Assembly (NCBI GenBank): GCA_013298125.1
Contig: JAAFJP010000001.1
Coordinates: 1 to 64,000 of the forward strand
DNA length: 64,000 bases
From: Cytophagales bacterium
GTDB taxonomy: Bacteria > Bacteroidota > Bacteroidia > Cytophagales > Spirosomataceae
Reading direction: 5' to 3'
The translations under genes and the position numbers were made by a program. Within the stretch, counting starts at the first letter, position 1; each line of letters starts with the position of its first letter. The notes beneath the pieces are model-generated. The model saw only the letters and a list, made by a program, of their open reading frames with translations, had not been told where the DNA came from and ran no database searches. This document shows positions 1 through 64,000 of this stretch, piece after piece.

Positions 1-112
1 CGAAACTGACCTGAAGATGAGTAATCCATATAAGGGCGGTCGTAGATGACGACCTTGATAGGTAGCAGATGTAAAGGTAGTAATACCAAAGTCAAGCTAT
101 ACTAATTACCCA
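1..112 (+). rRNA. 23S ribosomal RNA, 3' end (partial)
   Basis: The first ~110 bases match the conserved 3' terminal region of bacterial 23S rRNA: a run reading cgaaactgacctgaagatga, then the gtcgtagatgacgacctt hairpin, then gataggtagcagatgtaaag, and a tract ending in actaattacc that normally pairs with the 5' end of 23S. The gene starts before the window. The 3' end is approximate. A 5S gene follows about 120 bases later on the same strand, the usual 23S-5S order, so this is the tail of an rRNA operon. Confidence 0.93.
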
Positions 113-230
113 ACAGCTTATTAAATTATACTGTATGATAAATCAAATAATACTCTTACTCTTCAAAATCTTTCACAATATTAAATGAACTAAACCATAA
201 GAAATTGAGCTTAAAAACTCACAGACCTTA

Positions 231-337
231 TGGGGTTGATAGGAGTAGTGTTCACCTCTTCCCATCTCGAACAGAGAAGTTAAGCCTACTGCCGTTGATG
301 ATACTGCAATCACATGCGGGAAAGTAAATAAACCCCA
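231..337 (+). rRNA. rrf: 5S ribosomal RNA
   Basis: The ~107-base segment starts tggggttgat and ends in aacccca, so its two ends pair to form helix I. Inside are the hallmark loop sequence cccatctcgaacagagaagt and the taagcctactgccg arm, followed by gatgatactgc and gcgggaaagta, all in the 5S order. It lies just downstream of the 23S tail and just before an intrinsic terminator, as expected for the last gene of an rRNA operon. Ends are placed from the terminal helix and could be off by a few bases. Confidence 0.95.
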
Positions 338-348
338 AATACTTTTTA

Positions 349-384
349 AAAGTCCCTTACTCAGAAATGTGTAAGGGACTTTTG
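349..384 (+). terminator. rRNA operon terminator
   Basis: Inverted repeat agtcccttac / gtaagggact with a 10-base loop, preceded by A residues and followed by TTTT, about 12 bases after the 5S gene. This is a classical intrinsic terminator ending the rRNA transcript. Confidence 0.85.
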
Positions 385-775
385 CCTTTAAAAAGGATCT
401 TGAAACTGGAATTTATAAAAGAATTTGAATCTACTGTTCAAAAAACTTTAAATTGTCTTATTCTTATTTCAGCACACGATTGCGAAACGTCGCACCGTTA
501 AGATTAGTAGAATTAACAAGATTAATCATAAAAATCCTGTAAATCCTAAAATCATGTTCCGACTGGGTTGCACAGACGGGGTAGCCTAAACAAATTATTG
601 TTTTTCAAACACTACTTTCTTCTTGCTACGTTTAGTGTACTTGCAGACTTCCACTTTCTTACTTATCCACTTGTTTAATTCGTCCGCTTATAGTGGTCAG
701 TGGGGCTGGGGCATATGAAGGATACTTATTAAGGAAATAAATATTTGTAAATTGATGCTTATACTCTGTATTTGA
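385..775. other. Intergenic region without a recognisable gene
   Basis: AT-rich spacer between the rRNA terminator and a gene remnant. It contains a short tract (about 525-560) of the aaaatcctgtaaatcctaa type, resembling arms of the palindrome at 12070-12180. On the minus strand an open stretch of about 30 codons ends at 595; it is lysine-rich, lacks a start and was not recognised. No promoter or RNA gene could be supported. Confidence 0.4.
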
Positions 776-937
776 GCAAAAGAAGGAAGGTTGATTTCAT
801 CAGATGTTTTAGATAATTTTCAGGCTGATCTACTTAGTTATACAATGGTGATTTTCAAGGATTTAGGGCATATACCGATGGAAGAAGACTCTCAGGAGAC
901 GGTGAAATCGGTCATAGGTTTTTTGAAGAAAAAATAA
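776..937 (+). pseudogene. Remnant of an alpha/beta hydrolase (C-terminal end only)
   Basis: After an in-frame stop at 773-775 the frame reads about 53 codons to a TAA at 935-937, with no plausible start near its beginning. The peptide carries the end of a typical alpha/beta hydrolase: a KDLGHIPMEED segment, in which the His is the usual catalytic base position, followed by QETVKSVIGFLKKK, the last helix. The rest of the enzyme (oxyanion hole, nucleophile elbow) is absent upstream. I infer a degraded gene left between the rRNA operon and the next genes. Recognition is by motif only. Confidence 0.7.
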
Positions 938-1082
938 AAATTTATCATCTAAATCCTGTTTTTGTGAGGGAAAAGTCTATTTGATGGTTTTTAGGATATT
1001 GTAGAAGTTACTAATTTATGAACAACTCGTTTACTAAGTAAATTTGTGTAGTAATTTCTAACCAATACTTAAAATATCTTTT

Positions 1083-1214
1083 ATGATGATGACTTTACTA
1101 TTCTTTGCTGTTGCACTTTTTGGCTTATTTACGCTGCATTCTTTGGGTAAAAGTCAATCTGACCATGACCCATTAAGTGAATTAAGGAATGATAAAACCA
1201 AGAAATATAAATGA
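1083..1214 (+). CDS. Small single-pass membrane protein, 43 residues
   Basis: ATG at 1083 (with further in-frame ATGs at 1086 and 1089) opens a 43-codon frame ending in TGA at 1212-1214. The product starts MMMTLLFFAVALFGLF, a single hydrophobic helix of about 17 residues, followed by a charged tail (KSQSDHDPLSELRNDKTKKYK). This helix-plus-polar-tail layout and a hairpin terminator about 45 bases downstream support a real gene, although it is short. Function is unknown. Basis: composition and context only, no family recognised. Confidence 0.5.
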   Translation: MMMTLLFFAVALFGLFTLHSLGKSQSDHDPLSELRNDKTKKYK

Positions 1215-1259
1215 TTTTGAACTGAGTATAGTTAGAAATTAACATTGCTTAGTAGTCAG

Positions 1260-1287
1260 AGAAGCCGTTTCGTTTGAGGCGGCTTCT
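1260..1287 (+). terminator. Intrinsic terminator-like hairpin
   Basis: agaagccg (1260-1267) pairs with cggcttct (1280-1287) across a 12-base loop. The following tract is attgtgtt, only weakly T-rich. A second imperfect hairpin (aaaaggatacaag / cttgcaccctttt) follows at 1304-1335. They probably end the small membrane protein transcript. Confidence 0.5.
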
Positions 1288-1712
1288 ATTGTGTTATACA
1301 AAAAAAGGATACAAGAAATTCTTGCACCCTTTTCATATCACTAACACACCAAATATAGTTTGCCAATGAAAAATATCTCACACTTTTATAAAATAGTCAG
1401 GTATTTGTACATTTTTACTATATTGAACTGTAAAGATATTTGAAAATATTTTTCAAATTTTACACTAAAAATGAAACAGTCATTTACTTAATGAAACAGG
1501 TAGAAAGTAAATCAAAATATTGTGTGAGTCAGTATTAAGCATCACCATTTAGAATAAAATAAATATAAGCACATCAATTTTCATCACTCATAAATTTACA
1601 ATTTTTACTTTATCTTCAAATTACTATCACACCCCTCTGATATATTTAGTATCTTTACATCCCCAAATCAATTTAACCATTTGATAAACAACACTTTACC
1701 GCTTACTAAAAT

Positions 1713-2441
1713 ATGAGAAATACGTATAGCTATATCATTGTTGATGATAACCCAATTGATATAAAGATACTGGAAGGGAATCTTTCTAAATTGCCCCATT
1801 TGAAGTTAATTCAAACTTTTAATAACGCTATTGATGCGATTCCGACTATCCATGAAGGATTAGTTGATATTATCTTTTTGGACGTAGAAATGCCCGAAAT
1901 GACAGGTATCAGCTTACTGAATGCCTTAGAAAAAATCCCACAAGTTATCCTTATTTCTAATCATACTCATTACTCAATGGATGCTTTTGAAGTTGGGGTG
2001 ACGGACTATCTCCAAAAACCCATAACTTTTGAGCGTTTATTGAAATCAGTGAGTAGAGCCATTGATTTAATTAATTTACAGGGAAAAAATGTGAAAGAAT
2101 TGGTTGCCCCAAAAGACAATTTTGTTTTTTTGAAATCGGGTCGTGAGTTACTAAAATTTAATTTGAATGAGATTATTTATATAGAAGCATTAGCCTCATT
2201 TACAAAGGTTTATACCCCAGGCAAAACAACTGTAATCAGTGAATCTATCTCCGAACTTCACACCAAACTTCCCCCTGATTCTTTTCTCAGAATCCATAAA
2301 TCGTACTTAGTACCACTCAGTAAAATCATTGGAATTTCGACCAAAAATGTTATTTTAGAGAATCATAAAATCCCAATGGGGCTTTCGTATCGTGAAAGTA
2401 TTGAGAAGATTTTGGCAGGAACAGAGGGGCTACAAGATTGA
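1713..2441 (+). CDS. LytTR-family response regulator
   Basis: A 242-residue cytoplasmic DNA-binding regulator. Residues ~6-120 form a receiver domain: acidic pair D11/D12, phospho-acceptor D57 in the FLDVEMP segment, S82 at the switch position and K102 in QKP. Residues ~140-235 form a LytTR domain (FLKSGRELLKFNLNEIIYIEA ... FLRIHKSYLVP), which binds DNA through beta strands rather than a helix-turn-helix. The gene is followed after 32 bases by a histidine kinase on the same strand, its likely partner. LytTR regulators often control envelope, polysaccharide or adhesion genes; the target here is not evident. No recognisable Shine-Dalgarno sequence precedes the ATG, as usual in Bacteroidota. Confidence 0.93.
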   Translation: MRNTYSYIIVDDNPIDIKILEGNLSKLPHLKLIQTFNNAIDAIPTIHEGLVDIIFLDVEMPEMTGISLLNALEKIPQVILISNHTHYSMDAFEVGVTDYLQKPITFERLLKSVSRAIDLINLQGKNVKELVAPKDNFVFLKSGRELLKFNLNEIIYIEALASFTKVYTPGKTTVISESISELHTKLPPDSFLRIHKSYLVPLSKIIGISTKNVILENHKIPMGLSYRESIEKILAGTEGLQD

Positions 2442-2473
2442 TTATCAATACATTGTAAAATTTATTAAAGTAA

Positions 2474-3814
2474 ATGAAAACATTAGCCGCTAAAATAACT
2501 TCATTAGTAAAAAAAGAACTTTTTATTGATGAGCCTAAATTACATACAACCTTTGTAATCCGTCAAAATTTAGTAATAAGGATTGCTTTCTGGCTTGGCT
2601 TTTCTATCAATTTTATCTACATGATTATTGTTTGGAATAATAAAGCAATAAGAGATTTATTTCCAGTCCCAATCAATGCAATCAATATTTTATTTTCATT
2701 CATTCCTTGTTATTATTTTTTAAAAACTAATCGGATTCAATACGCTAAATTCTTTGTTTATTTTCCTTCAATTATTTTTCAAACTATCGCCGCTTATTTA
2801 CTCCTAAAAGCAAATTTTCCTTATGAAAATGCTGAACTTGCCTTGATTCCTTATGCGGGTTTTCCGATAATAGTTTACAGAAAGTCTTTAAGTATTATTG
2901 GTGTAGCATTGAGTATTGCTCTTTTTATTTTTATAAAAATCATCAAATATCAATTATTACCTATCTCGGCTTTTGAATTTAGTTTAGACTTAGCGATGTC
3001 TTTTGCGTGCTATGTAATCACTATATTTTTAGCGTATTTCTACAAATTTGATTTTATGAAATTGAAAGGAAATAACGATTTACTAAATTCACAAAAGTTA
3101 ATAATTGAATCGCAAACGGAAGAGTTAAAGGTTTTGAATACTACAAAAGACCGCCTTTTTAGCATCATTGCCCATGACCTTCGCAGTCCCTTGTCATCGT
3201 TGAAAGGAGTAATGCAATTACTTGATAATGAATACATTAGCAAAGAAGAATTTAAAGAATTATCGAAAAGGTTACAACAAAATGTAGATAATGTACACGG
3301 GATGTTGGAGAATTTATTGTTGTGGTCATTGTCGCAAATGGAAGGGATAAAACCCAATGTAAAGCCTTTTAATTTGAATTTTATTATCGACGAAACCGTC
3401 CTACTTTTCAAGGAGATTTCATTACAAAAACAGATAGAAATAAATATACAGTCTCCACAAATTTTGCAAGCAATAGGCGATGAATATCAGATTAGAACTA
3501 TCCTCAGAAATTTGCTCAATAATGCTTTGAAGTTTACCCCTTCACTTGGACAAATAATCATTGATAGCTCTGTAAAAGGACAATTTGTTAATCTCAAAAT
3601 CTCGGATTCGGGGGTTGGGATAGAGCGAAATGATTTAGCTCAGATTTTCTCAAATCCAAAATTAAAAACTGGTACGGCTGGTGAAAAAGGGACTGGGTTT
3701 GGATTGTTTTTGTGCAAGGAATTAATTGAGAAAAATGGGGGAAGTATTGGTGTGAATAGTGAGTTTGGGAGAGGGACTACGATTGATATTTTGTTGCCTG
3801 TGATGGTGAATTGA
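2474..3814 (+). CDS. Membrane sensor histidine kinase
   Basis: A 446-residue protein with about six hydrophobic segments between residues ~30 and 195, giving an integral membrane sensor region without an obvious periplasmic domain. A short linker leads to a HisKA domain with phospho-acceptor H234 in IIAHDLRSPLSSLKG, and an HATPase_c domain with the N box (LRNLLNNALKFTP), G1 box (DSGVGIERNDL) and G2 box (KGTGFGLFLCKELIE). The classic HisKA kinase next to a LytTR regulator is less usual than a LytS/HisK_internal kinase, but the 32-base spacing supports a pair. The signal sensed cannot be read from the sequence. Confidence 0.9.
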   Translation: MKTLAAKITSLVKKELFIDEPKLHTTFVIRQNLVIRIAFWLGFSINFIYMIIVWNNKAIRDLFPVPINAINILFSFIPCYYFLKTNRIQYAKFFVYFPSIIFQTIAAYLLLKANFPYENAELALIPYAGFPIIVYRKSLSIIGVALSIALFIFIKIIKYQLLPISAFEFSLDLAMSFACYVITIFLAYFYKFDFMKLKGNNDLLNSQKLIIESQTEELKVLNTTKDRLFSIIAHDLRSPLSSLKGVMQLLDNEYISKEEFKELSKRLQQNVDNVHGMLENLLLWSLSQMEGIKPNVKPFNLNFIIDETVLLFKEISLQKQIEINIQSPQILQAIGDEYQIRTILRNLLNNALKFTPSLGQIIIDSSVKGQFVNLKISDSGVGIERNDLAQIFSNPKLKTGTAGEKGTGFGLFLCKELIEKNGGSIGVNSEFGRGTTIDILLPVMVN

Positions 3815-3896
3815 GTTTTTTTACCACAAAAGAATCAAAAGTAACAATTGTTTTAAAATCAATACTGTTGATAGTTTTGTGGTAAAAAGAAACAAT

Positions 3897-4280
3897 AGAC
3901 TTGTTGTGAATTGATTATCAGACAGTTAGCATTAAAATTGTCTTTTTGAAAATTTTAAATACCATTGAACATCCCCCTACCCCCTTCAAAGGGGGACTTG
4001 CACGAATGGTAAATCCCCCTTTGAAGGCAGGGCTGTTAAGTTCTGAAAGTCAAGTCAGAATTCAGAACAAGGAATGGAGAATTTAGAAGGAATATTAGAA
4101 TGAAAAATGGGAAAAGTTATACCTTTTTACTTCTCCATTCTGAATTCCTTGCGGCAGCCGTTGCTGTTCTAAATTCTACATTTTTTAGAGAACTTAACAG
4201 CCCTGCCTTTGAAGAGGGTAGGGGGATGTTCAATGGTATCAGAACCTGTAACTGTCTGATTATCAACAGATAACAAGTCT
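3897..4280. repeat. Composite nested palindrome, about 384 bp
   Basis: The whole segment folds on itself in four nested arms. The outermost arm is agacttgtt (3897-3905) with aacaagtct (4272-4280), next to attatcagacagtt / aactgtctgat. Then taccattgaacatccccct (from about 3959) pairs with the run ending caatggta (about 4238). Then ggcagggctgttaagttct (4026-4044) pairs with 4189-4207. The core is a gaattcagaacaaggaatgg / ccattctgaattcc type arm around 4051-4178. A ccccctacccccttcaaaggggg core links it to the G/C-run palindromes found inside mobA, queA and exuT. It fills the gap between the kinase and uxaA, which converge here, so it may also end both transcripts. Confidence 0.8.
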
Positions 4281-4295
4281 AATATTTAAGTTCAA

Positions 4296-5948
4296 TTATA
4301 AACTAACTCCACGCTTCCAAGGAATAAAGTCTTCTTGCCCATTACGCACGGCACAAATTTCTATCTCACCACTTGCTACCTTGATGGCGTAATCCAAAAT
4401 TCGTTCGCCAGCTTCTTCAATGCTTTCTTCTCCTGCAATGATTGTACCTGTGTCTAAGTCAATAATGTCAGACATTTTATTGAACAATTTGGTATTCGTC
4501 GAAATCTTAACAACGGGAGCAATTGGGTTGCCTGTGGGTGTGCCTAAACCAGTTGTAAATAGGACTAAGTTTGCCCCAGAGGCTACTTCTGCCGTAGTTG
4601 ATTCTACATCGTTTCCAGGCGTACAGAGTAAACAAAGACCCTTTTTAGTTACTTTCGTAGGATAATCCAAGACGGAAGTAATGGGAGAAGTCCCTCCTTT
4701 TTTGGCTGCACCCGCCGACTTGATGGCATCTGTGATGAGACCATCTTTGATATTACCAGGCGAAGGATTCATGTCAAAACCCGAGCCAACGGCTTCGGCT
4801 CTTTCGCTGTACGTTTTCACTAAATGACTGAAAAATTTAGCGTCTTCACGGCTCACACAACGGTCTGTCAATTCTTGTTCGACTCCACATAATTCTGGGA
4901 ATTCAGAGAGGATAACCGTTCCGCCCAAGCCTACTAATAAATCAGACGTATAACCAATAGCGGGGTTGGCAGAAATACCCGAAAATCCATCCGAACCTCC
5001 ACATTCTAAGCCAATGATTAAATGGTCTAAGGATGCTGGTTTACGAACATTTTGATTAGCTTGCATCAAACCCGCAAAAGTTTGTTTGAGTGCCAGAGCC
5101 ATCATTTCTGACTCTGTACCAATATTTTGTTGCTCTAAAATGTATAGTGGCTTTTGGAAATTGGCATCTCTTTTGGCGATTTCTGCCTGTAACTCAGCCA
5201 CTTGTGCGTTTTGACATCCAAGACTCAGAACCGTTGCTCCTGCACAATTGGAGTGCGTAATATAACCCGCTAACATTCCACAAAGTGCCGTAGAATCTTG
5301 ACGTGTGCCACCGCAACCACCATCGTGGAGAAGGAATTTTACACCATCTACATTCGGGAAAAGTTTTTGTTTTTGGGTTGAGTCCGTAGTACTCTGAATA
5401 TCTGCCGAAAGGATTTCTTCAATAGTTTTACCAGCTTTGTACAACGAAATCAAGTCGTTTGTCTGATTTTGATACGTATGTTTACGGGCATATCCTAAGT
5501 CGTCCACCAAAGCCTCACGTAATACCTCAATATTACGATTTTCACAAAAAACTAAGGGAATTACCAACCAATAATTTGCCGTGCCTACACTACCATCTGG
5601 ACGGTGAAAGCCGTTGAATGTCTTTCCAGTGAACTTGGACAAATCTGGGGCTTGCCAATCTGCATGATTTTCTCGTACTTCAAAAGAATTAACAGCGTGT
5701 TTTACATTGAAAGTATTAATGCTACCACCTTTAAGAATTGGTGATTTGGCTTTTCCAACTAATACATCGTACATTTTAATCTCCTCTCCTATATCAAAAT
5801 CCTGCATGGCAAACTTATGTTTTGCCGCAATATTTTCTTGTAATGTATATCTATGACCGTCTAATTCAACGGTTTCTCCTTTGGGCAAATCGGTGAGAGC
5901 AACAATTACGTTGTCATTTGGGTGGATTCTTAGTACTTTATTTTTCAC
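4296..5948 (-). CDS. uxaA: Altronate dehydratase
   Basis: A 550-residue cytosolic enzyme that dehydrates D-altronate to 2-keto-3-deoxygluconate in the galacturonate branch of hexuronate catabolism. The N-terminal ~75 residues resemble the SAF-type domain of UxaA (VLRIHPNDNVIVALTDLPKGE). The C-terminal catalytic part carries LLHDGGCGGTRQDS, GLECGGSDGFSG and a CTPGNDVEST segment with the conserved cysteines and glycines of the UxaA/GarD family. Length fits the family. It stands alone here on the minus strand, 54 kb from uxaC and the hexuronate permease on the plus strand. uxaB (tagaturonate reductase) is not in the window. The 255 bases upstream hold no recognisable gene. Confidence 0.95.
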   Translation of the reverse strand: MKNKVLRIHPNDNVIVALTDLPKGETVELDGHRYTLQENIAAKHKFAMQDFDIGEEIKMYDVLVGKAKSPILKGGSINTFNVKHAVNSFEVRENHADWQAPDLSKFTGKTFNGFHRPDGSVGTANYWLVIPLVFCENRNIEVLREALVDDLGYARKHTYQNQTNDLISLYKAGKTIEEILSADIQSTTDSTQKQKLFPNVDGVKFLLHDGGCGGTRQDSTALCGMLAGYITHSNCAGATVLSLGCQNAQVAELQAEIAKRDANFQKPLYILEQQNIGTESEMMALALKQTFAGLMQANQNVRKPASLDHLIIGLECGGSDGFSGISANPAIGYTSDLLVGLGGTVILSEFPELCGVEQELTDRCVSREDAKFFSHLVKTYSERAEAVGSGFDMNPSPGNIKDGLITDAIKSAGAAKKGGTSPITSVLDYPTKVTKKGLCLLCTPGNDVESTTAEVASGANLVLFTTGLGTPTGNPIAPVVKISTNTKLFNKMSDIIDLDTGTIIAGEESIEEAGERILDYAIKVASGEIEICAVRNGQEDFIPWKRGVSL

Positions 5949-6203
5949 GGTTATTAATTAATTTTTTTGATTTACTATAAAAGCTAATTTTCAAAACCTA
6001 TACTCAAAAAACTTATCACTTAATATTATGATTTTTTGCTTTTTTTACCGTTTCAAAACTCAAAAATAAGTTATTTTTTGGTAAATACAACTCCACTTTT
6101 CATTGAATTTATAAGGTATTAAAGATTTTAGTTTATAATTTTTCTACATATTTTTTTAGGCTCAATTACATATTAACAACCTCAATACCAGCACATTAAA
6201 AGA

Positions 6204-6878
6204 TTACTTTCCGCTAAAAATAAATCTCTCCTCCATCGTGTTAACATTTATGAGCCATTGGTTATCATTTTTTTGCAATAATTCAATATCTAAATTTTGT
6301 AAAACTTTCATCGGAGATTTTTTACCTTGATTAATGGCTTCTTGCAATTTAGGAAAGATTCTTGGTTCATAGATGGTCAATAATGGTTCTGGAAAATGCT
6401 CATCTGGATTCTCAAATGCGGTAGCATATTTCTCTGAATTTCGATTTTTTAATAAGAACTCAATTGTCGTTTTATCTACAAAAGGCATATCACAAGCTAC
6501 TACAAACCAAGCAACATCAGGATTATGGTGAAAGGCTGAAACAATACCAACCATTGGACTTTTTATTGATAAATCAAGGTCTTGAATATGAGGTAAATCC
6601 GTAGATTGAGTCTTATTGATAGAGACAAAAACATTTAGAAAGTAATCACTTAATAAATCAAAAAGATATTGTTCCTGAGTTTTTCCGTGGTAATTGATTA
6701 GGCGTTTTTCTTCGCCCATGCGGGAGCTGAGTCCGCCTGAGAGGATTAGTCCATACACCTCACCCCCGAGTCCTCTCCTTAATGAGAGGGGAGCATTCGT
6801 TCGAGTAGCTCCCCCTCTAATTTTAGAAAGGGGGCTGGGGGGTGGGGTATCTGTTTTTGTACTATCTTCCATAATCAC
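6204..6878 (-). CDS. mobA: Molybdenum cofactor guanylyltransferase (MobA-type) with a repeat-derived N-terminus
   Basis: A 224-residue nucleotidyltransferase that joins GMP to molybdopterin. From about residue 42 the protein follows the MobA fold: GLILSGGLSSRMGEEKRLINY (nucleotide-binding LxGGxSxRMGxxK), a VVACDMPFVD segment with the metal-binding Asp, and a PEPLLTIYE segment. Residues ~10-41 are not MobA sequence: they are the translation of a palindromic element (6754-6850) and read PPPSPLSKIRGG ... APLSLRRGLGGE. The ATG at 6876-6878 lies inside the end of moaC (moaC stop at 6862-6864), a 17-base overlap suggesting coupled translation. The core is complete, so the enzyme is probably active despite the proline/arginine-rich extension. 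Confidence 0.88.
   Translation of the reverse strand: MIMEDSTKTDTPPPSPLSKIRGGATRTNAPLSLRRGLGGEVYGLILSGGLSSRMGEEKRLINYHGKTQEQYLFDLLSDYFLNVFVSINKTQSTDLPHIQDLDLSIKSPMVGIVSAFHHNPDVAWFVVACDMPFVDKTTIEFLLKNRNSEKYATAFENPDEHFPEPLLTIYEPRIFPKLQEAINQGKKSPMKVLQNLDIELLQKNDNQWLINVNTMEERFIFSGK
6754..6850. repeat. G/C-run palindromic element inside mobA
   Basis: The outer arms are tacacctcacccccgag on the left and ctggggggtggggta on the right. Between them lie two hairpins, tcctctccttaatgagagggga and ccccctctaattttagaaaggggg. The element is entirely within the mobA reading frame and has no stop in that frame. It resembles the elements at 11504-11603 (queA) and 61845-61949 (exuT) in its alternating C runs and G runs. 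Confidence 0.85.
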
Positions 6879-7332
6879 TCTTTCCCCCAGTTTTCAACAA
6901 TAGTTTTGTCTCTTTAATCACGATGTCATGCGAGAATGCTTTGCACATATCATACACCGTCAAAGCTGCAATGCTCGCACCCGTGAGGGCTTCCATTTCT
7001 ACGCCCGTTTTTGCGGTCAATGAGCAAGTACACTGAATAATTACCTCATTATCAATAACTTCCATTTTAAACTTACAAGAGTCCAAACCCAGAGGATGAC
7101 AAAGAGGTATTAAATCAGAGGTCTTTTTTGCTCCCATTGTTCCTGCGATAATTGCCGTTTGGAGGACAGAACCTTTCTTGGTTTGAAGATCCCCATCTTT
7201 AAAGTTCGCCATGATTTCATCCGTCAAAACTACTATGCTCTGAGCCGTGGCGGTACGTTTGGTAATGGCTTTCTCCGAGACATCTACCATTGAAGGATTG
7301 TTGTTGTTATCTAAATGCGTAAAAGATGACAT
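6862..7332 (-). CDS. moaC: Cyclic pyranopterin monophosphate synthase
   Basis: A 156-residue enzyme for the second step of molybdopterin synthesis, turning the MoaA product into cyclic pyranopterin monophosphate. Family signatures run through the protein: PSMVDVSEKAITKRTATA near the start, then KKGSVLQTAIIAGTMGAKKTSDLIPLCHPL, and the C-terminal KTGVEMEALTGASIAALTVYDMCK. Length fits the ~160-residue family. mobA follows with a 17-base overlap, and moeA lies divergently about 190 bases away, making a small Moco cluster. moaA, moaD, moaE and moeB are not in the window and must lie elsewhere if the pathway is complete. Confidence 0.96.
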   Translation of the reverse strand: MSSFTHLDNNNNPSMVDVSEKAITKRTATAQSIVVLTDEIMANFKDGDLQTKKGSVLQTAIIAGTMGAKKTSDLIPLCHPLGLDSCKFKMEVIDNEVIIQCTCSLTAKTGVEMEALTGASIAALTVYDMCKAFSHDIVIKETKLLLKTGGKSDYGR

Positions 7333-7413
7333 ATTTTTTAGTTCTGTGTTTTTGGCGGCAGCCGTTGCTGTTCTAAGTTTTTAATGGAAAATCAATCACT
7401 AAGAGAAATTGAC

Positions 7414-7421
7414 TATTTTTG
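7414..7421 (+). promoter_or_regulatory. Possible -7 promoter box upstream of moeA
   Basis: TATTTTTG matches the Bacteroidota -7 consensus TAnnTTTG in the moaC-moeA gap. No clear TTTG sits 17-23 bases upstream, so the call rests on the -7 box alone, in AT-rich DNA where such boxes arise by chance. Confidence 0.3.
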
Positions 7422-7485
7422 TGTAAAGATAAAACCATGAGCCGAAGGTTTTAGAAAATATAGATAAATTTGATTCATCGAACTT

Positions 7486-7517
7486 AATCCCCAATTCCCT
7501 AATCCCAAATCCCTAAA
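7486..7517. repeat. Short iterated-word tract (attgggga family)
   Basis: The tract aatccccaattccctaatcc followed by caaatccctaaacc is built from the same words as the longer arrays at 12703-12747, 12903-13046 and 32735-32810. It lies directly in front of the moeA start codon. Confidence 0.55.
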
Positions 7518-7519
7518 CC

Positions 7520-8692
7520 ATGATTTCAGTAAACGAAGCCCTCAAAATAGTAAAAGAAAATACTTTTATCCCAAGTATTTCAGAAGTTCCTTTATTGGAG
7601 AGTATGGGAAAAATTTTGGCAGAAAATATTGTAGCCGACAGAGATTTTCCCCCTTTCGATAGAGTGGCAATGGACGGAATTGCGATAAAAAAATCAAATC
7701 AAATCATTTTTGAAATAGAAAAAACGCAATATGCTGGCGAACCTCAAAAGACCCTTCAAAACCCTAAAAACTGTGTAGAAGTAATGACTGGGGCTGTTTT
7801 GCCTTTGGGTTGTGATACTGTGATTAGATACGAAGATGTTGATATTCAAGATAAAGAAGGGACAAAATATGCTAAAATAAGTATTCCATTCTCTGAAATT
7901 AAATCGGGGCAAAATATCCATCCAAAAGGCTCAGACCGAAAACAAGGTGATATTTTATTACAAAAAGGTCTGAAAATTAGTCCCGCAGAAATTGCCGTGA
8001 TGGCTTCTGTGGGTAAAGATAGAGTTTTAATAGAAACACCTCCACGAGTAGCTGTTATTTCGACAGGAGATGAATTGGTAGAAATCACGACTAATCCAAA
8101 GCCTTACCAAATCAGAATGTCGAACTCTTACATGCTTGCAGGAGCGTTGGCTCAAATTGGAATAAAGGCAAATTTGTATCATTTAACAGATGATAAAGAA
8201 TTGTTATTCAATAAGTTACAAGAGATTTTATTGAATCATGATATACTCCTTTTGAGTGGAGGCGTATCGGCAGGGAAGAAGGATTTTGTGCCTGAAATTT
8301 TAAATAATTTGGGCGTAAAAAAACTCTTTCATAAAGTTGCTCAAAAACCTGGAAAGCCTTTTTGGTTTGGCAAATCAGAAGAAGGTAAAACAGTTTTTGC
8401 ATTACCTGGCAATCCAGTTTCTACGTTTTTGTGTTTTTGCAAATATTTTTTACCTCAAAAAGAGGAGCAAGTAATTTTGGATAAAACCATTTTCTTCAAA
8501 CCTGATTTGACTTATTTCGTACCTGCAAAAACGTATTTTCAGGATGGACAAATGATGGCAACTCCCTTTGAAGGTAGTGGTTCGGCTGACTTTGCGAATT
8601 TGACTGATTGTGATGGATTTGTGGAATTACCCGCTGATAGTCAGGAGTTTAAGAGTGGAATTTCATTTGAATTTGTGCGATTTAGAGGGTAA
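7520..8692 (+). CDS. moeA: Molybdopterin molybdenumtransferase
   Basis: A 390-residue cytosolic enzyme that inserts molybdate into adenylated molybdopterin. The order of segments is that of MoeA: an N-terminal region ending DRDFPPFDRVAMDGIA (conserved Asp and Arg), a domain with EVMTGAVLPLGCDTVIRYED, the MoCF-biosynthesis domain with VISTGDELVE and LLLSGGVSAGKKDFVPE, and FALPGNPVSTFLCF. The C-terminal beta domain is present, giving near-usual length. It is divergent from moaC-mobA, so both transcripts may share the ~190-base region between. A hexad-like iterated tract sits directly before the ATG. Confidence 0.96.
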   Translation: MISVNEALKIVKENTFIPSISEVPLLESMGKILAENIVADRDFPPFDRVAMDGIAIKKSNQIIFEIEKTQYAGEPQKTLQNPKNCVEVMTGAVLPLGCDTVIRYEDVDIQDKEGTKYAKISIPFSEIKSGQNIHPKGSDRKQGDILLQKGLKISPAEIAVMASVGKDRVLIETPPRVAVISTGDELVEITTNPKPYQIRMSNSYMLAGALAQIGIKANLYHLTDDKELLFNKLQEILLNHDILLLSGGVSAGKKDFVPEILNNLGVKKLFHKVAQKPGKPFWFGKSEEGKTVFALPGNPVSTFLCFCKYFLPQKEEQVILDKTIFFKPDLTYFVPAKTYFQDGQMMATPFEGSGSADFANLTDCDGFVELPADSQEFKSGISFEFVRFRG

Positions 8693-8761
8693 TTTTCAAG
8701 AATTATTACCAAAACATCACCGAGAAAAAATAATAAATCTCATTACCACTTTAATTAGATG

Positions 8762-8769
8762 TACATTTG
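8762..8769 (+). promoter_or_regulatory. -7 promoter box just upstream of the YkgJ-type gene
   Basis: TACATTTG is an exact match to TAnnTTTG and ends 10 bases before the ATG at 8780, so the transcript would have only a few bases of leader. No clear -33 TTTG at the right distance. Confidence 0.4.
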
Positions 8770-8779
8770 AATAAAATTG

Positions 8780-9384
8780 ATGTCCATCGAAATAAAAGTG
8801 CTCGCCGTTGAAAAGTTATTTCGCCGACTTGATATTGAAATTAACACCTTCCAAACTTCCACTAAACTTCACTGCAAAGTGGGTTGTGGTAAATGTTGTA
8901 CTAAGCCCGATATTGAGGCTTCTCCATTAGAATTTTTACCTTGGGCTTTTCACCTTTTTCTGAATAACGAAACAGAGAATGTACTTGAAAAATTGAGACG
9001 GAAAACTAATTTTATTTGTCATATCTACAATCCCATTTCTTTGTTTGATAATTCAAGTGGTAGTTGTGGCGAATACCAATACAGAGGACTCATCTGCCGT
9101 CTTTTGGCTATGGAGCTAATACCGATAAATACGGACAATTGCGGTTGGTAACTTGCAAAATCATTAAAGAAGAACAAGCAGATGACTACGAGAAAGCTAC
9201 CAAAGCCATCTCTCAAAAACTCCCAATTCCCATATTTACGGATTATTACATGAATCTTTCTCAGATAGATTTTCATTTGGGTAATATCATTTTACCCATC
9301 AATGAGGCTTTAAAAATGGCAATTGAAGAGGTTTTACAGTATTATGCCTATCGACCGTTTCCCGTAATTAGAGTTGCGGCTTAG
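8780..9384 (+). pseudogene. YkgJ-family cysteine-cluster protein, interrupted by a frameshift
   Basis: Two overlapping frames together make one protein of about 200 residues of the YkgJ family (predicted Zn/Fe-binding cysteine cluster). Frame one gives the CKVGCGKCC cluster, FICHIYNP and GSCGEYQYRGLICRL. The second frame, offset by one base, continues FGYGANTDKYGQLRLVTCKII to a stop at 9384. The switch falls in the T run at 9101-9106 (cttttggc), where one extra T would restore a single CRLFGYGAN reading. I used ATG 8780 rather than the TTG three bases earlier. This may be a real deletion or a read error in a homopolymer; every expected Cys is otherwise present. Confidence 0.75.
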
Positions 9385-9396
9385 AAATAACAATTC

Positions 9397-9462
9397 AACT
9401 TAGAGGTGTAGAGAATTAGGGTTTGCCGTTTATTTTTCTCTAATCCTCTACACCTCTAAGTT
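9397..9462. terminator. Long hairpin between convergent genes
   Basis: aacttagaggtgtagagaat (from 9397) pairs with the run ending ctctacacctctaagtt (9462), leaving a loop of about 17 bases. T-rich sequence follows on the plus strand (ttatttttta). It lies between the YkgJ-type gene and rarA, which converge, and can serve as a bidirectional terminator. Confidence 0.65.
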
Positions 9463-9493
9463 ATTTTTTATCTATTTATCTATTCCTTTACCT

Positions 9494-10753
9494 TCATTTT
9501 CGCCTCAAATCTAAGACTTCTTTAATCTTTCGTTCTGCCAAATTATCTTGTGGTTCAAAGAAATGCTTGCCTTTAATCTCATCTGGAACGAATTGTTGTT
9601 CTACGTAATTGCCTTCGTAATTATGGGCATATTTGTAGCCTTTGCCGTAGTCCAATTCCTTCATTAATTTGGAGGGTGCATTACGTAGATGCAAAGGAAC
9701 AGGTAAATTCCCTGATTGACGAACTTCTGCCAAAGCATTATCAATCGCCAAATAAGCTGAATTACTTTTGGGTGAAGTGGCTAAATAGATAACCGTTTGA
9801 GATAAAATAATCCGAGATTCTGGAAGTCCTATCACTCGAATTGCTTGAAAACAAGTGTTTGCCATCAAGAGGGCGTTTGGGTTGGCGAGTCCAATGTCTT
9901 CGGAAGCCAAAATCAATAATCTCCTACCGATAAACTCAATATCTTCGCCGCCTTCAATCATACGAGCGAGCCAATAAACGGCTGCATCAGGGTCTGAACC
10001 ACGGATGGATTTAATAAAAGCTGAGATAATATCATAATGTTGTTCACCATCTTTGTCGTATAAGGCAATGTGCTGTTGCAACTTCTCCACCACCATTTCA
10101 TTGGTAATTTCCAACGTCTCAGCATTTTCGCCAAAAGTTGTCACTAATTCTAAAATGTTATACAACTTCCGACCATCACCGCCAGAAAATTGTAACATTG
10201 CTTCATATTCCTTGATGACGATTTTTCGATTTTTCAAAAATACATCTTTCTCCAAAGCCTGATTGACCAAATAAATCAATTCTTCTTTTGATAAAGGTTT
10301 CAAAACATACACCTGACAACGAGATAAAAGTGCCGAAATAACCTCAAATGAAGGGTTTTCAGTGGTTGCACCTATTAAAGTAACAACGCCTTTTTCAACC
10401 GCACCTAACAACGAATCTTGCTGAGACTTTGAAAAACGATGGATTTCGTCAATAAAAAGAATGGGCGATGGAGAATCAAAAAACTGTTGTTTTTTTGCTA
10501 ATTCAAGGGTTTCACGAATATCTTTCACACCCGAATTGATGGCAGAAAGTACGTAGAATGGACGTTTCAAGGCTTTGGCAATGATACTCGCCAAGGTAGT
10601 TTTCCCAACCCCAGGAGGTCCCCACAAGATAAACGAAGGAACTCGCCCAGCCTCCACCGCACGACGTAAAACAGCCCTCTGACCCACTAAATGTTGTTGT
10701 CCAACATAGTCGTCAAGGATTTCGGGACGCATTCTTTCGGCTAATGGTTGCAT
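9494..10753 (-). CDS. rarA: Replication-associated recombination protein A (AAA+ ATPase)
   Basis: A 419-residue AAA+ ATPase of the RarA/MgsA/WRNIP1 family, acting at stalled replication forks and distantly related to clamp loaders. Visible motifs are the N-terminal PLAERMRPEILDDYVGQQHLVG, Walker A GPPGVGKTT with K51, Walker B LFIDEIHRF with D102/E103, sensor 1 GATTENPSFEV and the sensor-2 region. The C-terminal half contains the family-specific GSDPDAAVYWLARMIEGGED and RNAPSKLMKELDYGKGYKYAHN. Length is normal. The start lies only 17 bases downstream of the queA stop, so the two genes are probably one transcript. Confidence 0.96.
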   Translation of the reverse strand: MQPLAERMRPEILDDYVGQQHLVGQRAVLRRAVEAGRVPSFILWGPPGVGKTTLASIIAKALKRPFYVLSAINSGVKDIRETLELAKKQQFFDSPSPILFIDEIHRFSKSQQDSLLGAVEKGVVTLIGATTENPSFEVISALLSRCQVYVLKPLSKEELIYLVNQALEKDVFLKNRKIVIKEYEAMLQFSGGDGRKLYNILELVTTFGENAETLEITNEMVVEKLQQHIALYDKDGEQHYDIISAFIKSIRGSDPDAAVYWLARMIEGGEDIEFIGRRLLILASEDIGLANPNALLMANTCFQAIRVIGLPESRIILSQTVIYLATSPKSNSAYLAIDNALAEVRQSGNLPVPLHLRNAPSKLMKELDYGKGYKYAHNYEGNYVEQQFVPDEIKGKHFFEPQDNLAERKIKEVLDLRRK

Positions 10754-10770
10754 GTAATTTACAGGTTTTA

Positions 10771-12054
10771 TTAAGGCAATAGTAATGAAGAATCCCCATA
10801 ACTCAAAAACCGATAATCATTCGTCATGGCTTCGTGATAAACCTTTCGCCAATCTTCGCCAATTAGTGCTGCAATCAAGAGAATCAACGTACTTTCGGGT
10901 TGATGATAATTGGTAATAATGCCTTTGCAAATCTTAAACTGATAACCTGGGAAGATAAAAATCTCCGTTTCTGCCGTGATTTCTTCTGTATTTCTCTCCT
11001 CCATTTCATTCAAAATCGCCTTCAAAGAATCTTCCACCGAAGGCAAATTTTCGTGTTGATAGGGATAGAGTTTTTCTATCAATAATGGAGAATCGTCCCC
11101 TTTCAAAAACTTCACCCCAAACCAATAAATACTCTCCAAAGTACGCATCGAAGTCGTACCAACAGGGATGATATTACCCAAATTTGCTAAGAGATTTTCG
11201 ATATTTTTTTTCGTAAAAATTACTTGCTCATTGTGCATTTTATGCTCAACAATGTTCTCTACTTTGATAGGCTGAAACGTTCCTGCCCCTACGTGTAGCG
11301 TAAGAAAATCTTGCTTAATACCTTGTTTTTCAAGATTTTGCAAAACTTCTTGGGTAAAATGAAGTCCAGCGGTTGGTGCGGCAACTGCCCCTTTTTTTTC
11401 TGAATAAACCGTTTGATAAGTTTCATTGTCAGACTCTTCTGTTTCACGATTTAAGTATGGCGGAAGCGGGATTGTTCCGAGGGCTTGGATGAGGGTTACG
11501 AAGGTGATAACCTCACCCCCAGCCCCTCTCCTGCTGAGAGGGGAGTTATTCGTCCGTAAACCTCCCCTCTCAGCAGGAGAGGGGCTGGGGATGAGGTTAT
11601 CACTCCAAGACAGCTCCACATAATTATTCTCCTCATCAAATATCTCCGCCTTGACTTCCACCTCTTGTCCATCAACTACCAAAACTTGGCTCAAAATATC
11701 ACCCTTTTTCCAACGTTTTCTATTCCCAATCATACACTTCCATACGCACGAGTCCGTAACGTCCATGGCTAAATTAATAACGGGCGTTGGTAGTACTGGA
11801 TGCAATAAAAATATTTGAATAATTGCTCCTGTGGGTTTCTGGAAGTGGATTCTTGCTGGAATTACTTTGGTATTATTGAAAACTAAGAGACTATTTTTGG
11901 GTAAATAATCAGTAATATTTTTGAAAACTGAATGCGTAATTTTCCCTTGTTGATAAACCTGTAATTTAGATTCATCACGCTTGGGCAAAGGGAATTTTGC
12001 GATGCGTTCATCGGGTAAATCGTAGGTATAATCCGAGAGTTTGATGTTTTGCAT
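10771..12054 (-). CDS. queA: S-adenosylmethionine:tRNA ribosyltransferase-isomerase, with an in-frame repeat insertion
   Basis: A 427-residue enzyme that builds epoxyqueuosine from preQ1 in tRNA, using the ribosyl part of AdoMet. Motifs include LSDYTYDLPDERIAKFPLPKRDES, LLVFNNTKVIPARI, APTAGLHFTQEVL, LHVGAGTFQPI and ITNYHQPESTLILLI. Residues ~151-184 (PSPSPAERGG ... SPLSRRGAGGE) are not QueA sequence but the translation of the palindrome at 11504-11603, placed between VELSWS and FVTLIQALGTIPLPPY. With it removed the length is about 393. The active-site motifs flank the insert intact, so a tolerated surface-loop insertion is likely. rarA follows 17 bases later. Confidence 0.95.
   Translation of the reverse strand: MQNIKLSDYTYDLPDERIAKFPLPKRDESKLQVYQQGKITHSVFKNITDYLPKNSLLVFNNTKVIPARIHFQKPTGAIIQIFLLHPVLPTPVINLAMDVTDSCVWKCMIGNRKRWKKGDILSQVLVVDGQEVEVKAEIFDEENNYVELSWSDNLIPSPSPAERGGLRTNNSPLSRRGAGGEVITFVTLIQALGTIPLPPYLNRETEESDNETYQTVYSEKKGAVAAPTAGLHFTQEVLQNLEKQGIKQDFLTLHVGAGTFQPIKVENIVEHKMHNEQVIFTKKNIENLLANLGNIIPVGTTSMRTLESIYWFGVKFLKGDDSPLLIEKLYPYQHENLPSVEDSLKAILNEMEERNTEEITAETEIFIFPGYQFKICKGIITNYHQPESTLILLIAALIGEDWRKVYHEAMTNDYRFLSYGDSSLLLP
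11504..11603. repeat. 100-bp palindromic element inside queA
   Basis: An almost perfect inverted repeat: gtgataacctcacccccagc (from 11504) and the run ending gctggggatgaggttatcac (11603), with inner arms cccctctcctgctgagaggg / ccctctcagcaggagagggg. The length adds no frameshift, and the queA frame reads through without a stop. It is a close relative of the element in mobA. Confidence 0.92.
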
Positions 12055-12069
12055 AATACTTTATATTGT

Positions 12070-12180
12070 CTGAATCAGGATTTTAAGATTAGAGGATATA
12101 CAGGATGAAAGAATATGTTTTGTCTTCATCATCTTTAAGTAAAATCCTGAAAATCTGTTCATCCTAAAATCCTGATTCAG
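12070..12180. repeat. Palindrome between queA and the DUF1648-like gene
   Basis: Left arm ctgaatcaggattttaagat (from 12070, extending to 12106) and right arm ending ctaaaatcctgattcag (12180), built around the iterated word atcctg/caggat. A similar single arm occurs near 525-560. It lies upstream of queA and downstream of the next minus-strand gene. Confidence 0.75.
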
Positions 12181-12189
12181 AAATAATTG

Positions 12190-12702
12190 TTAATCTTCCT
12201 CCACAACATTTGGCTTCGTGTATAAAATTTTTATTGGTAAATAAAATATCCAAATCAAAATTAAAACGATACCCAAAACCAATAAATACGTATAATCTGT
12301 ATTGAAAGTACGCTCGTCATTGAGTGCCAATAATGCCCTCAGAATCAATAATAAGAAGACATTGATGAAAATTGGAAGGAAATTTAACCAATTGGCTACT
12401 GCCGTTATTAATTGGTTACGGTCTTTTAACCATTCTTTATTCGGAATCCAACTGAAAGCCGTTGTTGGTAATTTATTGACTGAATTTACTAATAACACTA
12501 TCAAAATATTCAGCCCAAACATAATGCCTCCAAAGAGATAAAAAACTTGATTTTTAGGTAAAAATCCGTCTCCACGACCATTTGCCCCAAAATGAACTGC
12601 CGTTGGGTCAGGCAAGCCTCGGTAGGTAAACAAAAGCACTAAAACAAAAGCAAAAATGGACAAATACCGCCCAACTCTGGAAATAAAATATTCTATACTC
12701 AT
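12190..12702 (-). CDS. DUF1648-like integral membrane protein
   Basis: A 170-residue protein with four hydrophobic segments (about residues 12-28, 52-72, 102-125 and 135-158). The first loop holds LPDPTAVHFGANGRGDGFLPK, the P-x-H-F/W-N-x-x-G-x-x-D pattern of the DUF1648 family of small membrane proteins, some fused to SdpI-type immunity proteins. The exact role is unknown. It is a single gene between palindrome-filled gaps. An exact -7 box TAATTTTG lies on the minus strand at 12796-12789, about 85 bases before the start, without a clear -33 box. Confidence 0.7.
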   Translation of the reverse strand: MSIEYFISRVGRYLSIFAFVLVLLFTYRGLPDPTAVHFGANGRGDGFLPKNQVFYLFGGIMFGLNILIVLLVNSVNKLPTTAFSWIPNKEWLKDRNQLITAVANWLNFLPIFINVFLLLILRALLALNDERTFNTDYTYLLVLGIVLILIWIFYLPIKILYTKPNVVEED

Positions 12703-12747
12703 ATTTAGGGATTGGGGATTTGGGAATTAGGGATTGGGGGAAATCCT
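12703..12747. repeat. Iterated-word tract (attgggga family)
   Basis: Repeats of agggattgggg, atttggg and aattaggg immediately before the start codon of the DUF1648-like gene. It is complementary in type to tracts near 13000-13046. Confidence 0.6.
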
Positions 12748-12902
12748 TTCTGTCCAAAACCACCTCTTATTTATGTAAAATTAAAGTACAAAATTACTTC
12801 ACAAGCTCCAAGATTTCTAATGAAAACCAGTAAATAGAAATTATGAAATAAAAATTAGTTGTTATGACAATTAATTTCTCAAAAAAATGTAGATTTGCGG
12901 TG

Positions 12903-13046
12903 TGAGATTAGGGATTAGGTAATTGGGGATTGGGGATTAGGTAATTGACTCAAGTTAAAAATTTTTACTTTTTGGAAAGTGAATTTTATAGTTATCTAAT
13001 CCCTAATTACCTAATCCCTAATTACCCAATCCCCAATCCCTAAAAT
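12903..13046. repeat. Inverted pair of iterated-word tracts before the adenosyltransferase gene
   Basis: Left tract (12903-12947): gattagggattaggtaattg, ggattggggattaggtaatt. Right tract (about 12995-13046): ctaatccctaattacctaat, ccctaattacccaatcccca. The two are inverted and built from degenerate attaggta / attgggga words, so the pair can form a long imperfect hairpin ending 8 bases before the ATG at 13049. Confidence 0.75.
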
Positions 13047-13048
13047 AC

Positions 13049-13597
13049 ATGAAGATTTATACAAAAACAGGCGACGGTGGTCAGACTTCCTTAGTGGGAG
13101 GTACGAGAGTTTCAAAAACTGAACTCAGAATTGAGGCTTATGGAACGGTTGATGAACTCAATTCGTACATCGGTTTAGTCCGTGACCAAGAGGTAAATAA
13201 TGGTCGAAAAGAAATTTTGAAGGAAATTCAAGACCGACTTTTTACGATTGGCTCAATTTTGGCATCAGAACCAGAACAGACCAAAAAACGCATTCCAGAC
13301 CTCCACGAGAGCGATATTGAACTCTTGGAAAAGGAAATGGATAAGATGGACAAAAGTCTCGAACCGATGCGTTTTTTCATCCTTCCAGGCGGACATCAAT
13401 CGGTTTCGTTCGGGCATTTGGCAAGAACTGTTTGCCGTAGAGCCGAAAGAATTGTACTTCGTCTTTCAGGAGAATCAGAAGTTAATGTTTTGGTAGTCAG
13501 ATACTTAAACAGACTTTCAGACTACCTTTTTGTGCTTTGCAGAATGATGATTAAAGATTTAAATATAGAAGAAATCTCGTGGAAACCGAGGGTTTAG
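13049..13597 (+). CDS. Cob(I)alamin adenosyltransferase, PduO type
   Basis: A 182-residue cytosolic enzyme that transfers adenosyl from ATP to reduced corrinoid to make adenosylcobalamin. It opens with MKIYTKTGDGGQTSLVGG, the ATP-binding motif of the PduO/EutT fold, followed by RIEAYGTVDELNSYIG and the C-terminal CRRAERIVLRL and RYLNRLSDYLFVLCR helices. Length fits. No cobalamin biosynthesis genes are nearby, so the protein probably serves corrinoid salvage for B12-dependent enzymes elsewhere. The start codon sits directly behind a palindromic tract. Confidence 0.94.
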   Translation: MKIYTKTGDGGQTSLVGGTRVSKTELRIEAYGTVDELNSYIGLVRDQEVNNGRKEILKEIQDRLFTIGSILASEPEQTKKRIPDLHESDIELLEKEMDKMDKSLEPMRFFILPGGHQSVSFGHLARTVCRRAERIVLRLSGESEVNVLVVRYLNRLSDYLFVLCRMMIKDLNIEEISWKPRV

Positions 13598-13786
13598 GGA
13601 TTGGTTTATTGGTTATTAGTTTATTGGTTACTGGTTTATTGATTATGAGTTAATTGGTATTAGAATTTAGTTGCAAATAGTTTTTAAGTATTTCAACCCA
13701 ATCAATAACCAATAAACTGATAAACCAGTAACTAATAAACCAGTAACCAATAAACCAGTAACCAATAAACCAATAACCAAAATAAC
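13598..13786. repeat. Inverted iterated-word array (ttattggttactgg family)
   Basis: About 13600-13645 holds repeats of ttattggttattagtttatt and ttggttactggtttatt. About 13692-13786 holds their complements, aataaccaataaactgataa, accagtaactaataaaccag and so on, five or more units. The unit is about 14 bases. The same words occur at 22493-22597. The array fills the whole gap between the adenosyltransferase and ilvE. Confidence 0.8.
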
Positions 13787-14851
13787 ATGACAGATACCTT
13801 GCAAATAGACATTCAGCCAATTGAGAAATCGAGAATTGATACGGTTGATTTTAACAACCTTGTTTTTGGGCGTTCGTTCTCCGACCATATGCTGTCGGTT
13901 GATTTTGCCAGTGGAGAATGGCAAACGCCTCAAATTATTCCTTTTGGCGACATTACTTTCTCGCCCGCTATGATGTCTCTACATTACGGACAAGCGATTT
14001 TTGAAGGAATGAAAGCCTACAAAAGCCCCGAGGGAGATATTTTAGTTTTTCGTCCAGAAGAAAACTGGAAGCGTCTGAACAAATCAGCCGTGCGTATGTG
14101 TATGCCCGAAGTGCCAGAAGAAATCTTTATGGAAGGCTTATCAGAATTGTTACGCATTGATTCTGAGTGGATTCCTGCCAAAGAAGGCTGTTCGATGTAC
14201 ATTCGCCCTTTTATGTTCTCTACGGATGAATACGTGGGGGTGAGTCCATCGAAGACTTATAAATTCATGATTTTTACTTGTCCAGTTGGGGCATATTACA
14301 CCAAGCCTATTCGTGTACGAGTTGAAACAAAATATATTCGTGCCGCTCACGGGGGCGTAGGTTTCTCGAAAAATGCGGGTAATTATGGAGCATCTTTATA
14401 CCCAACTAAATTGGCATCTGATGCAGGTTATGACCAAATCATTTGGACAGATGCCTCAGAGCATCGTTATGTCGAAGAAGCGGGAACGATGAACTTGATG
14501 TTTATCATTGATGATAAATTGGTAACTGCCCCAACGGGAGATACCATCTTGGACGGTGTAACTCGTAAATCAGTAATTCAGGTTGCTCGTGATATGGGTG
14601 TGGAGGTTGAAGAACGACCATTATCTATCAAAGAATTGACCGAAGGCATCGTTTCTGGAAAAGTTCAAGAGGTATTCGGAGCGGGAACAGCGGCAGTAAT
14701 TGCTCCTATCTCAACAGTTGGTTATGAGGGCGTGGACTATGAATTGCCAGAACGTCCAGCGGATGCTTTTTCGAGAAAAGTTTATACAGAAATTGACAAT
14801 ATCAAAACTGGAAAAATCACAGATACTCGTGGGTGGGTGATGAAAATTTAG
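13787..14851 (+). CDS. ilvE: Branched-chain amino acid aminotransferase
   Basis: A 354-residue class IV PLP aminotransferase that reversibly transaminates leucine, isoleucine and valine. The fold-type IV segments are clear: ISPAMMSLHYGQAIFEGMKAY-like region around residues 64-82, R-rich YIRPFMFSTDEYVGV, GGVGFSKNAGNYGASL with the likely PLP lysine K195, EEAGTMNLMFII and the TGDTILDGVTRKSVIQ phosphate-binding segment. Length matches eukaryote-like bacterial BCATs. The upstream array of 14-base words ends right at the ATG. A strong terminator follows at 14935-14973. Confidence 0.96.
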   Translation: MTDTLQIDIQPIEKSRIDTVDFNNLVFGRSFSDHMLSVDFASGEWQTPQIIPFGDITFSPAMMSLHYGQAIFEGMKAYKSPEGDILVFRPEENWKRLNKSAVRMCMPEVPEEIFMEGLSELLRIDSEWIPAKEGCSMYIRPFMFSTDEYVGVSPSKTYKFMIFTCPVGAYYTKPIRVRVETKYIRAAHGGVGFSKNAGNYGASLYPTKLASDAGYDQIIWTDASEHRYVEEAGTMNLMFIIDDKLVTAPTGDTILDGVTRKSVIQVARDMGVEVEERPLSIKELTEGIVSGKVQEVFGAGTAAVIAPISTVGYEGVDYELPERPADAFSRKVYTEIDNIKTGKITDTRGWVMKI

Positions 14852-14934
14852 GAGATTTAGTGATAATTTTCAATGTGCAATGCTCAATGAAAAATGTTCA
14901 AGTGATTGAAAATGAACAATTTAGAGAATATTTA

Positions 14935-14973
14935 AAGGAAGGCTTCGCTTTAAGCGAAGCCTTCCTTGTTTTA
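14935..14973 (+). terminator. Intrinsic terminator after ilvE
   Basis: aaggaaggcttcgctt (14935-14950) pairs perfectly with aagcgaagccttcctt (14952-14967), followed by gtttt. A 16-bp stem with a one-base loop in linear form (the closing pairs open to a normal loop). Confidence 0.85.
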
Positions 14974-15000
14974 CTCTATTTCTGACAAAAACCTTGAAAA

Positions 15001-15070
15001 TACTGTAGCTCGAAGTGGTACTTCGAGAGTCGGACTCCAACGTCTCGAAGTACCACTTCGAGCTACAGTA
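15001..15070. repeat. ctgtagctcgaa palindrome, copy 1
   Basis: tactgtagctcgaagtggta with cttcgag (15001-15027) pairs perfectly with ctcgaagtaccacttcgagc plus tacagta (15044-15070) across a 16-base loop. A second copy at 39502-39581 shares the outer arms but differs inside the stem. It lies downstream of the minus-strand regulator gene. Confidence 0.92.
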
Positions 15071-15080
15071 AACCCTAATC

Positions 15081-15755
15081 TCACAACAAAACCCCAGGAC
15101 TCACCAAATTATTTTTAATCGCAAAAATCACTAAACCTGCGGTATTTCTTGCTCCTGTTTTTTCTAAAAGATTGTTGCGGTGTCCGTCCACAGTGCGGGT
15201 GCTGATGAATAATTTATCAGCAATTTCGTTAGCGGTTTGTTCTTGACAAATCAGATTTAACACCTCTATCTCTCTGGTAGTCAATACGATAGGAATATTG
15301 TCATGTACCGACACATGAGATTTTTTATTAGAAAGTCTTTTGTGAAAGGTACTCATGGTATCTTCACTAAAATAAAAACCTTTCTCAATCACGCCCCTGA
15401 TTGCTTTCTCGACATCTTCGGGTTCTGAGTTTTTGAAGAGATAAGCACTTGCTCCCAGTTCAATCAAATGAATCACAAATTTCTCTTCGTTATGGATGGA
15501 AAGAATGATGACTTTTTGCTCTGGATATTTGTCATGGATAATCTTCATGGTATCTATGCCGTTGAGTTCGGGCATAGATAAATCCATCAAAATCACGTCG
15601 GGTTTTTGGGTTGAGGTTTCCAAAAAACCTAATAATTTTCGTCCGTTGTCAGCTTCACAAACAACCGACATATCTTCAAAAGTATTGACAATTGCTGCCA
15701 TTCCCTTTCGGAAAAGCATCTGGTCGTCGGCTATGGCAATGTTTATGGTTTTCAT
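15081..15755 (-). CDS. NarL/LuxR-family response regulator
   Basis: A 224-residue transcription regulator. Receiver domain residues ~4-120: acidic pair D10/D11, phospho-acceptor D58 in VILMDLSMPE, and the FKNS segment around residue 107 with the conserved Lys. C-terminal LuxR helix-turn-helix: LTTREIEVLNLICQEQTANE, KLFISTRTVDGHRNNLLEK. Together with the HisKA_3 kinase upstream (15838-16620) it forms a NarL-type two-component system on one strand. The gap between them holds an iterated palindrome, so they may still be co-transcribed. Target genes are not evident. Confidence 0.94.
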   Translation of the reverse strand: MKTINIAIADDQMLFRKGMAAIVNTFEDMSVVCEADNGRKLLGFLETSTQKPDVILMDLSMPELNGIDTMKIIHDKYPEQKVIILSIHNEEKFVIHLIELGASAYLFKNSEPEDVEKAIRGVIEKGFYFSEDTMSTFHKRLSNKKSHVSVHDNIPIVLTTREIEVLNLICQEQTANEIADKLFISTRTVDGHRNNLLEKTGARNTAGLVIFAIKNNLVSPGVLL

Positions 15756-15756
15756 G

Positions 15757-15857
15757 TTTTTTAGGTTTTAGGTGTTGGGTTTTAGGGGATAGGTGTTTAG
15801 GATTAGCTTCTTACTGCCAATCCCTAACACCTAATCCCTAAAACCTAACACCTACAA
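15757..15857. repeat. ttaggtgttagg palindrome overlapping the kinase stop codon
   Basis: Left tract ttaggttttaggtgttgggt (from about 15760) and right tract ccctaacacctaatccctaa, aacctaacacctac (to about 15857). The right arm encodes the last residues VGVRF and the stop of the kinase on the minus strand. Confidence 0.75.
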
Positions 15858-16620
15858 TCACTTCCACCCCTTTCTCAACGGTAGGTATATACGTCAATTT
15901 ACCGTTTATCATACTCACACGACTTTCGATATTCTTTAAACCTAAGCCTCTTTTGGTCAAAGTTTCGAGGTCAAAACCTTTGCCATTATCTTTGTATGTG
16001 ATGGTAAGTTGTTGATTATCAGTATGAATTGAGATATTTACTTCCGTTGCCTGAGCGTGTTTGAGGGTATTGTTGAGGAGTTCTTGGAGGATGCGGTAAA
16101 GGGCTAATTCCAAGCGATTTTCTAACCTTACTAAGTTATTCAAGTCTAAATGTATGACTAACAACGAAGCACTTTCTATTTTATCACAGAGCGATTCGAG
16201 GGCGTATTTTAATCCAAATTCATCCAACCCGTGTGGGAGCATATCGTTTGAAATCCGTCTGACATTCTCTATCGTGCTGTCTATCAGTTGCTTACTACCC
16301 ACAATTATTTTTTCAGTATTTTCAGTAACCGTTTCTTTCGTAAAATTCAATTGCCCCACTTGCAAGCGGAGCATCGAAAGTGCCGCTCCGATTTCATCAT
16401 GCAAATCTCTGGAAACTCTACGGCGTTCGTCTTCCATGGCATCAATACTACTCTGAAAAAGGTCTAATTGATGCCGAGATTTCATGGTTTCTACATCGGC
16501 TTTGTTTCTGAGCAAACGCTTTTGGTAAGACGTAACGAAGAACAATAACATTCCTGCCAACAGAAACATTAGCAACGTTCCACCAAAAAGGAGAATGTAA
16601 ATATCAATCTGAGAAGGCAT
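15838..16620 (-). CDS. Sensor histidine kinase, HisKA_3 (NarX/LiaS) type
   Basis: A 260-residue kinase with one N-terminal membrane helix (about residues 9-30), a coiled linker, and a HisKA_3 domain with phospho-acceptor H74 in RRVSRDLHDEIGAALSMLR. The HATPase_c domain follows with LQELLNNTLKHAQATEV, YKDNGKGFDLETL and RGLGLKNIESRVSMINGK. No large sensor domain is present, so the signal may come from a partner, possibly the membrane protein encoded upstream. The last codons lie in a palindromic repeat, which may have replaced the original C-terminus. Partner of the regulator at 15081-15755. Confidence 0.93.
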   Translation of the reverse strand: MPSQIDIYILLFGGTLLMFLLAGMLLFFVTSYQKRLLRNKADVETMKSRHQLDLFQSSIDAMEDERRRVSRDLHDEIGAALSMLRLQVGQLNFTKETVTENTEKIIVGSKQLIDSTIENVRRISNDMLPHGLDEFGLKYALESLCDKIESASLLVIHLDLNNLVRLENRLELALYRILQELLNNTLKHAQATEVNISIHTDNQQLTITYKDNGKGFDLETLTKRGLGLKNIESRVSMINGKLTYIPTVEKGVEVIVGVRF

Positions 16621-16703
16621 TAATTTGTGTGTGTGAGTGATGAAAATTACTGGTTGTGTTATTTCAATATGAATTTAGAAGGTTTTTTCAAATAAACAAA
16701 AAA

Positions 16704-17366
16704 TTACTTAGTTTTTCTATCAAGTGGTAGTTTCCAAAAGCCGATTGCAATCAGCAAATACATAATTGTCATAAAAAAAGCGTGCAATGCCCACGTAATC
16801 ATTCCCATGGGTTTGCCTTGCGTGAGAATGAAATTACTGAAAGTAAAAACAAATAAACAGCCCGAAAAATAAAACAAAAATCCCGCATTTATCCAAAATA
16901 AGGGTGTATCAGAAGGGTCCTCATCTTGGAACTCATCAAAAGTTTTGTAAAGATAAAAAACTGTATAGGCAACGACAATTACACATTCTAAGGTTTTTGC
17001 ATAAGAATTGAAAGTCAAGGGATTATGTAAAATAAAACTATCAATTAATGAAAAAATAATAAAAATAACAAAAATATAAGGAATGGTTTTGGACGAGAGA
17101 TATTTCTTGAAAATTTCATAATAAAACCATGAAATAAAGAAAAATTCTGAAAGTACGTAAATATGAAATATGTATAAATTATTAATTTTATAATGCCACA
17201 TTAAAGCCGATATAAATTCAAAAACTAAACTATTACAAATAAAAAAAAAGATAACTTTCAATTCATTAACTAAATATTTTCTTTTTACAATTCCTGTAAT
17301 AAATGGCATTGGGACAATCCATGGGGAATATTTTACAATAAGAGAAGCAATTTCTTGAATGGTCAT
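16704..17366 (-). CDS. Multi-pass membrane protein of unknown function
   Basis: A 220-residue protein with about seven hydrophobic stretches (near residues 12-28, 36-56, 66-86, 94-112, 122-140, 155-178, 185-210), so mostly embedded in the inner membrane. Only short loops are polar; one (about residues 144-154) is acidic (DEFQDEDPSD). No family motif was recognised. It lies 83 bases upstream of a sensor kinase that lacks its own sensor domain, on the same strand, so a role in signal perception is a reasonable but untested inference. Codon use and AT-richness resemble the neighbours. Confidence 0.7.
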   Translation of the reverse strand: MTIQEIASLIVKYSPWIVPMPFITGIVKRKYLVNELKVIFFFICNSLVFEFISALMWHYKINNLYIFHIYVLSEFFFISWFYYEIFKKYLSSKTIPYIFVIFIIFSLIDSFILHNPLTFNSYAKTLECVIVVAYTVFYLYKTFDEFQDEDPSDTPLFWINAGFLFYFSGCLFVFTFSNFILTQGKPMGMITWALHAFFMTIMYLLIAIGFWKLPLDRKTK

Positions 17367-17396
17367 AATTTGTGGTATTAGGCGATTGAAGATTTT

Positions 17397-17434
17397 AAAG
17401 CAATGATATTTTATAGATAAATATCATTGCTTTA
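17397..17434 (-). terminator. Intrinsic terminator between the 126-residue gene and the membrane protein gene
   Basis: aaagcaatgatattt pairs with aaatatcattgcttt around a 7-base loop, flanked by A and T runs on both sides. Placed just after the stop of the 17445-17825 gene, so that gene is likely a separate transcript. Confidence 0.75.
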
Positions 17435-17444
17435 TTTAAAAAAA

Positions 17445-17825
17445 CTAATTCATCAAGGGGCTATCTCCATCACAAGTATTAGGACATGGAGTAGAAAAAT
17501 CATACACAAAATGCCCATCACCATCAACCAAACCATCAGAATCAAAAGTGTCATTATCTATTAAATCTCTTACTTCTACTGTCTCACCATCTTTGTTATA
17601 AAGACGTTCGGCAGCTACTAAAAACATTTTTTCAGTGCCATCTTCTTCTAAGCCAAAATAAATCCGCATCGCATCCATTTGTCCTTCTCTAATAACATCC
17701 ATAAGTTCCTCAACATCAACAAAATACGCCTTAATTTTTTGCGTTTTTCTCCAACGTCTTGTTTCGTCTTGTGCCTTTGTCAAATCGTAATGATAATTCT
17801 TTCTTGGGGGTGGTATAATTGCCAT
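17445..17825 (-). CDS. Uncharacterised small acidic protein ending in a PCPNTCD tail
   Basis: A 126-residue soluble protein. The N-terminus is basic (PPRKNYHYDLTKAQDETRRWR), the middle contains an alternating alpha/beta pattern (IKAYFVDVEELMDVI, MRIYFGLEEDG, KMFLVAAERLYNKDG), and the C-terminus is rich in Asp (DLIDNDTFDSDGLVDGDGH) with a closing CPNTCDGDSP segment containing its only two cysteines. I recall similar small proteins with a CPxxCD end as common hypothetical genes in Cytophagia, but no function is known. The Asp-rich and CxxxC features could bind a metal; this is speculation. No signal peptide. Confidence 0.75.
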   Translation of the reverse strand: MAIIPPPRKNYHYDLTKAQDETRRWRKTQKIKAYFVDVEELMDVIREGQMDAMRIYFGLEEDGTEKMFLVAAERLYNKDGETVEVRDLIDNDTFDSDGLVDGDGHFVYDFSTPCPNTCDGDSPLMN

Positions 17826-17871
17826 TTTCTTGTTTTTTTATGGGTTTAAATGATAAATTATCCCCTATTAC

Positions 17872-17946
17872 AATTGTTGAAGTTTGAGTTGTTGAATTGT
17901 TGGATACCTTCATCCCAACAATTCAACAATTCAAACTTCAACAATT
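17872..17946. repeat. aattgttgaagttt palindrome
   Basis: aattgttgaagtttgagttg (from 17872) pairs with the run ending aattcaaacttcaacaatt (17946). The arms are about 33 bases, with internal iteration of gttgaa words. It is the only copy of this family seen in the window. Confidence 0.85.
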
Positions 17947-17991
17947 AATTAAGGGTTATCACAAAACTATACAAAGTTCTACATAAAAAAA

Positions 17992-18052
17992 CGGGTAAAA
18001 ATACCTGTTTTATGAAACTTATCAAACGGTCATAAAACAGGTATTTTTACGC
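17992..18052. repeat. aaatacctgttttat palindrome, copy 1
   Basis: gggtaaaaatacctgtttta (from about 17993) pairs with tcataaaacaggtattttta (from 18030). A third occurrence of the 15-base core lies at 20207-20221, so the motif stands on both sides of the phosphoesterase gene. Confidence 0.8.
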
Positions 18053-18107
18053 TATCAAATTCTGAAATGAATCCTTAATTTTGCAATACACTAACACATC
18101 AAAAAAC

Positions 18108-18145
18108 AATAAACCCCTCCGAATGTGATTCGTGAGGGGTTTTAT
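18108..18145 (-). terminator. Terminator of the metallophosphoesterase gene
   Basis: aaacccctcc and gaggggtttt pair around an 11-base loop, with T-rich sequence on the minus-strand exit side. It begins only a few bases beyond the stop codon at 18148. Confidence 0.75.
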
Positions 18146-18147
18146 TT

Positions 18148-20124
18148 TTATGAGTTCGACAATGCCGTCCAATAATAATCAACATCTGCCTTAGTCGTGA
18201 GATATATTTTTCCGTACAAAGCACTATAACTGGGTATCAACCATTGTCCTGTATATTCTTGACTCACAAAATAGATAGCATCTGACAAATGAATCATGGT
18301 ATCATTATTTACAATATCCCGTTTGTGAATTGTCCACAGATTATGATTGCTTTCTACGCTATTTTTATAATAGAGCGAATGGGTAAAACCTGCCGTCATT
18401 ACATTGGGCGAAGTGGGCAAATCTTTCACGATGTTGATACTCACAACGTCGCCATCAAGGATAGCCCCTGACTGTGCTACACCATTTGCCCATTTTTGTA
18501 AATATACTTGCTTGGCGGTATCACTAACAGTTGAAAGTGTTGGGTAGTAAGTCCCTAAACTTTTATCCGTAGAACTCAACAATAAACCTTCCTGACACAT
18601 CAATTTGAATAAACTACCAGAGTTTACGATGCTTTTGGTTGGTGGGTTTGGCAAAGAATAATGCTCTGTAAATATCACAGAAGATTGAGGATTGATTGGT
18701 GGTAAATCGCCCCAAGATGGAAATTGATAATAACTAACTTCTACTTGGTCAGTTGGGCTTTTACGTGTCCCAAAATCAATAATTCCATACCCGTGATTGT
18801 AATACGTTACCCCGTTGCTATCGGCAGTTGTGCCTAATTTGTATTGGTCATATTGTGGCTCAGGAACAAGATATGCCACTTCTGGATAATTTATTTTGTA
18901 TGAATCTGAACTCACAAACTCCTCATAAGCACTATTTCCCAACAAACGCCCCTTGGAAAGTCCGAAGGAATTATTTTCATACATCACAAAATTATGTTCG
19001 TGTCCCCACAACCAGCCTGCTATTTTTGTGGGTAGATAATCCCACACAGCACTGTAAATGAAGGGGTCAAAATAAGCAATGTCATGATAGGCTGAGAGTT
19101 TTCCATTGATGGCTGAATTGGCAGAAAATAGCTGATGGTGCGAAAGCATAATAGTAGCTCCGCCAAAATTTTGTAACTTGTCCCGATGCCATTTGATTTC
19201 TGTATTTTCTAACCAAGGACCTGCATAAAAAAGATCAACCTGATTGAGTGGATTTGAGTCATGATAACCCGTATCCATACCCAAAAACTGCCAACCCATA
19301 TCCTCCGTGCGTAAACAAAAATAGCTGGCAGGTTGTACAGCATTGGTAATATTGGGGTAATTATTGAGTTGAGCCAACATCGGATAAAAACCCGCACCCC
19401 AAGCATAATAATCGTGATTACCAGGAATACTAAACACAGGAATACGATTACCCACACCCAAAACTTCATCAAAAACCTGTTGAAAAACACCTGCAAAATA
19501 GTCTTGACATTCGCTGGGAGTACCCGCATAGTAGATGTCTCCCAAATGAATAATGGCTTGTGGTTGATGCTTAATCATCACGTCCTTCAACAACGCCACA
19601 GCATCGGGCATACCAGTTCCCCAATCTCCCAAAATAGCCACACGGGCATCATTGGGCAGTTTCCAGTCAATTACCCCAAAATTAATATTGTTGTTTCCTT
19701 GCACCGTCCAGTCATTATACGCCATGTGACCATTGGTGGCTTTTTTGTATTTTTCGTAGATAAAAGGAAGCTCCAAAAACCTTGGGTCTAAATTACTGAA
19801 TTTTCGATATTCTGTAAACAGTAAATCAGCCGCTGCTTGTTCGTCCTTGGATAAGGCTTGTCCAATATGAAAACCAAGATGCGACAAATAAACCAAGGCT
19901 TCTTGCCCTTCGTTTGACGGTGGGGGCTGAGGAGAGAAGCCGCCATCTTTCATAACGGCATCTACATACGTACCCGTGGCGATAGAAAGTGGATGCTTCA
20001 AAACGTCAAGATGGTTCACAGGAGCATCGCCAACTCTGATTTGATTTCGGATGCCTTCTGCAACGGTTGATTGCCAAAGAGAAAGGTCAGGGTTTCTGAC
20101 TCTTGAAAAGTTAAGTGGGTTCAT
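18148..20124 (-). CDS. Calcineurin-like metallophosphoesterase (purple acid phosphatase-like)
   Basis: A 658-residue protein whose central part (about residues 160-400) has the full set of binuclear metal motifs in order: ILGDWGTG (GDxG), IIHLGDIYYAG (GDxxY), SIPGNHDYYAWG (GNHD/E), MLSHHQLFSA and WLWGHEHNF (GHxH). This matches the calcineurin/purple acid phosphatase superfamily. No clear signal peptide is seen, although the C-terminal ~250 residues contain beta-rich sequence of unknown role with little similarity I can name. The substrate is unknown. It is a single gene with its own terminator, bracketed by aaatacctgtttta repeats. Confidence 0.85.
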   Translation of the reverse strand: MNPLNFSRVRNPDLSLWQSTVAEGIRNQIRVGDAPVNHLDVLKHPLSIATGTYVDAVMKDGGFSPQPPPSNEGQEALVYLSHLGFHIGQALSKDEQAAADLLFTEYRKFSNLDPRFLELPFIYEKYKKATNGHMAYNDWTVQGNNNINFGVIDWKLPNDARVAILGDWGTGMPDAVALLKDVMIKHQPQAIIHLGDIYYAGTPSECQDYFAGVFQQVFDEVLGVGNRIPVFSIPGNHDYYAWGAGFYPMLAQLNNYPNITNAVQPASYFCLRTEDMGWQFLGMDTGYHDSNPLNQVDLFYAGPWLENTEIKWHRDKLQNFGGATIMLSHHQLFSANSAINGKLSAYHDIAYFDPFIYSAVWDYLPTKIAGWLWGHEHNFVMYENNSFGLSKGRLLGNSAYEEFVSSDSYKINYPEVAYLVPEPQYDQYKLGTTADSNGVTYYNHGYGIIDFGTRKSPTDQVEVSYYQFPSWGDLPPINPQSSVIFTEHYSLPNPPTKSIVNSGSLFKLMCQEGLLLSSTDKSLGTYYPTLSTVSDTAKQVYLQKWANGVAQSGAILDGDVVSINIVKDLPTSPNVMTAGFTHSLYYKNSVESNHNLWTIHKRDIVNNDTMIHLSDAIYFVSQEYTGQWLIPSYSALYGKIYLTTKADVDYYWTALSNS

Positions 20125-20192
20125 TGGAGTTATGAATTTTGATGTGATATGTATTGATACATTTTACACAAAATTCATCAATTTATTTATCA

Positions 20193-20224
20193 TAAAATAG
20201 CGTAGAAATACCTGTTTTATAAAC
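20193..20224. repeat. aaatacctgttttat repeat arm, copy 2
   Basis: aaaatagcgtagaaatacct followed by gttttataaac shares its core and the gcgta flank with the right arm at 18030-18052 in inverted orientation. Only one arm is present; it overlaps the end of the serine hydrolase gap. Confidence 0.6.
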
Positions 20225-20226
20225 AC

Positions 20227-21132
20227 TTACCACCATTTCTCATACCCATCCACAGGCTTCCATTTGCTTTTCGGTTCATAATAATTCCAGAGCAGCGAAG
20301 ACACTTTTCGTAGAAGTTCAAAGCCCTCATTATTACGTTCCCAACTTTCATCCTTCTGGTTTTTCGTAATGAAAGCATAGACGTACTCTCCGTGTGGTGC
20401 ATGAACCAAAACCACCTCCGAACGTGATTTATTCACCGCCCCATTTTTAGTCATAACTCGTACATTTTCAGGCAATTGCGAAAGCCCTTCTCCATCCCAA
20501 GCCTGTCTGCCGAGGTTGCGATACATACGGTCAGAAGCATCGGGAGAGATGATTTTTCCTTGTCGAATCCTTGTTAAAAGGGTCGCTATTTCTCTGGGAG
20601 TTGTCTGTCCCCAACCATACATTTTTTGATTTTGCTGACGGTTGGGCGTGCGTGAGTTCACCCGTGTATGTACGAAACCGTATTTTTCCATCAACTCATT
20701 TATCGACTTACCTCCACCTGCCAAAGCCTGCATCCAAAGGCTACCCGTGTTGTCAGAAACTGTCTCCATCAACATCACCACATTGTTCAAAGGAATCTTA
20801 GCACTATCTTTCAACGAACCCACAATACCGTCGTCATAATATAAAGAATCACGATACATAATTTCGTCAGTATATTTCAATTTTCCTTGTTGAATTTTAT
20901 CAAAAACTCCAATCATTATGGGGATTTTTACGATACTCGCCGTCGGGAAAATGCTGTCTGCGTTGATTTCTACTACTTTATTGGTTTTGAGGTTGTGTAC
21001 ATACACGCCCACATCACCCTTGAAACCAGTGGTAAGTTCAAGAATTTTTGCTTTCAATTTTTTGTCTTTTTTGTACGTTTGGGCGGGAGAAAAAAGAGGA
21101 AGTAATAGAAGGTAAAAGATGAGGTATCTCAT
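20227..21132 (-). CDS. Class A beta-lactamase-like serine hydrolase
   Basis: A 301-residue exported protein with an N-terminal signal peptide (hydrophobic to about residue 17, FSPAQ). The serine penicillin-recognising fold shows S66-x-x-K69 (TASIVKIP), the S126-D127-N128 triad (VSDNTGSL) and a K229-N230-G231 triad (MTKNGAVN) in place of KTG. The usual omega-loop glutamate motif (ExxLN) is not evident; the corresponding region is VNSRTPNRQQNQ. I therefore infer a serine hydrolase or peptidase acting in the periplasm, not necessarily a true beta-lactamase. It is divergent from the NlpC/P60 peptidase 148 bases away, so both may act on cell-wall peptides. Confidence 0.85.
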   Translation of the reverse strand: MRYLIFYLLLLPLFSPAQTYKKDKKLKAKILELTTGFKGDVGVYVHNLKTNKVVEINADSIFPTASIVKIPIMIGVFDKIQQGKLKYTDEIMYRDSLYYDDGIVGSLKDSAKIPLNNVVMLMETVSDNTGSLWMQALAGGGKSINELMEKYGFVHTRVNSRTPNRQQNQKMYGWGQTTPREIATLLTRIRQGKIISPDASDRMYRNLGRQAWDGEGLSQLPENVRVMTKNGAVNKSRSEVVLVHAPHGEYVYAFITKNQKDESWERNNEGFELLRKVSSLLWNYYEPKSKWKPVDGYEKWW

Positions 21133-21280
21133 GAAAATTGGGTTTTGTTTGTTTTGATAAAAATAATAAAATTTACGTCAAAATCATATTCTGCCAGATT
21201 TTTATTACTTATCATCCATCTTCTTTGGCATATTTTTTGACTTAATCTTCTCGACTCCTTACGTCAAAAATCCACTGCCC

Positions 21281-22495
21281 ATGAAAAAGATTTTACTCGC
21301 ATTCTTTACCGTTGCTTCGCTTACCCTTTTGGGTGCAGGACCAACCACGCCACGCAAAAATAATGCTCCAAAACGCATCAAAGCGGATTCTTCCATTACA
21401 CAAATTATTGAAAGTTTCACGCTGAGATTTGCCCCTGATAAACGTACAGCCATTTTCCAAATTGATGCTTTCAAACAAAATAACCAACTGATTCTGACGG
21501 GTCGGACGAATTTATTTGGAGCAAAAAGTTTTTTGCTTGATAGATTGAAAACCGAAAAAGTACCCATCGTTGATGAAGTAAAAACCCTCCCAGAAGCTGA
21601 ATTGGAAGATAAAGTCTATGGTTTGGTGGAGGTTTCGGTTTGTAATATTCGCTACTCACCTAAGCATTCGGGCGAGATGGCTTCGCAGGCTTTGATGGGT
21701 ACGCCTCTCAGAATTTTGGAAAGAGAGGACAATGGTTGGCTTTTAGTCCAAACGCCCGACCAATACATTTCGTGGGTGGACAGAGGAGCAATCACGATGA
21801 TGAATAAGGATGGAATTGACCGTTGGAAAAATGCTCCTAAAATCATTTACACTCGTGCCTACGGTTCGGCTTATTCAGAAGCTAATGAAGAATCTGCGAC
21901 AGTTTCGGATTTAGTAGCGGGTTGTATGATGGAGTTAATTTCGGAAGTTGGAGAATTTTATCAAGTACAATTTCCAGACCAACGACAAGGCTATGTCTCT
22001 AAACGTGAGGCAAATACGTATAACCAATGGCTCGCTGGATTGAGTGCAACGGAGGAAAATTTAGTAAAAACATCAAAGCGAATGATGGGAATTCCGTACT
22101 TATGGGGTGGTACATCTTTCAAAGGCGTTGATTGTAGTGGGTTTACCAAAACGGTTTATTTTTTGAATGGAATCGTATTGCCAAGAGATGCGTCTCAACA
22201 AGTTTCTGTTGGTGAAACGATTGATAAAACGGGTAATTGGTCTGATTTGAAACCAGGAGATTTATTATTTTTTGGAGAAAAAAGAGAGGATGGTTCAGAG
22301 AAAGTCGTTCACGTAGCGATGTGGTTGGGTAATGGTGAATACATCCACGCCTCGGATAAAGTACGGGTGAATAGCATGATTGCGACAGCCCCAAATTATG
22401 ATGATTATAACGCCAAAAGATACCTTCGTGCCAAGAGAATTTTGAAAACGGGCATGGCGGGAGTTGGGACTTTGAAGGAGAATGTGGTGTATTAG
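21281..22495 (+). CDS. NlpC/P60 (C40) cell-wall peptidase with SH3-like domains
   Basis: A 404-residue secreted enzyme. A signal peptide (residues 1-20, KKILLAFFTVASLTLLGAG) is followed by a region with two SH3-like beta domains (about 100-250) and the C40 catalytic domain at the C-terminus: MGIPYLWGGTSFKGVDCSGF with nucleophile C285, KPGDLLFFG, and HVAMWLGNGEYIHAS with H344. The layout resembles YkfC-type gamma-D-glutamyl-diamino-acid endopeptidases, which cut L-Ala-D-Glu from wall peptides. The dipeptide epimerase at 41609-42628 would use that product. It is divergent from a serine hydrolase gene. Confidence 0.93.
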   Translation: MKKILLAFFTVASLTLLGAGPTTPRKNNAPKRIKADSSITQIIESFTLRFAPDKRTAIFQIDAFKQNNQLILTGRTNLFGAKSFLLDRLKTEKVPIVDEVKTLPEAELEDKVYGLVEVSVCNIRYSPKHSGEMASQALMGTPLRILEREDNGWLLVQTPDQYISWVDRGAITMMNKDGIDRWKNAPKIIYTRAYGSAYSEANEESATVSDLVAGCMMELISEVGEFYQVQFPDQRQGYVSKREANTYNQWLAGLSATEENLVKTSKRMMGIPYLWGGTSFKGVDCSGFTKTVYFLNGIVLPRDASQQVSVGETIDKTGNWSDLKPGDLLFFGEKREDGSEKVVHVAMWLGNGEYIHASDKVRVNSMIATAPNYDDYNAKRYLRAKRILKTGMAGVGTLKENVVY

Positions 22496-22597
22496 TTTAT
22501 TGGTTACTGGTTTATTAGAAATTGGTTTATTAGTTACTAATCATCATTATTTTCTAATAACTAATAAACCAATAACCAATAAACCAGTAACTAATCT
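22493..22597. repeat. Inverted iterated-word array (ttattggttactgg family), copy 2
   Basis: ttagtttattggttactggt, ttattagaaattggtttatt and their complements ctaataaaccaataaccaat, aaaccagtaactaatc flank a short centre. The words are the same as at 13598-13786. The array lies between the convergent peptidase and helical repeat protein genes and overlaps the peptidase stop. Confidence 0.8.
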
Positions 22598-23031
22598 TAC
22601 GCTCCAAAAAGCCCCTTCACCTTACCCCAAAGTCCAGAAGCAGCTTCTTTTGCGTCTTCTAACTTCTCAGCAGCAGCTTCTTGAACATCGGCTAATGTTT
22701 CAGCAGCTTCGGCTTTCAATTCGTCAGCTTTTGCTCCGAGGTCTCCACCTGTCAATTCAGCGATTTTTCCTGTAATAGCTTCTTTGGCTTCGTCAAACTT
22801 TTCAGTAGCAGCCTCCGTTAAATCTCCAATTTTTTCAGAAGCTACCGCTTGCAAATCTTCTAATTTTTCTGTGGCAGCACTTGCTAATTCATCAGCCTTT
22901 GCAGAAACATCCATTCCTGTTATTTCTTTGATTTTATCCGAAGCAGCATCCGCTAATCCGCCTAATTTTTCAGCGGCAGCGTCCTTTAAGTTATCTAATT
23001 GATTTTCCGCTTGGTCTTGTACGTTTTCCAT
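22597..23031 (-). CDS. Alanine/lysine/glutamate-rich helical repeat protein with an internal duplication
   Basis: A 144-residue protein of almost pure amphipathic helix sequence, with repeating AAxEKLxDLxxAA patterns as in apolipoprotein-, LEA- or YtxH-like proteins. Two halves are duplicated with a period of about 56 residues: ITGMDVSAKADELASAA (from residue 37) and LTGGDLGAKADELKAEA (from residue 93). It has no Arg, Cys, His, Pro or Tyr and a single Trp in the closing GLWGKVKGLFGA helix. No signal peptide. A role in stress protection or membrane/surface association is plausible from composition but unproven. Confidence 0.75.
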   Translation of the reverse strand: MENVQDQAENQLDNLKDAAAEKLGGLADAASDKIKEITGMDVSAKADELASAATEKLEDLQAVASEKIGDLTEAATEKFDEAKEAITGKIAELTGGDLGAKADELKAEAAETLADVQEAAAEKLEDAKEAASGLWGKVKGLFGA

Positions 23032-23109
23032 GATGTTGGGGTTTTAGTTAAAATTTAATGATTAAGTTTAATTACAAATATCTTATTTTTTATGCAAACT
23101 GCCTAATAA

Positions 23110-23925
23110 TCAGCTTAATTCAATATCTTTTTTCTTGAAAGTAAAAAACAAAATGATTATTCCAAATAGTACACATGGAATACTCAAAAGTTGTCCCATG
23201 TTGTATTGCATTCCATTTTCAAAATCTACTTGGTTCTCTTTCAAGAATTCATAGAAAAATCTCAGGGTGAACAAAATTATCAAGAAAACCCCTGTTAGGA
23301 GTCCATGGCGAGTTTTTTCTTTTTTCAAAGACCATATCCACATAATTAAAATAAAAATTAAAATGCATGAAATTGACTCGTATAACTGTGAGGGATGTCT
23401 TGGTACAACAACTGGATATTCTGTATTATTAAAGAATCTGAACGCCCAAGGTACATTGGTTGGCTTACCCACAATCTCCGAATTCATTAAATTACCAAAA
23501 CGGATAAAAGCTCCGCCCAAGGCTACTGTGGGTACTATGCGATCAGTTACATATAGATAAGGAACATTTCTTTTTCTTGAAAAAATATATAAAGCAACAA
23601 ACATAAGCATTGTTCCGTGTGAAGCCAAACCTGAAAAAGGAGGTGTAACCATATCTATAAAGAATTTTGCTGGGTCTGACATCAATAAGACCCTTTCATA
23701 GAAAAAGTAATGTGCCATTCTCGCTCCTATCACCGTTGAAATCATGGCATAAAGCAATAGTTCATCGGCTTGTTCTATCGGGCGACCTTCTTTCTTGAAA
23801 ATATAACTAAGTACTTGATAACCAGCCAAGAATGCCCCTGCGAACATCAAGCCATACCAGCGTAAAGGAAAACCAAATACTTCAAAAATTGTAGGACTTG
23901 CGTGCCAATCAATGTATGCTAACAT
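23110..23925 (-). CDS. lgt: Prolipoprotein diacylglyceryl transferase
   Basis: A 271-residue inner-membrane enzyme that adds diacylglycerol to the lipobox cysteine of prolipoproteins. About seven hydrophobic segments are present. Signature residues include RWYGLMFAGAFLAGY, VIGARMAHYFFYE, the Lgt signature GGAFIRFGNLMNSEIVGKP (with the conserved Arg and Asn) and PRHPSQLYES. Length fits. Several predicted lipoproteins occur in the window. An exact minus-strand -7 box (CAAAAATA read on the plus strand, 23961-23968) lies about 40 bases before the start. Confidence 0.95.
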   Translation of the reverse strand: MLAYIDWHASPTIFEVFGFPLRWYGLMFAGAFLAGYQVLSYIFKKEGRPIEQADELLLYAMISTVIGARMAHYFFYERVLLMSDPAKFFIDMVTPPFSGLASHGTMLMFVALYIFSRKRNVPYLYVTDRIVPTVALGGAFIRFGNLMNSEIVGKPTNVPWAFRFFNNTEYPVVVPRHPSQLYESISCILIFILIMWIWSLKKEKTRHGLLTGVFLIILFTLRFFYEFLKENQVDFENGMQYNMGQLLSIPCVLFGIIILFFTFKKKDIELS

Positions 23926-24066
23926 CAGAAAAATGTGGATTTATTGGATGAATAATTTGTCAAAAATAAGGCTTTTGTTTTAGTAAATAGTGATTGGTGA
24001 TTGGTGATTAGTTGTTATTAATATAAGCTATTGAAAATCAGGTATTTACATAAAGTAAAATTAGTA

Positions 24067-24354
24067 TTAATTCAAATTTAGATATGCTTCTAAACCACCT
24101 TCCAAGTTTCGGAGCAATTTAAACCCTCTTTTTTCAAGAATTTTTTGAGCGATTTTACTTTGTAATCCTGTATAACAAATAATGATAAGTTCTTGATTTT
24201 TGAGGTGTTCTATTTGTTCAAGATTTAATAATAACTCGTCCAAAGGAATCTGGATTCCGCCCATGTCAAAATCTTCAATTTCGTAGGGTGTACGAATATC
24301 AAGAATAGTTAATTCAGAAAGGCGGTCTTTGAATTCTTTGGGATTGATTTGCAT
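24067..24354 (-). CDS. Small rhodanese-like protein
   Basis: A 95-residue single-domain rhodanese with active-site C60 in IIICYTGLQSKIAQ. The CH2-type start (LTILDIRTPYEIEDFDMGG) carries the conserved Asp and Arg. Such single-domain proteins hold persulfide sulfur for tRNA thiolation, Moco or Fe-S work; the specific acceptor is unknown. It follows a second rhodanese gene upstream on the same strand, but a terminator hairpin lies between (24362-24398), so transcription may be partly separate. The loop after Cys (YTGLQS) differs from the more usual CRSGxRS of its neighbour. Confidence 0.88.
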   Translation of the reverse strand: MQINPKEFKDRLSELTILDIRTPYEIEDFDMGGIQIPLDELLLNLEQIEHLKNQELIIICYTGLQSKIAQKILEKRGFKLLRNLEGGLEAYLNLN

Positions 24355-24361
24355 AATATTG

Positions 24362-24398
24362 AAAAAGCCTGTAAAATGTTATTCCACAGGCTTTTTTA
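24362..24398 (-). terminator. Hairpin between the two rhodanese genes
   Basis: aaaaagcctgt and acaggctttttt pair around a 13-base loop, with T-run on each strand. It sits after the stop of the 24415-24711 gene and can end its transcript or attenuate read-through. Confidence 0.75.
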
Positions 24399-24414
24399 TC
24401 TAAAAAACGATTCT

Positions 24415-24711
24415 TTAATCTAAATCATTGTACGCCAAAATACCGCCCAATACATTACGCACATTGGTGAATCCCTGCGACTCCATAAATGCCTTTGCCC
24501 GTGCAGACCTTGCACCCGAGCGACAATGAACGATAACTTCGCTGTTCTTCCAATCAGCGATTTCATCCATACGGTCTGGGAGTTCTCCCAACGGAATTAA
24601 TTTTGCTCCGAGGTTTTGTTCTTCGTATTCATAATCCTCACGCACGTCAAGGAAATTAAGGGCTTCGCTTTTATCGAGTCTTTCTTTTAGTTCTTCTACG
24701 GTTATGTCCAT
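24415..24711 (-). CDS. Small rhodanese-like protein (GlpE/PspE type)
   Basis: A 98-residue rhodanese starting MDITVEELKERL. Catalytic C63 lies in VIVHCRSGARSARA, a perfect CxxGxR active-site loop, after FLDVREDYEYEEQNL. An upstream in-frame ATG at 24783 would add 24 residues, but that stretch is the translation of a palindromic repeat (24721-24817), so ATG 24709-24711 is the better start. Soluble sulfur-carrier protein; partner unknown. Next on the strand is a second rhodanese. Confidence 0.9.
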   Translation of the reverse strand: MDITVEELKERLDKSEALNFLDVREDYEYEEQNLGAKLIPLGELPDRMDEIADWKNSEVIVHCRSGARSARAKAFMESQGFTNVRNVLGGILAYNDLD

Positions 24712-24720
24712 TTTATTTTG

Positions 24721-24817
24721 GCATTTGGCTGTCGGCTTTCGGCTATCAGCAATTAGTTTAAAAATATTTTTACTATTTAGCAAACCGACTGCTGAAAGCT
24801 GACAGCCGATAGCCTAC
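24721..24817. repeat. ggctttcggctatcagcaat palindrome, copy 1
   Basis: Left arm ggctgtcggctttcggctat followed by cagcaat pairs imperfectly with the right arm gctgaaagctgacagccgat agcc. The 20-base word ggctttcggctatcagcaat recurs exactly at 40678-40697 in copy 2. Confidence 0.85.
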
Positions 24818-24820
24818 AAA

Positions 24821-26692
24821 TTACTCTTTTACAATCTTGCGAACAAAGGTATTTTTTTCATTTGAAAGTCGCAAAAAATATATGCCTGTATTTAGATTTT
24901 GGAGATTGATTTCTTGATTATTCGTTTTTTCTTGAAAAATAGCCCTTCCCGTCATATCAAAAACTTCTACATTTTTCAGACTCACATCGTTCCATCTAAA
25001 AATTCCTGTGGACGGATTGGGCGAAATGACTAAATTTTTATCCTGTATTTCCTCTTCAGTGGCTAAGGTAACTTTCAATTCATTGCCCAACATAACAGGG
25101 CGAATCATTAGACTGCCTTTAATGGGTGTAAAATCACTGCTTGTAGAAGGTGTATTTACTTTGGGAACTTGTACCCATTCGTTGCTAATATTATAAAAGT
25201 GATTTTCTGAAAATTGTTGAGAATTTGCATCCAATCCAATCACAATTGGCTCTTCATCAGCGAGTTGTACATATCCTACATAAAAAGTATCTTCTACGGC
25301 TACGTTTTTAATTTTGTACTCAATAAAGCCATTTGTTGTACTGGTATATTTTATTACGGTACTTGTATCAGAAATAGTTTGTAGAGGAGCACCAGGTTTC
25401 CCACCTTTATTTGATAAAATTTGAAACGTGATTCTCTTCCCTGTCAAATTTGTGAGAGTTGGCTGGAAATTAACTCTGATAGCCGTTACTGCATCTTTTT
25501 GATTAAGAATATATCTCACTGCAACCCTTGCAAAGCCTTTTTTGATATAAGCTGCTTGTTCGGCAGTGCCATCGTCGTAGGCGTAATAATTATCAAGTTC
25601 GGTAAATTGAGAGATAGTATCATTTGCCGCTAATTGGTTCGGAATGTCTCTGCTATTTCTGTCCTCAACTCCTAATTGAAACTTAACTTTAATCTTCGTT
25701 TTAGTCCCACTTAAAAAAGATTTGATATCACCTTTATAAGTAACCTCACGAGAAGCAAAACTCGCACAATCAAGTCTATCCAAAGAATCAATGGAAGATT
25801 TATTAGAAATTTGATTTGTAATAATAAACTTAGCCTTGATAAATGGTGAGATAGCTTGTAAATTAAAATATTCAACTTTTATCAAATCATTTAATTCTGT
25901 ATCTGGTTTTTTCAAGTATTGAACCATTGGCATAGAATTATACCGTTTTAGGATGGTACTATTGAATTTTCTGCAAGCAAAATCTTGTGTAAATTTATCT
26001 TTATAGTTACGTTTTTCCCCTAAATAAACATAATCAAGATGCCAAGTATCAAAAGAGCCTGATTTGTTGCCGATGGATATAAACCTAAATTTAAAGTCTG
26101 AGTGTAAGTAAATGGTTTTGTTCACAGGTAAGAGTATTTGCTTAAAATTACTGACTACCGTTCCCGAATCACTCCAAACAGTTTTCCAATTACCTCCATT
26201 ATCATAAAATTGTAGTTTCAAAGAATCTTTTAAATCTGGACGTTCGCCCAATGCTCCTTTGGTATAAAAAAAACTTAGATAAAGTGAATCTGTTAATGAT
26301 AGATTTCTATCTCCAACTTTTGTTAAATTGATTCCTTGAGAAGTCAATGTATCAGTTGCTCCAACTGCCGAAGGATTATTAAAATCATAGGGTGTTCCGT
26401 TGGCTTTAAACCCATCGAAAGTAACGACATTGACAGAAGGGTGATTGGTAGTGAAGGTATTACTTATAAAAGTACCTCCTCCCTTTTCCCACTTACTTGC
26501 ATCTAAGCGTGTGGATGAAGTCGAAAAATCATCAAAAAACGGTAAGGTAATTGCCTGAACTTTGGCAGAGAAAGGTTTTGTGGCTTCAATTTGTTGTCTG
26601 ATTGGAACTGTCTGAAATTGAGCAACCGAAACCTGAGATAAAAGGCTGAGGACTAATGCTAATAGTGTGTATTTTTTTGTAAAATGTTTCAT
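24821..26692 (-). CDS. Secreted protein with type IX sorting domain
   Basis: A 623-residue exported protein. N-terminal signal peptide (KKYTLLALVLSLLSQVSVAQ). The middle holds beta-rich sequence with AKVQAITLPFFDDFST near the start, typical of T9SS cargo, but no catalytic domain I can name. The C-terminal ~75 residues form a type A T9SS tail: ISPNPSTGIFRWNDVSLKN, VEVFDMTGRAIFQEKTN, LNTGIYFLRLSNEKNTFVRK, IVKE. Its presence implies a T9SS elsewhere in the genome. Likely surface-attached or released. Downstream of the PASTA gene on the same strand with a hairpin between. Confidence 0.9.
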   Translation of the reverse strand: MKHFTKKYTLLALVLSLLSQVSVAQFQTVPIRQQIEATKPFSAKVQAITLPFFDDFSTSSTRLDASKWEKGGGTFISNTFTTNHPSVNVVTFDGFKANGTPYDFNNPSAVGATDTLTSQGINLTKVGDRNLSLTDSLYLSFFYTKGALGERPDLKDSLKLQFYDNGGNWKTVWSDSGTVVSNFKQILLPVNKTIYLHSDFKFRFISIGNKSGSFDTWHLDYVYLGEKRNYKDKFTQDFACRKFNSTILKRYNSMPMVQYLKKPDTELNDLIKVEYFNLQAISPFIKAKFIITNQISNKSSIDSLDRLDCASFASREVTYKGDIKSFLSGTKTKIKVKFQLGVEDRNSRDIPNQLAANDTISQFTELDNYYAYDDGTAEQAAYIKKGFARVAVRYILNQKDAVTAIRVNFQPTLTNLTGKRITFQILSNKGGKPGAPLQTISDTSTVIKYTSTTNGFIEYKIKNVAVEDTFYVGYVQLADEEPIVIGLDANSQQFSENHFYNISNEWVQVPKVNTPSTSSDFTPIKGSLMIRPVMLGNELKVTLATEEEIQDKNLVISPNPSTGIFRWNDVSLKNVEVFDMTGRAIFQEKTNNQEINLQNLNTGIYFLRLSNEKNTFVRKIVKE

Positions 26693-26716
26693 GTTAAATT
26701 CTAAATATGAAATTGT

Positions 26717-26761
26717 TTCTATGTTCTTGACTCTAAAATACTCAGTACCAAGAACATAGAA
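26717..26761 (-). terminator. Hairpin between PASTA and T9SS-cargo genes
   Basis: ttctatgttcttg (26717-26729) pairs with caagaacatagaa (26749-26761) around a 19-base loop. It lies directly after the PASTA gene stop. No strong T run, so it may be a terminator or one of the local palindromes. Confidence 0.5.
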
Positions 26762-26770
26762 CTAAGCATC

Positions 26771-27538
26771 TTAATTTGGCTGTTTGCCTGCCACCCAAAT
26801 ATCAACCATTTCACCCGAACGGATTTTATTACCTTCGTTACAAGCGGGTTGTTGTTTGAAAACTGTTCCTGCGGGTTCAGATGACGATTCGTCATAAATG
26901 ATACTCCCAATTGACAATCCAGAGCCTTTGATAATGATTTGAGCTTCGTCAAAATTCTTGCTTTCTACGCAAGGAACGTCGATTTCTGTGTCACCCGTAC
27001 CATTACCTACCACCAGCGTAACCTTTGAACCTTTTGCAATTAACGTACCAGCGTCCATTTTCTTGCCTTCGTACCTAACTTCCAATACTTCATTTTCACG
27101 AATATCATTTTGGTACTCTAAATTGGGCTTCAAAAGTCCCGAAACTAATAACTGTTGCTCTGCACTTTTGACCGACATCTCTGTCAGTTTTGGGAGTTTA
27201 ATCATCGGAGCGGTTTCAGTATTTATCGTTAGGTAAATCTTACGTCCAGCCTTTACTTTCGAGTTTTCTAAGGGATATTGAGAGAGTACGGTGAGCGGCT
27301 TTTTTTCAGGCGTAAAAGTGCTGTCCGTTACCTCAAATTCAAGGTCTCTATCGTCCAAAAGTTCTTCGGCTTCCTCCATTGATAAGCCTTTCAAATTTGG
27401 AACAGTGATAGCCTCGCCGTGGTTAGTACTAAAAGGAAGGTAAACAAAAAAGAATCCAAAAAATAATACCAACAATAGCATAATAATGATGGCAGCGTGG
27501 GTATAAACGTCCTTTTTAGAATTAGTTGAAATTTTCAT
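26771..27538 (-). CDS. PASTA-domain membrane protein
   Basis: A 255-residue protein with a short cytoplasmic start, one membrane helix (residues ~15-36, AAIIIMLLLVLFFGFFFVY) and three PASTA domains in the periplasm (about 42-110, 112-180, 182-252). Each has the pattern VPNLKGLSMEEAEELL ... GRKIYLTI. PASTA domains bind muropeptides or beta-lactams in Ser/Thr kinases and PBPs; here no kinase or transpeptidase domain is attached, a form common in Bacteroidota. A role in wall sensing is inferred only. Separated by 320 bases from htpG, which is divergent. Confidence 0.9.
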   Translation of the reverse strand: MKISTNSKKDVYTHAAIIIMLLLVLFFGFFFVYLPFSTNHGEAITVPNLKGLSMEEAEELLDDRDLEFEVTDSTFTPEKKPLTVLSQYPLENSKVKAGRKIYLTINTETAPMIKLPKLTEMSVKSAEQQLLVSGLLKPNLEYQNDIRENEVLEVRYEGKKMDAGTLIAKGSKVTLVVGNGTGDTEIDVPCVESKNFDEAQIIIKGSGLSIGSIIYDESSSEPAGTVFKQQPACNEGNKIRSGEMVDIWVAGKQPN

Positions 27539-27635
27539 TATACAATTTTAAATGATTTCGATTTCGTAATTATTCGCAATTTAGAAATTTTAAGGTTTAA
27601 ATTAGAAAGAAAGTCGCACAAAGATTTTGGGGAAA

Positions 27636-27762
27636 GATAATAATTTTCAATGCTCAATATTCAATGTTCAATATTCAGGTGAAAAAATGACCTATGAAAG
27701 TCATTTAAAATTTTGCCCTTGAACATTGACCGTTGTAAATTGAAAATTGAAAATTTATTTCT
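27636..27762. repeat. tcaatgttcaatattcaa palindromic tract
   Basis: Left tract ttcaatgctcaatattcaat, gttcaatattcag and right tract ttgaacattgaccgttgtaa, attgaaaattgaaaattt are inverted and built from ttcaat/attgaa words. Similar words occur after ilvE at about 14865-14930. Fills the gap before htpG. Confidence 0.6.
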
Positions 27763-27861
27763 GTCTCCCTGCCAATTTGTCCTACAAAAACCCTTTGGAA
27801 TCCTTTTTGCAAACCTATCCAACATCAATATTAGCGTATTATTAATCTAAAAAATGACAAA

Positions 27862-29685
27862 ATGACTATGCAAGAAAAAGGTAATATCTCGATTCATACC
27901 GAGAACATTTTTCCAATTATTAAAAAATTCCTTTATTCAGACCACGAGATTTTCCTTCGTGAGTTAGTTTCCAATGCCGTTGATGCTTCGCAAAAAATCA
28001 AACGTTTGGCTGCCATCGGTGAGTATCAAGGTGAGTTGGGCGAGTTGAAAGTGAAAGTATCGTTCGACAAAGAAGCAAAAACGATTACGATTTCGGATTC
28101 GGGTTTGGGTATGACTGCCGAGGAAATCAAAAAATATATCAACCAAATTGCGTTTTCGGGAGCAACCGAATTCGTGGAAAAGTACAAGGATAAGGGAGAC
28201 GAGAAAGCCATCATCGGACACTTTGGTTTGGGCTTTTATTCTGCCTTTATGGTGGCTGAAAGAGTGGATATTATTTCACAATCTTACCAAGAAAACACCA
28301 CGCCCGTAATGTGGACTTGTGATGGTTCAACGGAATTTGAAATCACAGAAGCAACTCGTGAAGGTCGTGGAACGGATATTATCCTCCATATTGCCGAAGA
28401 CTCTTTGGAATTTTTGGAAGAGTTCAGAATCAAGCAGGTTTTAGATAAATACTGTAAATTCCTTCCAGTTGAAATTGAATTTCAAGAAAAAATTATCAAT
28501 AATCCAACGCCAATCTGGGCAAAATCCCCTTCTGATTTAACGGATGAAGATTACTTGAAATTTTACGAAGAACTATATCCATACTCTGAAAAACCATTAT
28601 TCTGGATTCACCTAAACGTTGATTATCCATTTAATTTAACGGGGATTTTATACTTCCCGAAAGTGAAAAATGAATTACAGCTTCAACGTGAAAAAATACA
28701 ATTATACAGTCGTCAAGTTTTCATTACCGACGAAGTAAAAGACGTTGTGCCTGAGTTCTTGATGTTGTTGCACGGGGTGATTGATTCTCCCGATATTCCT
28801 TTGAACGTTTCTCGTAGTTTCTTGCAAGCGGATGGTAATGTGAAGAAGATTAATTCGTACATCACCAAAAAAGTTGCGGATAAATTAGGCGATTTGTTCA
28901 AGTCTGACCGTGAAGGATTTGAGGCGAAATTTGAAAATATTGGTATTTTCGTAAAATACGGGATGATTTCAGATGAGAAATTCTATGAGCGTGCGAAAGA
29001 TTACTGTTTATTACAAAACGTTGATGGTAAGCATTTTACGTTGAACGAATATGCAGAATCTGTACAAGCCAATCAAACGGATAAGGACGAAAACGTAACT
29101 TATCTTTATACAAACGACGTAAAAGGACAAGATGGTTTCATTCAATCTGCCAAGAAACGTGGTTATGATGTCTTGAAATTAGATACCGTTTTGGACAGTC
29201 ATTTTATCAATATGATGGAGCAAAAATTGGTAAAAACTAATCTAAAACGTGTGGATGCTGATACCGTTGAGAAGTTGATTGACAAAGGAATAGCTTTGGA
29301 ATCAGTGCTTTCTGAATCGGATAAAGAAACGGTCAAAAAGATTTTTGATGAAGTAATTAATGATACGACGAAGGTGGTGAATTTAGAAGCAATGCCAACG
29401 GATGAATTACCAGCCGTAATCACCCAAAACGAGTTTATGCGTCGTATGGCGGATATGTCTCGCACAGGCGGAGGCGGTATGAATATGTTTGGAAATATGC
29501 CAAATAATTACATCGTATCAGTGAATGCGAACCACGCTACGATTGATAAAATCTTGAAAACAGCGGATGCCGAAGAGCAAAAGAAATTAGCGAAGCAAGT
29601 GTATGATTTGGCGTTATTGTCTCAAAATATGCTCACAGGGGCTGATTTGACGGCATTTATTCAACGGACTGCGGTTGGTTTGTAA
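27862..29685 (+). CDS. htpG: Molecular chaperone HtpG (Hsp90)
   Basis: A 607-residue cytosolic Hsp90. The N-terminal GHKL ATPase domain carries HEIFLRELVSNAVDASQKIK (Asn/Asp for Mg-ATP), DSGLGMTAEEI and GHFGLGFYSAFMVAE. The middle domain holds GILYFPKVKNE, YSRQVFITDEVK and DIPLNVSRSFLQ (catalytic Arg loop). A C-terminal dimerisation region follows. Length is within the HtpG range. The start MTMQEKGNISIHTENIFPII could also be the second Met. A strong terminator follows at 29704-29742. Confidence 0.97.
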   Translation: MTMQEKGNISIHTENIFPIIKKFLYSDHEIFLRELVSNAVDASQKIKRLAAIGEYQGELGELKVKVSFDKEAKTITISDSGLGMTAEEIKKYINQIAFSGATEFVEKYKDKGDEKAIIGHFGLGFYSAFMVAERVDIISQSYQENTTPVMWTCDGSTEFEITEATREGRGTDIILHIAEDSLEFLEEFRIKQVLDKYCKFLPVEIEFQEKIINNPTPIWAKSPSDLTDEDYLKFYEELYPYSEKPLFWIHLNVDYPFNLTGILYFPKVKNELQLQREKIQLYSRQVFITDEVKDVVPEFLMLLHGVIDSPDIPLNVSRSFLQADGNVKKINSYITKKVADKLGDLFKSDREGFEAKFENIGIFVKYGMISDEKFYERAKDYCLLQNVDGKHFTLNEYAESVQANQTDKDENVTYLYTNDVKGQDGFIQSAKKRGYDVLKLDTVLDSHFINMMEQKLVKTNLKRVDADTVEKLIDKGIALESVLSESDKETVKKIFDEVINDTTKVVNLEAMPTDELPAVITQNEFMRRMADMSRTGGGGMNMFGNMPNNYIVSVNANHATIDKILKTADAEEQKKLAKQVYDLALLSQNMLTGADLTAFIQRTAVGL

Positions 29686-29703
29686 ACCGATGTTTCATAA
29701 ATA

Positions 29704-29742
29704 AAAAGAGAGATAAGGCGGGGCTTTATCTCTCTTTTTTTT
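29704..29742 (+). terminator. Intrinsic terminator after htpG
   Basis: aaagagagataa (29704-29716) pairs with ttatctctcttt, followed by a run of T to 29742. It also borders the convergent small gene at 29741-30013. Confidence 0.9.
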
Positions 29743-30013
29743 ACTTATAAGCAATTGCCCTAACCAACCGAATACCATTCAAATCCTCTACTTCCTTTAC
29801 ATTCTCAGGAGAAATAACGCCTCTTTTTATCCAGTTCGTTACCACGTGCATGTCCAGATTGAACATATCTGCATAACGTTTAATCGTTACCCATTCGCCC
29901 AACATATAATCCTTCCCGTCTAAATGCAAGAATTTTTCTGCCTGTGCAATTACAGCATCACTTCGTTGAAGGATTGCTTGAATATCTATTTTTTCTTCTA
30001 CTAATAATTCCAT
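29741..30013 (-). CDS. Small helix-turn-helix-like protein, 90 residues
   Basis: A 90-residue soluble protein. Residues ~40-75 (GEWVTIKRYADMFNLDMHVV, TNWIKRGVISPENV) resemble a MerR/excisionase-type helix-turn-helix, where an adverb-like W-x-x-x-G-x-I follows the recognition helix. The N-terminal half is a helical segment (VEEKIDIQAILQRSDAVIAQAEKF). The start is 18 bases downstream of the stop of a 53-residue gene on the same strand, so the two are probably one operon. Function and DNA target unknown; a regulator or nucleoid-associated protein is a possibility. Confidence 0.7.
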   Translation of the reverse strand: MELLVEEKIDIQAILQRSDAVIAQAEKFLHLDGKDYMLGEWVTIKRYADMFNLDMHVVTNWIKRGVISPENVKEVEDLNGIRLVRAIAYK

Positions 30014-30031
30014 ATCTATTTTGGTTGTTGA

Positions 30032-30193
30032 TTATTTTTGTTTTTCGAGTTCTTCAATTAGCTTAGTCAAAAGTGAAATTTTATCTAAAAACAAGTTGAT
30101 TTCATCTTCACTCAATAAATGTTGTAAATTGGTCAGATGCGTTTTTAACAAAGCCCTTTCCATGATGGCATTCTTTAAAATTTGTTGTCTCAT
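30032..30193 (-). CDS. Small helical protein, 53 residues
   Basis: ATG at 30191-30193 opens a 53-codon frame ending in TAA at 30032-30034. The product (MRQQILKNAIMERALLKTHL ... SEDEINLFLDKISLLTKLIEELEKQK) is predicted to be helical with a heptad-like C-terminal half, so a small coiled-coil protein. It is 18 bases upstream of the 90-residue gene on the same strand. Too short for confident family assignment; the tight spacing is the main support. Confidence 0.55.
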   Translation of the reverse strand: MRQQILKNAIMERALLKTHLTNLQHLLSEDEINLFLDKISLLTKLIEELEKQK

Positions 30194-30275
30194 TAATGTG
30201 GTTTGTTCAGTAAAATTATTCGTAAATATTCAAAATGTTTCGTTACGGAACAAATATTTTTTGAATTATTTTAAA

Positions 30276-30302
30276 ACAAAAAAGCCCCGCAAAACGGAGC
30301 TA
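30276..30302 (-). terminator. Terminator of the OmpA-family gene
   Basis: aagccccg and cggagctt-type arms (30283-30301) form a short GC-rich hairpin. On the minus strand it is followed by a T-rich run (ttttttgtttt). It lies about 95 bases past the stop at 30395. Confidence 0.6.
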
Positions 30303-30394
30303 TTTTGTAAAACTATTCACCTAACCTAAAAAACTAAAAATGAAATATTTTTTAGCTTTGAGCACTGAGCTGTAAGCTATGAGATAATGCTGAA

Positions 30395-32659
30395 TTACTT
30401 GACAGAAAGAATCCTAAACTCTGTTCTGCGGTTTTCTTGATGCTGTTTTTCGTTACATTGCACGCCATCCACACATTCGTTTACTGGCTCACTTTCACCG
30501 TAACCATTTGATACTAAGCGGTCTGAACTGATGCCTCTTTGTGTCAAATAATCCACTACGGCTCTGGCACGGTTTTCTGAAAGTTGCATATTGTAGCTGT
30601 CTCCAGAGCGTGCGTCCGTGTGTGAGCGTATCTCAACTTTCATGTCTGGATATTTTTTCAAGAGTGGCAAAACTGTTCTTTCTAACTCTTTTGCGGCATC
30701 CGTGCGAATGAAAAATTTATCTAAATCGTAGTAAATATTGTTCAATTTGAAAATATCTCCTTCGCCATACATTCCTTGAACGTTCTGATATTGCGTTGGA
30801 TTTTTACCTACTTTTCTGATGGTTTCGTTGTTGGTTGCGTACTTATCTTTCGTTGCCGTCAATTTGTGGTCAGCACCAGGTTTTACTTCAAATTCATAAC
30901 CACCATCTTGACCCGTTACTACGGTCTGTGTACTCTTATCTTTCTGATTTTCAAGCGTTACTTGTACACCCGAAATTGGTTTTTGATTTACTTCCGATTT
31001 TACAACTCCTTTCAAAACCGATGAATTAGATTTCTCTAAATACATCTCCAAAGTAGTCTGTTGTCCTGAATTACTTTTGGTCGAATACGTGATAGAATTC
31101 ATCTGATAGCCTTCTTTGATGGCTTTGAATTCATACTCAGATTCCGACTGTAAACATATCGAAGTTGAACCATCCACGCCCGAAACTTTTAGGTCTTGAT
31201 TCTCTCCATTTATGACACTTCTAATGTCCACATTTTCAAGTGGCGTTTTCGTAGCTGCATCATACACAATCAAATTCAACGGACGACATTCTCTTCTGAA
31301 ACTGTAAATATTATCGTCGTGGATTCCTCTTTTTCTGTTGGATGCGAAGAAGCCTGTGTTACGTCCAATATCAGTAATTAAACCAAAATCATCTTTTTCA
31401 GAGTTCAATGGAGCACCTAAATTTGTTACACCTTTCACGGCAATGCCTTCTTTCATTTCAGCATAAAAAAGGTCAAGCCCTCCAATGCCTTCGTGTCCGT
31501 CAGACGAGAAGTATAAGTTACCCGCATCGTCCACGTACGGGAACATTTCGTTACCTTCTGTATTGATTTCTTTACCCAAATTTACGGGCGTTCCCCAACT
31601 TCCTCCGTTATATTCTACGATGTATAAATCTGTTCCTCCGTAACCTCCTGGCATATCCGAAACAAAATACATCTTGGTATTGTCAGGCGTTAGGGCTGGA
31701 TGTCCCGTTGAATATTCGTCTGAATTGAAGGGTACTTCTTTCACATTTCCCCAATTATCTTTCACCAAATCAGCCGTATAAAGTTTTAAGCGATTTGTTC
31801 CGTCTTTTGATTCTCTCGCACGACCTTTGTTATAATTATTTCTTGTCAAAACCACTTTTTGTTCTCCTTTGAAAAACGACATTGGACCTTCGTGGTATTT
31901 GGTATTGAGTGTTCTACTAAACTCTTCAATTTTGGTCAATTTACCTTCTGGAACAACCACTGGTGCATCAGAATTACTGGAGGACATACCTCCCAAGGCT
32001 TGGGCAGATTGTAAACCGTTTTTGATGCTCAATTGTGAAGTATCTTGGGCATAGTACAAATCCAAAAATGGTGTTTGATTCCAACCAAATACTCTTTTTA
32101 TACCTCCTGATTCGTCTCTTGCTGAACAAAAAACTAAACCTCCTTTATAAAACATGGGACTAAAATCTGCCTGACGTGAGTTGATGGGGAGATACTGAAC
32201 TTTATAAGAAGAAGAATCACGATAAAAACGTCCCATGTCCATCAAAGCAATGGTGTTACGTTTTGCTCTTAAATCGCTGGTTTGTTTTTCACCGTAAATC
32301 GAATAATATTTTTGTGATTCTTTGTATTTCTGATTAGAAGCCAGAGCCTGTGCATAATAGAGATAATTCTCCGATTCTACGTCTGGATAATCACGAATGA
32401 GGTCAGCATAAGCACGTTCTGCATTGCGTGAATCCTGCATTTTGCGGTAACAATAGGCTAATTTTTTGAGTCCCTCACCACGTTGAACAGGGTCTTTTGC
32501 ATCACGAAGAAACTCCTCATATAGACGAATAGCGTCAATATAGCTCAGGTTTTCAAACTGACGATTGGCAGCTTTTAGTTTCGCTTGGGCGTGTGTGTTT
32601 CCGCAGGCGAGTAAAATAAGCAATGCCACAACGGAGGCTATGTGGAAAAATTTGTTCAT
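30395..32659 (-). CDS. Large OmpA-family outer-membrane protein with TPR, PD40 and carboxypeptidase-like domains
   Basis: A 754-residue envelope protein. The signal sequence ends near THAQA; an LLAC at residues 16-19 could also be a lipobox. Then come TPR-like helices (residues ~25-140, LSYIDAIRLYEEFLRDAKD), PD40/WD40-like beta-propeller repeats (LTPDNTKMYFVSDMPGGYGG, YVDDAGNLYFSSDGHEGIGG), two carboxypeptidase-regulatory-like beta domains (about 470-630) and a C-terminal OmpA domain (YDLDKFFIRTDAAKEL, IRSHTDARSGDSYNMQLSEN, RRTEFRI). The order matches the PorE/OmpA proteins of Bacteroidota, which anchor the envelope to peptidoglycan and in some cases support T9SS. Its exact role here is inferred. 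Confidence 0.9.
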   Translation of the reverse strand: MNKFFHIASVVALLILLACGNTHAQAKLKAANRQFENLSYIDAIRLYEEFLRDAKDPVQRGEGLKKLAYCYRKMQDSRNAERAYADLIRDYPDVESENYLYYAQALASNQKYKESQKYYSIYGEKQTSDLRAKRNTIALMDMGRFYRDSSSYKVQYLPINSRQADFSPMFYKGGLVFCSARDESGGIKRVFGWNQTPFLDLYYAQDTSQLSIKNGLQSAQALGGMSSSNSDAPVVVPEGKLTKIEEFSRTLNTKYHEGPMSFFKGEQKVVLTRNNYNKGRARESKDGTNRLKLYTADLVKDNWGNVKEVPFNSDEYSTGHPALTPDNTKMYFVSDMPGGYGGTDLYIVEYNGGSWGTPVNLGKEINTEGNEMFPYVDDAGNLYFSSDGHEGIGGLDLFYAEMKEGIAVKGVTNLGAPLNSEKDDFGLITDIGRNTGFFASNRKRGIHDDNIYSFRRECRPLNLIVYDAATKTPLENVDIRSVINGENQDLKVSGVDGSTSICLQSESEYEFKAIKEGYQMNSITYSTKSNSGQQTTLEMYLEKSNSSVLKGVVKSEVNQKPISGVQVTLENQKDKSTQTVVTGQDGGYEFEVKPGADHKLTATKDKYATNNETIRKVGKNPTQYQNVQGMYGEGDIFKLNNIYYDLDKFFIRTDAAKELERTVLPLLKKYPDMKVEIRSHTDARSGDSYNMQLSENRARAVVDYLTQRGISSDRLVSNGYGESEPVNECVDGVQCNEKQHQENRRTEFRILSVK

Positions 32660-32734
32660 AATTCGGGTTGCTTCTTAGGCAGAATAGTTTACTACACTCA
32701 GTAAGGTTGCTGAACGAAAAACAAATAACGTGCC

Positions 32735-32810
32735 AAAGATGGGGATTGGTATATTAGGGATTGGTTATTGGGGGATTGGGGATTAGGTAATTAGGGATTG
32801 GGTAATTGGC
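32735..32810. repeat. Iterated-word tract (attgggga family)
   Basis: gggattggtatattagggat, tggttattgggggattgggg, attaggtaattagggattgg. One orientation only, with no complementary arm nearby, upstream of both divergent neighbours. Confidence 0.65.
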
Positions 32811-32906
32811 AGAACTTTTAAATCGCAAAGAATTTATGCGTATATTTTTGAATAAAAAACACTGATTTTGTAAAATTTTCAGAAATATTCTATTTTATGT
32901 GTATTT

Positions 32907-33104
32907 ATGAGTAAAAATATACGTAAAATGAAATTAGATTTTTGGGGATGGACAGAAGAAAATGGACGAGTAACAGTCGGAGAATTAATTGTTTTTACAC
33001 AGTTTAACCGTCATACTTTACGAAAGCATCTTGAAAGTTTGGTAAAAACCAACCAAATTCAACAAAACGGCATAGGAAAAGGTACTTGGTACACTTTGAG
33101 TTGA
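32907..33104 (+). CDS. Small winged-helix-like protein, 65 residues
   Basis: A 65-residue basic protein. Residues ~12-60 look like a winged helix: a first helix (WGWTEENGRVTVGELIVF), a recognition helix (NRHTLRKHLESLVKTNQ) and a beta hairpin closing with IGKGTWYTL. Such domains occur alone or at the C-terminus of Fic-like proteins. It may therefore be a stand-alone regulator or the surviving end of a larger gene; no coding sequence for the rest was seen upstream, where an iterated tract lies. Convergent with the next gene. Confidence 0.55.
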   Translation: MSKNIRKMKLDFWGWTEENGRVTVGELIVFTQFNRHTLRKHLESLVKTNQIQQNGIGKGTWYTLS

Positions 33105-33120
33105 TATTCTCAGAAAAAAA

Positions 33121-33552
33121 CTAAACAATCTTCGCTGCCTGACGAGCCAATAAAACCCAATTGCCTTTGACCTTTGTGAAGATTAATAAAACGTATAGTC
33201 TGGCTGTACTCGCAACGCCTTTATTGGCGGTTTCTCCAAATAATTTATGACGAACGATGGCATTTTTACCCACAATTTTCACCGTCTGGTCAGTTAAATC
33301 CATTGTTTTAAAATCTGCATTTCCAGAGACGAGTGATTCAATGAGCATCGCTTTCGTTTCGATTGTCCCGCTCGAATGCCCATAACTCAAATCTTCATGA
33401 AGGATTTTTTCGAGAGCATTTTTATCAGCATCAATCATGGCTTGACGGAGCGTTGCGACGGATTCTGTCACCTTTATTTCCTCGGCTGTTTGTGCCTTGA
33501 TGAAGGTGATATTTAAGAAGAATAATGCGAAGATTAAGATTAGTTTTTTCAT
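33121..33552 (-). CDS. Secreted NTF2-like (DUF4440-type) protein
   Basis: A 143-residue exported protein with a clear signal peptide (KKLILIFALFFLNITFIKAQ). The mature part has the NTF2-like cone fold pattern: helix VATLRQAMIDADKNALEKIL, then LHEDLSYGHSSGTIETKAML and strands VKIVGKNAIVRHKLFGE, RLYVLLIFTKVKGNWVLLARQ. DUF4440 proteins of this type bind small ligands in a pocket; some are enzymes. No catalytic residues can be assigned. It is a single gene; the stop lies 16 bases from the convergent small winged-helix gene. Confidence 0.85.
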   Translation of the reverse strand: MKKLILIFALFFLNITFIKAQTAEEIKVTESVATLRQAMIDADKNALEKILHEDLSYGHSSGTIETKAMLIESLVSGNADFKTMDLTDQTVKIVGKNAIVRHKLFGETANKGVASTARLYVLLIFTKVKGNWVLLARQAAKIV

Positions 33553-34018
33553 TTGTTAAGAACCCAGATTTTGCCAAATCACGCAGTGAAAGTCATCTTT
33601 GGGCGGTAAATTATTAGTAATATTTTTTGTAACTAAGACTGAATTGAGGGCTTGATAGTCCATTTAATAATTTTTTCCCAATTTATAAAAAAGTAAGTGG
33701 GGATAATTAAAGGTTAATTTGCTTACTTACAGAAAAGTTACGGACAATCATTTTCTACTGTAATAAATAACGAATTCTCTATTTTGAATTAACTGTAAAT
33801 CTACATACAAAATATAGGTATCTACAACACAAGATAGGTTTTTAGTAAATTTTATGAATATTTTTATAGTTGTTGTTCAACTACGATTTGTGCATGATTA
33901 CGGAAACTTTCTGTGAAACCGAAGGATTCCGTAAAGAACGAAATGAGAATCCCCTGTAAATCATATAAGAATCTGTTAAATACCAATAAAAACTAACTCC
34001 CATAATAATAAGCTAACA
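33553..34018. other. Intergenic region before the large exoprotein gene
   Basis: About 465 AT-rich bases between divergent genes. No open frame resembling a protein and no strong hairpin was found. A region near 33880-33900 (tacgatttgtgc) is one base off the -7 consensus. It probably holds the promoters for both neighbours but none can be fixed. Confidence 0.4.
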
Positions 34019-37000
34019 ATGAAAAGTAAACTAAACACACTAAGTCAGAGAAACAAACTGTTTATTCTAATCTGCTATTTTTCTTTTTTTCTTACCCAGA
34101 TAACTTTTGGACAAACTCCACAAAATTGGTTAACTGTTGGTGAAAAAAGCACGAACTTTTATACCATCAAAAAAGCCTTTATGGCTGAGAATGCTACGAA
34201 ATTAGCCACATTTCAGAACATCAAAGCTGATACACTACAAGATGAAGGAGGAGGAGAAGAAGATGAAGAAAGTAGAGAGTTTATCAAATTCTCCCGTTGG
34301 GCGGATTGGTACGAGCCAAGAGTCTGGGAAAGTGATGGTGATTTATCAATTATTGCTCAAAAAGAATTTGAAGCACGAAAGGCTTTATTTGACAGTCCCA
34401 ATAGTCCTAATAGTCCTGGACTAATTAATGCTTCATGGTCATTATTGGGTCCAATCAATCAAACAAATAATATGTCTGGTAACGGAAGGGTGAATAATAT
34501 CCGTATTGACCCTACTAATGCCAATATTTTATACGCCTGTACGCCCGCTTCTCAATTATTCAAGTCAGTTAATGGCGGTACTTCGTGGACATCTATTTCC
34601 AACGGTATTTTGGCAACGGGTGTAACGGATGTTGCTATTGACCCAACTGCAACCAATACACTTTATGCCGTTACGGGTGACGGTGACCAAGCAATTTATC
34701 ATCCATATTCAGCGGGCGTTTATAAATCAACGAATGGAGGTACTACTTGGAGTACAACGGGGTTGAGTTATTCACAAGGTAATGGAATTGGTCTTACAAG
34801 CATTATCATCAATCCTGCAAACCCAAATATCATCCTCGTGGGTGGTACAAATGGTATTTATCGCTCAACCAACGGAGGAACATCTTTTACCCGAACTTCC
34901 ACACAATCTACCCGTGATTTAGTTTATAGACCTGGCTACCCAGATATTGTATATGCGGGGTCAAAATCAGGAGGTGTATTTTTGGTGTCTATTGATGGTG
35001 GTGCTACTTGGACGCAAATCACGTCAGGATTGCCAGCTTCAGGCACTGCAGTCCGATATGCCATTGATGTTTCCCCTGCCGATCCAAATTATATCTATTT
35101 AATGGCAACGAATAGTAGTAATAATTTGCTTGGATTTTATCGTTCCACTGATGGAGGTGTAAACTTTACTTCTATGTCCACTACGCCCAATATTGCAGGT
35201 GGACAAGGATGGTATAACTTGGCAGTAGCAGCTGACCCACTCAATGCAAATACTGTATATGCTGCGGGAGTCGATATTTTTAAATCAACTGATGGAGGGG
35301 TAAATTGGACCAACTTAACGAACGTTTACTCAGGTGCTGCTGCCAATACGCATCCTGATGTACATGACTTGACTTTTGCAGGAACGACAACGCTGTATAT
35401 AACTAATGATGGCGGTGTCTATAAAACTACCAATGGAGGAACATCTTGGTCAAACATATCTACCAACCTTTCTATTGCACAACCCTATGGTATAGGTCTT
35501 TCTGCTACTAATGCCAACCTTATCATTAGCGGACATCAGGACAATGGAACAAATCTTACCTCAGATTTAGTGAATTGGAAACAGGTAGCTGGAGGCGATG
35601 GTATGATTGGCTTTATTGATAGAACTAATAATAATATTATGTATTCCTCATCTCAGAATGGTGGATTACGTCGTTCAACCAATGGTGGAACGTCATTTTC
35701 TTCTTTCACTACTGGTTTTGCAGGGGGATATTGGGTAACGCCTTATATTCAAGACCCTGTTACAGCAAATATTGTTTATGCGGGTGGAACGTATGTCTAT
35801 AAATCAGTTGCTGGGGCGGCTTGGACGGCGATAAGCCCTTCTTTTACAAGTGTTCGTTGGATAGATATAGCCCGAACTAACAATCAAATTATTTATGCGA
35901 CCAACTCCACTTCACTGTACAAAACCATTGATGGTGGTACAAATTGGACAACCTTAACTTTGGCAACAGGCGGGATGCTTCACGTTCATATTGATGTCAA
36001 TGACCCAAATATTGTATATGTTTCAAAGGCTTCTTATTCTGGCAATAACCTTTATCGCTCAACCGACGCAGGAGCTACATGGACTTTGTGGGCTACGGGT
36101 TTGCCGAGTTTACCCGTCAATACCCTCGTAACAGAAATTGGAAGACCTGGCGAAGTATATTGCGGAACAGACATAGGAGTTTATTATCGGAACAGTTCCT
36201 CTACTTCGTGGACGGCTTTTTCAACGGGTTTACCCTCAGTACCTGTTCGTGATTTAGAGATTTTTTATCCAACTGGCAAATTAAGAGCTGCTACGTTTGG
36301 AAGAGGAATTTGGGAAAGTCCCTTGAGTGTACCTACTTGTAATTTATATTCTACCAATACTATCTATGTAAACGCCTTAGCAACAGGAGCTAATAATGGT
36401 ATCAGTTGGGCGGATGCTTTTGTTGATTTACAATCCGCCTTGAGTGATGCCCGCAACTGTACAAACGTCACCCAAATATGGGTAGCTGCTGGTACATATA
36501 AGCCTACCACAACTACGGATAGAAACCTTAATTTTTCGATGATAAATGGCATTGCTATTTACGGAGGCTTTCCAAATACAGGTAATCCAACTTTTGCTCA
36601 ACGCAACCTTGTTACTAATAAAACTATTCTCAGTGGTGACATAGGCACAATAGGTGCAAAATCTGATAATAGCTATCACGTAATTAGTAATCTTGCTGGA
36701 ATTAACAATACTGCCATTTTAGATGGATTTATTATTGAATATGGAAATGCCGATGGTAGTGTAGCTAATACTAATATTGGTGGAGGAATGTTCAATAATT
36801 CAGGAACTTCCCCAAGCCTGTGCAGTCCTAAAATTGATAACTGTATTTTTGTTAATAATTCAGCCTCAACAAATGGCGGAGCGGTTTTCAATAATGCCGT
36901 AGGAGGAAATAGTAACCCAATATTCACGAATTGTATATTTCAAAAAAATAATGCTGCGAATGGAGGGGCTGTTTATAGTGACGGAAGAACGAGTGGAACT

Positions 37001-38104
37001 TCAAGCTCCGTTTTTGTTAATTGTAGTTTTGAGAATAATAGTGGTACTACCAACGGCAGCGTTTTGTATAATTTATGTACATCGGGAACTTGCCTTCCAG
37101 ATTTCAAGAATTGTATTTTTTGGAACAACTCAGGAGCTAAAACTTTCTTCAATAGTACCGCAACCATTACGGCAAGTCATAGCTTCTTTGAACCAACCGT
37201 TACCAATTATACCAACGTTACGGGCAACACCATAAACGCTACTTCCCCCTTCGTAACTACAATTTCTGATTTACATTTAAACCCTTGCACCCCTGTAATC
37301 AATGCAGGGAGCAATGCCGCAAATAGTTCAACCAAGGACTTAGACGGTAACTTGCGAAAATTTGGTGTGATTGATATGGGAGCGTATGAGTATCAAAACA
37401 CACAAGTTACCTTACCAAGCGGAACCAATAATTTAAGTATTTGTAATAATACAACTGCTGCATTTACAGCAACTTGCACAACAGGATTAATTAAATGGTA
37501 CAATGCCACTGGAACGTCCTTACAGTTTACAGGGTCACCTTTTAATGTACCAAATCTTACCGTGAATAAAGCCTATAAGGTTCGTTGTGATGATGGAACT
37601 TGTACGAGTAATTTTGTGGATGTTAGCGTTTCGGTAAATCCAATTCCACTAATACCAAACGTTGTGCAAAATGATACCATCATTGCCGTAGGAGAGAATT
37701 TAACCCTCACAGCTTTGGGCTGTTTAAGTGGCGGAGGGAATTATGTGCAATGGTATAATGCGGGCAATAACTCACTTGTTACGATGCCAATTTTCCCAAA
37801 TCTTACAGCAAGTTATTATGCCAAATGTATTGAGACAACAAACAGCGTAGCTTGTGGAGGAACAAAATCTGGAAACGTAGAAGTAAGTATTGCGGACATC
37901 GTTAGTATCATCACAGGAAATTGGGAAAATAGTAGTATCTGGAATTTAGGAAGAGTCCCCTTTGCGACTGATTTTGTAATTATAGGAAATAATCATACTG
38001 TAACCGTTACAACCAATGGGGCTGTTGCCAAGAAAGTTTTGTACAGAAATAATGCAAAAATTAGTTTGGATAATAATACCGTTAAGTTGAAGATAGGGAA
38101 TTGA
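34019..38104 (+). CDS. Giant secreted protein: Asp-box (VPS10/BNR) propeller, parallel beta-helix, Ig-like domains
   Basis: A 1361-residue exported protein. The start has a signal region ending near TFGQ (residue ~33). Residues ~150-780 contain about ten Asp-box repeats (S-x-N/D-G-G-x-x-W, e.g. STNGGTTWS, STDGGVNWT, TIDGGTNWT), as in VPS10/sialidase-like propellers. Residues ~785-1130 form a right-handed beta-helix with an outer-membrane-repeat flavour (GGGMFNNSG, GGAVFNNA, GGAVYSDG). Two Ig-like domains follow (WYNATGTS, WYNAGNNS). The last ~60 residues are a GNWENSSIWNLGRVP module instead of a type A T9SS tail. Probably a surface adhesin or glycan-binding protein. No nuclease or glycosidase motif identified. 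Confidence 0.85.
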   Translation: MKSKLNTLSQRNKLFILICYFSFFLTQITFGQTPQNWLTVGEKSTNFYTIKKAFMAENATKLATFQNIKADTLQDEGGGEEDEESREFIKFSRWADWYEPRVWESDGDLSIIAQKEFEARKALFDSPNSPNSPGLINASWSLLGPINQTNNMSGNGRVNNIRIDPTNANILYACTPASQLFKSVNGGTSWTSISNGILATGVTDVAIDPTATNTLYAVTGDGDQAIYHPYSAGVYKSTNGGTTWSTTGLSYSQGNGIGLTSIIINPANPNIILVGGTNGIYRSTNGGTSFTRTSTQSTRDLVYRPGYPDIVYAGSKSGGVFLVSIDGGATWTQITSGLPASGTAVRYAIDVSPADPNYIYLMATNSSNNLLGFYRSTDGGVNFTSMSTTPNIAGGQGWYNLAVAADPLNANTVYAAGVDIFKSTDGGVNWTNLTNVYSGAAANTHPDVHDLTFAGTTTLYITNDGGVYKTTNGGTSWSNISTNLSIAQPYGIGLSATNANLIISGHQDNGTNLTSDLVNWKQVAGGDGMIGFIDRTNNNIMYSSSQNGGLRRSTNGGTSFSSFTTGFAGGYWVTPYIQDPVTANIVYAGGTYVYKSVAGAAWTAISPSFTSVRWIDIARTNNQIIYATNSTSLYKTIDGGTNWTTLTLATGGMLHVHIDVNDPNIVYVSKASYSGNNLYRSTDAGATWTLWATGLPSLPVNTLVTEIGRPGEVYCGTDIGVYYRNSSSTSWTAFSTGLPSVPVRDLEIFYPTGKLRAATFGRGIWESPLSVPTCNLYSTNTIYVNALATGANNGISWADAFVDLQSALSDARNCTNVTQIWVAAGTYKPTTTTDRNLNFSMINGIAIYGGFPNTGNPTFAQRNLVTNKTILSGDIGTIGAKSDNSYHVISNLAGINNTAILDGFIIEYGNADGSVANTNIGGGMFNNSGTSPSLCSPKIDNCIFVNNSASTNGGAVFNNAVGGNSNPIFTNCIFQKNNAANGGAVYSDGRTSGTSSSVFVNCSFENNSGTTNGSVLYNLCTSGTCLPDFKNCIFWNNSGAKTFFNSTATITASHSFFEPTVTNYTNVTGNTINATSPFVTTISDLHLNPCTPVINAGSNAANSSTKDLDGNLRKFGVIDMGAYEYQNTQVTLPSGTNNLSICNNTTAAFTATCTTGLIKWYNATGTSLQFTGSPFNVPNLTVNKAYKVRCDDGTCTSNFVDVSVSVNPIPLIPNVVQNDTIIAVGENLTLTALGCLSGGGNYVQWYNAGNNSLVTMPIFPNLTASYYAKCIETTNSVACGGTKSGNVEVSIADIVSIITGNWENSSIWNLGRVPFATDFVIIGNNHTVTVTTNGAVAKKVLYRNNAKISLDNNTVKLKIGN

Positions 38105-38187
38105 GAAGTGAGTAAATTACTGACTCAAAATCCTAAATTGATATAAAACAGGTTTTAACTGGATTGATTTCTGAGTTAAAATCCCTT

Positions 38188-38220
38188 CGGGATTAAATGT
38201 GAGTTTTTATTTTTAAAACT
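38188..38220 (+). terminator. Weak terminator-like hairpin
   Basis: aatcccttcgggatt (38190-38204) is a small GC hairpin with a short loop, followed by a T-rich tract (gagtttttattttt). It lies about 90 bases past the exoprotein stop, in the gap between convergent genes. Confidence 0.45.
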
Positions 38221-38247
38221 GCAATTATTTTTATGAATTAAACGCAT

Positions 38248-39495
38248 TCAATCATACTTCATCTTAAACCGACTCAAATCCGCTTTATTTTTCTTCGGAC
38301 GAGTCAATTCATACTCATAAATTAATTTCCCCAAATTCTTCATAAACGGATAACCGACGGTATCATAATCGTATTTGTCATCATTAAAAATACCGTCATT
38401 ATTACAGAGCAAAACCGTTGTTAGCATAAATTCTACGCCCTTTTCAAAGTCCACGACGTAGGCGTTGTCTAACAAAAAACCGTAGGCATCGCCCACTTTA
38501 TTGAAGATTCTCATGTTGGGATTCACTACGTCATTTTTGCCACTGCCATACATCAAAAACTTGCAATAAGTTGGATAAAATTCCACAGGGTCGTACTTCG
38601 GAAACTTACTTTCCGTAGGCATTTGCGACATATATTTGTACATAAACTTATAGTCGTCCTGTGTCAGATTAAAGCGTTTTTTAGCTTCCACAGATTCAGG
38701 GAAAAGGACAGCTTTCAAAACGGCTTGTTGATCGAGCAAAGGGTAAAAATTTCTATCCGTAAATTCATAAGGATTGTTTACTAACGAATCACCTTTCATG
38801 TAACCTTTACCAATAAAAACAGGGTTAGCTGAATTATAATTTTTCTCAGAAATAACCATTGGCTGTTGATAGACGATTTCATTTCCTTGCATGAATTTTA
38901 TAGGGTTCGTTCTGCGGTTTTGCTCCTTGTTCATACCCACTTGCAAACGATGATGAATGCGAGTATTTTCGTAGCCTTTTTGGTGTAGGGTTGCGTTAAA
39001 AGCCTCTTGTCCAATAAATTCATACAAGCGATTAAAAGCATCATTATCCGAAACCATCAATATTTTTTTGATATAATGAGCCACCGAAGGCAAGCCATTT
39101 TCAGCCGTAGAATCTTTGGTTACGGGCGTATGCTTCTGGAACTCCGCCCCAGTAAGCATAGGAGTCTCTTTTGTTAAACCTTTGATATTGAGATTATTAA
39201 TTTTCTCCAAAGCTAAAATACTCGCTGGGAATTTAACCGTACTGGCAGGATAAAAGTATTCTGAATTATTAATCCGATAGCCAAAAGTCGTAAACTTAGG
39301 GCGGTTCTTTTTATCTCTATCAATCTGAGTGTAAAGAATTTGCAGACGATATTTTTCAGAATTATCCATTAATTCTTTAAACTGTTCGGGCTTAGTAGCC
39401 ATGAGTTTTGGCAAGAAATCTATGTTGATTTTTTGAGCGTTTGAAACGATAGTATTCATCGTAAAAATGAGAAGAATAAAATAGTATTTTTTCAT
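38248..39495 (-). CDS. Class A beta-lactamase-like serine hydrolase, long form
   Basis: A 415-residue exported protein. The ATG at 39493-39495 gives a proper signal peptide (MKKYYFILLIFTMNTIVSNAQ). A longer frame starting at 39567 would add 24 residues encoded by a palindrome and is rejected. The fold shows S85-T-V-K88, S149-D150-N151 (MVSDNDAFN) and a K-V-G triad (FNKVGDAYGF). About 110 residues longer than the homologous enzyme at 20227-21132, mainly in the centre. No ExxLN omega-loop motif. It is the last gene of a minus-strand cluster with an aminotransferase, a DUF4846 protein and a dipeptide epimerase, so a role in wall-peptide or peptide turnover is likelier than antibiotic resistance. 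Confidence 0.85.
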   Translation of the reverse strand: MKKYYFILLIFTMNTIVSNAQKINIDFLPKLMATKPEQFKELMDNSEKYRLQILYTQIDRDKKNRPKFTTFGYRINNSEYFYPASTVKFPASILALEKINNLNIKGLTKETPMLTGAEFQKHTPVTKDSTAENGLPSVAHYIKKILMVSDNDAFNRLYEFIGQEAFNATLHQKGYENTRIHHRLQVGMNKEQNRRTNPIKFMQGNEIVYQQPMVISEKNYNSANPVFIGKGYMKGDSLVNNPYEFTDRNFYPLLDQQAVLKAVLFPESVEAKKRFNLTQDDYKFMYKYMSQMPTESKFPKYDPVEFYPTYCKFLMYGSGKNDVVNPNMRIFNKVGDAYGFLLDNAYVVDFEKGVEFMLTTVLLCNNDGIFNDDKYDYDTVGYPFMKNLGKLIYEYELTRPKKNKADLSRFKMKYD

Positions 39496-39501
39496 GTTTT
39501 T

Positions 39502-39581
39502 TACTGTAGCTCGAAATGGCATTTCGAGTATTGTCGAATAGTTAAATTTGGATTCTCGAAATACCATTTCGAGCTACAGTA
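39502..39581. repeat. ctgtagctcgaa palindrome, copy 2
   Basis: tactgtagctcgaaatggca plus tttcgag (39502-39528) pairs with ctcgaaataccatttcgagc plus tacagta (39555-39581). Outer arms are identical to copy 1 (15001-15070), while stem bases differ in a largely compensated way (gtggtac / gtaccac versus atggcat / ataccat). The right arm encodes the C-terminus of the aminotransferase, and its loop holds the stop codon. Confidence 0.92.
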
Positions 39582-40669
39582 TTTACTAAATTCGCCAATT
39601 TTCCTAAATCACCTTTATAATGCAAAGCACTGATAACCAATCGAGTAACGGGCAAATCAGTTGCAGTAGGATAAGGAAAACAGGCGGTCATAATACCGTT
39701 TTCTTTCAAATATTCATGGATTCCTTCCTGATTTGTACAGTAGGCAGGATAATTTGGAATTGAATCTAAAAAAGAGTTTTGAGAAATTAAGGAGTTAAAA
39801 TACGTAATATTTTCAGATAATTTTTGGTGTTGTTCTTTAAAATAATCCAACGAATGCACAAAGGCATCCAACAAAGAAGGCATCATGGGTGATGCACCCG
39901 CAAACATGGGCGACTGTTTAATCTCAGAAATTATATTTGATTCAGCAAAAATCACTCCGCCCGTCATACCCATTGCCTTATTGAGTGAAGCCGTAACAAT
40001 CACTTTTAAATTATTATGTTTTGGTTGAGCCGTAAATATTTTTGCATTCTTGCGTAAGCGAATTTTTACACGGTCATTTATCAGATTCTCCCAAACGCCT
40101 AAACTATGCGATGCATCTATCAAAATAGTAATATTTTTATCTGTCGGCAAATTAGTAACCCATTGAAAATCAAATGTTTCCACATAAGGAGAGCCTACTG
40201 AATCAGAGCAAATAACAATATTCTGAGCCTTAGATTTTCTAACTTTTGAGGTAATATTTGAAGCCCATTCAGTATAACTCAATCCTTTTTCCCAATCTTC
40301 CAAAACCAAATTAGGAGCATTCCAGAGGGCAGGATGCGTTTTGGGTGCATAAAAAAATTGCGTATCAGGTTTTTGAAGATAATTTATCGCTAATTGCCCC
40401 GCCCACATACCCGAAGAGGTTGTCAAAGCGGCTGGCATTTTAGAAAATTTGGCGAGCTCAATCTCACCTTTTTCATAAATATCTAAACGAATCGTATTGT
40501 TACGAGAACTTCCCCATGACATTCCGTATTTCGATAAGGATTTGACGAAATTCTCTCTAAAACCTTGGTGATGAGGCATTCCTAAATATGATGTACCACT
40601 AAACCAAAGGTATTCTTGTTGGTCTGTGGTGATAATTCTACTGGGAAGTTGATTGGTTATGTAGTTCAT
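39542..40669 (-). CDS. AONS-like PLP-dependent aminotransferase/acyltransferase-fold protein
   Basis: A 375-residue fold type I PLP enzyme. Start at ATG 40667-40669 (MNYITNQLPSRIITTDQQ), since nine upstream in-frame residues are repeat-derived. Motifs of the AONS/KBL/SPT-like subfamily: FSGTSYLGMPHHQGF, YGMSWGSSRNN, TSSGMWAGQLAI, D185-A-S-H188 and PLP lysine K231 in VTASLNKAMGMTGGVIF. The final 13 residues (NTVARNGISRIQI) are encoded by the palindrome at 39502-39581, so the native C-terminus has been replaced. Reaction unknown. Its place between the serine hydrolase and the DUF4846/epimerase genes suggests work on amino acids released from peptides. Confidence 0.85.
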   Translation of the reverse strand: MNYITNQLPSRIITTDQQEYLWFSGTSYLGMPHHQGFRENFVKSLSKYGMSWGSSRNNTIRLDIYEKGEIELAKFSKMPAALTTSSGMWAGQLAINYLQKPDTQFFYAPKTHPALWNAPNLVLEDWEKGLSYTEWASNITSKVRKSKAQNIVICSDSVGSPYVETFDFQWVTNLPTDKNITILIDASHSLGVWENLINDRVKIRLRKNAKIFTAQPKHNNLKVIVTASLNKAMGMTGGVIFAESNIISEIKQSPMFAGASPMMPSLLDAFVHSLDYFKEQHQKLSENITYFNSLISQNSFLDSIPNYPAYCTNQEGIHEYLKENGIMTACFPYPTATDLPVTRLVISALHYKGDLGKLANLVNTVARNGISRIQI

Positions 40670-40674
40670 ATAAA

Positions 40675-40747
40675 TTTGGCTTTCGGCTATCAGCAATCGG
40701 CTTTCACGGTAGCAAATTGCTGAAAGCCGATTGCCGAGAGCCGAAAG
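40675..40747. repeat. ggctttcggctatcagcaat palindrome, copy 2
   Basis: ggctttcggctatcagcaat (from 40678) with cggctttca pairs with tgaaagccgattgccgagag ccgaaag. It shares an exact 20-base word with copy 1 (24721-24817). It lies just upstream of the aminotransferase start and downstream of the DUF4846 gene. Confidence 0.88.
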
Positions 40748-40757
40748 AAAAAAAAAA

Positions 40758-41555
40758 TTAAAATCTATGCAAAGCTGTCAGCGGAAACGTCCACTCGGGC
40801 GTGTTGAGTTGGTTACCTAATTCTTCTAATCTATACCATGCTCCGCCAATAGGATTTCGGACGATGTGAATATCTTGGGCGGGCATATAACTTTGAGCTA
40901 ATAGAAATGCTTTGTCCTTCGTTTTGGGGTTTTCAGCTACGTCCATCACAATCATAGCGTGTCCGTAAGACTTTGGATTTGAGACAATAAAGACATCTCC
41001 CACTTGCAAATCATTGAGGTTTTTTACCGTTTTCATTTCTTTTTCCAAGGTGAAAGTATTGGCATAATTAAACACCATATCACAATATTTCCTAAATCCT
41101 TCACGACTGTTATCCACGCCTTTCGACTTCGTAAAACCCTGATTAGTAATACGATAGCCGTTTTTGTATTTATCGTAAGTCATGGCTACCCCACCAAAAG
41201 TTTTGTATGAAATCTCAGAAAATTGTTTTCTCGAATACAAATATTCACTCCGCAAACGCATTACGGCATCAGCACATTGTTGGAGGTCTTTTGTACCTCG
41301 GTCAATGTCCAAAACTGCCACCTGTTGCGAATTGGTTTTTTCTTGTCCATTGTAAAAATAGACTTTCGCTTTATCTTCTTTCAAAGCAAAACCACGCAAA
41401 TAAGCTCCAAAAGAATCTTTGGTAACTGCCACCCTTTGATAACCGTTCGGGAGATTAAAACGTGTTTCAACGGTTTTGCCTTGTGGGTTAATTTGTTGAT
41501 TGTTAGGGGCTTGTGATACTAAAAAAGCAAGAAAAAAAGAGATTAATTGATACAT
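40758..41555 (-). CDS. DUF4846-family exported protein
   Basis: A 265-residue protein of the DUF4846 family. The chosen start MYQLISFFLAFLVSQA gives a signal peptide; an in-frame ATG 11 codons upstream is possible but lengthens it with polar residues. Family segments are clear: RFNLPNGYQRVAVTKDSFGA YLRG, VAVLDIDRGTKDLQQCADAV, MRLRSEYLY, REGFRKYCDMVFNYANTFTLEKE, GDVFIVSNPKSYGHAMIVMDVA, FLLAQSYMPAQDIHI and the closing TPEWTFPLTALHRF. The C-terminal GHAMIVMDVA plus Q-x-Y pattern recalls amidase/NlpC-like folds, but no catalytic Cys is obvious. Clustered with the dipeptide epimerase, 53 bases downstream of it. Confidence 0.85.
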   Translation of the reverse strand: MYQLISFFLAFLVSQAPNNQQINPQGKTVETRFNLPNGYQRVAVTKDSFGAYLRGFALKEDKAKVYFYNGQEKTNSQQVAVLDIDRGTKDLQQCADAVMRLRSEYLYSRKQFSEISYKTFGGVAMTYDKYKNGYRITNQGFTKSKGVDNSREGFRKYCDMVFNYANTFTLEKEMKTVKNLNDLQVGDVFIVSNPKSYGHAMIVMDVAENPKTKDKAFLLAQSYMPAQDIHIVRNPIGGAWYRLEELGNQLNTPEWTFPLTALHRF

Positions 41556-41608
41556 TTTATTTTCTAATTTTAAGTCATTTGTTCTCAAAAACTATCATCT
41601 ATTCTTTA

Positions 41609-42628
41609 TCAACTATTAATTAATGAAGCTCCCGTTCCATTTTCCTCCGCATAAATCACCTTGCCATAGTCAATCGTAATGCCCGTGGAAACTTGGTCGT
41701 CCACCAGGAGAATGCCGTCCATGTCCACGTAATCTAAGAGTGGGAGCAATTGGGCGATGGCAGAACAACCCACGTTTGATTCGGTCATGCAACCCACCAT
41801 TACTTTCAAACCTAACTTATGGGCGTGGGCAATCATACGTCTTGCAGGGGTGAGTCCGCCACATTTCATGAGTTTGATATTAATGATATGAAAGAATCCG
41901 TAACAACGAGCCACGTCTTCTTCCACGATGCAACTTTCATCCGCCATGATGGGCAGGACAGACTCGGCAAAAACCCGTTTCATGCCTTCCCAATTGTCGG
42001 CTTTCATGGGTTGTTCGATAAATTCTACGCCCAAATCTTTCAAGGCAATGGCATTATTGAGCGTCTCTTCTACGCCCCAAGCAGTGTTGGCATCGACTCT
42101 AAAAACGGCATCGGTATGTTTGCGAAGTTCTTGTACAATTTTAATATCGTCTTTTGTGCCTAATTTGATTTTATACAGTGGAAAAGGCGTTTCTTGCATT
42201 TTGGAAATCATTTTCTCAACGGTATCAATGCCGATGGTATAGTCAGTAATAGGATTATTGGTAGCATCCAAGCCCCAGAGTTTATATAGAGGTTGTCCTT
42301 TTTTCTTAGCCCAAAGGTCGTTGGCGGCAATGTCTAAGGCACATAACGCAAAAGGATGGTCGTCTTTGAGGTGGGGGTACATATCCGCCCAAAATTGTTC
42401 TGGACTTTGGAGGTCATAATTCTCAATCAGTGGACGAATTGCCTCTAATTGAGCCATCATTTTTGCCATCGTAACGCCATAATAAGGGGTTTCGGTAGCT
42501 TCCCCAAAACCCCGAAAATCACCATCTCGAAGCTCGACAATGAGGGTAGGTTGCACATCACGAGACTCGTGCGTGATAGTAAAAGTATGACGAAGTTTTA
42601 ATTTGAATTGATGAAGGATTAATTGCAT
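41609..42628 (-). CDS. Dipeptide epimerase (L-Ala-D/L-Glu epimerase-like)
   Basis: A 339-residue enolase-superfamily enzyme of the muconate lactonising group. Active-site residues: K153-I-K155 (YKIKLGT), D179 (FRVDANTAW), E205 (EFIEQPM), D230 (IMADESC) and the opposing lysine K252/K255 in INIKLMKCGG. A C-terminal DMDGILL segment resembles the D-x-D motif that dipeptide epimerases use for the substrate's alpha-amino group. It would turn L-Ala-D-Glu, released from wall peptides, into L-Ala-L-Glu. First gene of the minus-strand cluster with DUF4846, aminotransferase and serine hydrolase genes; the two dipeptide peptidase partners are not directly adjacent, but an NlpC/P60 enzyme lies at 21281. 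Confidence 0.93.
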   Translation of the reverse strand: MQLILHQFKLKLRHTFTITHESRDVQPTLIVELRDGDFRGFGEATETPYYGVTMAKMMAQLEAIRPLIENYDLQSPEQFWADMYPHLKDDHPFALCALDIAANDLWAKKKGQPLYKLWGLDATNNPITDYTIGIDTVEKMISKMQETPFPLYKIKLGTKDDIKIVQELRKHTDAVFRVDANTAWGVEETLNNAIALKDLGVEFIEQPMKADNWEGMKRVFAESVLPIMADESCIVEEDVARCYGFFHIINIKLMKCGGLTPARRMIAHAHKLGLKVMVGCMTESNVGCSAIAQLLPLLDYVDMDGILLVDDQVSTGITIDYGKVIYAEENGTGASLINS

Positions 42629-42700
42629 AAAGCTATTTTATTTTTTTGGCTAAGTTAGGGGATATTTTGATAGGTTGTGTTTACCGTTTGATAAATTGGT

Positions 42701-42731
42701 TTTGGAAAGTACAGCTAAATTGGTATGTTTG
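42701..42731 (+). promoter_or_regulatory. Consensus Bacteroidota promoter for the 42800 gene
   Basis: TTTG (42701-42704), 19-base spacer, TATGTTTG (42724-42731), an exact match to the TTTG-N(17-23)-TAnnTTTG consensus. A start of transcription near 42737 would leave about 60 bases of leader before the ATG at 42800. Confidence 0.75.
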
Positions 42732-42799
42732 TAGCAATAAGAACGCTTTTCAAAAGATAATTATAATGAAAAAGCACAATACCCCATTTCCCTAACACC

Positions 42800-43330
42800 A
42801 TGAAAAAAATAACCTTTTTAATACTATTAGGACTCTTTTTCCTTTATAGAACTACAGTAAATGCTCAATCTAATCCTAAGAGTAAAGCAATAATTGGAGT
42901 TTGGGCAATGTACCATGACTTCCATCCTAATGGGTGGGGTACATGGAAAAAACCTTATGAATACCTTGAATTCAAAGAAGGTGGGCAATACACAAGGAGT
43001 ATTTTATTCAAAAAAGAAAATTATATCATCATGGGGAATTACGAAATCAAGAATGATAGTTTGATAATATTCCATGAAAGTAATGCTACTAATGGCATTG
43101 GTACGGCTATCATTCCCAGTTCTACGGCAAGGTTATTTAGTGTGAGAAATGATGAATTAGAATTGTGGGAAGACTGGCAGAGAATTATATGGAAGAGCAT
43201 TAAAAAAATGGGACATAAGAAAAAATTTCGTCCATTAACGATCAGTGAAAAAGAAAATCTCGAACTTAGAAGTACGAAAATCCTCAAAGAATTTCCTTCT
43301 TTAAGACACACTGTTAAAAGAGAGGGCTAA
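42800..43330 (+). CDS. Secreted lipocalin-like protein of unknown function
   Basis: A 176-residue protein with a signal peptide (KKITFLILLGLFFLYRTTVNAQ). The mature part starts IIGVWAMYHDFHPNG, a GxW start like many lipocalin-type barrels of Bacteroidota, followed by alternating strands (YEYLEFKEGGQYTRS, YIIMGNYEIKNDSLIIF, RNDELELWEDWQRIIWK). The last ~40 residues are lysine-rich and helical. No function can be assigned. It has a consensus promoter upstream and shares a bidirectional terminator with the following minus-strand gene. Confidence 0.75.
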   Translation: MKKITFLILLGLFFLYRTTVNAQSNPKSKAIIGVWAMYHDFHPNGWGTWKKPYEYLEFKEGGQYTRSILFKKENYIIMGNYEIKNDSLIIFHESNATNGIGTAIIPSSTARLFSVRNDELELWEDWQRIIWKSIKKMGHKKKFRPLTISEKENLELRSTKILKEFPSLRHTVKREG

Positions 43331-43410
43331 GGTTAGTAGATACATAAGTGCATTCTGGAATTTGTTTGGTGACGAAACGGTTTTATCGGTATTTGTGATT
43401 ATTCATTTTG

Positions 43411-43450
43411 AAAACGCTCACCATGGTTACAATTATGGTGAGCGTTTTTT
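43411..43450. terminator. Bidirectional terminator
   Basis: aaaacgctcaccat (43411-43424) pairs perfectly with atggtgagcgtttt around a 10-base loop and is followed by T's on both strands. It lies between convergent genes ending at 43330 and 43455. Confidence 0.88.
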
Positions 43451-43454
43451 ATTG

Positions 43455-45089
43455 TTACTTCAAATTCAAATTCTCAAAAGTAGAAATATCAATCACTTTT
43501 TCAAGGTCTTCGTCGTAAGTCACTTTTATTTTGTCACCAATCTGTGAAATCGGTAATTGGGTTGAAATATTTGAAGAACCTACGAAAACTTTTGGACTAT
43601 CTTTCAGAATAAAATAATAGAAGCTGTTTCCATTTTTTACATCATTTTGGATGCGAACTATGGTCGAAATCACCTCTTTTTTGACCGATGGCGTGTTGCC
43701 AGAAAGTTTATTTCCTGTCATGTTGTAGGTATTTTTGAAAGAGGTCAAAGTTTCTCTCAACGTATTGCCTACGCCCACAACTGTATAGTCGTTAATGCCC
43801 ACCATTGCATACATTTTGACCAATCCGCCATTGTCTTTCAACGCCATCACGTAAGTAGGAATATTGTTGATATTATATGGAATAGGCGTGGTGGCTCTGT
43901 ATCCTTTTTCCTGCACTTTTCCTTCGGCAGAATGCTGTGCTGCCAATTCGGTAGCTCCGCTTTGCTTATAATACGTTGCCTCTTTGGTGCGAGTATCAAC
44001 CAACATAAAACCTACCGTCGATTCATCTTTTCCAACCGAAGTCAGTCCTGTGTACCAGTAAGATTTATTATCTTTTCCATACACCAAAATCATTCCTTCA
44101 GTGGTTTGGAGTTTGTCGGTATTGGCAAAATTCCAATAGCCATTCACATACTCGCCCCAATCATCCAACTGTGCTTGGATATAATTAGAAGGCTGAACTC
44201 TATCCACCCATTTCGGCACATTATTCAATCCAAATTGCTGAATATCACCACTTTGAGCATCCACTACGATAACTCCATTAGCATTTTTCCCTCCAAAACC
44301 TACTGCCTTTTCGTAGGTCGTAATCACCCAATGGGGTTTACCCGAATCGTCAATTTCAAAACTAAAATCAGTTAATCCAACGGTACTATATCCATTAAAA
44401 TACGCATGACGGCGGAGGTTGTCTCCAAAAAATGCTCCTTCTTGATACTTTATTTTGATAGGTTTATTCTGAATAGTTTGTACCAATTTTACTTCACGCT
44501 CATTGGTTACGGACACCATTACATACCCAGGAGTGCCTTCTGAATTATTAAACCATTTGAAAAAACCACTGTGTTCGAGCGGGGCAACCCAAACCAATTG
44601 ATTATTAACTTTCTGAATACAAAATTCGCCCAGTTCGACTTGACTACCAAGGGCGGGCTGACTACCAAGCACTTTTTCGCCCACTAAGTTGGCTAAATCT
44701 TGATCCACAATCCTGACTTCATCCAATGAAATAGGCGTAATATGGTCGGAGATTTTCTTGCCAATATTCACTTTACCAATCAATTGCTGGTATTTCTGAG
44801 AGTGAAATATTGGATGTGAAGTAACGAACGGAAGCACCACAACATAAACCAAACTTGCGATAAACAAGTATTTAATCCATGAAGGAGCGGTTTTTTGCCC
44901 TTGAACCATACTAATATCATTGCCTTTTTGTACAAACTTCATGGAAGAATATAGCAAAAAAAGTACGACAGACAGAATTAAAACGATAATGCCAATTTGT
45001 GAAAATCCATACCTCAAAACGGGCATTTGCGTATAGAACAACAGAAAGGCGATGAGTAGACACAAGAGTACTTTGAAGATATTTTTCAT
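43455..45089 (-). CDS. Large uncharacterised membrane-anchored protein
   Basis: A 544-residue protein with three hydrophobic segments near the N-terminus (residues ~5-20, 29-52, 72-90), then a long extracytoplasmic part of about 450 residues rich in beta-strand sequence (PGYVMVSVTNEREVKLVQTI, GFGGKNANGVIVVDAQSGD, VGFMLVDTRTKEATYYKQSG). The pattern recalls PepSY-like or propeller folds but no motif is convincing. No catalytic residues recognised. The gene stands alone on its strand, with a shared terminator downstream and a degraded gene remnant upstream. Function unknown; the layout suggests a surface or periplasmic role. Confidence 0.75.
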   Translation of the reverse strand: MKNIFKVLLCLLIAFLLFYTQMPVLRYGFSQIGIIVLILSVVLFLLYSSMKFVQKGNDISMVQGQKTAPSWIKYLFIASLVYVVVLPFVTSHPIFHSQKYQQLIGKVNIGKKISDHITPISLDEVRIVDQDLANLVGEKVLGSQPALGSQVELGEFCIQKVNNQLVWVAPLEHSGFFKWFNNSEGTPGYVMVSVTNEREVKLVQTIQNKPIKIKYQEGAFFGDNLRRHAYFNGYSTVGLTDFSFEIDDSGKPHWVITTYEKAVGFGGKNANGVIVVDAQSGDIQQFGLNNVPKWVDRVQPSNYIQAQLDDWGEYVNGYWNFANTDKLQTTEGMILVYGKDNKSYWYTGLTSVGKDESTVGFMLVDTRTKEATYYKQSGATELAAQHSAEGKVQEKGYRATTPIPYNINNIPTYVMALKDNGGLVKMYAMVGINDYTVVGVGNTLRETLTSFKNTYNMTGNKLSGNTPSVKKEVISTIVRIQNDVKNGNSFYYFILKDSPKVFVGSSNISTQLPISQIGDKIKVTYDEDLEKVIDISTFENLNLK

Positions 45090-45157
45090 TGTTTTGGTAT
45101 TTTTTTGTAAACTTACATCAGTTCGGGATTGTTTGTGGATTTTATTGATGAGAGGTT

Positions 45158-45247
45158 TTATTTAGTGAAGAGGCGGGATAATGGTAAATAACCACCAGTG
45201 TGAACTTCCGAGAAATCTTGAATGCCAATGGGATATTTTTGACTCAT
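45158..45247 (-). pseudogene. Remnant of an AAA-ATPase-like/PD-(D/E)XK family protein (N-terminus only)
   Basis: ATG at 45245-45247 opens a 29-codon frame ending at 45158-45160: MSQKYPIGIQDFSEVHTGGY followed by LPLSRLFTK. The KYPIGIQDFxxxxxxGY segment matches the characteristic first residues of the AAA-ATPase-like (PF09820) proteins common in Bacteroidota. The normal continuation (YVDKT...) is lost. An exact -7 box TATCTTTG lies on the minus strand at 45276-45269, about 25 bases before the ATG. I infer a gene eroded to its promoter and first codons. Confidence 0.7.
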
Positions 45248-45388
45248 TGTTTGGGGAATTGGATAAAGCAAAGATACAGGTTTTTGGTGGAAAGTTTTGA
45301 GGCAAATGCAACCATTCTTTTACCAATTGCGTCCTTACGATATGAATACAGGTGTATAAGTATATTTAAAAGATAATCAATTCACATC

Positions 45389-46762
45389 ATGAAAGCACTC
45401 AAACAGATTAAATCTATATTGTTACTCTTTTTAAGTATTTTACTCTATGGTTGTAATCCAAAACAACCTCTCATTACACCAGACTCACTAACACGTGATT
45501 ATCTCAGAAATAATTTCTCAATTAAGGATTTCAGTTTTCAAAATGCTGTCGTCAACGTAACCTCTGAATACAGTCCACAAGAAAACTACATTGTTCTCAC
45601 TTTGCCAGAGGATTTCAAAGGAGATTTCATTACTCCAACTATAAATCTAAATGACGATGCTTCAAAAATATCGCCAAAATCGGGTGAAAGGGTATTTTTT
45701 GAGGGAAAAGAAGCGATTGAATATATAGTAACAAAAAAGAATGGTCAATTAGTAACATTTAAACTATACGTGGTGAGGCAAGATAAATTGGACGTTGAAG
45801 TCTTTACGAAAGAGATAAAATTAAGTCATAGAGAATCCCCTTACATTCAATTCAGAATAAAAAATATTGGTACTATTTCCAGTCCTCCAATAAACGGCAC
45901 TGTCAAAATCCCAGCAATAAGAATATTTGACTCAAACAAACAGCAAATTTATTTTTCGGGCGTAAATGTAAACAGTAATGATACCATTAGTGCCTACATT
46001 TCAAACTCAAATAACGGATATACCTTTCTAAAAAAAGGAGAATTCACCGTGTCATTTTCTATGAATGAAGATACCCTTTTTGGAAAAACTCGAAAGTCAG
46101 ATATTTCCAATTTTAAGATTGTTAACGGAGAAAACGAGTTGATAAGTACTTTTGAGAGAGCATGGTCACTAAATTCGGATAACATCATTAAAGGCGTGAA
46201 CTTTGATTCGAAGAAGAATTATAAAGTTATTTTTGAGAATGAGTTTTTAAACGCCCCCATCACAATATCACCTAAATTTATTGATGAAAATACACTCTCC
46301 GTAAAAATTCCAAATAATATTGACACGCTTCAATGTTGGATTACTTTCAAGGAAAGTGAAAAAATTATTGCTGAGGCTGATGGAGCAATAACTAATAATC
46401 CAAAATACTTTATAAAAAATTGTCAGTTTTCAACAAACTATGAAATAGGGTTTCAATCTTTCATAAAAAAAGAACAGTCTTTTTCTTTTCAAAAGAATAA
46501 AGCATTTGGAGCGTATTTCGTTGTCAGCTATGGAAATAATAGTAATGACGCATACAATAAGGGTGACCTAAAATTAGTCAATATTGATACAAGAAATGAA
46601 TTCGTATTAAAAGGGAAGATTGTGAGATGTATCTGGGATTGTACTGCCAGTTATTGGTCTTTTAGTGTTCCAGATGATGTTCCAAAAGGTTTTTATGAAG
46701 TCTATGGAATAAATCCGCAAGTAAATGCTGGTCGCTATTGGCGAAAATTAGAAGTAAAATAA
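45389..46762 (+). CDS. Lipoprotein with Ig/IPT-like domains, unknown function
   Basis: A 457-residue lipoprotein. The signal ends in a lipobox LLYGC (residues ~18-22). The mature protein begins with a DUF5018-like beta domain (LRNNFSIKDFSFQNAVVNVT ... ITPTINLNDDASKISP), followed by several beta-sandwich segments (KEIKLSHRESPYIQFRIKNI, GVNFDSKKNYKVIFENEFLN) that look like Ig or IPT folds. No catalytic motif. Export to the outer membrane by the Lol route is expected for this signal. The gene ends 24 bases before the miaA start on the same strand; a -7 box between suggests separate transcription. Confidence 0.75.
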   Translation: MKALKQIKSILLLFLSILLYGCNPKQPLITPDSLTRDYLRNNFSIKDFSFQNAVVNVTSEYSPQENYIVLTLPEDFKGDFITPTINLNDDASKISPKSGERVFFEGKEAIEYIVTKKNGQLVTFKLYVVRQDKLDVEVFTKEIKLSHRESPYIQFRIKNIGTISSPPINGTVKIPAIRIFDSNKQQIYFSGVNVNSNDTISAYISNSNNGYTFLKKGEFTVSFSMNEDTLFGKTRKSDISNFKIVNGENELISTFERAWSLNSDNIIKGVNFDSKKNYKVIFENEFLNAPITISPKFIDENTLSVKIPNNIDTLQCWITFKESEKIIAEADGAITNNPKYFIKNCQFSTNYEIGFQSFIKKEQSFSFQKNKAFGAYFVVSYGNNSNDAYNKGDLKLVNIDTRNEFVLKGKIVRCIWDCTASYWSFSVPDDVPKGFYEVYGINPQVNAGRYWRKLEVK

Positions 46763-46774
46763 CCCACAATAGTG

Positions 46775-46782
46775 TAATTTTG
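46775..46782 (+). promoter_or_regulatory. -7 box four bases before the miaA start
   Basis: TAATTTTG exactly matches TAnnTTTG and ends four bases before the ATG at 46787. Given the usual 4-7 base distance from -7 box to transcript start, the miaA transcript would begin at or next to its start codon. No clear -33 TTTG is present. Confidence 0.45.
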
Positions 46783-46786
46783 CACT

Positions 46787-47689
46787 ATGAAAACCCTCAT
46801 CATCATCGCTGGACCAACGGCAGTTGGCAAAACTGATTTATGCGTAAAGCTCGCCAAACTCCTTGATACTGAGATAGTTTCAGCGGATTCACGGCAGTTC
46901 TATCGTGAATTGGCAATCGGAACGGCAAAGCCAACCATTGTGGAAATGGACGGTGTGAAACATCATTTTGTCGATTCCCATTCTATTCAAGATTATTATT
47001 CTGTCGGAGATTTTGAGCGAGATTGTTTGGCGGTTTTAGATGAAATTTTCCATAAAAAAGATGTCGCAATCCTCACGGGCGGCTCTGGAATGTTTATCAA
47101 AATGATAACGGACGGCATAGACGAAATGCCCGAAGCGGATTTGGAATTACGTCAAAATTTAGCTCAAAGACTTGAAAATGAAGGGCTTGAAATATTGGCA
47201 AATGAATTAAAAACGCTCGACCCCATTTATTACGAACAAGTTGATATTCAAAATACACAACGAGTTTTGCGAGCTTTGGAGGTTTGTATTGCTACGGGAC
47301 AACCTTTTTCAAGTTTTAGAAAAAATCAGAAAGTAGAGCGACCATTTAAGATGATAAAAATTGCTATCGAACGCCCACGGGAGGAATTATACTCTCGCAT
47401 TGACAAACGCATGGACATCATGCTCGCCAATGGGCTTGAATCTGAGGCAAAATCAGTCATAGATTTTAGAGAACATTATGCCCTTAAAACCGTTGGCTAC
47501 CGTGAAATTTACGAACATCTCGACGGTGAATATGACCGTGAAGAAATGGTCAGATTACTCAAAAGAAACTCTCGCCGATATGCCAAAAGGCAAATGACAT
47601 GGTTCAAAAATCAAGATGAATTTCAATGGTTTGATGCCAAGAATGAAGCGGAGATTATTGCGTTTGTTCAGTCTTCTTTGCAACCTTAA
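46787..47689 (+). CDS. miaA: tRNA dimethylallyltransferase
   Basis: A 300-residue cytosolic enzyme that adds a dimethylallyl group to A37 of tRNAs reading UNN codons. P-loop IIAGPTAVGKTDL near residue 10, then VSADSRQFYRELAIGTAKPT, HHFVDSHSIQDYYSVGDFER, LTGGSGMFIKMITDGID, RVLRALEV and the C-terminal ETVGYREI-like KTVGYREIYEHLDGE and RYAKRQMTWFKNQ. Length and order fit the family. Its last ~35 bases overlap the end of a small lipoprotein gene on the opposite strand. Confidence 0.97.
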   Translation: MKTLIIIAGPTAVGKTDLCVKLAKLLDTEIVSADSRQFYRELAIGTAKPTIVEMDGVKHHFVDSHSIQDYYSVGDFERDCLAVLDEIFHKKDVAILTGGSGMFIKMITDGIDEMPEADLELRQNLAQRLENEGLEILANELKTLDPIYYEQVDIQNTQRVLRALEVCIATGQPFSSFRKNQKVERPFKMIKIAIERPREELYSRIDKRMDIMLANGLESEAKSVIDFREHYALKTVGYREIYEHLDGEYDREEMVRLLKRNSRRYAKRQMTWFKNQDEFQWFDAKNEAEIIAFVQSSLQP

Positions 47690-47849
47690 CTTTCGTTTTA
47701 TCATCTTTTAATGCATTAACGCCAGGTTGTAAAACTTTGTACTCAATAGGTTCGCATTTTGGATTTTTACCAACTTCAATTTTCTTCAATTTTTCTTCTT
47801 TGCAAGATACAAAACTGATAACAGCGAGTAGGAGTAATAGATTTTTCAT
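47655..47849 (-). CDS. Small lipoprotein, 64 residues
   Basis: Started at the second Met of the frame (MKNLLLLLAVISFVSCKEEK), which gives a compact signal and lipobox ISFVSC at residues 11-16. The remaining ~48 residues are very lysine-rich and contain GKNPKCEPIEYKVLQPGVNAL. The gene overlaps the 3' end of miaA by about 35 bases in opposite orientation. Function unknown. The lipobox gives reasonable support despite the short length. Confidence 0.65.
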   Translation of the reverse strand: MKNLLLLLAVISFVSCKEEKLKKIEVGKNPKCEPIEYKVLQPGVNALKDDKTKVKVAKKTEQTQ

Positions 47850-47940
47850 GATTTGCTTGTTTAGTTTCACGAAACTAAAACATAAACCCTACCAAACTGA
47901 TTTCGAGGTTGTTAAAAAATGTTAAAGCCTATAAAAACAA

Positions 47941-47969
47941 ATGTAGCGAAGTCCAAAGAACCTCGCTAC
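47941..47969 (-). terminator. Hairpin after the 48019-48252 gene
   Basis: tgtagcga and tcgctaca pair across a 13-base loop with T-rich sequence on the minus-strand exit side. It lies 50 bases beyond that gene's stop. Confidence 0.5.
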
Positions 47970-48018
47970 AAATCATCCTTAAACCAAAACTAAATAGATA
48001 ATGTGTTCTAAAAATGCC

Positions 48019-48252
48019 TTAAATTGAGTGTTTGAAAAGGATTGATAGTACCTTTTGTCCCATATAAATAAAACGATTTTCATTTGACATTATTACTTTT
48101 TTAGAAATATTCTGCACGTTGTTACTACTAATTTTCTCTTTCTTCACACTCTTTTTTCCTGCCAACAAATTATGAGGAAATCCCATCGCTAATGAATTGT
48201 TAGTCAAGGCAGTACATAAAAATAAACTTACGATAATCGTTAAATTTTTCAT
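48019..48252 (-). CDS. Small exported protein, 77 residues
   Basis: A 77-residue protein with a clear signal peptide (KNLTIIVSLFLCTALTNNSLA). The mature ~55 residues are basic (LLAGKKSVKKEKISSNN) and end in a hydrophobic stretch. No cysteines in the mature part. No family recognised. Support comes from the signal and a well-placed promoter: TTG-N21-TATCTTTG on the minus strand about 85 bases upstream. Confidence 0.65.
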   Translation of the reverse strand: MKNLTIIVSLFLCTALTNNSLAMGFPHNLLAGKKSVKKEKISSNNVQNISKKVIMSNENRFIYMGQKVLSILFKHSI

Positions 48253-48336
48253 CGTGTGATGTTGTTTGTTTGAGCGTTGAGAGATCTTAAAGTTATTGCT
48301 ACTGAAACTATGTTTACTATATTAACTATATGGTTG

Positions 48337-48368
48337 CAAAGATAATGGTTAAATTAGGTACTATGCAA
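48337..48368 (-). promoter_or_regulatory. Promoter for the small exported protein gene
   Basis: On the minus strand: TTG (48368-48366), 21-base spacer, TATCTTTG (48344-48337), an exact -7 match. The transcript would start near 48331 and have a leader of about 80 bases. Confidence 0.6.
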
Positions 48369-48654
48369 TACATAATACCTTAAATTTTGTTAAAATCTGG
48401 ATGAATGGTTAGTAGATTTGATGAATGGTGTGGCTTTTTGTAGATAAGATGCAGGGATTGATAAAAAGGTTGCAGAAGAAGGTATGATTTTCTACAATTT
48501 GTTTCAACTTATAATTTTATGTTACAAATTCTCAAAAATATTTTTTCCATTAAAAATACAATACTGCCTAATTTTAGCATAGCCTAAAATTTTTTCGACT
48601 TGGAAAAGTGATATTTAGAATGATTCAAAGCGTATAGTCGAAAGCGTATAAATA

Positions 48655-48685
48655 TTGCAAATGTAAAAAAACTGCCATAGCTTTC
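48655..48685 (+). promoter_or_regulatory. Candidate promoter for the aminoadipate semialdehyde dehydrogenase gene
   Basis: TTG (48655-48657), 20-base spacer, TAGCTTTC (48678-48685), one base short of TAnnTTTG. Leader of about 80 bases to the ATG at 48774. Confidence 0.45.
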
Positions 48686-48773
48686 GGAAAAATCAGTATT
48701 TCCTTTCAATAACCACTACCATTTTTATTCTTAGAAAAATCTAAAATTCTGAATTTATCAGGAACAATACTTC

Positions 48774-50303
48774 ATGCAAACTATTCTTTCAAAACTTAAT
48801 ATTTCAGCCGTCAATCACGGGACGAGTACAGGGCTAAATTCGTGGGCTTCTGAAACGCCTGACCTAATCGAATCTTTTTCGCCCGTGGATGGTAAATTGA
48901 TTGCTAAGGTCACAGAAACGACTTTGGACGATTATCAAAAGGTAATAGAAACTGCCAAAGCCGCTTTCAAATCTTGGAAAAACGTTCCTGCCCCTCGCCG
49001 TGGTGAAATTGTGAGGCAAATGGGTGAGGCTTTCAGAACAAACAAAGAGGCTTTGGGGCAATTAGTTTCCTACGAAATGGGCAAAAGCCTGCAAGAAGGT
49101 CTGGGCGAAGTACAAGAGATTATTGACATTTGCGACTTTGCTGTCGGACTTTCTCGCCAACTTTACGGACTCACCATGCACTCCGAACGTCCTCAACATC
49201 GGATGTATGAACAGTATCATGCCTTAGGAATAGTTGGGATTATTTCAGCTTTCAATTTTCCAGTTGCGGTTTGGTCTTGGAATGCCATGATTGCGTGGGT
49301 TTGCGGGGACGTATGCGTATGGAAACCTTCCGAAAAAACACCATTGACAGGGATTGCTTGCCAAAATATTATTCAGGATATTCTACGTAAAAATGATATT
49401 CCAGAAGGTGTATCTTGTTTAATATCAGGTGATTATCAAGTGGGCGAATGGCTCACGACTGATAAAAGAGTGCCTTTAATTTCCGCCACGGGTTCTACTC
49501 GGATGGGTAAAATTGTGGGTGCAGCCGTTGCTTCACGCATGGGTAGAAGTCTTTTAGAATTGGGCGGGAATAATGCCATCATCATTACAGAAAATGCAGA
49601 TTTAAACATCGCTATCGTTGCCGTGGTTTTTGGGGCAGTTGGTACGGCGGGTCAGCGTTGTACGTCCACGAGAAGAGTAATCATTCACGAATCCATTTAT
49701 GAAGAAGTGAAAGCGAGATTAGTGAAAGCCTACGGACAATTACGCATTGGGAATCCGTTAGACGAAACCAATCACGTTGGACCTTTGATTGATAAAAAGG
49801 CAGTAATCGCCTACGTTTCAGCCGCCCACGAAGTGAAAGAAGAAGGTGGGACAATGTTGGTTGAGGAGGAAATTTTGGAAGGAAAAGGCTTTGAATCAGG
49901 TTGTTACGTAAAACCTTGTATTGGTGAGGTTGAACCCAATTTCAAGATTGTAAAGCACGAGACTTTCGCTCCGATTTTGTACATCATGAAATACAAAACC
50001 TTGGAAGAAGCCATTCAAATTCAGAACAATGTACCACAGGGATTATCGTCTTCTATTTTTACCTTAAATATGCGAGAAGCCGAAGAATTTTTATCCATCA
50101 ACGGTTCAGATTGTGGCATTGCCAATGTCAATATAGGAACATCGGGGGCAGAAATTGGAGGTGCATTTGGAGGAGAAAAAGAAACAGGCGGAGGCAGAGA
50201 ATCAGGCTCAGATGCGTGGAAAGCCTATATGAGAAGACAAACTAATACAATAAATTACGGAACACAATTGCCTCTGGCTCAGGGGATTAAATTTGATTTT
50301 TAA
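48774..50303 (+). CDS. Aldehyde dehydrogenase, likely L-2-aminoadipate 6-semialdehyde dehydrogenase (ALDH7)
   Basis: A 509-residue NAD(P)-dependent aldehyde dehydrogenase of the antiquitin/ALDH7 type. Landmarks: FNFPVAVWSWNAMIAWVCGD, VWKPSEKTPLTGIACQ, SATGSTRMGKIVGAAVASRMG, general-base Glu in LLELGGNNAI, catalytic C296 in GTAGQRCTSTRR and the closing NVNIGTSGAEIGGAFGGEKETGGGRESGSDAWKAYM region split around its Gly-rich core. Together with the DUF1338 and saccharopine dehydrogenase genes downstream it suggests oxidation of aminoadipate semialdehyde to 2-aminoadipate in lysine catabolism. Its TAA shares bases with the convergent small gene's stop (TTAA at 50300-50303). Confidence 0.92.
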   Translation: MQTILSKLNISAVNHGTSTGLNSWASETPDLIESFSPVDGKLIAKVTETTLDDYQKVIETAKAAFKSWKNVPAPRRGEIVRQMGEAFRTNKEALGQLVSYEMGKSLQEGLGEVQEIIDICDFAVGLSRQLYGLTMHSERPQHRMYEQYHALGIVGIISAFNFPVAVWSWNAMIAWVCGDVCVWKPSEKTPLTGIACQNIIQDILRKNDIPEGVSCLISGDYQVGEWLTTDKRVPLISATGSTRMGKIVGAAVASRMGRSLLELGGNNAIIITENADLNIAIVAVVFGAVGTAGQRCTSTRRVIIHESIYEEVKARLVKAYGQLRIGNPLDETNHVGPLIDKKAVIAYVSAAHEVKEEGGTMLVEEEILEGKGFESGCYVKPCIGEVEPNFKIVKHETFAPILYIMKYKTLEEAIQIQNNVPQGLSSSIFTLNMREAEEFLSINGSDCGIANVNIGTSGAEIGGAFGGEKETGGGRESGSDAWKAYMRRQTNTINYGTQLPLAQGIKFDF

Positions 50304-50539
50304 GCTGCCATTTCAAATTCGTTTTTATCAACGTGTAGTCCAAATTCTAACAACATTTGATTAAGTTCGTCAATATATTGTTGTCGAATTCTTTCAAATC
50401 CTTCAATGGCAATAGTATCAGGATTTTCAAAATTTCTGTGTCTGACAATAGAATTATTAGTTCTTTCAATAAGGCTAAATAAATCAAAAATAGCTTCTTT
50501 CAAATATTCAGATTTCGATATTTCTTGTGAATTTATCAT
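50300..50539 (-). CDS. Small helical protein downstream of a nucleotidyltransferase-like gene
   Basis: A 79-residue soluble protein, mainly helical (LKEAIFDLFSLIERTNNSIV, FERIRQQYIDELNQMLLEF). Its start lies 2 bases after the stop of the upstream nucleotidyltransferase-like gene, a strong sign of one operon. Size and helicity fit a small partner or antitoxin-like protein, but no HEPN motif (RxxxxH) is evident. The stop codon overlaps that of the convergent ALDH gene. Function unknown. Confidence 0.7.
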   Translation of the reverse strand: MINSQEISKSEYLKEAIFDLFSLIERTNNSIVRHRNFENPDTIAIEGFERIRQQYIDELNQMLLEFGLHVDKNEFEMAA

Positions 50540-50541
50540 AA

Positions 50542-51021
50542 TTAAAAGTTGATTTGGACGATACCTTTGGAATATCTTTTACCGTTTCTTTGTACTCTTG
50601 ATTTTGAAAATAAATGAAACCATTCCACTGAATCATAATGAGTAATTATTTCATAATTTTTATGTTCAATAGGATATTCTTTTACAAAATAACAATCTAA
50701 TTTTTGTTCTGTTTTAAGTTTAATTCCTTGAAAATCAGCAAGTTTTGCCAATTTTTCCTGATAAATATTCGCATCTAAAAACGTAACAATGTCAATATCG
50801 TTAGGGTTCAGTTTAGAAGTTACAAAACTACCGTCAATCCATTGATAAAAATTTTCACTGATTTGATTTTTAAAATTATCAATGTATGTAAGATAACTTT
50901 GAAATAATTTATTTCGGGTATCTGAATTTTTGAAATTTAGTACAAAATTACGTTCAAAGGTTTCTATATCCGTTTCAATTAATTTATATGGAAATAAATT
51001 TCCGTAATCATCAAATTCCAT
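50542..51021 (-). CDS. DUF6932-like nucleotidyltransferase-fold protein
   Basis: A 159-residue protein with the hallmark of the minimal nucleotidyltransferase superfamily: G64-S65 (WIDGSFVTSK) followed by D75-x-D77 (NPNDIDIVTF). A third acidic residue could be in the DCYFVKEYP strand. This matches the DUF6932-type group of small NTases. It is transcribed with a 79-residue helical protein, as in MNT/HEPN-like toxin-antitoxin pairs. It sits in reverse orientation inside the lysine catabolism set, 45 bases from the start of the DUF1338 gene with which it is divergent. Activity and target are unknown. Confidence 0.75.
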   Translation of the reverse strand: MEFDDYGNLFPYKLIETDIETFERNFVLNFKNSDTRNKLFQSYLTYIDNFKNQISENFYQWIDGSFVTSKLNPNDIDIVTFLDANIYQEKLAKLADFQGIKLKTEQKLDCYFVKEYPIEHKNYEIITHYDSVEWFHLFSKSRVQRNGKRYSKGIVQINF

Positions 51022-51066
51022 AAATCGTGGTTAAGTTTTAACAAAAATACTAAAAATCCTCAACAA

Positions 51067-51984
51067 ATGAAAACACAAGAAACCATCACAAAATCCCTCA
51101 TGGAGAAGCTCTGGGAGGGTTATTGCCAACGAGTTACTTATGCCCAAAAATACGCAGACATGGTGAAAGCCGAAGGCGGAAATGTGGTGAATGACCACTG
51201 TGCTTTCCGTACATTTAACACCTTTACGGGCGGACAACCTTCGGGTATTCGTGCCATTGAGGAAGTCTTGGAATCTTTGGGTTATGAGAAGATTTCGCCA
51301 TATAGTTTTCCAACAAAACACTTGAATTCTTTTCATTATCAACATCCTACGAATATCAATTTCCCTAAGTTTTTTGTCACACAATTGGAAGTGAAAGAAC
51401 TATCGGAAGAGGCTCAAAATTTAATAAATGAAGCAGTAAAAGATGCCCCAGATTTACTGAAAGGCGAATCTCGACAATTGTTGGCAACGTTGAAACAAAA
51501 TAAAGAATTGATTAGCGATGAGGCAGATAGATTAGTAGAAACGCTCGTGAAATTCTTTGCCCGCCCGTGGCAACCTGCCAAAAAAGAAACGATTTTAGCC
51601 TTGAATGCAGCATCTCAATTTGCTGCTTGGACATTACTTCATGGCAATTCTGTTAATCATTTCACGGCTTACATTAACCATCAAAACGTTCCAGCTTGGG
51701 GAGATATTGAGCAAACGATGGCGGTTTTGAAAGAGGCAGGAATTCCTATAAAACCTGAAATTGAAGGAGCGAAAGGCTCAAAACTTCGTCAGAGTTCGAC
51801 CCAAGCCATTGATGAAGATTGCCCTGTGGTGGATGCTGACGGCTCAATGACAACCTTGAAATGGTCGTATGCCTATTACGAATTGGCTGAACGTGGCTAT
51901 ATTGATGTTGATGGTCAGAAAGTTTGGTTCGATGGATTCTTAGGTGAGCAAGCAACAAATCTCTTCGAAATGACAAAACGTTAA
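51067..51984 (+). CDS. DUF1338 / HglS-family 2-oxoadipate dioxygenase-decarboxylase
   Basis: A 305-residue non-haem Fe(II) enzyme of the DUF1338 (HglS/YdcJ) family, which turns 2-oxoadipate into D-2-hydroxyglutarate in lysine catabolism. The VOC-like fold's metal ligands are visible: H44 in VNDHCAFRTFN, a second His in GNSVNHFTAYI (about residue 198) and the Glu of YAYYELAERGY near the C-terminus. Length is at the short end for the family (E. coli YdcJ is longer), as in eukaryote/Bacteroidota forms. Its neighbours on the same strand are a saccharopine dehydrogenase and an ALDH7-type dehydrogenase, supporting the assignment. Confidence 0.9.
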   Translation: MKTQETITKSLMEKLWEGYCQRVTYAQKYADMVKAEGGNVVNDHCAFRTFNTFTGGQPSGIRAIEEVLESLGYEKISPYSFPTKHLNSFHYQHPTNINFPKFFVTQLEVKELSEEAQNLINEAVKDAPDLLKGESRQLLATLKQNKELISDEADRLVETLVKFFARPWQPAKKETILALNAASQFAAWTLLHGNSVNHFTAYINHQNVPAWGDIEQTMAVLKEAGIPIKPEIEGAKGSKLRQSSTQAIDEDCPVVDADGSMTTLKWSYAYYELAERGYIDVDGQKVWFDGFLGEQATNLFEMTKR

Positions 51985-51989
51985 GAATA

Positions 51990-52096
51990 GTACACAGAAT
52001 TACCCAGAGTTTAGCACAGGAACACCTGCCGCAGAGTTTCACGAAGTTAAATTAAAACTCTGTGCTACTCCGTGAAAACTTAGTGAAACTCTGTGT
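51990..52096. repeat. gcagagtttcac palindrome
   Basis: cagagtttcacgaagtt (52032-52048) pairs with aacttagtgaaactctg (52077-52093), with further acagag/ctctgt words on each side. It fills the gap between the DUF1338 gene and the saccharopine dehydrogenase gene and extends in frame upstream of the latter's ATG. Confidence 0.75.
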
Positions 52097-52122
52097 CCAA
52101 AACTCAAAATCATCAACAAATC

Positions 52123-53178
52123 ATGCAAAATATTTTAGTAATAGGAATGGGCAAAGTCGGCTCATTAGTTGGAACATTATTAGCCAAACGTTTCACAGTC
52201 AAAGGATTAGATAAAAATAAACCTGCCACAGAATTGCCTTTTGAGGTACTCAAAGGCGATGTTTCGGATAAGATTTTATTAGAAGAACTGATTCCACAAT
52301 ACGATGCGGTGGTGTCGTGTATGCCTTATAATTTGAATTTGATGATTGCTCAAATTGCTTATGAATCTGGTAAACATTATTTTGATTTGACGGAAGACGT
52401 ACCGACCACCACCGCTATCCGAGAAATGGCAGCGAAGGGAAGTAAAGGCGTTTTAGCTCCGCAATGCGGACTTGCCCCTGGGCTTATCGGTATCGTGGGG
52501 GCAGATTTAGCTAATCGTTTTACCAAACTCCGTGACATCGAATTACGAGTTGGGGCATTACCGAAATATCCCAATGGACTTTTGGGCTATTCCTTTACAT
52601 GGTCGCCTGCTGGGGTGATAAACGAGTATTTGAACGATTGTGAGGTGATTCATAATGGCGAAAAGAAATTGGTTTCTGCCCTTGATGGCATCGAATATAT
52701 CAACATCGAAGGCAATGAATTTGAGGCTTTTAGCACCTCGGGAGGATTGGGAACGATGTGCGAAACTTATTTGGGACAAGTTGATACGCTCAATTACAAA
52801 ACCATTCGCTACCCTGGACATGGCAAATTGATGAAGTTTTTATTGTATGAATTAATCCTAAAAAACAAGCGTGAACTCATCGAAGAAATCCTGACCGAAG
52901 CCAAACCGCCCGTGCAAGAAGACGTTGTGTATGTGTATGCAGTCGTGGAGGGTTGGAAAAATCAGTTACTGGAAAGGGAGGAATTTTATCGTGCTTATTC
53001 TCCCAAAATCATAGACGGAAAGCATTGGAGAGCCATTTCTTGGACAACGGCAGCATCTATTGTGGCAGTAGTGGAGATGGTCGCTGATGGTAAATTGCCT
53101 CAAAATGGATTTATCAAACAGGAAGAAATTGATTTTGAGAAGTTTTTGGAAACGGAGACTGGAAAGTTCTTTTTGTAA
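52123..53178 (+). CDS. Saccharopine dehydrogenase family protein
   Basis: A 351-residue Rossmann-fold oxidoreductase. Start chosen at ATG 52123 (MQNILVIGMGKVGSLVGTLL), because the alternative GTG at 52093 lies in a palindrome. The dinucleotide-binding GMGKVGSLVG, then VVSCMPYNLNLMIAQIAYES, and PQCGLAPGLIGIVGADLA match saccharopine dehydrogenases (L-glutamate-forming, LYS9-like). In the catabolic direction it makes aminoadipate semialdehyde plus glutamate from saccharopine. The ALDH gene at 48774 would use that semialdehyde. A lysine-2-oxoglutarate reductase was not found in the window. Confidence 0.9.
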   Translation: MQNILVIGMGKVGSLVGTLLAKRFTVKGLDKNKPATELPFEVLKGDVSDKILLEELIPQYDAVVSCMPYNLNLMIAQIAYESGKHYFDLTEDVPTTTAIREMAAKGSKGVLAPQCGLAPGLIGIVGADLANRFTKLRDIELRVGALPKYPNGLLGYSFTWSPAGVINEYLNDCEVIHNGEKKLVSALDGIEYINIEGNEFEAFSTSGGLGTMCETYLGQVDTLNYKTIRYPGHGKLMKFLLYELILKNKRELIEEILTEAKPPVQEDVVYVYAVVEGWKNQLLEREEFYRAYSPKIIDGKHWRAISWTTAASIVAVVEMVADGKLPQNGFIKQEEIDFEKFLETETGKFFL

Positions 53179-53187
53179 AATTATAGC

Positions 53188-53235
53188 AACTTCCCGAAAC
53201 AATATCCATTGCGGGTATTCTACTTTCGGGAAGTT
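53188..53235. terminator. Hairpin after the saccharopine dehydrogenase gene
   Basis: aacttcccgaaa (53188-53199) pairs with tttcgggaagtt (53224-53235) around a 24-base loop. No strong T run on the plus strand; it may terminate both converging transcripts. Confidence 0.55.
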
Positions 53236-53251
53236 AAAAATACCTTAACAA

Positions 53252-53418
53252 TCACTTATTAACCACCATCAAAACAGGTCGAAAACCAGCATTATTTGAA
53301 GGATAATCAACCATCTCTGATTCGTCAATTTTCAGAGATTTTGCTGGTATATTCCAACTGCCTCCTTTTACTTTTTTATGCTCATTGAGCATTTCAGTTA
53401 ATTTTTTCACTGAATAGT
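53252..53418 (-). pseudogene. Remnant of a formylglycine-generating-enzyme-like (SUMF1) protein, C-terminal end
   Basis: The minus frame ending at TGA 53252-53254 is open for about 54 codons and has no clear start. It reads ...HKKVKGGSWNIPAKSLKI... and closes with NNAGFRPVLMVVNK. The GGSW ... GFR pattern is the end of the FGE-sulfatase/SUMF1 domain, which is also found in gliding-motility GldK/GldJ proteins. The catalytic N-terminal part is absent, and the frame begins at the 3' edge of the sugar dehydrogenase gene. Inferred as a deletion remnant. Confidence 0.65.
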
Positions 53419-54771
53419 CAAATTATTATTCATCCGTATAACCTTATTATTCTCAATCAAAATCTTTGTTCCTGTGGCAATAGTTATGGGAACATTAACG
53501 ACACATTGCCCTCCCGTACTGGGTCTGATGGTAATGATACTACCCGTCAAAGAATTATTGGGGGGAACCGTATTGTTCGACCAGTTATTAGCATCTGTCC
53601 AATTACCATTTCCTGTAAAAGTATATTGAATGGGTCCATTTGACTGAACTCTGAAAATACCTCCTGAGAAATAAGAGGGAATGTAAATTTCGCCATCTTC
53701 TGACTCACCTATATCGGCTATTCCACCCGTGGCTATCGTCTGAGAAGAAGTATTATAAGCATTAGTCAGTGAATCATATTTCACTTTAAATAATTTCCCT
53801 GAAAAAAAATCCGCACACAGATAATAGCCTTTCATTGATAGATAAGTTTCTCCACGATAGACTGTACCACCCACCGCTGATGAACCAGATGTTTGATAAG
53901 TTAAGAAAGGGAATTTATAATTAGTACCATTACATCCCGAAGAATTATAAACTGCATTGCCCTCATAACAACGCCAACCATAATTAATACCCGCCAATGA
54001 ATCACGGTGACAGCGATTAAACTCTTCAAAAGCATTTTGTCCTACATCACCAATCCACATATCTCCCGTAGCTCTATCAAAATTCCAACGAAAGGGGTTT
54101 CTTAGACCGTAAGCTAAAATTTCATTGGCAACTGTATTACCTGGAAGAATTGGATTGTTTGAAGGAATTGTATAGTAAGGTGCTGTATTTGAAGTATTTA
54201 CATTTAAGCGGAGCATTTTACCAAGTAAGCTATTTTTATTCTGACTGTTATTATCAGGGTCACCACCACTACCACCATCACCCGTAGATAGGTACAAAAA
54301 ACCGTCCTTCCCAAAACGTAAAGTACCTCCATTATGATTAGAATAATTAGGATGAGGAATGGTTATAACTATCTTTTTTGAGGAAGGTCTGGCTAAATTT
54401 ATCGAATCATTACCACTACCTACTTGATAACGAGCTATTTCTAAACTACCAGAAAGAGTTGTATAATAAACAAAAAATAAGCCATTAGTTTTATATTGAG
54501 GATGAAAACACATACTCAATAAACCTTGTTCGCCACCTCCTGAAACTGGACTTACTGTTAGAAAAGTGCCTAATGGGGTAAAGTTTTTATTAAAAACCAT
54601 GACATCCCCATTTTTTTGAGGAATAAAAATTCGGTTTGAACCATCCCCTGCATGAACAACTTGCATGGGTTGTAAAAGCCCAGAAGCAACTTGGGTAAGT
54701 GAAATGGTTGGTTGAGTAAGAGTTTGATGACCTAATATTATCAGAATGAGAAGCAAGAAAGATTTTTTCAT
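53407..54771 (-). CDS. Secreted PQQ-type glucose/sorbosone dehydrogenase with a GNW C-terminal module
   Basis: A 454-residue exported protein. Signal peptide (KKSFLLLILIILGHQTLTQ). Residues ~25-385 form the GSDH six-bladed propeller: GLLQPMQVVHAGDGSNRIF, GGGEQGLLSMCFHPQY, HNGGTLRFGKDGFLYLSTGD, GLRNPFRWNFDRATGDMWIG and GDVGQNAFEEFN, the usual PQQ/Ca-binding landmarks of aldose sugar dehydrogenases. The last ~65 residues (GNGNWTDANNWSNNTVPP ... IENNKVIRMNNNLTIQ) form a separate module like the one ending the 34019-38104 protein. No type A T9SS tail. The substrate sugar is not known. Confidence 0.9.
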   Translation of the reverse strand: MKKSFLLLILIILGHQTLTQPTISLTQVASGLLQPMQVVHAGDGSNRIFIPQKNGDVMVFNKNFTPLGTFLTVSPVSGGGEQGLLSMCFHPQYKTNGLFFVYYTTLSGSLEIARYQVGSGNDSINLARPSSKKIVITIPHPNYSNHNGGTLRFGKDGFLYLSTGDGGSGGDPDNNSQNKNSLLGKMLRLNVNTSNTAPYYTIPSNNPILPGNTVANEILAYGLRNPFRWNFDRATGDMWIGDVGQNAFEEFNRCHRDSLAGINYGWRCYEGNAVYNSSGCNGTNYKFPFLTYQTSGSSAVGGTVYRGETYLSMKGYYLCADFFSGKLFKVKYDSLTNAYNTSSQTIATGGIADIGESEDGEIYIPSYFSGGIFRVQSNGPIQYTFTGNGNWTDANNWSNNTVPPNNSLTGSIITIRPSTGGQCVVNVPITIATGTKILIENNKVIRMNNNLTIQ

Positions 54772-54799
54772 AGCAAGATTGTGTGTTTAAATACAAAAT

Positions 54800-54807
54800 C
54801 AAATGTA
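54800..54807 (-). promoter_or_regulatory. -7 box for the sugar dehydrogenase gene
   Basis: TACATTTG on the minus strand (54807-54800) exactly matches TAnnTTTG, about 28 bases upstream of the start codon. No convincing -33 TTTG. Confidence 0.35.
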
Positions 54808-54854
54808 CGAAATAGATATGATATTGGACTTTCCGATTACTCATTCTTAACTCA

Positions 54855-54893
54855 AAAGAGGGTTGCTGAATTTTATTTAGCAACCCTCTTTTA
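54855..54893 (-). terminator. Terminator of the alpha-L-fucosidase gene
   Basis: aaaagagggttgct and agcaaccctctttt pair around an 11-base loop, with T runs on both strands. It lies 12 bases past the fucosidase stop at 54905. Confidence 0.85.
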
Positions 54894-54904
54894 AGCAAAA
54901 AGAA

Positions 54905-56305
54905 TCAATAGATAACCCGAAGTGTGTAGGCAAAAGAATCCTTGACTTTTTCAGGAAATGTAACTGTCAATTCTTCATTATTTTGTTTCCATTTCAACGG
55001 AACTGGTTTATCAGAAATTAATTCTACGTTTTTAACCCCTTTCTTTAATCGGTTGATTATCAGATTATTATCCGTAGGTTTTTCCAATAAGAAAGTATAG
55101 GTAACATTCTCTTTTTGGGTAAATCTAATCTTGATTTTCTGATTTGAAGTTCCCTCTGCAACGCTGTATGGTTTGGTGTCAAAGATACCTTCGCCATTCA
55201 GTTTCAACCATTCGCCCAAAGCCTCCAAACGCTCTACTTGGATTGCTGGAATTTCACCTTTTGCATTTGGTCCAACATTAAGGAGGAAGTTCCCGTTTTT
55301 ACTCACAATGTCAATCAACATATCCACGAGGGCATCCGCAGAGAGCATTTGCTTGTCATTCTCCACTTGGTTATAGCCAAATGAGTAACCAATTCCACGA
55401 CAACTTTCCCATTTTTTTACAGAAACAGAATCTAAAACTCGGTATTCTGGGGTGCTATATTGACCATATTCTTTAAATTTCCCCCAACGGTCATTGAAAA
55501 CAACGTTTGGATTTTGGTTGATGGCATCGGCACAAATTCCCAAGAAATCACCGTTGTCGGGATAGTTAATGTCGTTCCAAAGTACATCGGGTTTGTAGCG
55601 ATTTATTAGCTCGTGATAATGATTGTCCGCATACGCCGTATAAGCTACACTTTTGGGCATGGATTGAAAAATATCAGGGAAAAGATTGACGATTGGGCTA
55701 CGATAAAACGTCCAATCTAAGCCCCCAGAGTAATAAACACCAAATTTCATACCTACTTTTCGAGATGATTTTGCGAGCTCCCCCACAAAATCTTTGGGCG
55801 AATTTATCACACTTTTATCCACAAAAGGATTTGGAACGGTACTCGGATAAAGCGTAAATCCATCGTGATGTTTGGTGGTAAAGACCACATATTTAGCCCC
55901 AATTTTCGAGAATAAATCCGTCCATTTATCGGCATTCCAAGCGACAGTATTTTTGTTGAACATTGGTACAAAATCGTAATAATCGAAGTTCTCGCCGTAG
56001 GTTTCTACGTGGTGTTTCCAAGTGGGAGCATCTTTGAACTTCATCGTGTTTAAATACCACTCGGCATAAGCATTGTTTTTGAACCAAGTTTCCCAACTCA
56101 CTTTAAACGGCTCACCCACAGGATTTGCCCACGCAGGTACTGCATACAAGCCCCAATGGACAAAAATGCCAAACTTTGCATTACCAAACCACTCAGGCAC
56201 AGGACGTTTACTGATAGATTCGGGAGTTGGTAAATAGACTTTTTGAGCGAACGAATTTGTAATAAATACTGAGAGAAATAAGAAGAGAATAATGACTTTT
56301 TTCAT
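54905..56305 (-). CDS. Alpha-L-fucosidase, GH29
   Basis: A 466-residue exported glycosidase. Signal peptide (KKVIILFLFLSVFITNSFAQ). The GH29 catalytic barrel shows WFGNAKFGIFVHWGLYAVPA, YVVFTTKHHDGFTLY (H146/H147), KFGVYYSGGLDW and the nucleophile D245 in DVLWNDINYP, followed by a C-terminal beta domain (KIRFTQKENVTYTFLLEKP). It removes terminal alpha-L-fucose from glycans, in the periplasm or outside. It stands by itself with its own terminator. A link to the pectin-related genes downstream is only by proximity. Confidence 0.95.
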   Translation of the reverse strand: MKKVIILFLFLSVFITNSFAQKVYLPTPESISKRPVPEWFGNAKFGIFVHWGLYAVPAWANPVGEPFKVSWETWFKNNAYAEWYLNTMKFKDAPTWKHHVETYGENFDYYDFVPMFNKNTVAWNADKWTDLFSKIGAKYVVFTTKHHDGFTLYPSTVPNPFVDKSVINSPKDFVGELAKSSRKVGMKFGVYYSGGLDWTFYRSPIVNLFPDIFQSMPKSVAYTAYADNHYHELINRYKPDVLWNDINYPDNGDFLGICADAINQNPNVVFNDRWGKFKEYGQYSTPEYRVLDSVSVKKWESCRGIGYSFGYNQVENDKQMLSADALVDMLIDIVSKNGNFLLNVGPNAKGEIPAIQVERLEALGEWLKLNGEGIFDTKPYSVAEGTSNQKIKIRFTQKENVTYTFLLEKPTDNNLIINRLKKGVKNVELISDKPVPLKWKQNNEELTVTFPEKVKDSFAYTLRVIY

Positions 56306-56387
56306 GTTGGGTTAATGGGATTTTAGTTTGAGATGATTATGGTTCAATTTAAAACTAAAAATCCATTTATTTTTATATGTTTACTTG

Positions 56388-56395
56388 TATTTTTG
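56388..56395 (+). promoter_or_regulatory. -7 box for the PIN toxin-antitoxin operon
   Basis: TATTTTTG exactly matches TAnnTTTG and lies 27 bases before the antitoxin ATG at 56422. The -33 region (attt at about 56363) is weak. Confidence 0.45.
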
Positions 56396-56421
56396 TGCAA
56401 GAAATCTAATAAAACGAAGCC

Positions 56422-56562
56422 ATGAAAACATCAACAAAACCAAAAGAAGTGCCTGTTAAACAGGTAATGAGGGCACCAGAAGGCAGACCCAAAGTGAAAT
56501 TAGGGGGAGGAAGGCATCTAATGTTCATGTCCGATACACTTTTTGACGATGATTTGAAATAA
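56422..56562 (+). CDS. Small antitoxin-like protein, 46 residues
   Basis: ATG 56422-56424 to TAA 56560-56562, 46 codons. The protein begins basic (MKTSTKPKEVPVKQVMRAPE), has a glycine-rich turn (KLGGGRHLMFM) and an acidic end (DTLFDDDLK). Its stop codon overlaps the PIN toxin's start by one base (TAATG), the tight coupling usual in vapBC-like operons. It is short for VapB and lacks a recognisable AbrB or RHH fold, so the name is by position. The -7 box just upstream supports transcription. Confidence 0.75.
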   Translation: MKTSTKPKEVPVKQVMRAPEGRPKVKLGGGRHLMFMSDTLFDDDLK

Positions 56563-56969
56563 TGAAGAGTTACCTTTTAGACACCCACATTTTTCTGAAT
56601 GCTTGGGTAAGACCCGAGAAAAATGGAAAGAAAATAACTAAAATATTTGAAAGTGCTAGCCCTAAGTATCTTAGTGCGATTTCGTTGGTAGAAATTGCTC
56701 AATTATTGGAATCGAAGCCCAAAGAAGTAAAAATAAATGTGCCTCTCGCTACATTTTTTTATCAGGCTTTGAGTGAATTACAAGTTCAGGTTTTAGAGAT
56801 TACACCTGAACACGCTCAACGATTCTATGAGATTCAGATGATAAAAGACCACAAAGACCAGTATGACCGTACCATTATTGCACAGGCGGCAAGTACAGGT
56901 TTTACCGTTTTATCAGACGATACAAAATTTCCTTTTTATCCGATTGAATTGATTTCAAATAATTTATAG
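56562..56969 (+). CDS. PIN-domain ribonuclease toxin (VapC-like)
   Basis: A 135-residue PIN-domain protein. The acidic metal-binding residues are in place: D7 (LLDTHIFLNAW), E44 (ISLVEIAQLLE), D102 (DQYDRTIIAQA) and D119/D120 (VLSDDTKF). This is the 'PIN toxin, DTHxF/W type' pattern. It would cleave RNA when free of its antitoxin. The start ATG overlaps the stop of the 46-residue upstream gene by one base. A terminator follows at 56986-57023. Confidence 0.93.
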   Translation: MKSYLLDTHIFLNAWVRPEKNGKKITKIFESASPKYLSAISLVEIAQLLESKPKEVKINVPLATFFYQALSELQVQVLEITPEHAQRFYEIQMIKDHKDQYDRTIIAQAASTGFTVLSDDTKFPFYPIELISNNL

Positions 56970-56985
56970 GTATTGGTTTTTATAT

Positions 56986-57023
56986 ATCGAAAAGGTCGCT
57001 GAATTGTGTTCAGTGACCTTTTT
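56986..57023 (+). terminator. Terminator after the PIN toxin gene
   Basis: aaaaggtcgctgaa and ttcagtgacctttt pair (one mismatch) around a short loop, followed by T's. It also stands right at the truncated end of the RhuM fragment. Confidence 0.8.
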
Positions 57024-57028
57024 AGATT

Positions 57029-57277
57029 TTAGTGTAAATGGGTTTCGTAAGATTTTCCATTGATGTCAGTTGTTCGGAAATTCCGAACAACTGAATGTTC
57101 TCCTAATTCTCCCTCTTCAAAAATATGTTTGATATGTTCACTAATGGTAGCTTTTGATTTCTGAAAAAGCTCGCATAATTGAGATTGCGTTAGCCAAACG
57201 GTTTTATCTTCTAAACGAGTTTCAATTTTTGTATTGCCTTCTTCGGTTTGATATATGGTGATGTTTGTGGTTTCCAT
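57029..57277 (-). pseudogene. Truncated RhuM-family protein (N-terminal part)
   Basis: An 82-residue frame starting METTNITIYQTEEGNTKIET. The segment LEDKTVWLTQSQLCELFQKSK with SVVRNFRTT is the start of the RhuM/virulence-protein family, normally about 330 residues. The frame stops right after the GKSYETHLH segment, where the intact family continues to its conserved YNLDxIxxxGYRV core. The remaining ~250 residues are missing and the truncation point abuts the terminator of the PIN toxin, suggesting a deletion. The start codon and upstream look intact, so a short protein could still be made. Confidence 0.75.
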
Positions 57278-57327
57278 TTATTTTGTTTTAATTATTATCT
57301 CTTAAAAATACCATTAGGTCTATTCTC

Positions 57328-58179
57328 CTACTTAATAAACTGCGAAACCTCCAAAACCTTATATCTTGGGTCCAAACCAAATAATTCTTTGAGAATATGG
57401 ACGTGTGCAGAACCATAAATTATAAGTACCCTTTTGGTATTTTTATCAATTCTATTCAAAGCATTTCTATACACTTTATAATCCCTAAAACTTTCAACAC
57501 TATTTAATTCAGCACCAACTCCTGATGTATTAATCAAAAGATTCCCAAGTCTATTTACGTAGTAAGATTTTTTAAGTGTCTCTGGTAAGTTTAAATACTT
57601 ATACATTTGATTCAGACTTACTTTTGAGGTTAGCCCAAAATATGGTGTCAAATCTTTTACGATTGTTTCTATAACTTTCATACCTTCGGGGTCTTCGACA
57701 CTATTTTTTTTATAAGCATAGTCTCTTATTTCCTTTACGTAATCAAAATATGCTTTTTCATATTTAGTCTTAAAAATTACATTTGTATCTCTTGTATCTG
57801 GGTCTGTCCAGTCAATTCCTTGAACACCCTTAGTTAGATTAAGTGATTCAGCGAGTTTAACCCCTACTTGATAAATTTCGTTATTTATCGCCCAAGTATC
57901 TTTGGTTTCTGATTTTGACTTATTTATTTCTTGTTGTATTTTCAACCAGTACTCATCATTTTCGGGCGGATTTTCAACGAATATTTGCTGTGGGTTGAAA
58001 ACTTTAAGGTAAGAAAGTATTTGCTTTAACTCAATTTTCTTTTTCGGACTTGTGATTGAATCGTCTTTTATGGCAAAAAAGTGAGTTGTTCCTAAAATAA
58101 GGATTTCTACCTTTTCGCTCTGTGCGTAAGAATGAAGCGAAAATAGCAATAACAAGGTACAAAGGATTATATTTTTCAT
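57328..58179 (-). CDS. DUF5694 exported protein (TraB/Tiki-like)
   Basis: A 283-residue protein with signal peptide (KNIILCTLLLLFSLHSYAQ). The mature part starts with VEILILGTTHFFA, the GT-x-H motif of the DUF5694/TraB-Tiki group of putative metalloproteases or esterase-like proteins, continues with QQIFVENPPEND (conserved Glu) and closes with VLIIYGSAHVHILKELF (GSxHxxxL). These His and Glu residues could bind metal. The substrate is unknown. A single gene with no clear operon partner. Confidence 0.85.
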   Translation of the reverse strand: MKNIILCTLLLLFSLHSYAQSEKVEILILGTTHFFAIKDDSITSPKKKIELKQILSYLKVFNPQQIFVENPPENDEYWLKIQQEINKSKSETKDTWAINNEIYQVGVKLAESLNLTKGVQGIDWTDPDTRDTNVIFKTKYEKAYFDYVKEIRDYAYKKNSVEDPEGMKVIETIVKDLTPYFGLTSKVSLNQMYKYLNLPETLKKSYYVNRLGNLLINTSGVGAELNSVESFRDYKVYRNALNRIDKNTKRVLIIYGSAHVHILKELFGLDPRYKVLEVSQFIK

Positions 58180-58361
58180 TTTTGCAATTATTTTTGAAGT
58201 ATGAGTAACTTTTCAAGAATATCTCTGAAAATAAAGTTATCCATTTCCTTCTCATTCTCCAACTATTTTTTCTAAGTATAAATTAACACCCCAAATAAAT
58301 TTTTACAGTAAAAAATCCCTCATCCCCCCTTTATACACCAAGAACCCCCAATCACAATAAA

Positions 58362-59468
58362 ATGAAACTCAAATATCCTTTCTTGGCAATGCTGACCGTT
58401 GGCTCATTTGTGGGTTTTGCTCAAAATGAGGCAGATTTGAGTCATTTCCCCGAAGGAAAATCTCCGCAAGAAATTGGAAAAAGAATTGCCTCTCATTTTG
58501 TGGAAAGTCCGCACCCACGACAAAATAGAATTATTTATCCAGAGGTTTGTGCATGGTATGGGGCTTTGACTTTTGCTCATTTAAGTCAGGATAAAACCCT
58601 CTCCAATCAATTAGAACAGCGTTTTGAGAAATTGATTAATCAAGAAGCAAGTCTAATTCCGATTCCAAATCACGTGGACTTTAACGTTTTTGGAGCGATT
58701 CCTTTGCAATTATTTTTAGAAACTAAAAAGGATTCTTACCTAAAAATGGGTTTGGCAATTGCTGATACACAATGGGTTGCTCCCTGGGGCGAGAAAATTA
58801 CGTCCGAATCTCAAACGTATTTTCAGAAGGGTTACACGTGGCAAACTCGCTTGTGGATAGATGATATGTACATGATTACTGCCGTGCAAGCTCAGGCGTT
58901 TCGGGCAACGGGCGAGGCGAAATACATCAATCGGGCGGCGAAGGAAATGGTGATGTATTTGGATAGTTTGCAACGTCCCAATGGCTTGTTTTTTCACGCT
59001 CCCGATGTTCCCTATTTTTGGAGTCGGGGCAATGGTTGGATGGCGGCTGGGATGGCTGAATTGTTGAGAGATTTACCCAAAAACAATCCCGATTATCCAA
59101 GGATTATGAAGGGCTACAAAACCATGATGGCATCTTTATTGAAATACCAAGCCGAAGACGGAATGTGGCGACAATTGGTGGATGACCCAAACTCATGGAA
59201 CGAAACTTCGGGTACAGGAATGTTCACTTTTGCGATGATTACGGGCGTAAAAAACGGTTGGCTCAATAAGAAAACCTACGGAAAAGCTGCCCGTAAAGCA
59301 TGGTTAAGCCTTATTTCGTACATTGACGACAAAAACGACATCCGTGAAGTTTGCGAAGGAACAAACAAGAAAAACGACCATCAATATTATTTAGATAGAA
59401 AAAGAATTATAGGCGATATGCACGGACAAGCACCTGTACTTTGGTGTGCATCGGCACTTTTAAGGTAG
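58362..59468 (+). CDS. Unsaturated rhamnogalacturonyl hydrolase-like glycosidase, GH105/GH88
   Basis: A 368-residue exported (alpha/alpha)6-barrel enzyme. Signal peptide ends near GFAQ. Typical GH105/88 residues: catalytic Asp in RLWIDDMYMI (D167/D168, following the QTRLWxDD motif), VPYFWSRGNGWMAAG, and the C-terminal DMHGQAPVLWCASALL. Enzymes of this family remove unsaturated glucuronyl or galacturonyl residues left by pectate or rhamnogalacturonan lyases. The uxaC and exuT-like genes follow on the same strand beyond a lipoprotein gene, giving a hexuronate-use neighbourhood. Confidence 0.93.
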   Translation: MKLKYPFLAMLTVGSFVGFAQNEADLSHFPEGKSPQEIGKRIASHFVESPHPRQNRIIYPEVCAWYGALTFAHLSQDKTLSNQLEQRFEKLINQEASLIPIPNHVDFNVFGAIPLQLFLETKKDSYLKMGLAIADTQWVAPWGEKITSESQTYFQKGYTWQTRLWIDDMYMITAVQAQAFRATGEAKYINRAAKEMVMYLDSLQRPNGLFFHAPDVPYFWSRGNGWMAAGMAELLRDLPKNNPDYPRIMKGYKTMMASLLKYQAEDGMWRQLVDDPNSWNETSGTGMFTFAMITGVKNGWLNKKTYGKAARKAWLSLISYIDDKNDIREVCEGTNKKNDHQYYLDRKRIIGDMHGQAPVLWCASALLR

Positions 59469-59482
59469 AGATTCATCGGTAG

Positions 59483-59675
59483 TAAATAGCCCAACGGGCT
59501 TAAATCCGAATAGCCGTAGGTGCAACCTACGGTGAAATTACAAGCGTGTAAAACAACCCCGAAGAGGGTTGAATCATTAGTTTATTTAACCCTCTTCGGG
59601 GTTGGGGTATTCAAATATCATTGTACCGTAGGTTGCACCTACGGCTATTCACATTTAAGCCCGTTGGGCTATTTT
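59483..59675. repeat. Large nested palindrome P, copy 1
   Basis: Three nested arm pairs: agcccaacgggcttaaat / atttaagcccgttgggct (outer), gaatagccgtaggtgcaacc / ggttgcacctacggctattc (middle), and aaccccgaagagggtt / aaccctcttcggggtt (inner) around a loop with gaatcattagtttattt. About 190 bp. Copy 2 at 60188-60377 is the same element in the opposite orientation. Confidence 0.95.
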
Positions 59676-59688
59676 ACGAAAATAAATT

Positions 59689-60183
59689 ATGAAAAAAGTC
59701 GTGTTCATTTTAGGACTGTATCTTCTTCAATCCTGTGGAAAAACAGAAAATAAAAGTGTTATGACAACGCTGGATACTTCACAATATGTTATTATCAAGT
59801 TGGATTCATCAGAAAAAAGTAAAGAATTTAAGATAAGTGCTAAGGATATAAATGAGGCTGAGGAACTACTTGCGGATTGTGTGAAAGAGTATAATTCTAA
59901 ACAATTGAAAGAATACGAAAAAGCTATCAAAGATTATCCACAATATAAGATTGAAAAATCACAGTTTTTCATTGATTTGAAAAATTACAAACGACAATAT
60001 GTTGGGACATATAATTTCTATGGTGGCAAAGAAATTTTTATTAATTGTTTTTGTGATTATGATAGTAATTATTGGAGAAAAGAAATTGTACGTGTATTTG
60101 ATGGAGGAAATTGCTTTTTCAATTTAAAAGTAAATTTAACACTAAATAAATATTTTGATTTCAATGTTAATGGGATAGGTTAG
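59689..60183 (+). CDS. Lipoprotein of unknown function between two inverted palindromes
   Basis: A 164-residue lipoprotein. Lipobox LLQSC at residues ~12-16. The mature part has a helical stretch (DINEAEELLADCVKEYNSKQ) and a beta-rich C-terminus (KRQYVGTYNFYGGKEIFINC, FCDYDSNYWRKEIVRVFDGG, NCFFNLKVNL). I recall similar small lipoproteins with the DGGNCFFNLKVNL end as widespread hypothetical proteins in Bacteroidota. The start is 13 bases after palindrome copy 1 and the stop 4 bases before copy 2. Codon use is AT-rich like its neighbours. Whether the palindromes move with the gene is unknown. Confidence 0.8.
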   Translation: MKKVVFILGLYLLQSCGKTENKSVMTTLDTSQYVIIKLDSSEKSKEFKISAKDINEAEELLADCVKEYNSKQLKEYEKAIKDYPQYKIEKSQFFIDLKNYKRQYVGTYNFYGGKEIFINCFCDYDSNYWRKEIVRVFDGGNCFFNLKVNLTLNKYFDFNVNGIG

Positions 60184-60187
60184 AAGG

Positions 60188-60377
60188 TTTAGCCCAACGG
60201 GCTTAAATATGAATAACCGTATGTGTAACTTACGGTACAGCGTTAATTGAGTACCATAACCCCGAAGTGGGTTAAATAAACGACTGATTCAACCCACTTC
60301 GGGGTTGTTATGTACGCATATAATTCCCCGTAGGTTGCACTTACGGCTATTCATCTTTAAGCCCGTTGGGCTATTTT
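60188..60377. repeat. Large nested palindrome P, copy 2 (inverted)
   Basis: Outer arms agcccaacgggcttaaat / tttaagcccgttgggct, weakened middle arms (gaataaccgtatgtgtaact / ggttgcacttacggctattc), inner arms aaccccgaagtgggtt / aacccacttcggggtt. Its reverse complement aligns with copy 1 along its length, including the loop (gaatcagtcgtttattt versus gaatcattagtttattt). The inner arm differs from copy 1 by one compensated base pair. Confidence 0.95.
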
Positions 60378-60442
60378 GACCGCAAATTGCTAAATATTCA
60401 AAATGAAATTAAACGGATTAAAATCTGTCGAAAATAAATAAA

Positions 60443-61843
60443 ATGAAACAATTTTTAAACGAAGATTTCCTTCTCCAAACCCCCACAGCCAGCCGACTTT
60501 ACCACGAGTTTGCGAAGGATATGCCTATCATTGATTATCACAATCACTTACCGCCCGACCAAATTGCTGGTAATAAGAATTTTGAAAATCTTACCCAAAT
60601 TTGGCTCTACGGCGACCACTATAAATGGCGAGCGATGCGGGCAAATGGCATAAATGAAAAGTTTTGTACGGGTAACGGAACAGACTACGCAAAGTTTGAG
60701 AAGTGGGCAGAGACTGTCCCTTATACGTTACGTAATCCTTTGTACCACTGGACGCATTTGGAATTGCAACGCTATTTTGACGAATACGAAACACTGAATC
60801 CAAAGAATGCTAAACGGATTTATGAAGAATGTTCCGCCAAGATTCAAACACCCGAATTTTCTGTGAGAAGTTTACTCTCAAAAATGAAAGTAGAAGTGGC
60901 TTGTACGACAGACGACCCGCTGGATTCTTTGGAACATCATCAGGCAATTATAAAAGATGGAACTTGTAGCACGAAGGTTTTACCCACTTTTCGTCCTGAT
61001 AAATTTATCTTGATTGAGAATCCAAATTTTGCAGATTTCGTGTTAAAATTAGGTTCAATTACCAATCTGGATATAAATTCCTATTCCGAATTATTGAAGG
61101 CTCTTCGGATGCGGGTGGACTTTTTTGCTTCTTTGGGATGTCGTTTGGCAGACCACGGTTTGGAGCAAATTTATGCCATTAATTTTACCGAAGAAACTGC
61201 CAATTTGGTTTTCCAGAAAGTAATTTCAAAACAAAATATCACGTCTCAGGAGGGTTTGACCTACAAATCTGCCATCCTTCATGCTTTGGGTGTGATGTAT
61301 CACGACTTGGGTTGGACACAGCAATTTCACTTGGGAGCGATGCGAAATAACAACAGTCGTGCCTTGCGTACGTTAGGTCCAGACACAGGTTGGGACTCAA
61401 TGGGTGACTGGTCGCAAGCACAGAGTTTATCTAAATTCTTAGGTCGTTTAGATGAAAATGACCAATTGGCAAAAACGATTTTATACAACCTCAATCCAAA
61501 AGAAAATGACGTTTTTGCTACCATGATAGGCAATTTCAATGATGGCTCGATGGCGGGTAAAATTCAGTTCGGTTCTGGTTGGTGGTTTTTAGACCAAAAG
61601 GACGGCATGGAACGACAAATGAATTCGCTTTCAAATATGGGGCTATTGAGTCGTTTTGTAGGAATGCTAACGGATTCACGTAGTTTTTTATCCTTTCCAA
61701 GACATGAATATTTCCGTAGAATTCTTTGTAATCTTTTAGGAAACGAAATCGAAAATGGCGAATTGCCTAATGACATCGAATGGATTGGGCAGATGGTTCA
61801 GAATATTTGTTATTATAATGCGAAAAATTATTTTCAGTTTTAG
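60443..61843 (+). CDS. uxaC: Glucuronate/galacturonate isomerase
   Basis: A 466-residue cytosolic enzyme that isomerises D-glucuronate to D-fructuronate and D-galacturonate to D-tagaturonate. Amidohydrolase-like uronate isomerase signatures: IIDYHNHLPPDQIAGNKNFE (HxH metal ligands), WLYGDHYKWRAMRANGI, CTTDDPLDSLEHH, FRPDK, LGAMRNNNSRALRTLGPDTG WDS and FPRHEYFRRIL near the C-terminus. Length matches UxaC. An exuT-like permease follows on the same strand across a G/C-run palindrome that begins 2 bases after the stop. The dehydratase uxaA lies far upstream. Confidence 0.96.
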   Translation: MKQFLNEDFLLQTPTASRLYHEFAKDMPIIDYHNHLPPDQIAGNKNFENLTQIWLYGDHYKWRAMRANGINEKFCTGNGTDYAKFEKWAETVPYTLRNPLYHWTHLELQRYFDEYETLNPKNAKRIYEECSAKIQTPEFSVRSLLSKMKVEVACTTDDPLDSLEHHQAIIKDGTCSTKVLPTFRPDKFILIENPNFADFVLKLGSITNLDINSYSELLKALRMRVDFFASLGCRLADHGLEQIYAINFTEETANLVFQKVISKQNITSQEGLTYKSAILHALGVMYHDLGWTQQFHLGAMRNNNSRALRTLGPDTGWDSMGDWSQAQSLSKFLGRLDENDQLAKTILYNLNPKENDVFATMIGNFNDGSMAGKIQFGSGWWFLDQKDGMERQMNSLSNMGLLSRFVGMLTDSRSFLSFPRHEYFRRILCNLLGNEIENGELPNDIEWIGQMVQNICYYNAKNYFQF

Positions 61844-61844
61844 T

Positions 61845-61949
61845 AGCCCCCTGCCCCCAGAGGGGGAGTTTACCACAACATAATATCCTAAAATCAATAA
61901 TTATGAGTTTAAAATCGGAATCAACTCCCCCTCTGGGGGTAGGGGGGCT
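61845..61949. repeat. G/C-run palindrome spanning the uxaC end and the permease start
   Basis: Left arm agccccctgcccccagaggg plus ggagttt (61846-61872) and right arm aactccccctctgggggtag plus gggggct (61923-61949). The loop of about 50 bases contains the ATG (61903) used by the permease. It belongs to the same C-run/G-run class as the elements in mobA and queA. Confidence 0.92.
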
Positions 61950-63222
61950 TTCAATCGGAAAGTACCGCTGGACAATCGTAGCATTGCTATTTTTTGCCAC
62001 CACCATCAACTACCTCGACCGTCAAGTGATTGGTCTATTAAAACCTACGCTCGAAAAGCAATTTAGCTGGTCTGAAAAAGATTACAGCTATATCGTGATC
62101 TCCTTTCAAGCTGCCTACGCATTCAGTTTGTTAGTTTTTGGAGGAATTATTGACAAAATCGGAACAAAATCTGGTTATATTGTTTCCATTATTATGTGGA
62201 GTTTGGCGGCAATTGCTCATGCTTTTGCTAAATCAACTTTTGGATTTGGCGTTGCCCGTGCGGCATTGGGTTTGGGTGAGGCAGGAAATTTTCCAGCCGC
62301 CATTAAGGCAACTGCCGAGTGGTTTCCGAAGAAAGAGAGAGCCTTAGCCACAGGAATTTTCAACTCAGGGGCAAATATTGGGGCGGTCGTCGCTCCCGTC
62401 TTAGTACCTTGGATTTTGGGGATTTATGGTTGGGAAATGGCATTTATTGTAACGGGAGCAATTGGTTTTGTATGGCTAATTTTTTGGTGGATTTACTACG
62501 AAAAACCCTCTAATCAACCCAAATTAAGCAAAGAAGAATTTGATTATATTCACAGTGATAACGAAGAAGTAGATGCAAACGAAAAACCTGTGGCATGGTT
62601 AAAACTCTTCGGAATTCGTCAGACTTGGGCATTCTTTTTTGGTAAAATGCTTACCGACCCAATTTGGTGGTTTTTCCTATTCTGGTTGCCTTCGTATTTT
62701 TCAACAACCTTCAATTTAGACTTAAAAAAACCAAGTTTACCCTTGATTATTGTTTATACCGCCACAACGATTGGTAGCATCGGAGGCGGATATTTATCTG
62801 GATATTTCATTAAAAAGGGCTGGCAAATTCATAAAGCCCGCAAGATTTCGATGTTGATTTTTGCGATATGCGTTGTACCCATCATGGCGGCTCGTTACGC
62901 TACGGATATATGGCAGGCGGTGGCTCTTATCAGCTTGGCGGCGGCGGCTCATCAGGCATGGAGTGCTAATATCTATACGGTTGCCTCGGATATGTTCCCA
63001 AAGAAAGCCATCAGTTCTGTAATTGGTATTGGTGGAATGGCTGGTTCAGTTGGCGGGATTGTTTTTCCTTTGATAGTAGGCTCATTATTAGATAGTTACA
63101 AAGCATCAGGTGATATAAATTCGGGGTATAATATCATCTTTTTGATGTGTGGAAGTGCGTATCTATTGGCATGGTTTATTATGAATTTCTTTGCTCCTAA
63201 GAATGAGCGGGTGGTGATTTAG
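61903..63222 (+). CDS. exuT: MFS hexuronate transporter (ExuT-like)
   Basis: A 439-residue major facilitator of the anion:cation symporter group with 12 predicted membrane helices. It has the MFS signatures DRQVIGLLKPTLEKQF (first loop) and GLGEAGNFPAAIKATAEWFPKKERALATG, the ACS/ExuT-type segment after helix 4, with FNSGANIGAVVAPVLVPWI. It would import galacturonate or glucuronate for the upstream uxaC product route. Residues ~6-18 (ESTPPLGVGGLS) are encoded by a palindrome; the permease proper begins about residue 19 (IGKYRWTIVALLFF). The element thus supplies the start region, and the original start codon is unclear. Confidence 0.92.
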   Translation: MSLKSESTPPLGVGGLSIGKYRWTIVALLFFATTINYLDRQVIGLLKPTLEKQFSWSEKDYSYIVISFQAAYAFSLLVFGGIIDKIGTKSGYIVSIIMWSLAAIAHAFAKSTFGFGVARAALGLGEAGNFPAAIKATAEWFPKKERALATGIFNSGANIGAVVAPVLVPWILGIYGWEMAFIVTGAIGFVWLIFWWIYYEKPSNQPKLSKEEFDYIHSDNEEVDANEKPVAWLKLFGIRQTWAFFFGKMLTDPIWWFFLFWLPSYFSTTFNLDLKKPSLPLIIVYTATTIGSIGGGYLSGYFIKKGWQIHKARKISMLIFAICVVPIMAARYATDIWQAVALISLAAAAHQAWSANIYTVASDMFPKKAISSVIGIGGMAGSVGGIVFPLIVGSLLDSYKASGDINSGYNIIFLMCGSAYLLAWFIMNFFAPKNERVVI

Positions 63223-63345
63223 AGGAGTTTGATAATTCTGAAGGGATTTAGATGAATATCTATAAACTGTGTTTAATTTACTGCCATTTTTTATCAATTG
63301 ATATAAATCATTGGTTCTCTAACAGTTTTTATAGAACGATAAATG

Positions 63346-63410
63346 TAGGAACGAATAGCATTTGTCCATCCCTTTAATTGGACATCGTACGAATGCTATT
63401 CGTAGCTACC
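63346..63410. repeat. acgaatagcatt palindrome
   Basis: acgaatagcatt (63351-63362) pairs with aatgctattcgt (63392-63403), with an inner gtcca / tggac arm. It lies in the gap between the permease and the next gene, which converge. Confidence 0.75.
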
Positions 63411-63456
63411 ACAAGAATTTTTAGACAATCAAATGTTTTGATATAAATATAAATCA

Positions 63457-63801
63457 TTAGTCATTTTTTTGTCTTTGAAATAAGAAATAAATTAATGTCA
63501 TCAATGCGGGTCCAAATATGTAAATGTAGTTCAAGATGCGTTCATTTTTAAAGTATGGCATATTTGAGGTAGAGAATAGAACTACTAATAAAGTTGAAAA
63601 ATATATGATGATTAGTTTAAGCCTTTGACCTTTTTTTGCTTTAAATGAAAATACCCAAAAGAGGAAAAATATTATTGAAACAAATTGTCCAATTAATGGT
63701 AATAAAATTTCCTCTCCATGTGCTAATACGTGAAATGGCGTTAGTAGAATCAAGACGATTGGAATTAGTTTTTGTTGATTCATTGGGAATAGGATTTTCA
63801 A
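63457..63801 (-). CDS. Small multi-pass membrane protein
   Basis: A 114-residue protein with about four hydrophobic stretches (near residues 10-27, 35-52, 62-80, 91-108). The first, PIVLILLTPFHVLA followed by HGEE, could be a signal peptide if the second Met is the start. No known motif. AT-rich like its surroundings. Convergent with the permease gene and followed upstream by another minus-strand gene end. Function unknown. Confidence 0.65.
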   Translation of the reverse strand: MKILFPMNQQKLIPIVLILLTPFHVLAHGEEILLPLIGQFVSIIFFLFWVFSFKAKKGQRLKLIIIYFSTLLVVLFSTSNMPYFKNERILNYIYIFGPALMTLIYFLFQRQKND

Positions 63802-63843
63802 TTGAATTAAATATTTTCGTATAACTTGACCTGTGAGAGGTGA

Positions 63844-64000
63844 TTAACTCAATAGATGATTTTCATTCTTTACTCTTACTTTCTTTTTTTTGAGTTCATC
63901 TTTAAGTTTTAACCATGTAGAATCTCCCAAGGAGCTTGAAGAATATAGTTTGCTTCGATTGTCCTTTGTTATTATTTTGAGACAATTAGGATATTTCGAT
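63844..64000 (-). CDS. C-terminal end of an uncharacterised protein (partial)
   Basis: The minus frame ending at TAA 63844-63846 stays open to the window edge, 52 codons: ...KYPNCLKIITKDNRSKLYSS then a lysine-rich tail closing KNENHLLS. The start lies beyond the window. No family recognised; the tail is basic and probably soluble. It would be upstream of the small membrane protein gene on the same strand. Confidence 0.5.
   Translation of the reverse strand, partial: SKYPNCLKIITKDNRSKLYSSSSLGDSTWLKLKDELKKKKVRVKNENHLLS

Follow-up and report, generated by a model that had tools for sequence, protein, structure and literature searches.

Palindromic repeats that are translated as part of host proteins have been met before. 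The Rickettsia palindromic elements (RPEs) are described as palindromic repeats lying in frame within unrelated conserved protein genes (PMC10969869). Intragenic REPs, present in several phyla, comprise hairpin singlets and inverted dimers that are mostly intergenic, some being in frame and encoding 20–30 amino acids; their hosts include UvrA, tRNA synthetases and a photolyase, and two Xanthomonas recB genes were hit at about the same site (PMC3733652). The CGTC class of REPs is described from Bacteroidetes, seemingly lacks a dedicated transposase and has a tag at one stem end, a stem of 8–9 bp and complementary A-T in the first two positions (PMC3733652). A further system of relevance is the EDxHD homing family, to which a DUF559 gene of Thermosynechococcus was assigned in a section on intein-containing genes (PMC9403480).

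The palindrome described here, within queA of a freshwater bacterium that groups with Arcicella among its named relatives, resembles the RPEs in being repeated in the genome, lying in frame in unrelated conserved genes and being missing from orthologues. Unlike theirs, its family occurs in another phylum, and a nuclease bounded by the same arms is its candidate partner. The first RPEs are reportedly about 150 bp long; the queA-type repeat is shorter, at 90 bp, and the likeness drawn here is one of kind. Translated in-frame palindromes are known already from RPEs and intragenic REPs; what is unexpected is a DUF559 protein as candidate mover. An earlier note, written from the letters of this DNA alone, had drawn the parallel with RPEs, aptly for the translated form, but had not foreseen a mobilizing enzyme.

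The DNA analysed is a single stretch of 64,000 nucleotides, referred to as the window, whose features are collected in Table 1. The 427-aa ORF that hosts the palindrome is QueA by NCBIfam NF001140 (345 bits against a cut-off of 324), and the best-matching stretch picks up again at residue 185. The 100-bp inverted repeat that the earlier note had placed in this gene is real, with a fold far more stable than that of shuffles, and the frame runs through it without a stop: its arms (11504–11552 and 11555–11603, 49 nt each) are 92% complementary around a 2-nt spacer. The minus strand folds at −53.7 kcal/mol as DNA (z −16.3) and at −95.4 as RNA (z −15.7), and none of 200 shuffles was equally stable in either case. 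The palindromic symmetry does span 100 bp, but comparison with 20 other copies limits the repeat proper to 90 bp, AACC...GGTT, or 30 codons; the GTGAT/ATCAC beyond its ends is additional symmetry local to the queA site. Of the roughly 34 residues said to be added, 30 come from the repeat and a few more from its edges. RNA folding predicts a 42-bp hairpin in the queA mRNA, which ribosomes would need to melt. In an AlphaFold model of QueA (18 sequences, mean pLDDT 76.7) insert residues 155–179 score below 50 and show no structure; residues 195–227 likewise fall below 50, so that the model is consistent with the insert being a flexible loop.

Table 1. Palindromic features of the window and in-frame members of the repeat family in this genome
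Feature	Position	Strand	Source
queA, tRNA preQ1(34) S-adenosylmethionine ribosyltransferase-isomerase, 427 aa, host gene	10771..12054	-	
Palindromic element: inverted arms AACCTCACCCCCAGCCCCTCTCC-loop-GAGAGGGGAG, 16-nt core; in-frame open in queA as NLIPSPSPAERGGLRTNNSPLSRRGAGGEV	11509..11598	-	
Left outer symmetric flank GTGAT	11504..11508	.	
Right outer symmetric flank ATCAC	11599..11603	.	
Second copy of the same family, more decayed; open in N-terminal part of MobA-like ORF (6207-6893)	6756..6848	-	
Related GC-hairpin palindrome of another subtype, GCCCCCTGCCCCCAGAGGGGG; overlaps start of MFS-like ORF	61829..61964	+	inverted-repeat scan
Related GC-hairpin subtype ATCCCCCTACCCCC..., arms 213 nt apart	3959..4239	.	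inverted-repeat scan
In-frame doublets, one per host: QueA; YccS/FUSC-like transporter; MutS2; PSCyt/DUF1553 protein; molybdopterin oxidoreductase			
In-frame doublets, two per host: HyuA-HyuB-like ORF; DUF4011 helicase; CusA-OEP ORF			
In-frame doublets, other hosts: RND-TolC ORF; molybdopterin/pyridine-nucleotide oxidoreductase ORF; class-V aminotransferase			
In-frame single arms (5): LeuRS; DASH cryptochrome; MetRS; histidine kinase; TPR protein			

The segment is absent from the QueA of seven other genomes of the genus, eight further Bacteroidota loci and three outgroups. Relatives do without the segment, but their loop at the insert position varies in length and content between species. 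In the protein alignment (19 rows, all compared; loop DNA was compared for 8 of the 19) Herbivorax and Parvimonas show no additional residues, one Arcicella has four separating LSW from SFV, Flectobacillus has about 10, and others have longer stretches. The closest relative (G005) and A. aurantiaca carry in this loop an unrelated palindrome built of 7-nt words (AGGTATG/CATACCT; loci L023 and L026), whose 14-nt perfect inverted repeat is reached by 1 and 2 of 200 shuffles. With its variation among species and a different palindrome in two other Arcicella, the loop is an insertion-tolerant spot, for which relatives offer no clean empty site. Could the segment then be an ordinary low-complexity expansion of the loop rather than an insertion? 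The variable loop length in relatives would suit such an origin, which is refuted by the same 90-bp sequence with sharp ends at many unrelated places, and we regard it as barely credible.

A pattern search of this genome that tolerated up to three mismatches found 193 arms, whereas the reversed pattern, used as a control, gave 2. The earlier note had named beforehand two findings that would speak against insertion, namely the same segment in the QueA of all relatives and a genome with no other copies; with the segment absent from relatives' QueA and 193 arms genome-wide, neither occurred. The many copies and that absence support its proposal of a mobile palindromic family that settles in protein genes. 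A copy census on a subset of the 193 arms (83 sites found by DNA and 10 by peptide alone) yielded at least 82 distinct doublets and at least 16 single arms, with a peak of doublet length at 89–91 bp. The stem is CCCCTCTC/GAGAGGGG with a CCTCACCCC foot. In 52 of 70 doublets the two 5-nt arm loops are reverse complements of each other, where 10 would be expected; the arms are homogenized, the doublet behaving as a single palindrome. Among copies with intact CCTC..GAGG cores, the inverted symmetry runs on for at least 5 positions into the flanks in 13 of 70 (1.8 expected), as if small palindromes were favoured as insertion targets. Within the taxonomic family a repeat match occurs in 29 of 81 genomes and 14 of 36 genera. 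Phylum-wide, the 20-nt arm (up to two mismatches) is found in 46 of 296 genomes, with 185 matches in this genome and at most 15 in every other among those listed.

Two described kinds of repeat do not fit the family. It is not a GTAG or CGTC REP, as the stem-end tag is absent: there is no GTAG, and CGTC or its complement is confined to the core, in 30 of 82 copies. Unlike those REPs, it has the stem and foot given above and, in its larger copies, a DUF559 gene between the arms. A MITE was likewise rejected on its target-site duplication, of which there is no convincing excess (offsets 0–4, lengths 2–9), net target loss being seen instead; the sole direct-repeat signal is 3 nt at one offset, in 6 of 70 copies against 2.2 expected.

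Two further palindromes of the window bear on the earlier note's statement that related elements lie in two other genes there: the second copy and the GC-hairpin of another subtype in Table 1, possibly not the two that were meant. Translation of the former depends on the start codon of the MobA-like ORF. The latter, at the start of an ORF whose MFS-like name is our own reading, resembles by eye the arms that flank DUF559 genes. An arm type like that of the related subtype at the left of the window flanks, again by eye, the DUF559 gene of another locus (L318); between the window's own pair of arms there is no DUF559 reading frame.

Most examined copies are intergenic, and 69 of 82 doublets lie outside genes or at gene ends according to a flank test. 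The family is nevertheless open in frame at 21 places in this genome's proteins (14 doublets, 5 single arms and 2 arrangements of arm–DUF559–arm; hosts of the doublets and single arms in Table 1), mostly reading NLTPSPSPxERG...; a peptide search, as the earlier note had suggested, recovered NLTPSPSPxERG...SPLSRRGxGGEV inside other conserved proteins. There is good support both for the hairpin family and for its open reading frames. Twelve of 13 DNA-found intragenic doublets are in frame, with a chance of 0.16 each and P about 3e-9; the chance is the stop content of 71 other copies, which include the frame-breaking doublet and a peptide-found CusA copy, times a one-in-three length match, and the tally leaves aside L204 and one CusA copy, both found by peptide. 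It measures survivors, and genes destroyed by insertion may escape the flank test. The single frame-breaking doublet (L190, C67:192522-192611 of this genome), whose host gene is continuous in relatives, either stems from an error of assembly or is a rare insertion that was not tolerated. In a penicillin-amidase family protein the repeat occupies the same loop in two genera (L274 and L278) with differing arm loops, and we read these copies as probable independent hits. In this genome the HyuA/HyuB and RND/TolC junctions hold doublets as well.

How do these sites look in relatives that lack the repeat? With joined flanks as query, continuous orthologues from the genus were obtained for 12 of 13 sites, the RND-TolC site being spanned by none. 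At every aligned site the relatives have other residues at the position of the insert, usually variable in sequence and often in length. When DNA was compared at 12 sites with two to three relatives each, every relative had 14–69 nt more target at 11 of the 12; at queA the relatives hold 66, 36 and 3 nt more than this genome. Agreeing lengths were found for YccS (24 nt, three relatives), helicase site 134 (24 nt, three), the aminotransferase (30 nt, three) and a site on C67 (41 nt, two). As three relatives agree on the missing length at YccS, the helicase and the aminotransferase, the loss would most simply have taken place on the lineage of this genome, and it could in part reflect later trimming of loops. 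At the oxidoreductase-ORF site (L237) the loop of the closest relative contains a heptamer palindrome that 4 of 500 shuffles reach. None of seven other loops examined in that genome is clearly a palindrome, and in the two that come closest 25 and 57 of 500 shuffles do as well; the molybdopterin oxidoreductase loop (L238), a candidate for another such palindrome, was rejected as not above chance (186 of 500).

The target loss bears on whether the queA repeat is a REPIN, that is a REP doublet moved in trans by one of this genome's Y1/RAYT transposases, with DUF559 unrelated. The form would fit: as in the REPIN/RAYT system, the queA-type doublet consists of inverted hairpin REPs with homogenized arms, is non-autonomous and has solo arms, the genome has five Y1_Tnp matches, and inverted repeats are common around Y1_Tnp genes (15 of 26). 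Loss of target DNA is not expected of Y1 transposition, however, and the arms lack the GTAG tag. Unlike in REPIN/RAYT, queA-type arms occur at none of 33 Y1_Tnp loci (PF01797; this genome and six relatives; flanks up to 1.5 kb), and this genome's own Y1_Tnp genes sit among quite different palindromes. We therefore consider such a REPIN origin unlikely. The palindromes around the Y1_Tnp (RAYT-like) genes L052 (C6), L053 (C4) and L055/L056 (C6) are GCCCCATCGGGGCGAC; CATAACGAGGGGTTTAAACCCCTCGTTATG; and the CTTTTGAGAAAAG... family.

A different partner is suggested by linkage. Two single arms in one 1324-aa ORF bracket an in-frame DUF559 domain inside IleRS (ileS), and the only other DUF559 match of this genome lies in frame between inverted arms inside a PDDEXK_1 protein, which we name AddB-like. 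Given the density of arms, chance would place inverted arms on either side of a single gene, each within 450 bp, with p about 1e-4. DUF559 occurs in 47 of 101 genomes of the taxonomic family, and among the listed matches with E below 1e-20 (n = 59), 21 lie in ORFs of at least 400 aa; the DUF559 protein of L316, by contrast, stands alone at 125 aa. An inverted repeat across the gene (score at least 34) was found at 28 of 34 DUF559 loci in relatives, 6 falling below, versus 0 of 33 housekeeping controls; the threshold was chosen after the control maximum of 29 was known, and the 34 come from 36 loci, leaving out L323 (partial match) and L342 (short flank). Such flanks are not peculiar to DUF559, since inverted repeats also stand at the 15 Y1_Tnp loci noted above. 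The arms at DUF559 loci differ by genome and have, by eye, a common plan of C-rich foot and GC hairpin. Type-B arms number 34 in G059, whose own DUF559 has type-B arms, 6 in G390, 2 in G381 (both adjoining its DUF559) and 1 in this genome, and also 5 in G060, a genome outside the 47 that have a DUF559 match, and 4 in G036; arm type thus follows genome in part.

The same sites recur across genera. DUF559 occupies the same site of the same gene in IleRS of four genera and in AddB-like, MetH, methylmalonyl-CoA mutase and UvrA of two each; a site at the CoA transferase subunit junction is common to two genera, and MnmE was found once. At this A/B subunit junction an arm–DUF559–arm arrangement yields one fused ORF (L325 in G066, L337 in G079). 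Same-site copies of DUF559 show an identity below, or close to, that of their host genes, which suits vertical descent as well as homing. All 24 aligned DUF559 sequences, chosen from the 36 loci, keep an unchanged E-x-DG-x-x-H motif together with its partner residues, and the profile matches the endonuclease-like 3hrl (1e-31) and 3r3p (3e-5), titled mobile intron protein, which we take to be the homing nuclease I-Bth0305I. By profile, DUF559 resembles a homing nuclease, and it shares with the EDxHD homing endonucleases both the match to 3r3p and conserved gene sites common to genera. Unlike inteins, these elements have no splicing (Hint) domain around DUF559, have GC-rich palindromic bounds and are expected to stay in the mature host protein: a Pfam scan at E 0.001 found no intein family in 11 host ORFs (IleRS of four genera, AddB-like, MetH, UvrA, MnmE, methylmalonyl-CoA mutase and two CoA transferases). 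One study describes DUF559 as Vsr-like and reports that a Caulobacter DUF559 protein is required for an SOS response and was proposed to cause breaks (PMC12907096). In one limited library, as far as its texts were accessible, no literature joining DUF559 to palindromes was found. Beyond Bacteroidota, 12 DUF559 records were chosen from 39 plasmid-collection matches; six have flanking inverted repeats well above shuffles (two each in Sphingomonas, Deinococcus and Pseudanabaena), three are marginal and three have none.

Based on these observations, we infer from linkage that DUF559 is a candidate mover of the arms, and we propose, as the more probable account, that the palindrome in queA belongs, as a miniature and non-autonomous member, to an arm-bounded mobile family that the DUF559 nuclease mobilizes. 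The nuclease would cut DNA, and repair of the break would copy in a stretch bounded by arms, a scheme that fits the lost target DNA, the absent duplication and the sites common to genera. Of the copies in genes, selection would then spare only those that lie in tolerant loops, in frame and free of stops. In queA the palindrome would read as about 30 extra residues, which should stay in the mature protein because no splicing domain is seen. Against DUF559 as mover count the arms in genomes without a DUF559 match: at E 1e-3 there is none in G002 and G007, two Arcicella that carry the repeat family, and G060, with its type-B arms, is a further case. Together with the arm pairs of this genome, which far exceed its two DUF559 copies, these genomes leave some room for another spread of the arms, through recombination and repair alone or through a transposase that is unlinked or has been lost, with DUF559 a captured passenger as in a composite transposon. 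Arm–DUF559–arm, however, recurs in seven host genes and also, with differing arm subtypes, in several genera and phyla, so that one domain, its motif preserved, would have had to be captured again and again; we judge this alternative rather improbable.

What would DUF559-driven mobility imply more widely? Palindrome-bounded DUF559 elements may form a separate and widespread class of prokaryotic mobile DNA, a generalization to which we give slightly less than an even chance. Its members would combine a Vsr-like, homing-type nuclease with target-replacing insertion by break repair, would shed arm–arm miniatures (the queA palindrome and many CCTCACCCC..CCCCTCTC repeats elsewhere) and would persist unspliced and in frame in IleRS, MetH, UvrA and QueA. 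The enzyme behind several REP-like families is an open question, which the repeatable association with DUF559 makes testable at the bench; if true, our proposal would give orphan REP-like families the enzyme that they lack. It would also reveal a route by which selfish DNA adds unspliced segments to housekeeping proteins, the same enzymes being hit again and again in the same loops. For annotation there is a warning, in that LTPSPSPxERG...RRGxGGEV peptides within proteins are repeats.

The window holds other palindromes. Imperfect ones made of degenerate 7-nt words (ATTGGTT, GGGATTA, TTTCGGC) lie at 12704–13044, 13593–13787, 15766–15857, 22490–22595 and 40675–40752, and are similar to the heptamer-word palindromes in the QueA loops of L023 and L026 and in the L237 loop. 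Another palindrome is present in two copies, at 15001–15070 and 39502–39581 (TACTGTAGCTCGAA...TTCGAGCTACAGTA). Two long, related palindromes stand about 0.6 kb apart, at 59484–59674 and 60190–60373 (TAGCCCAACGGGCTTAAAT...ATTTAAGCCCGTTGGGCTA).
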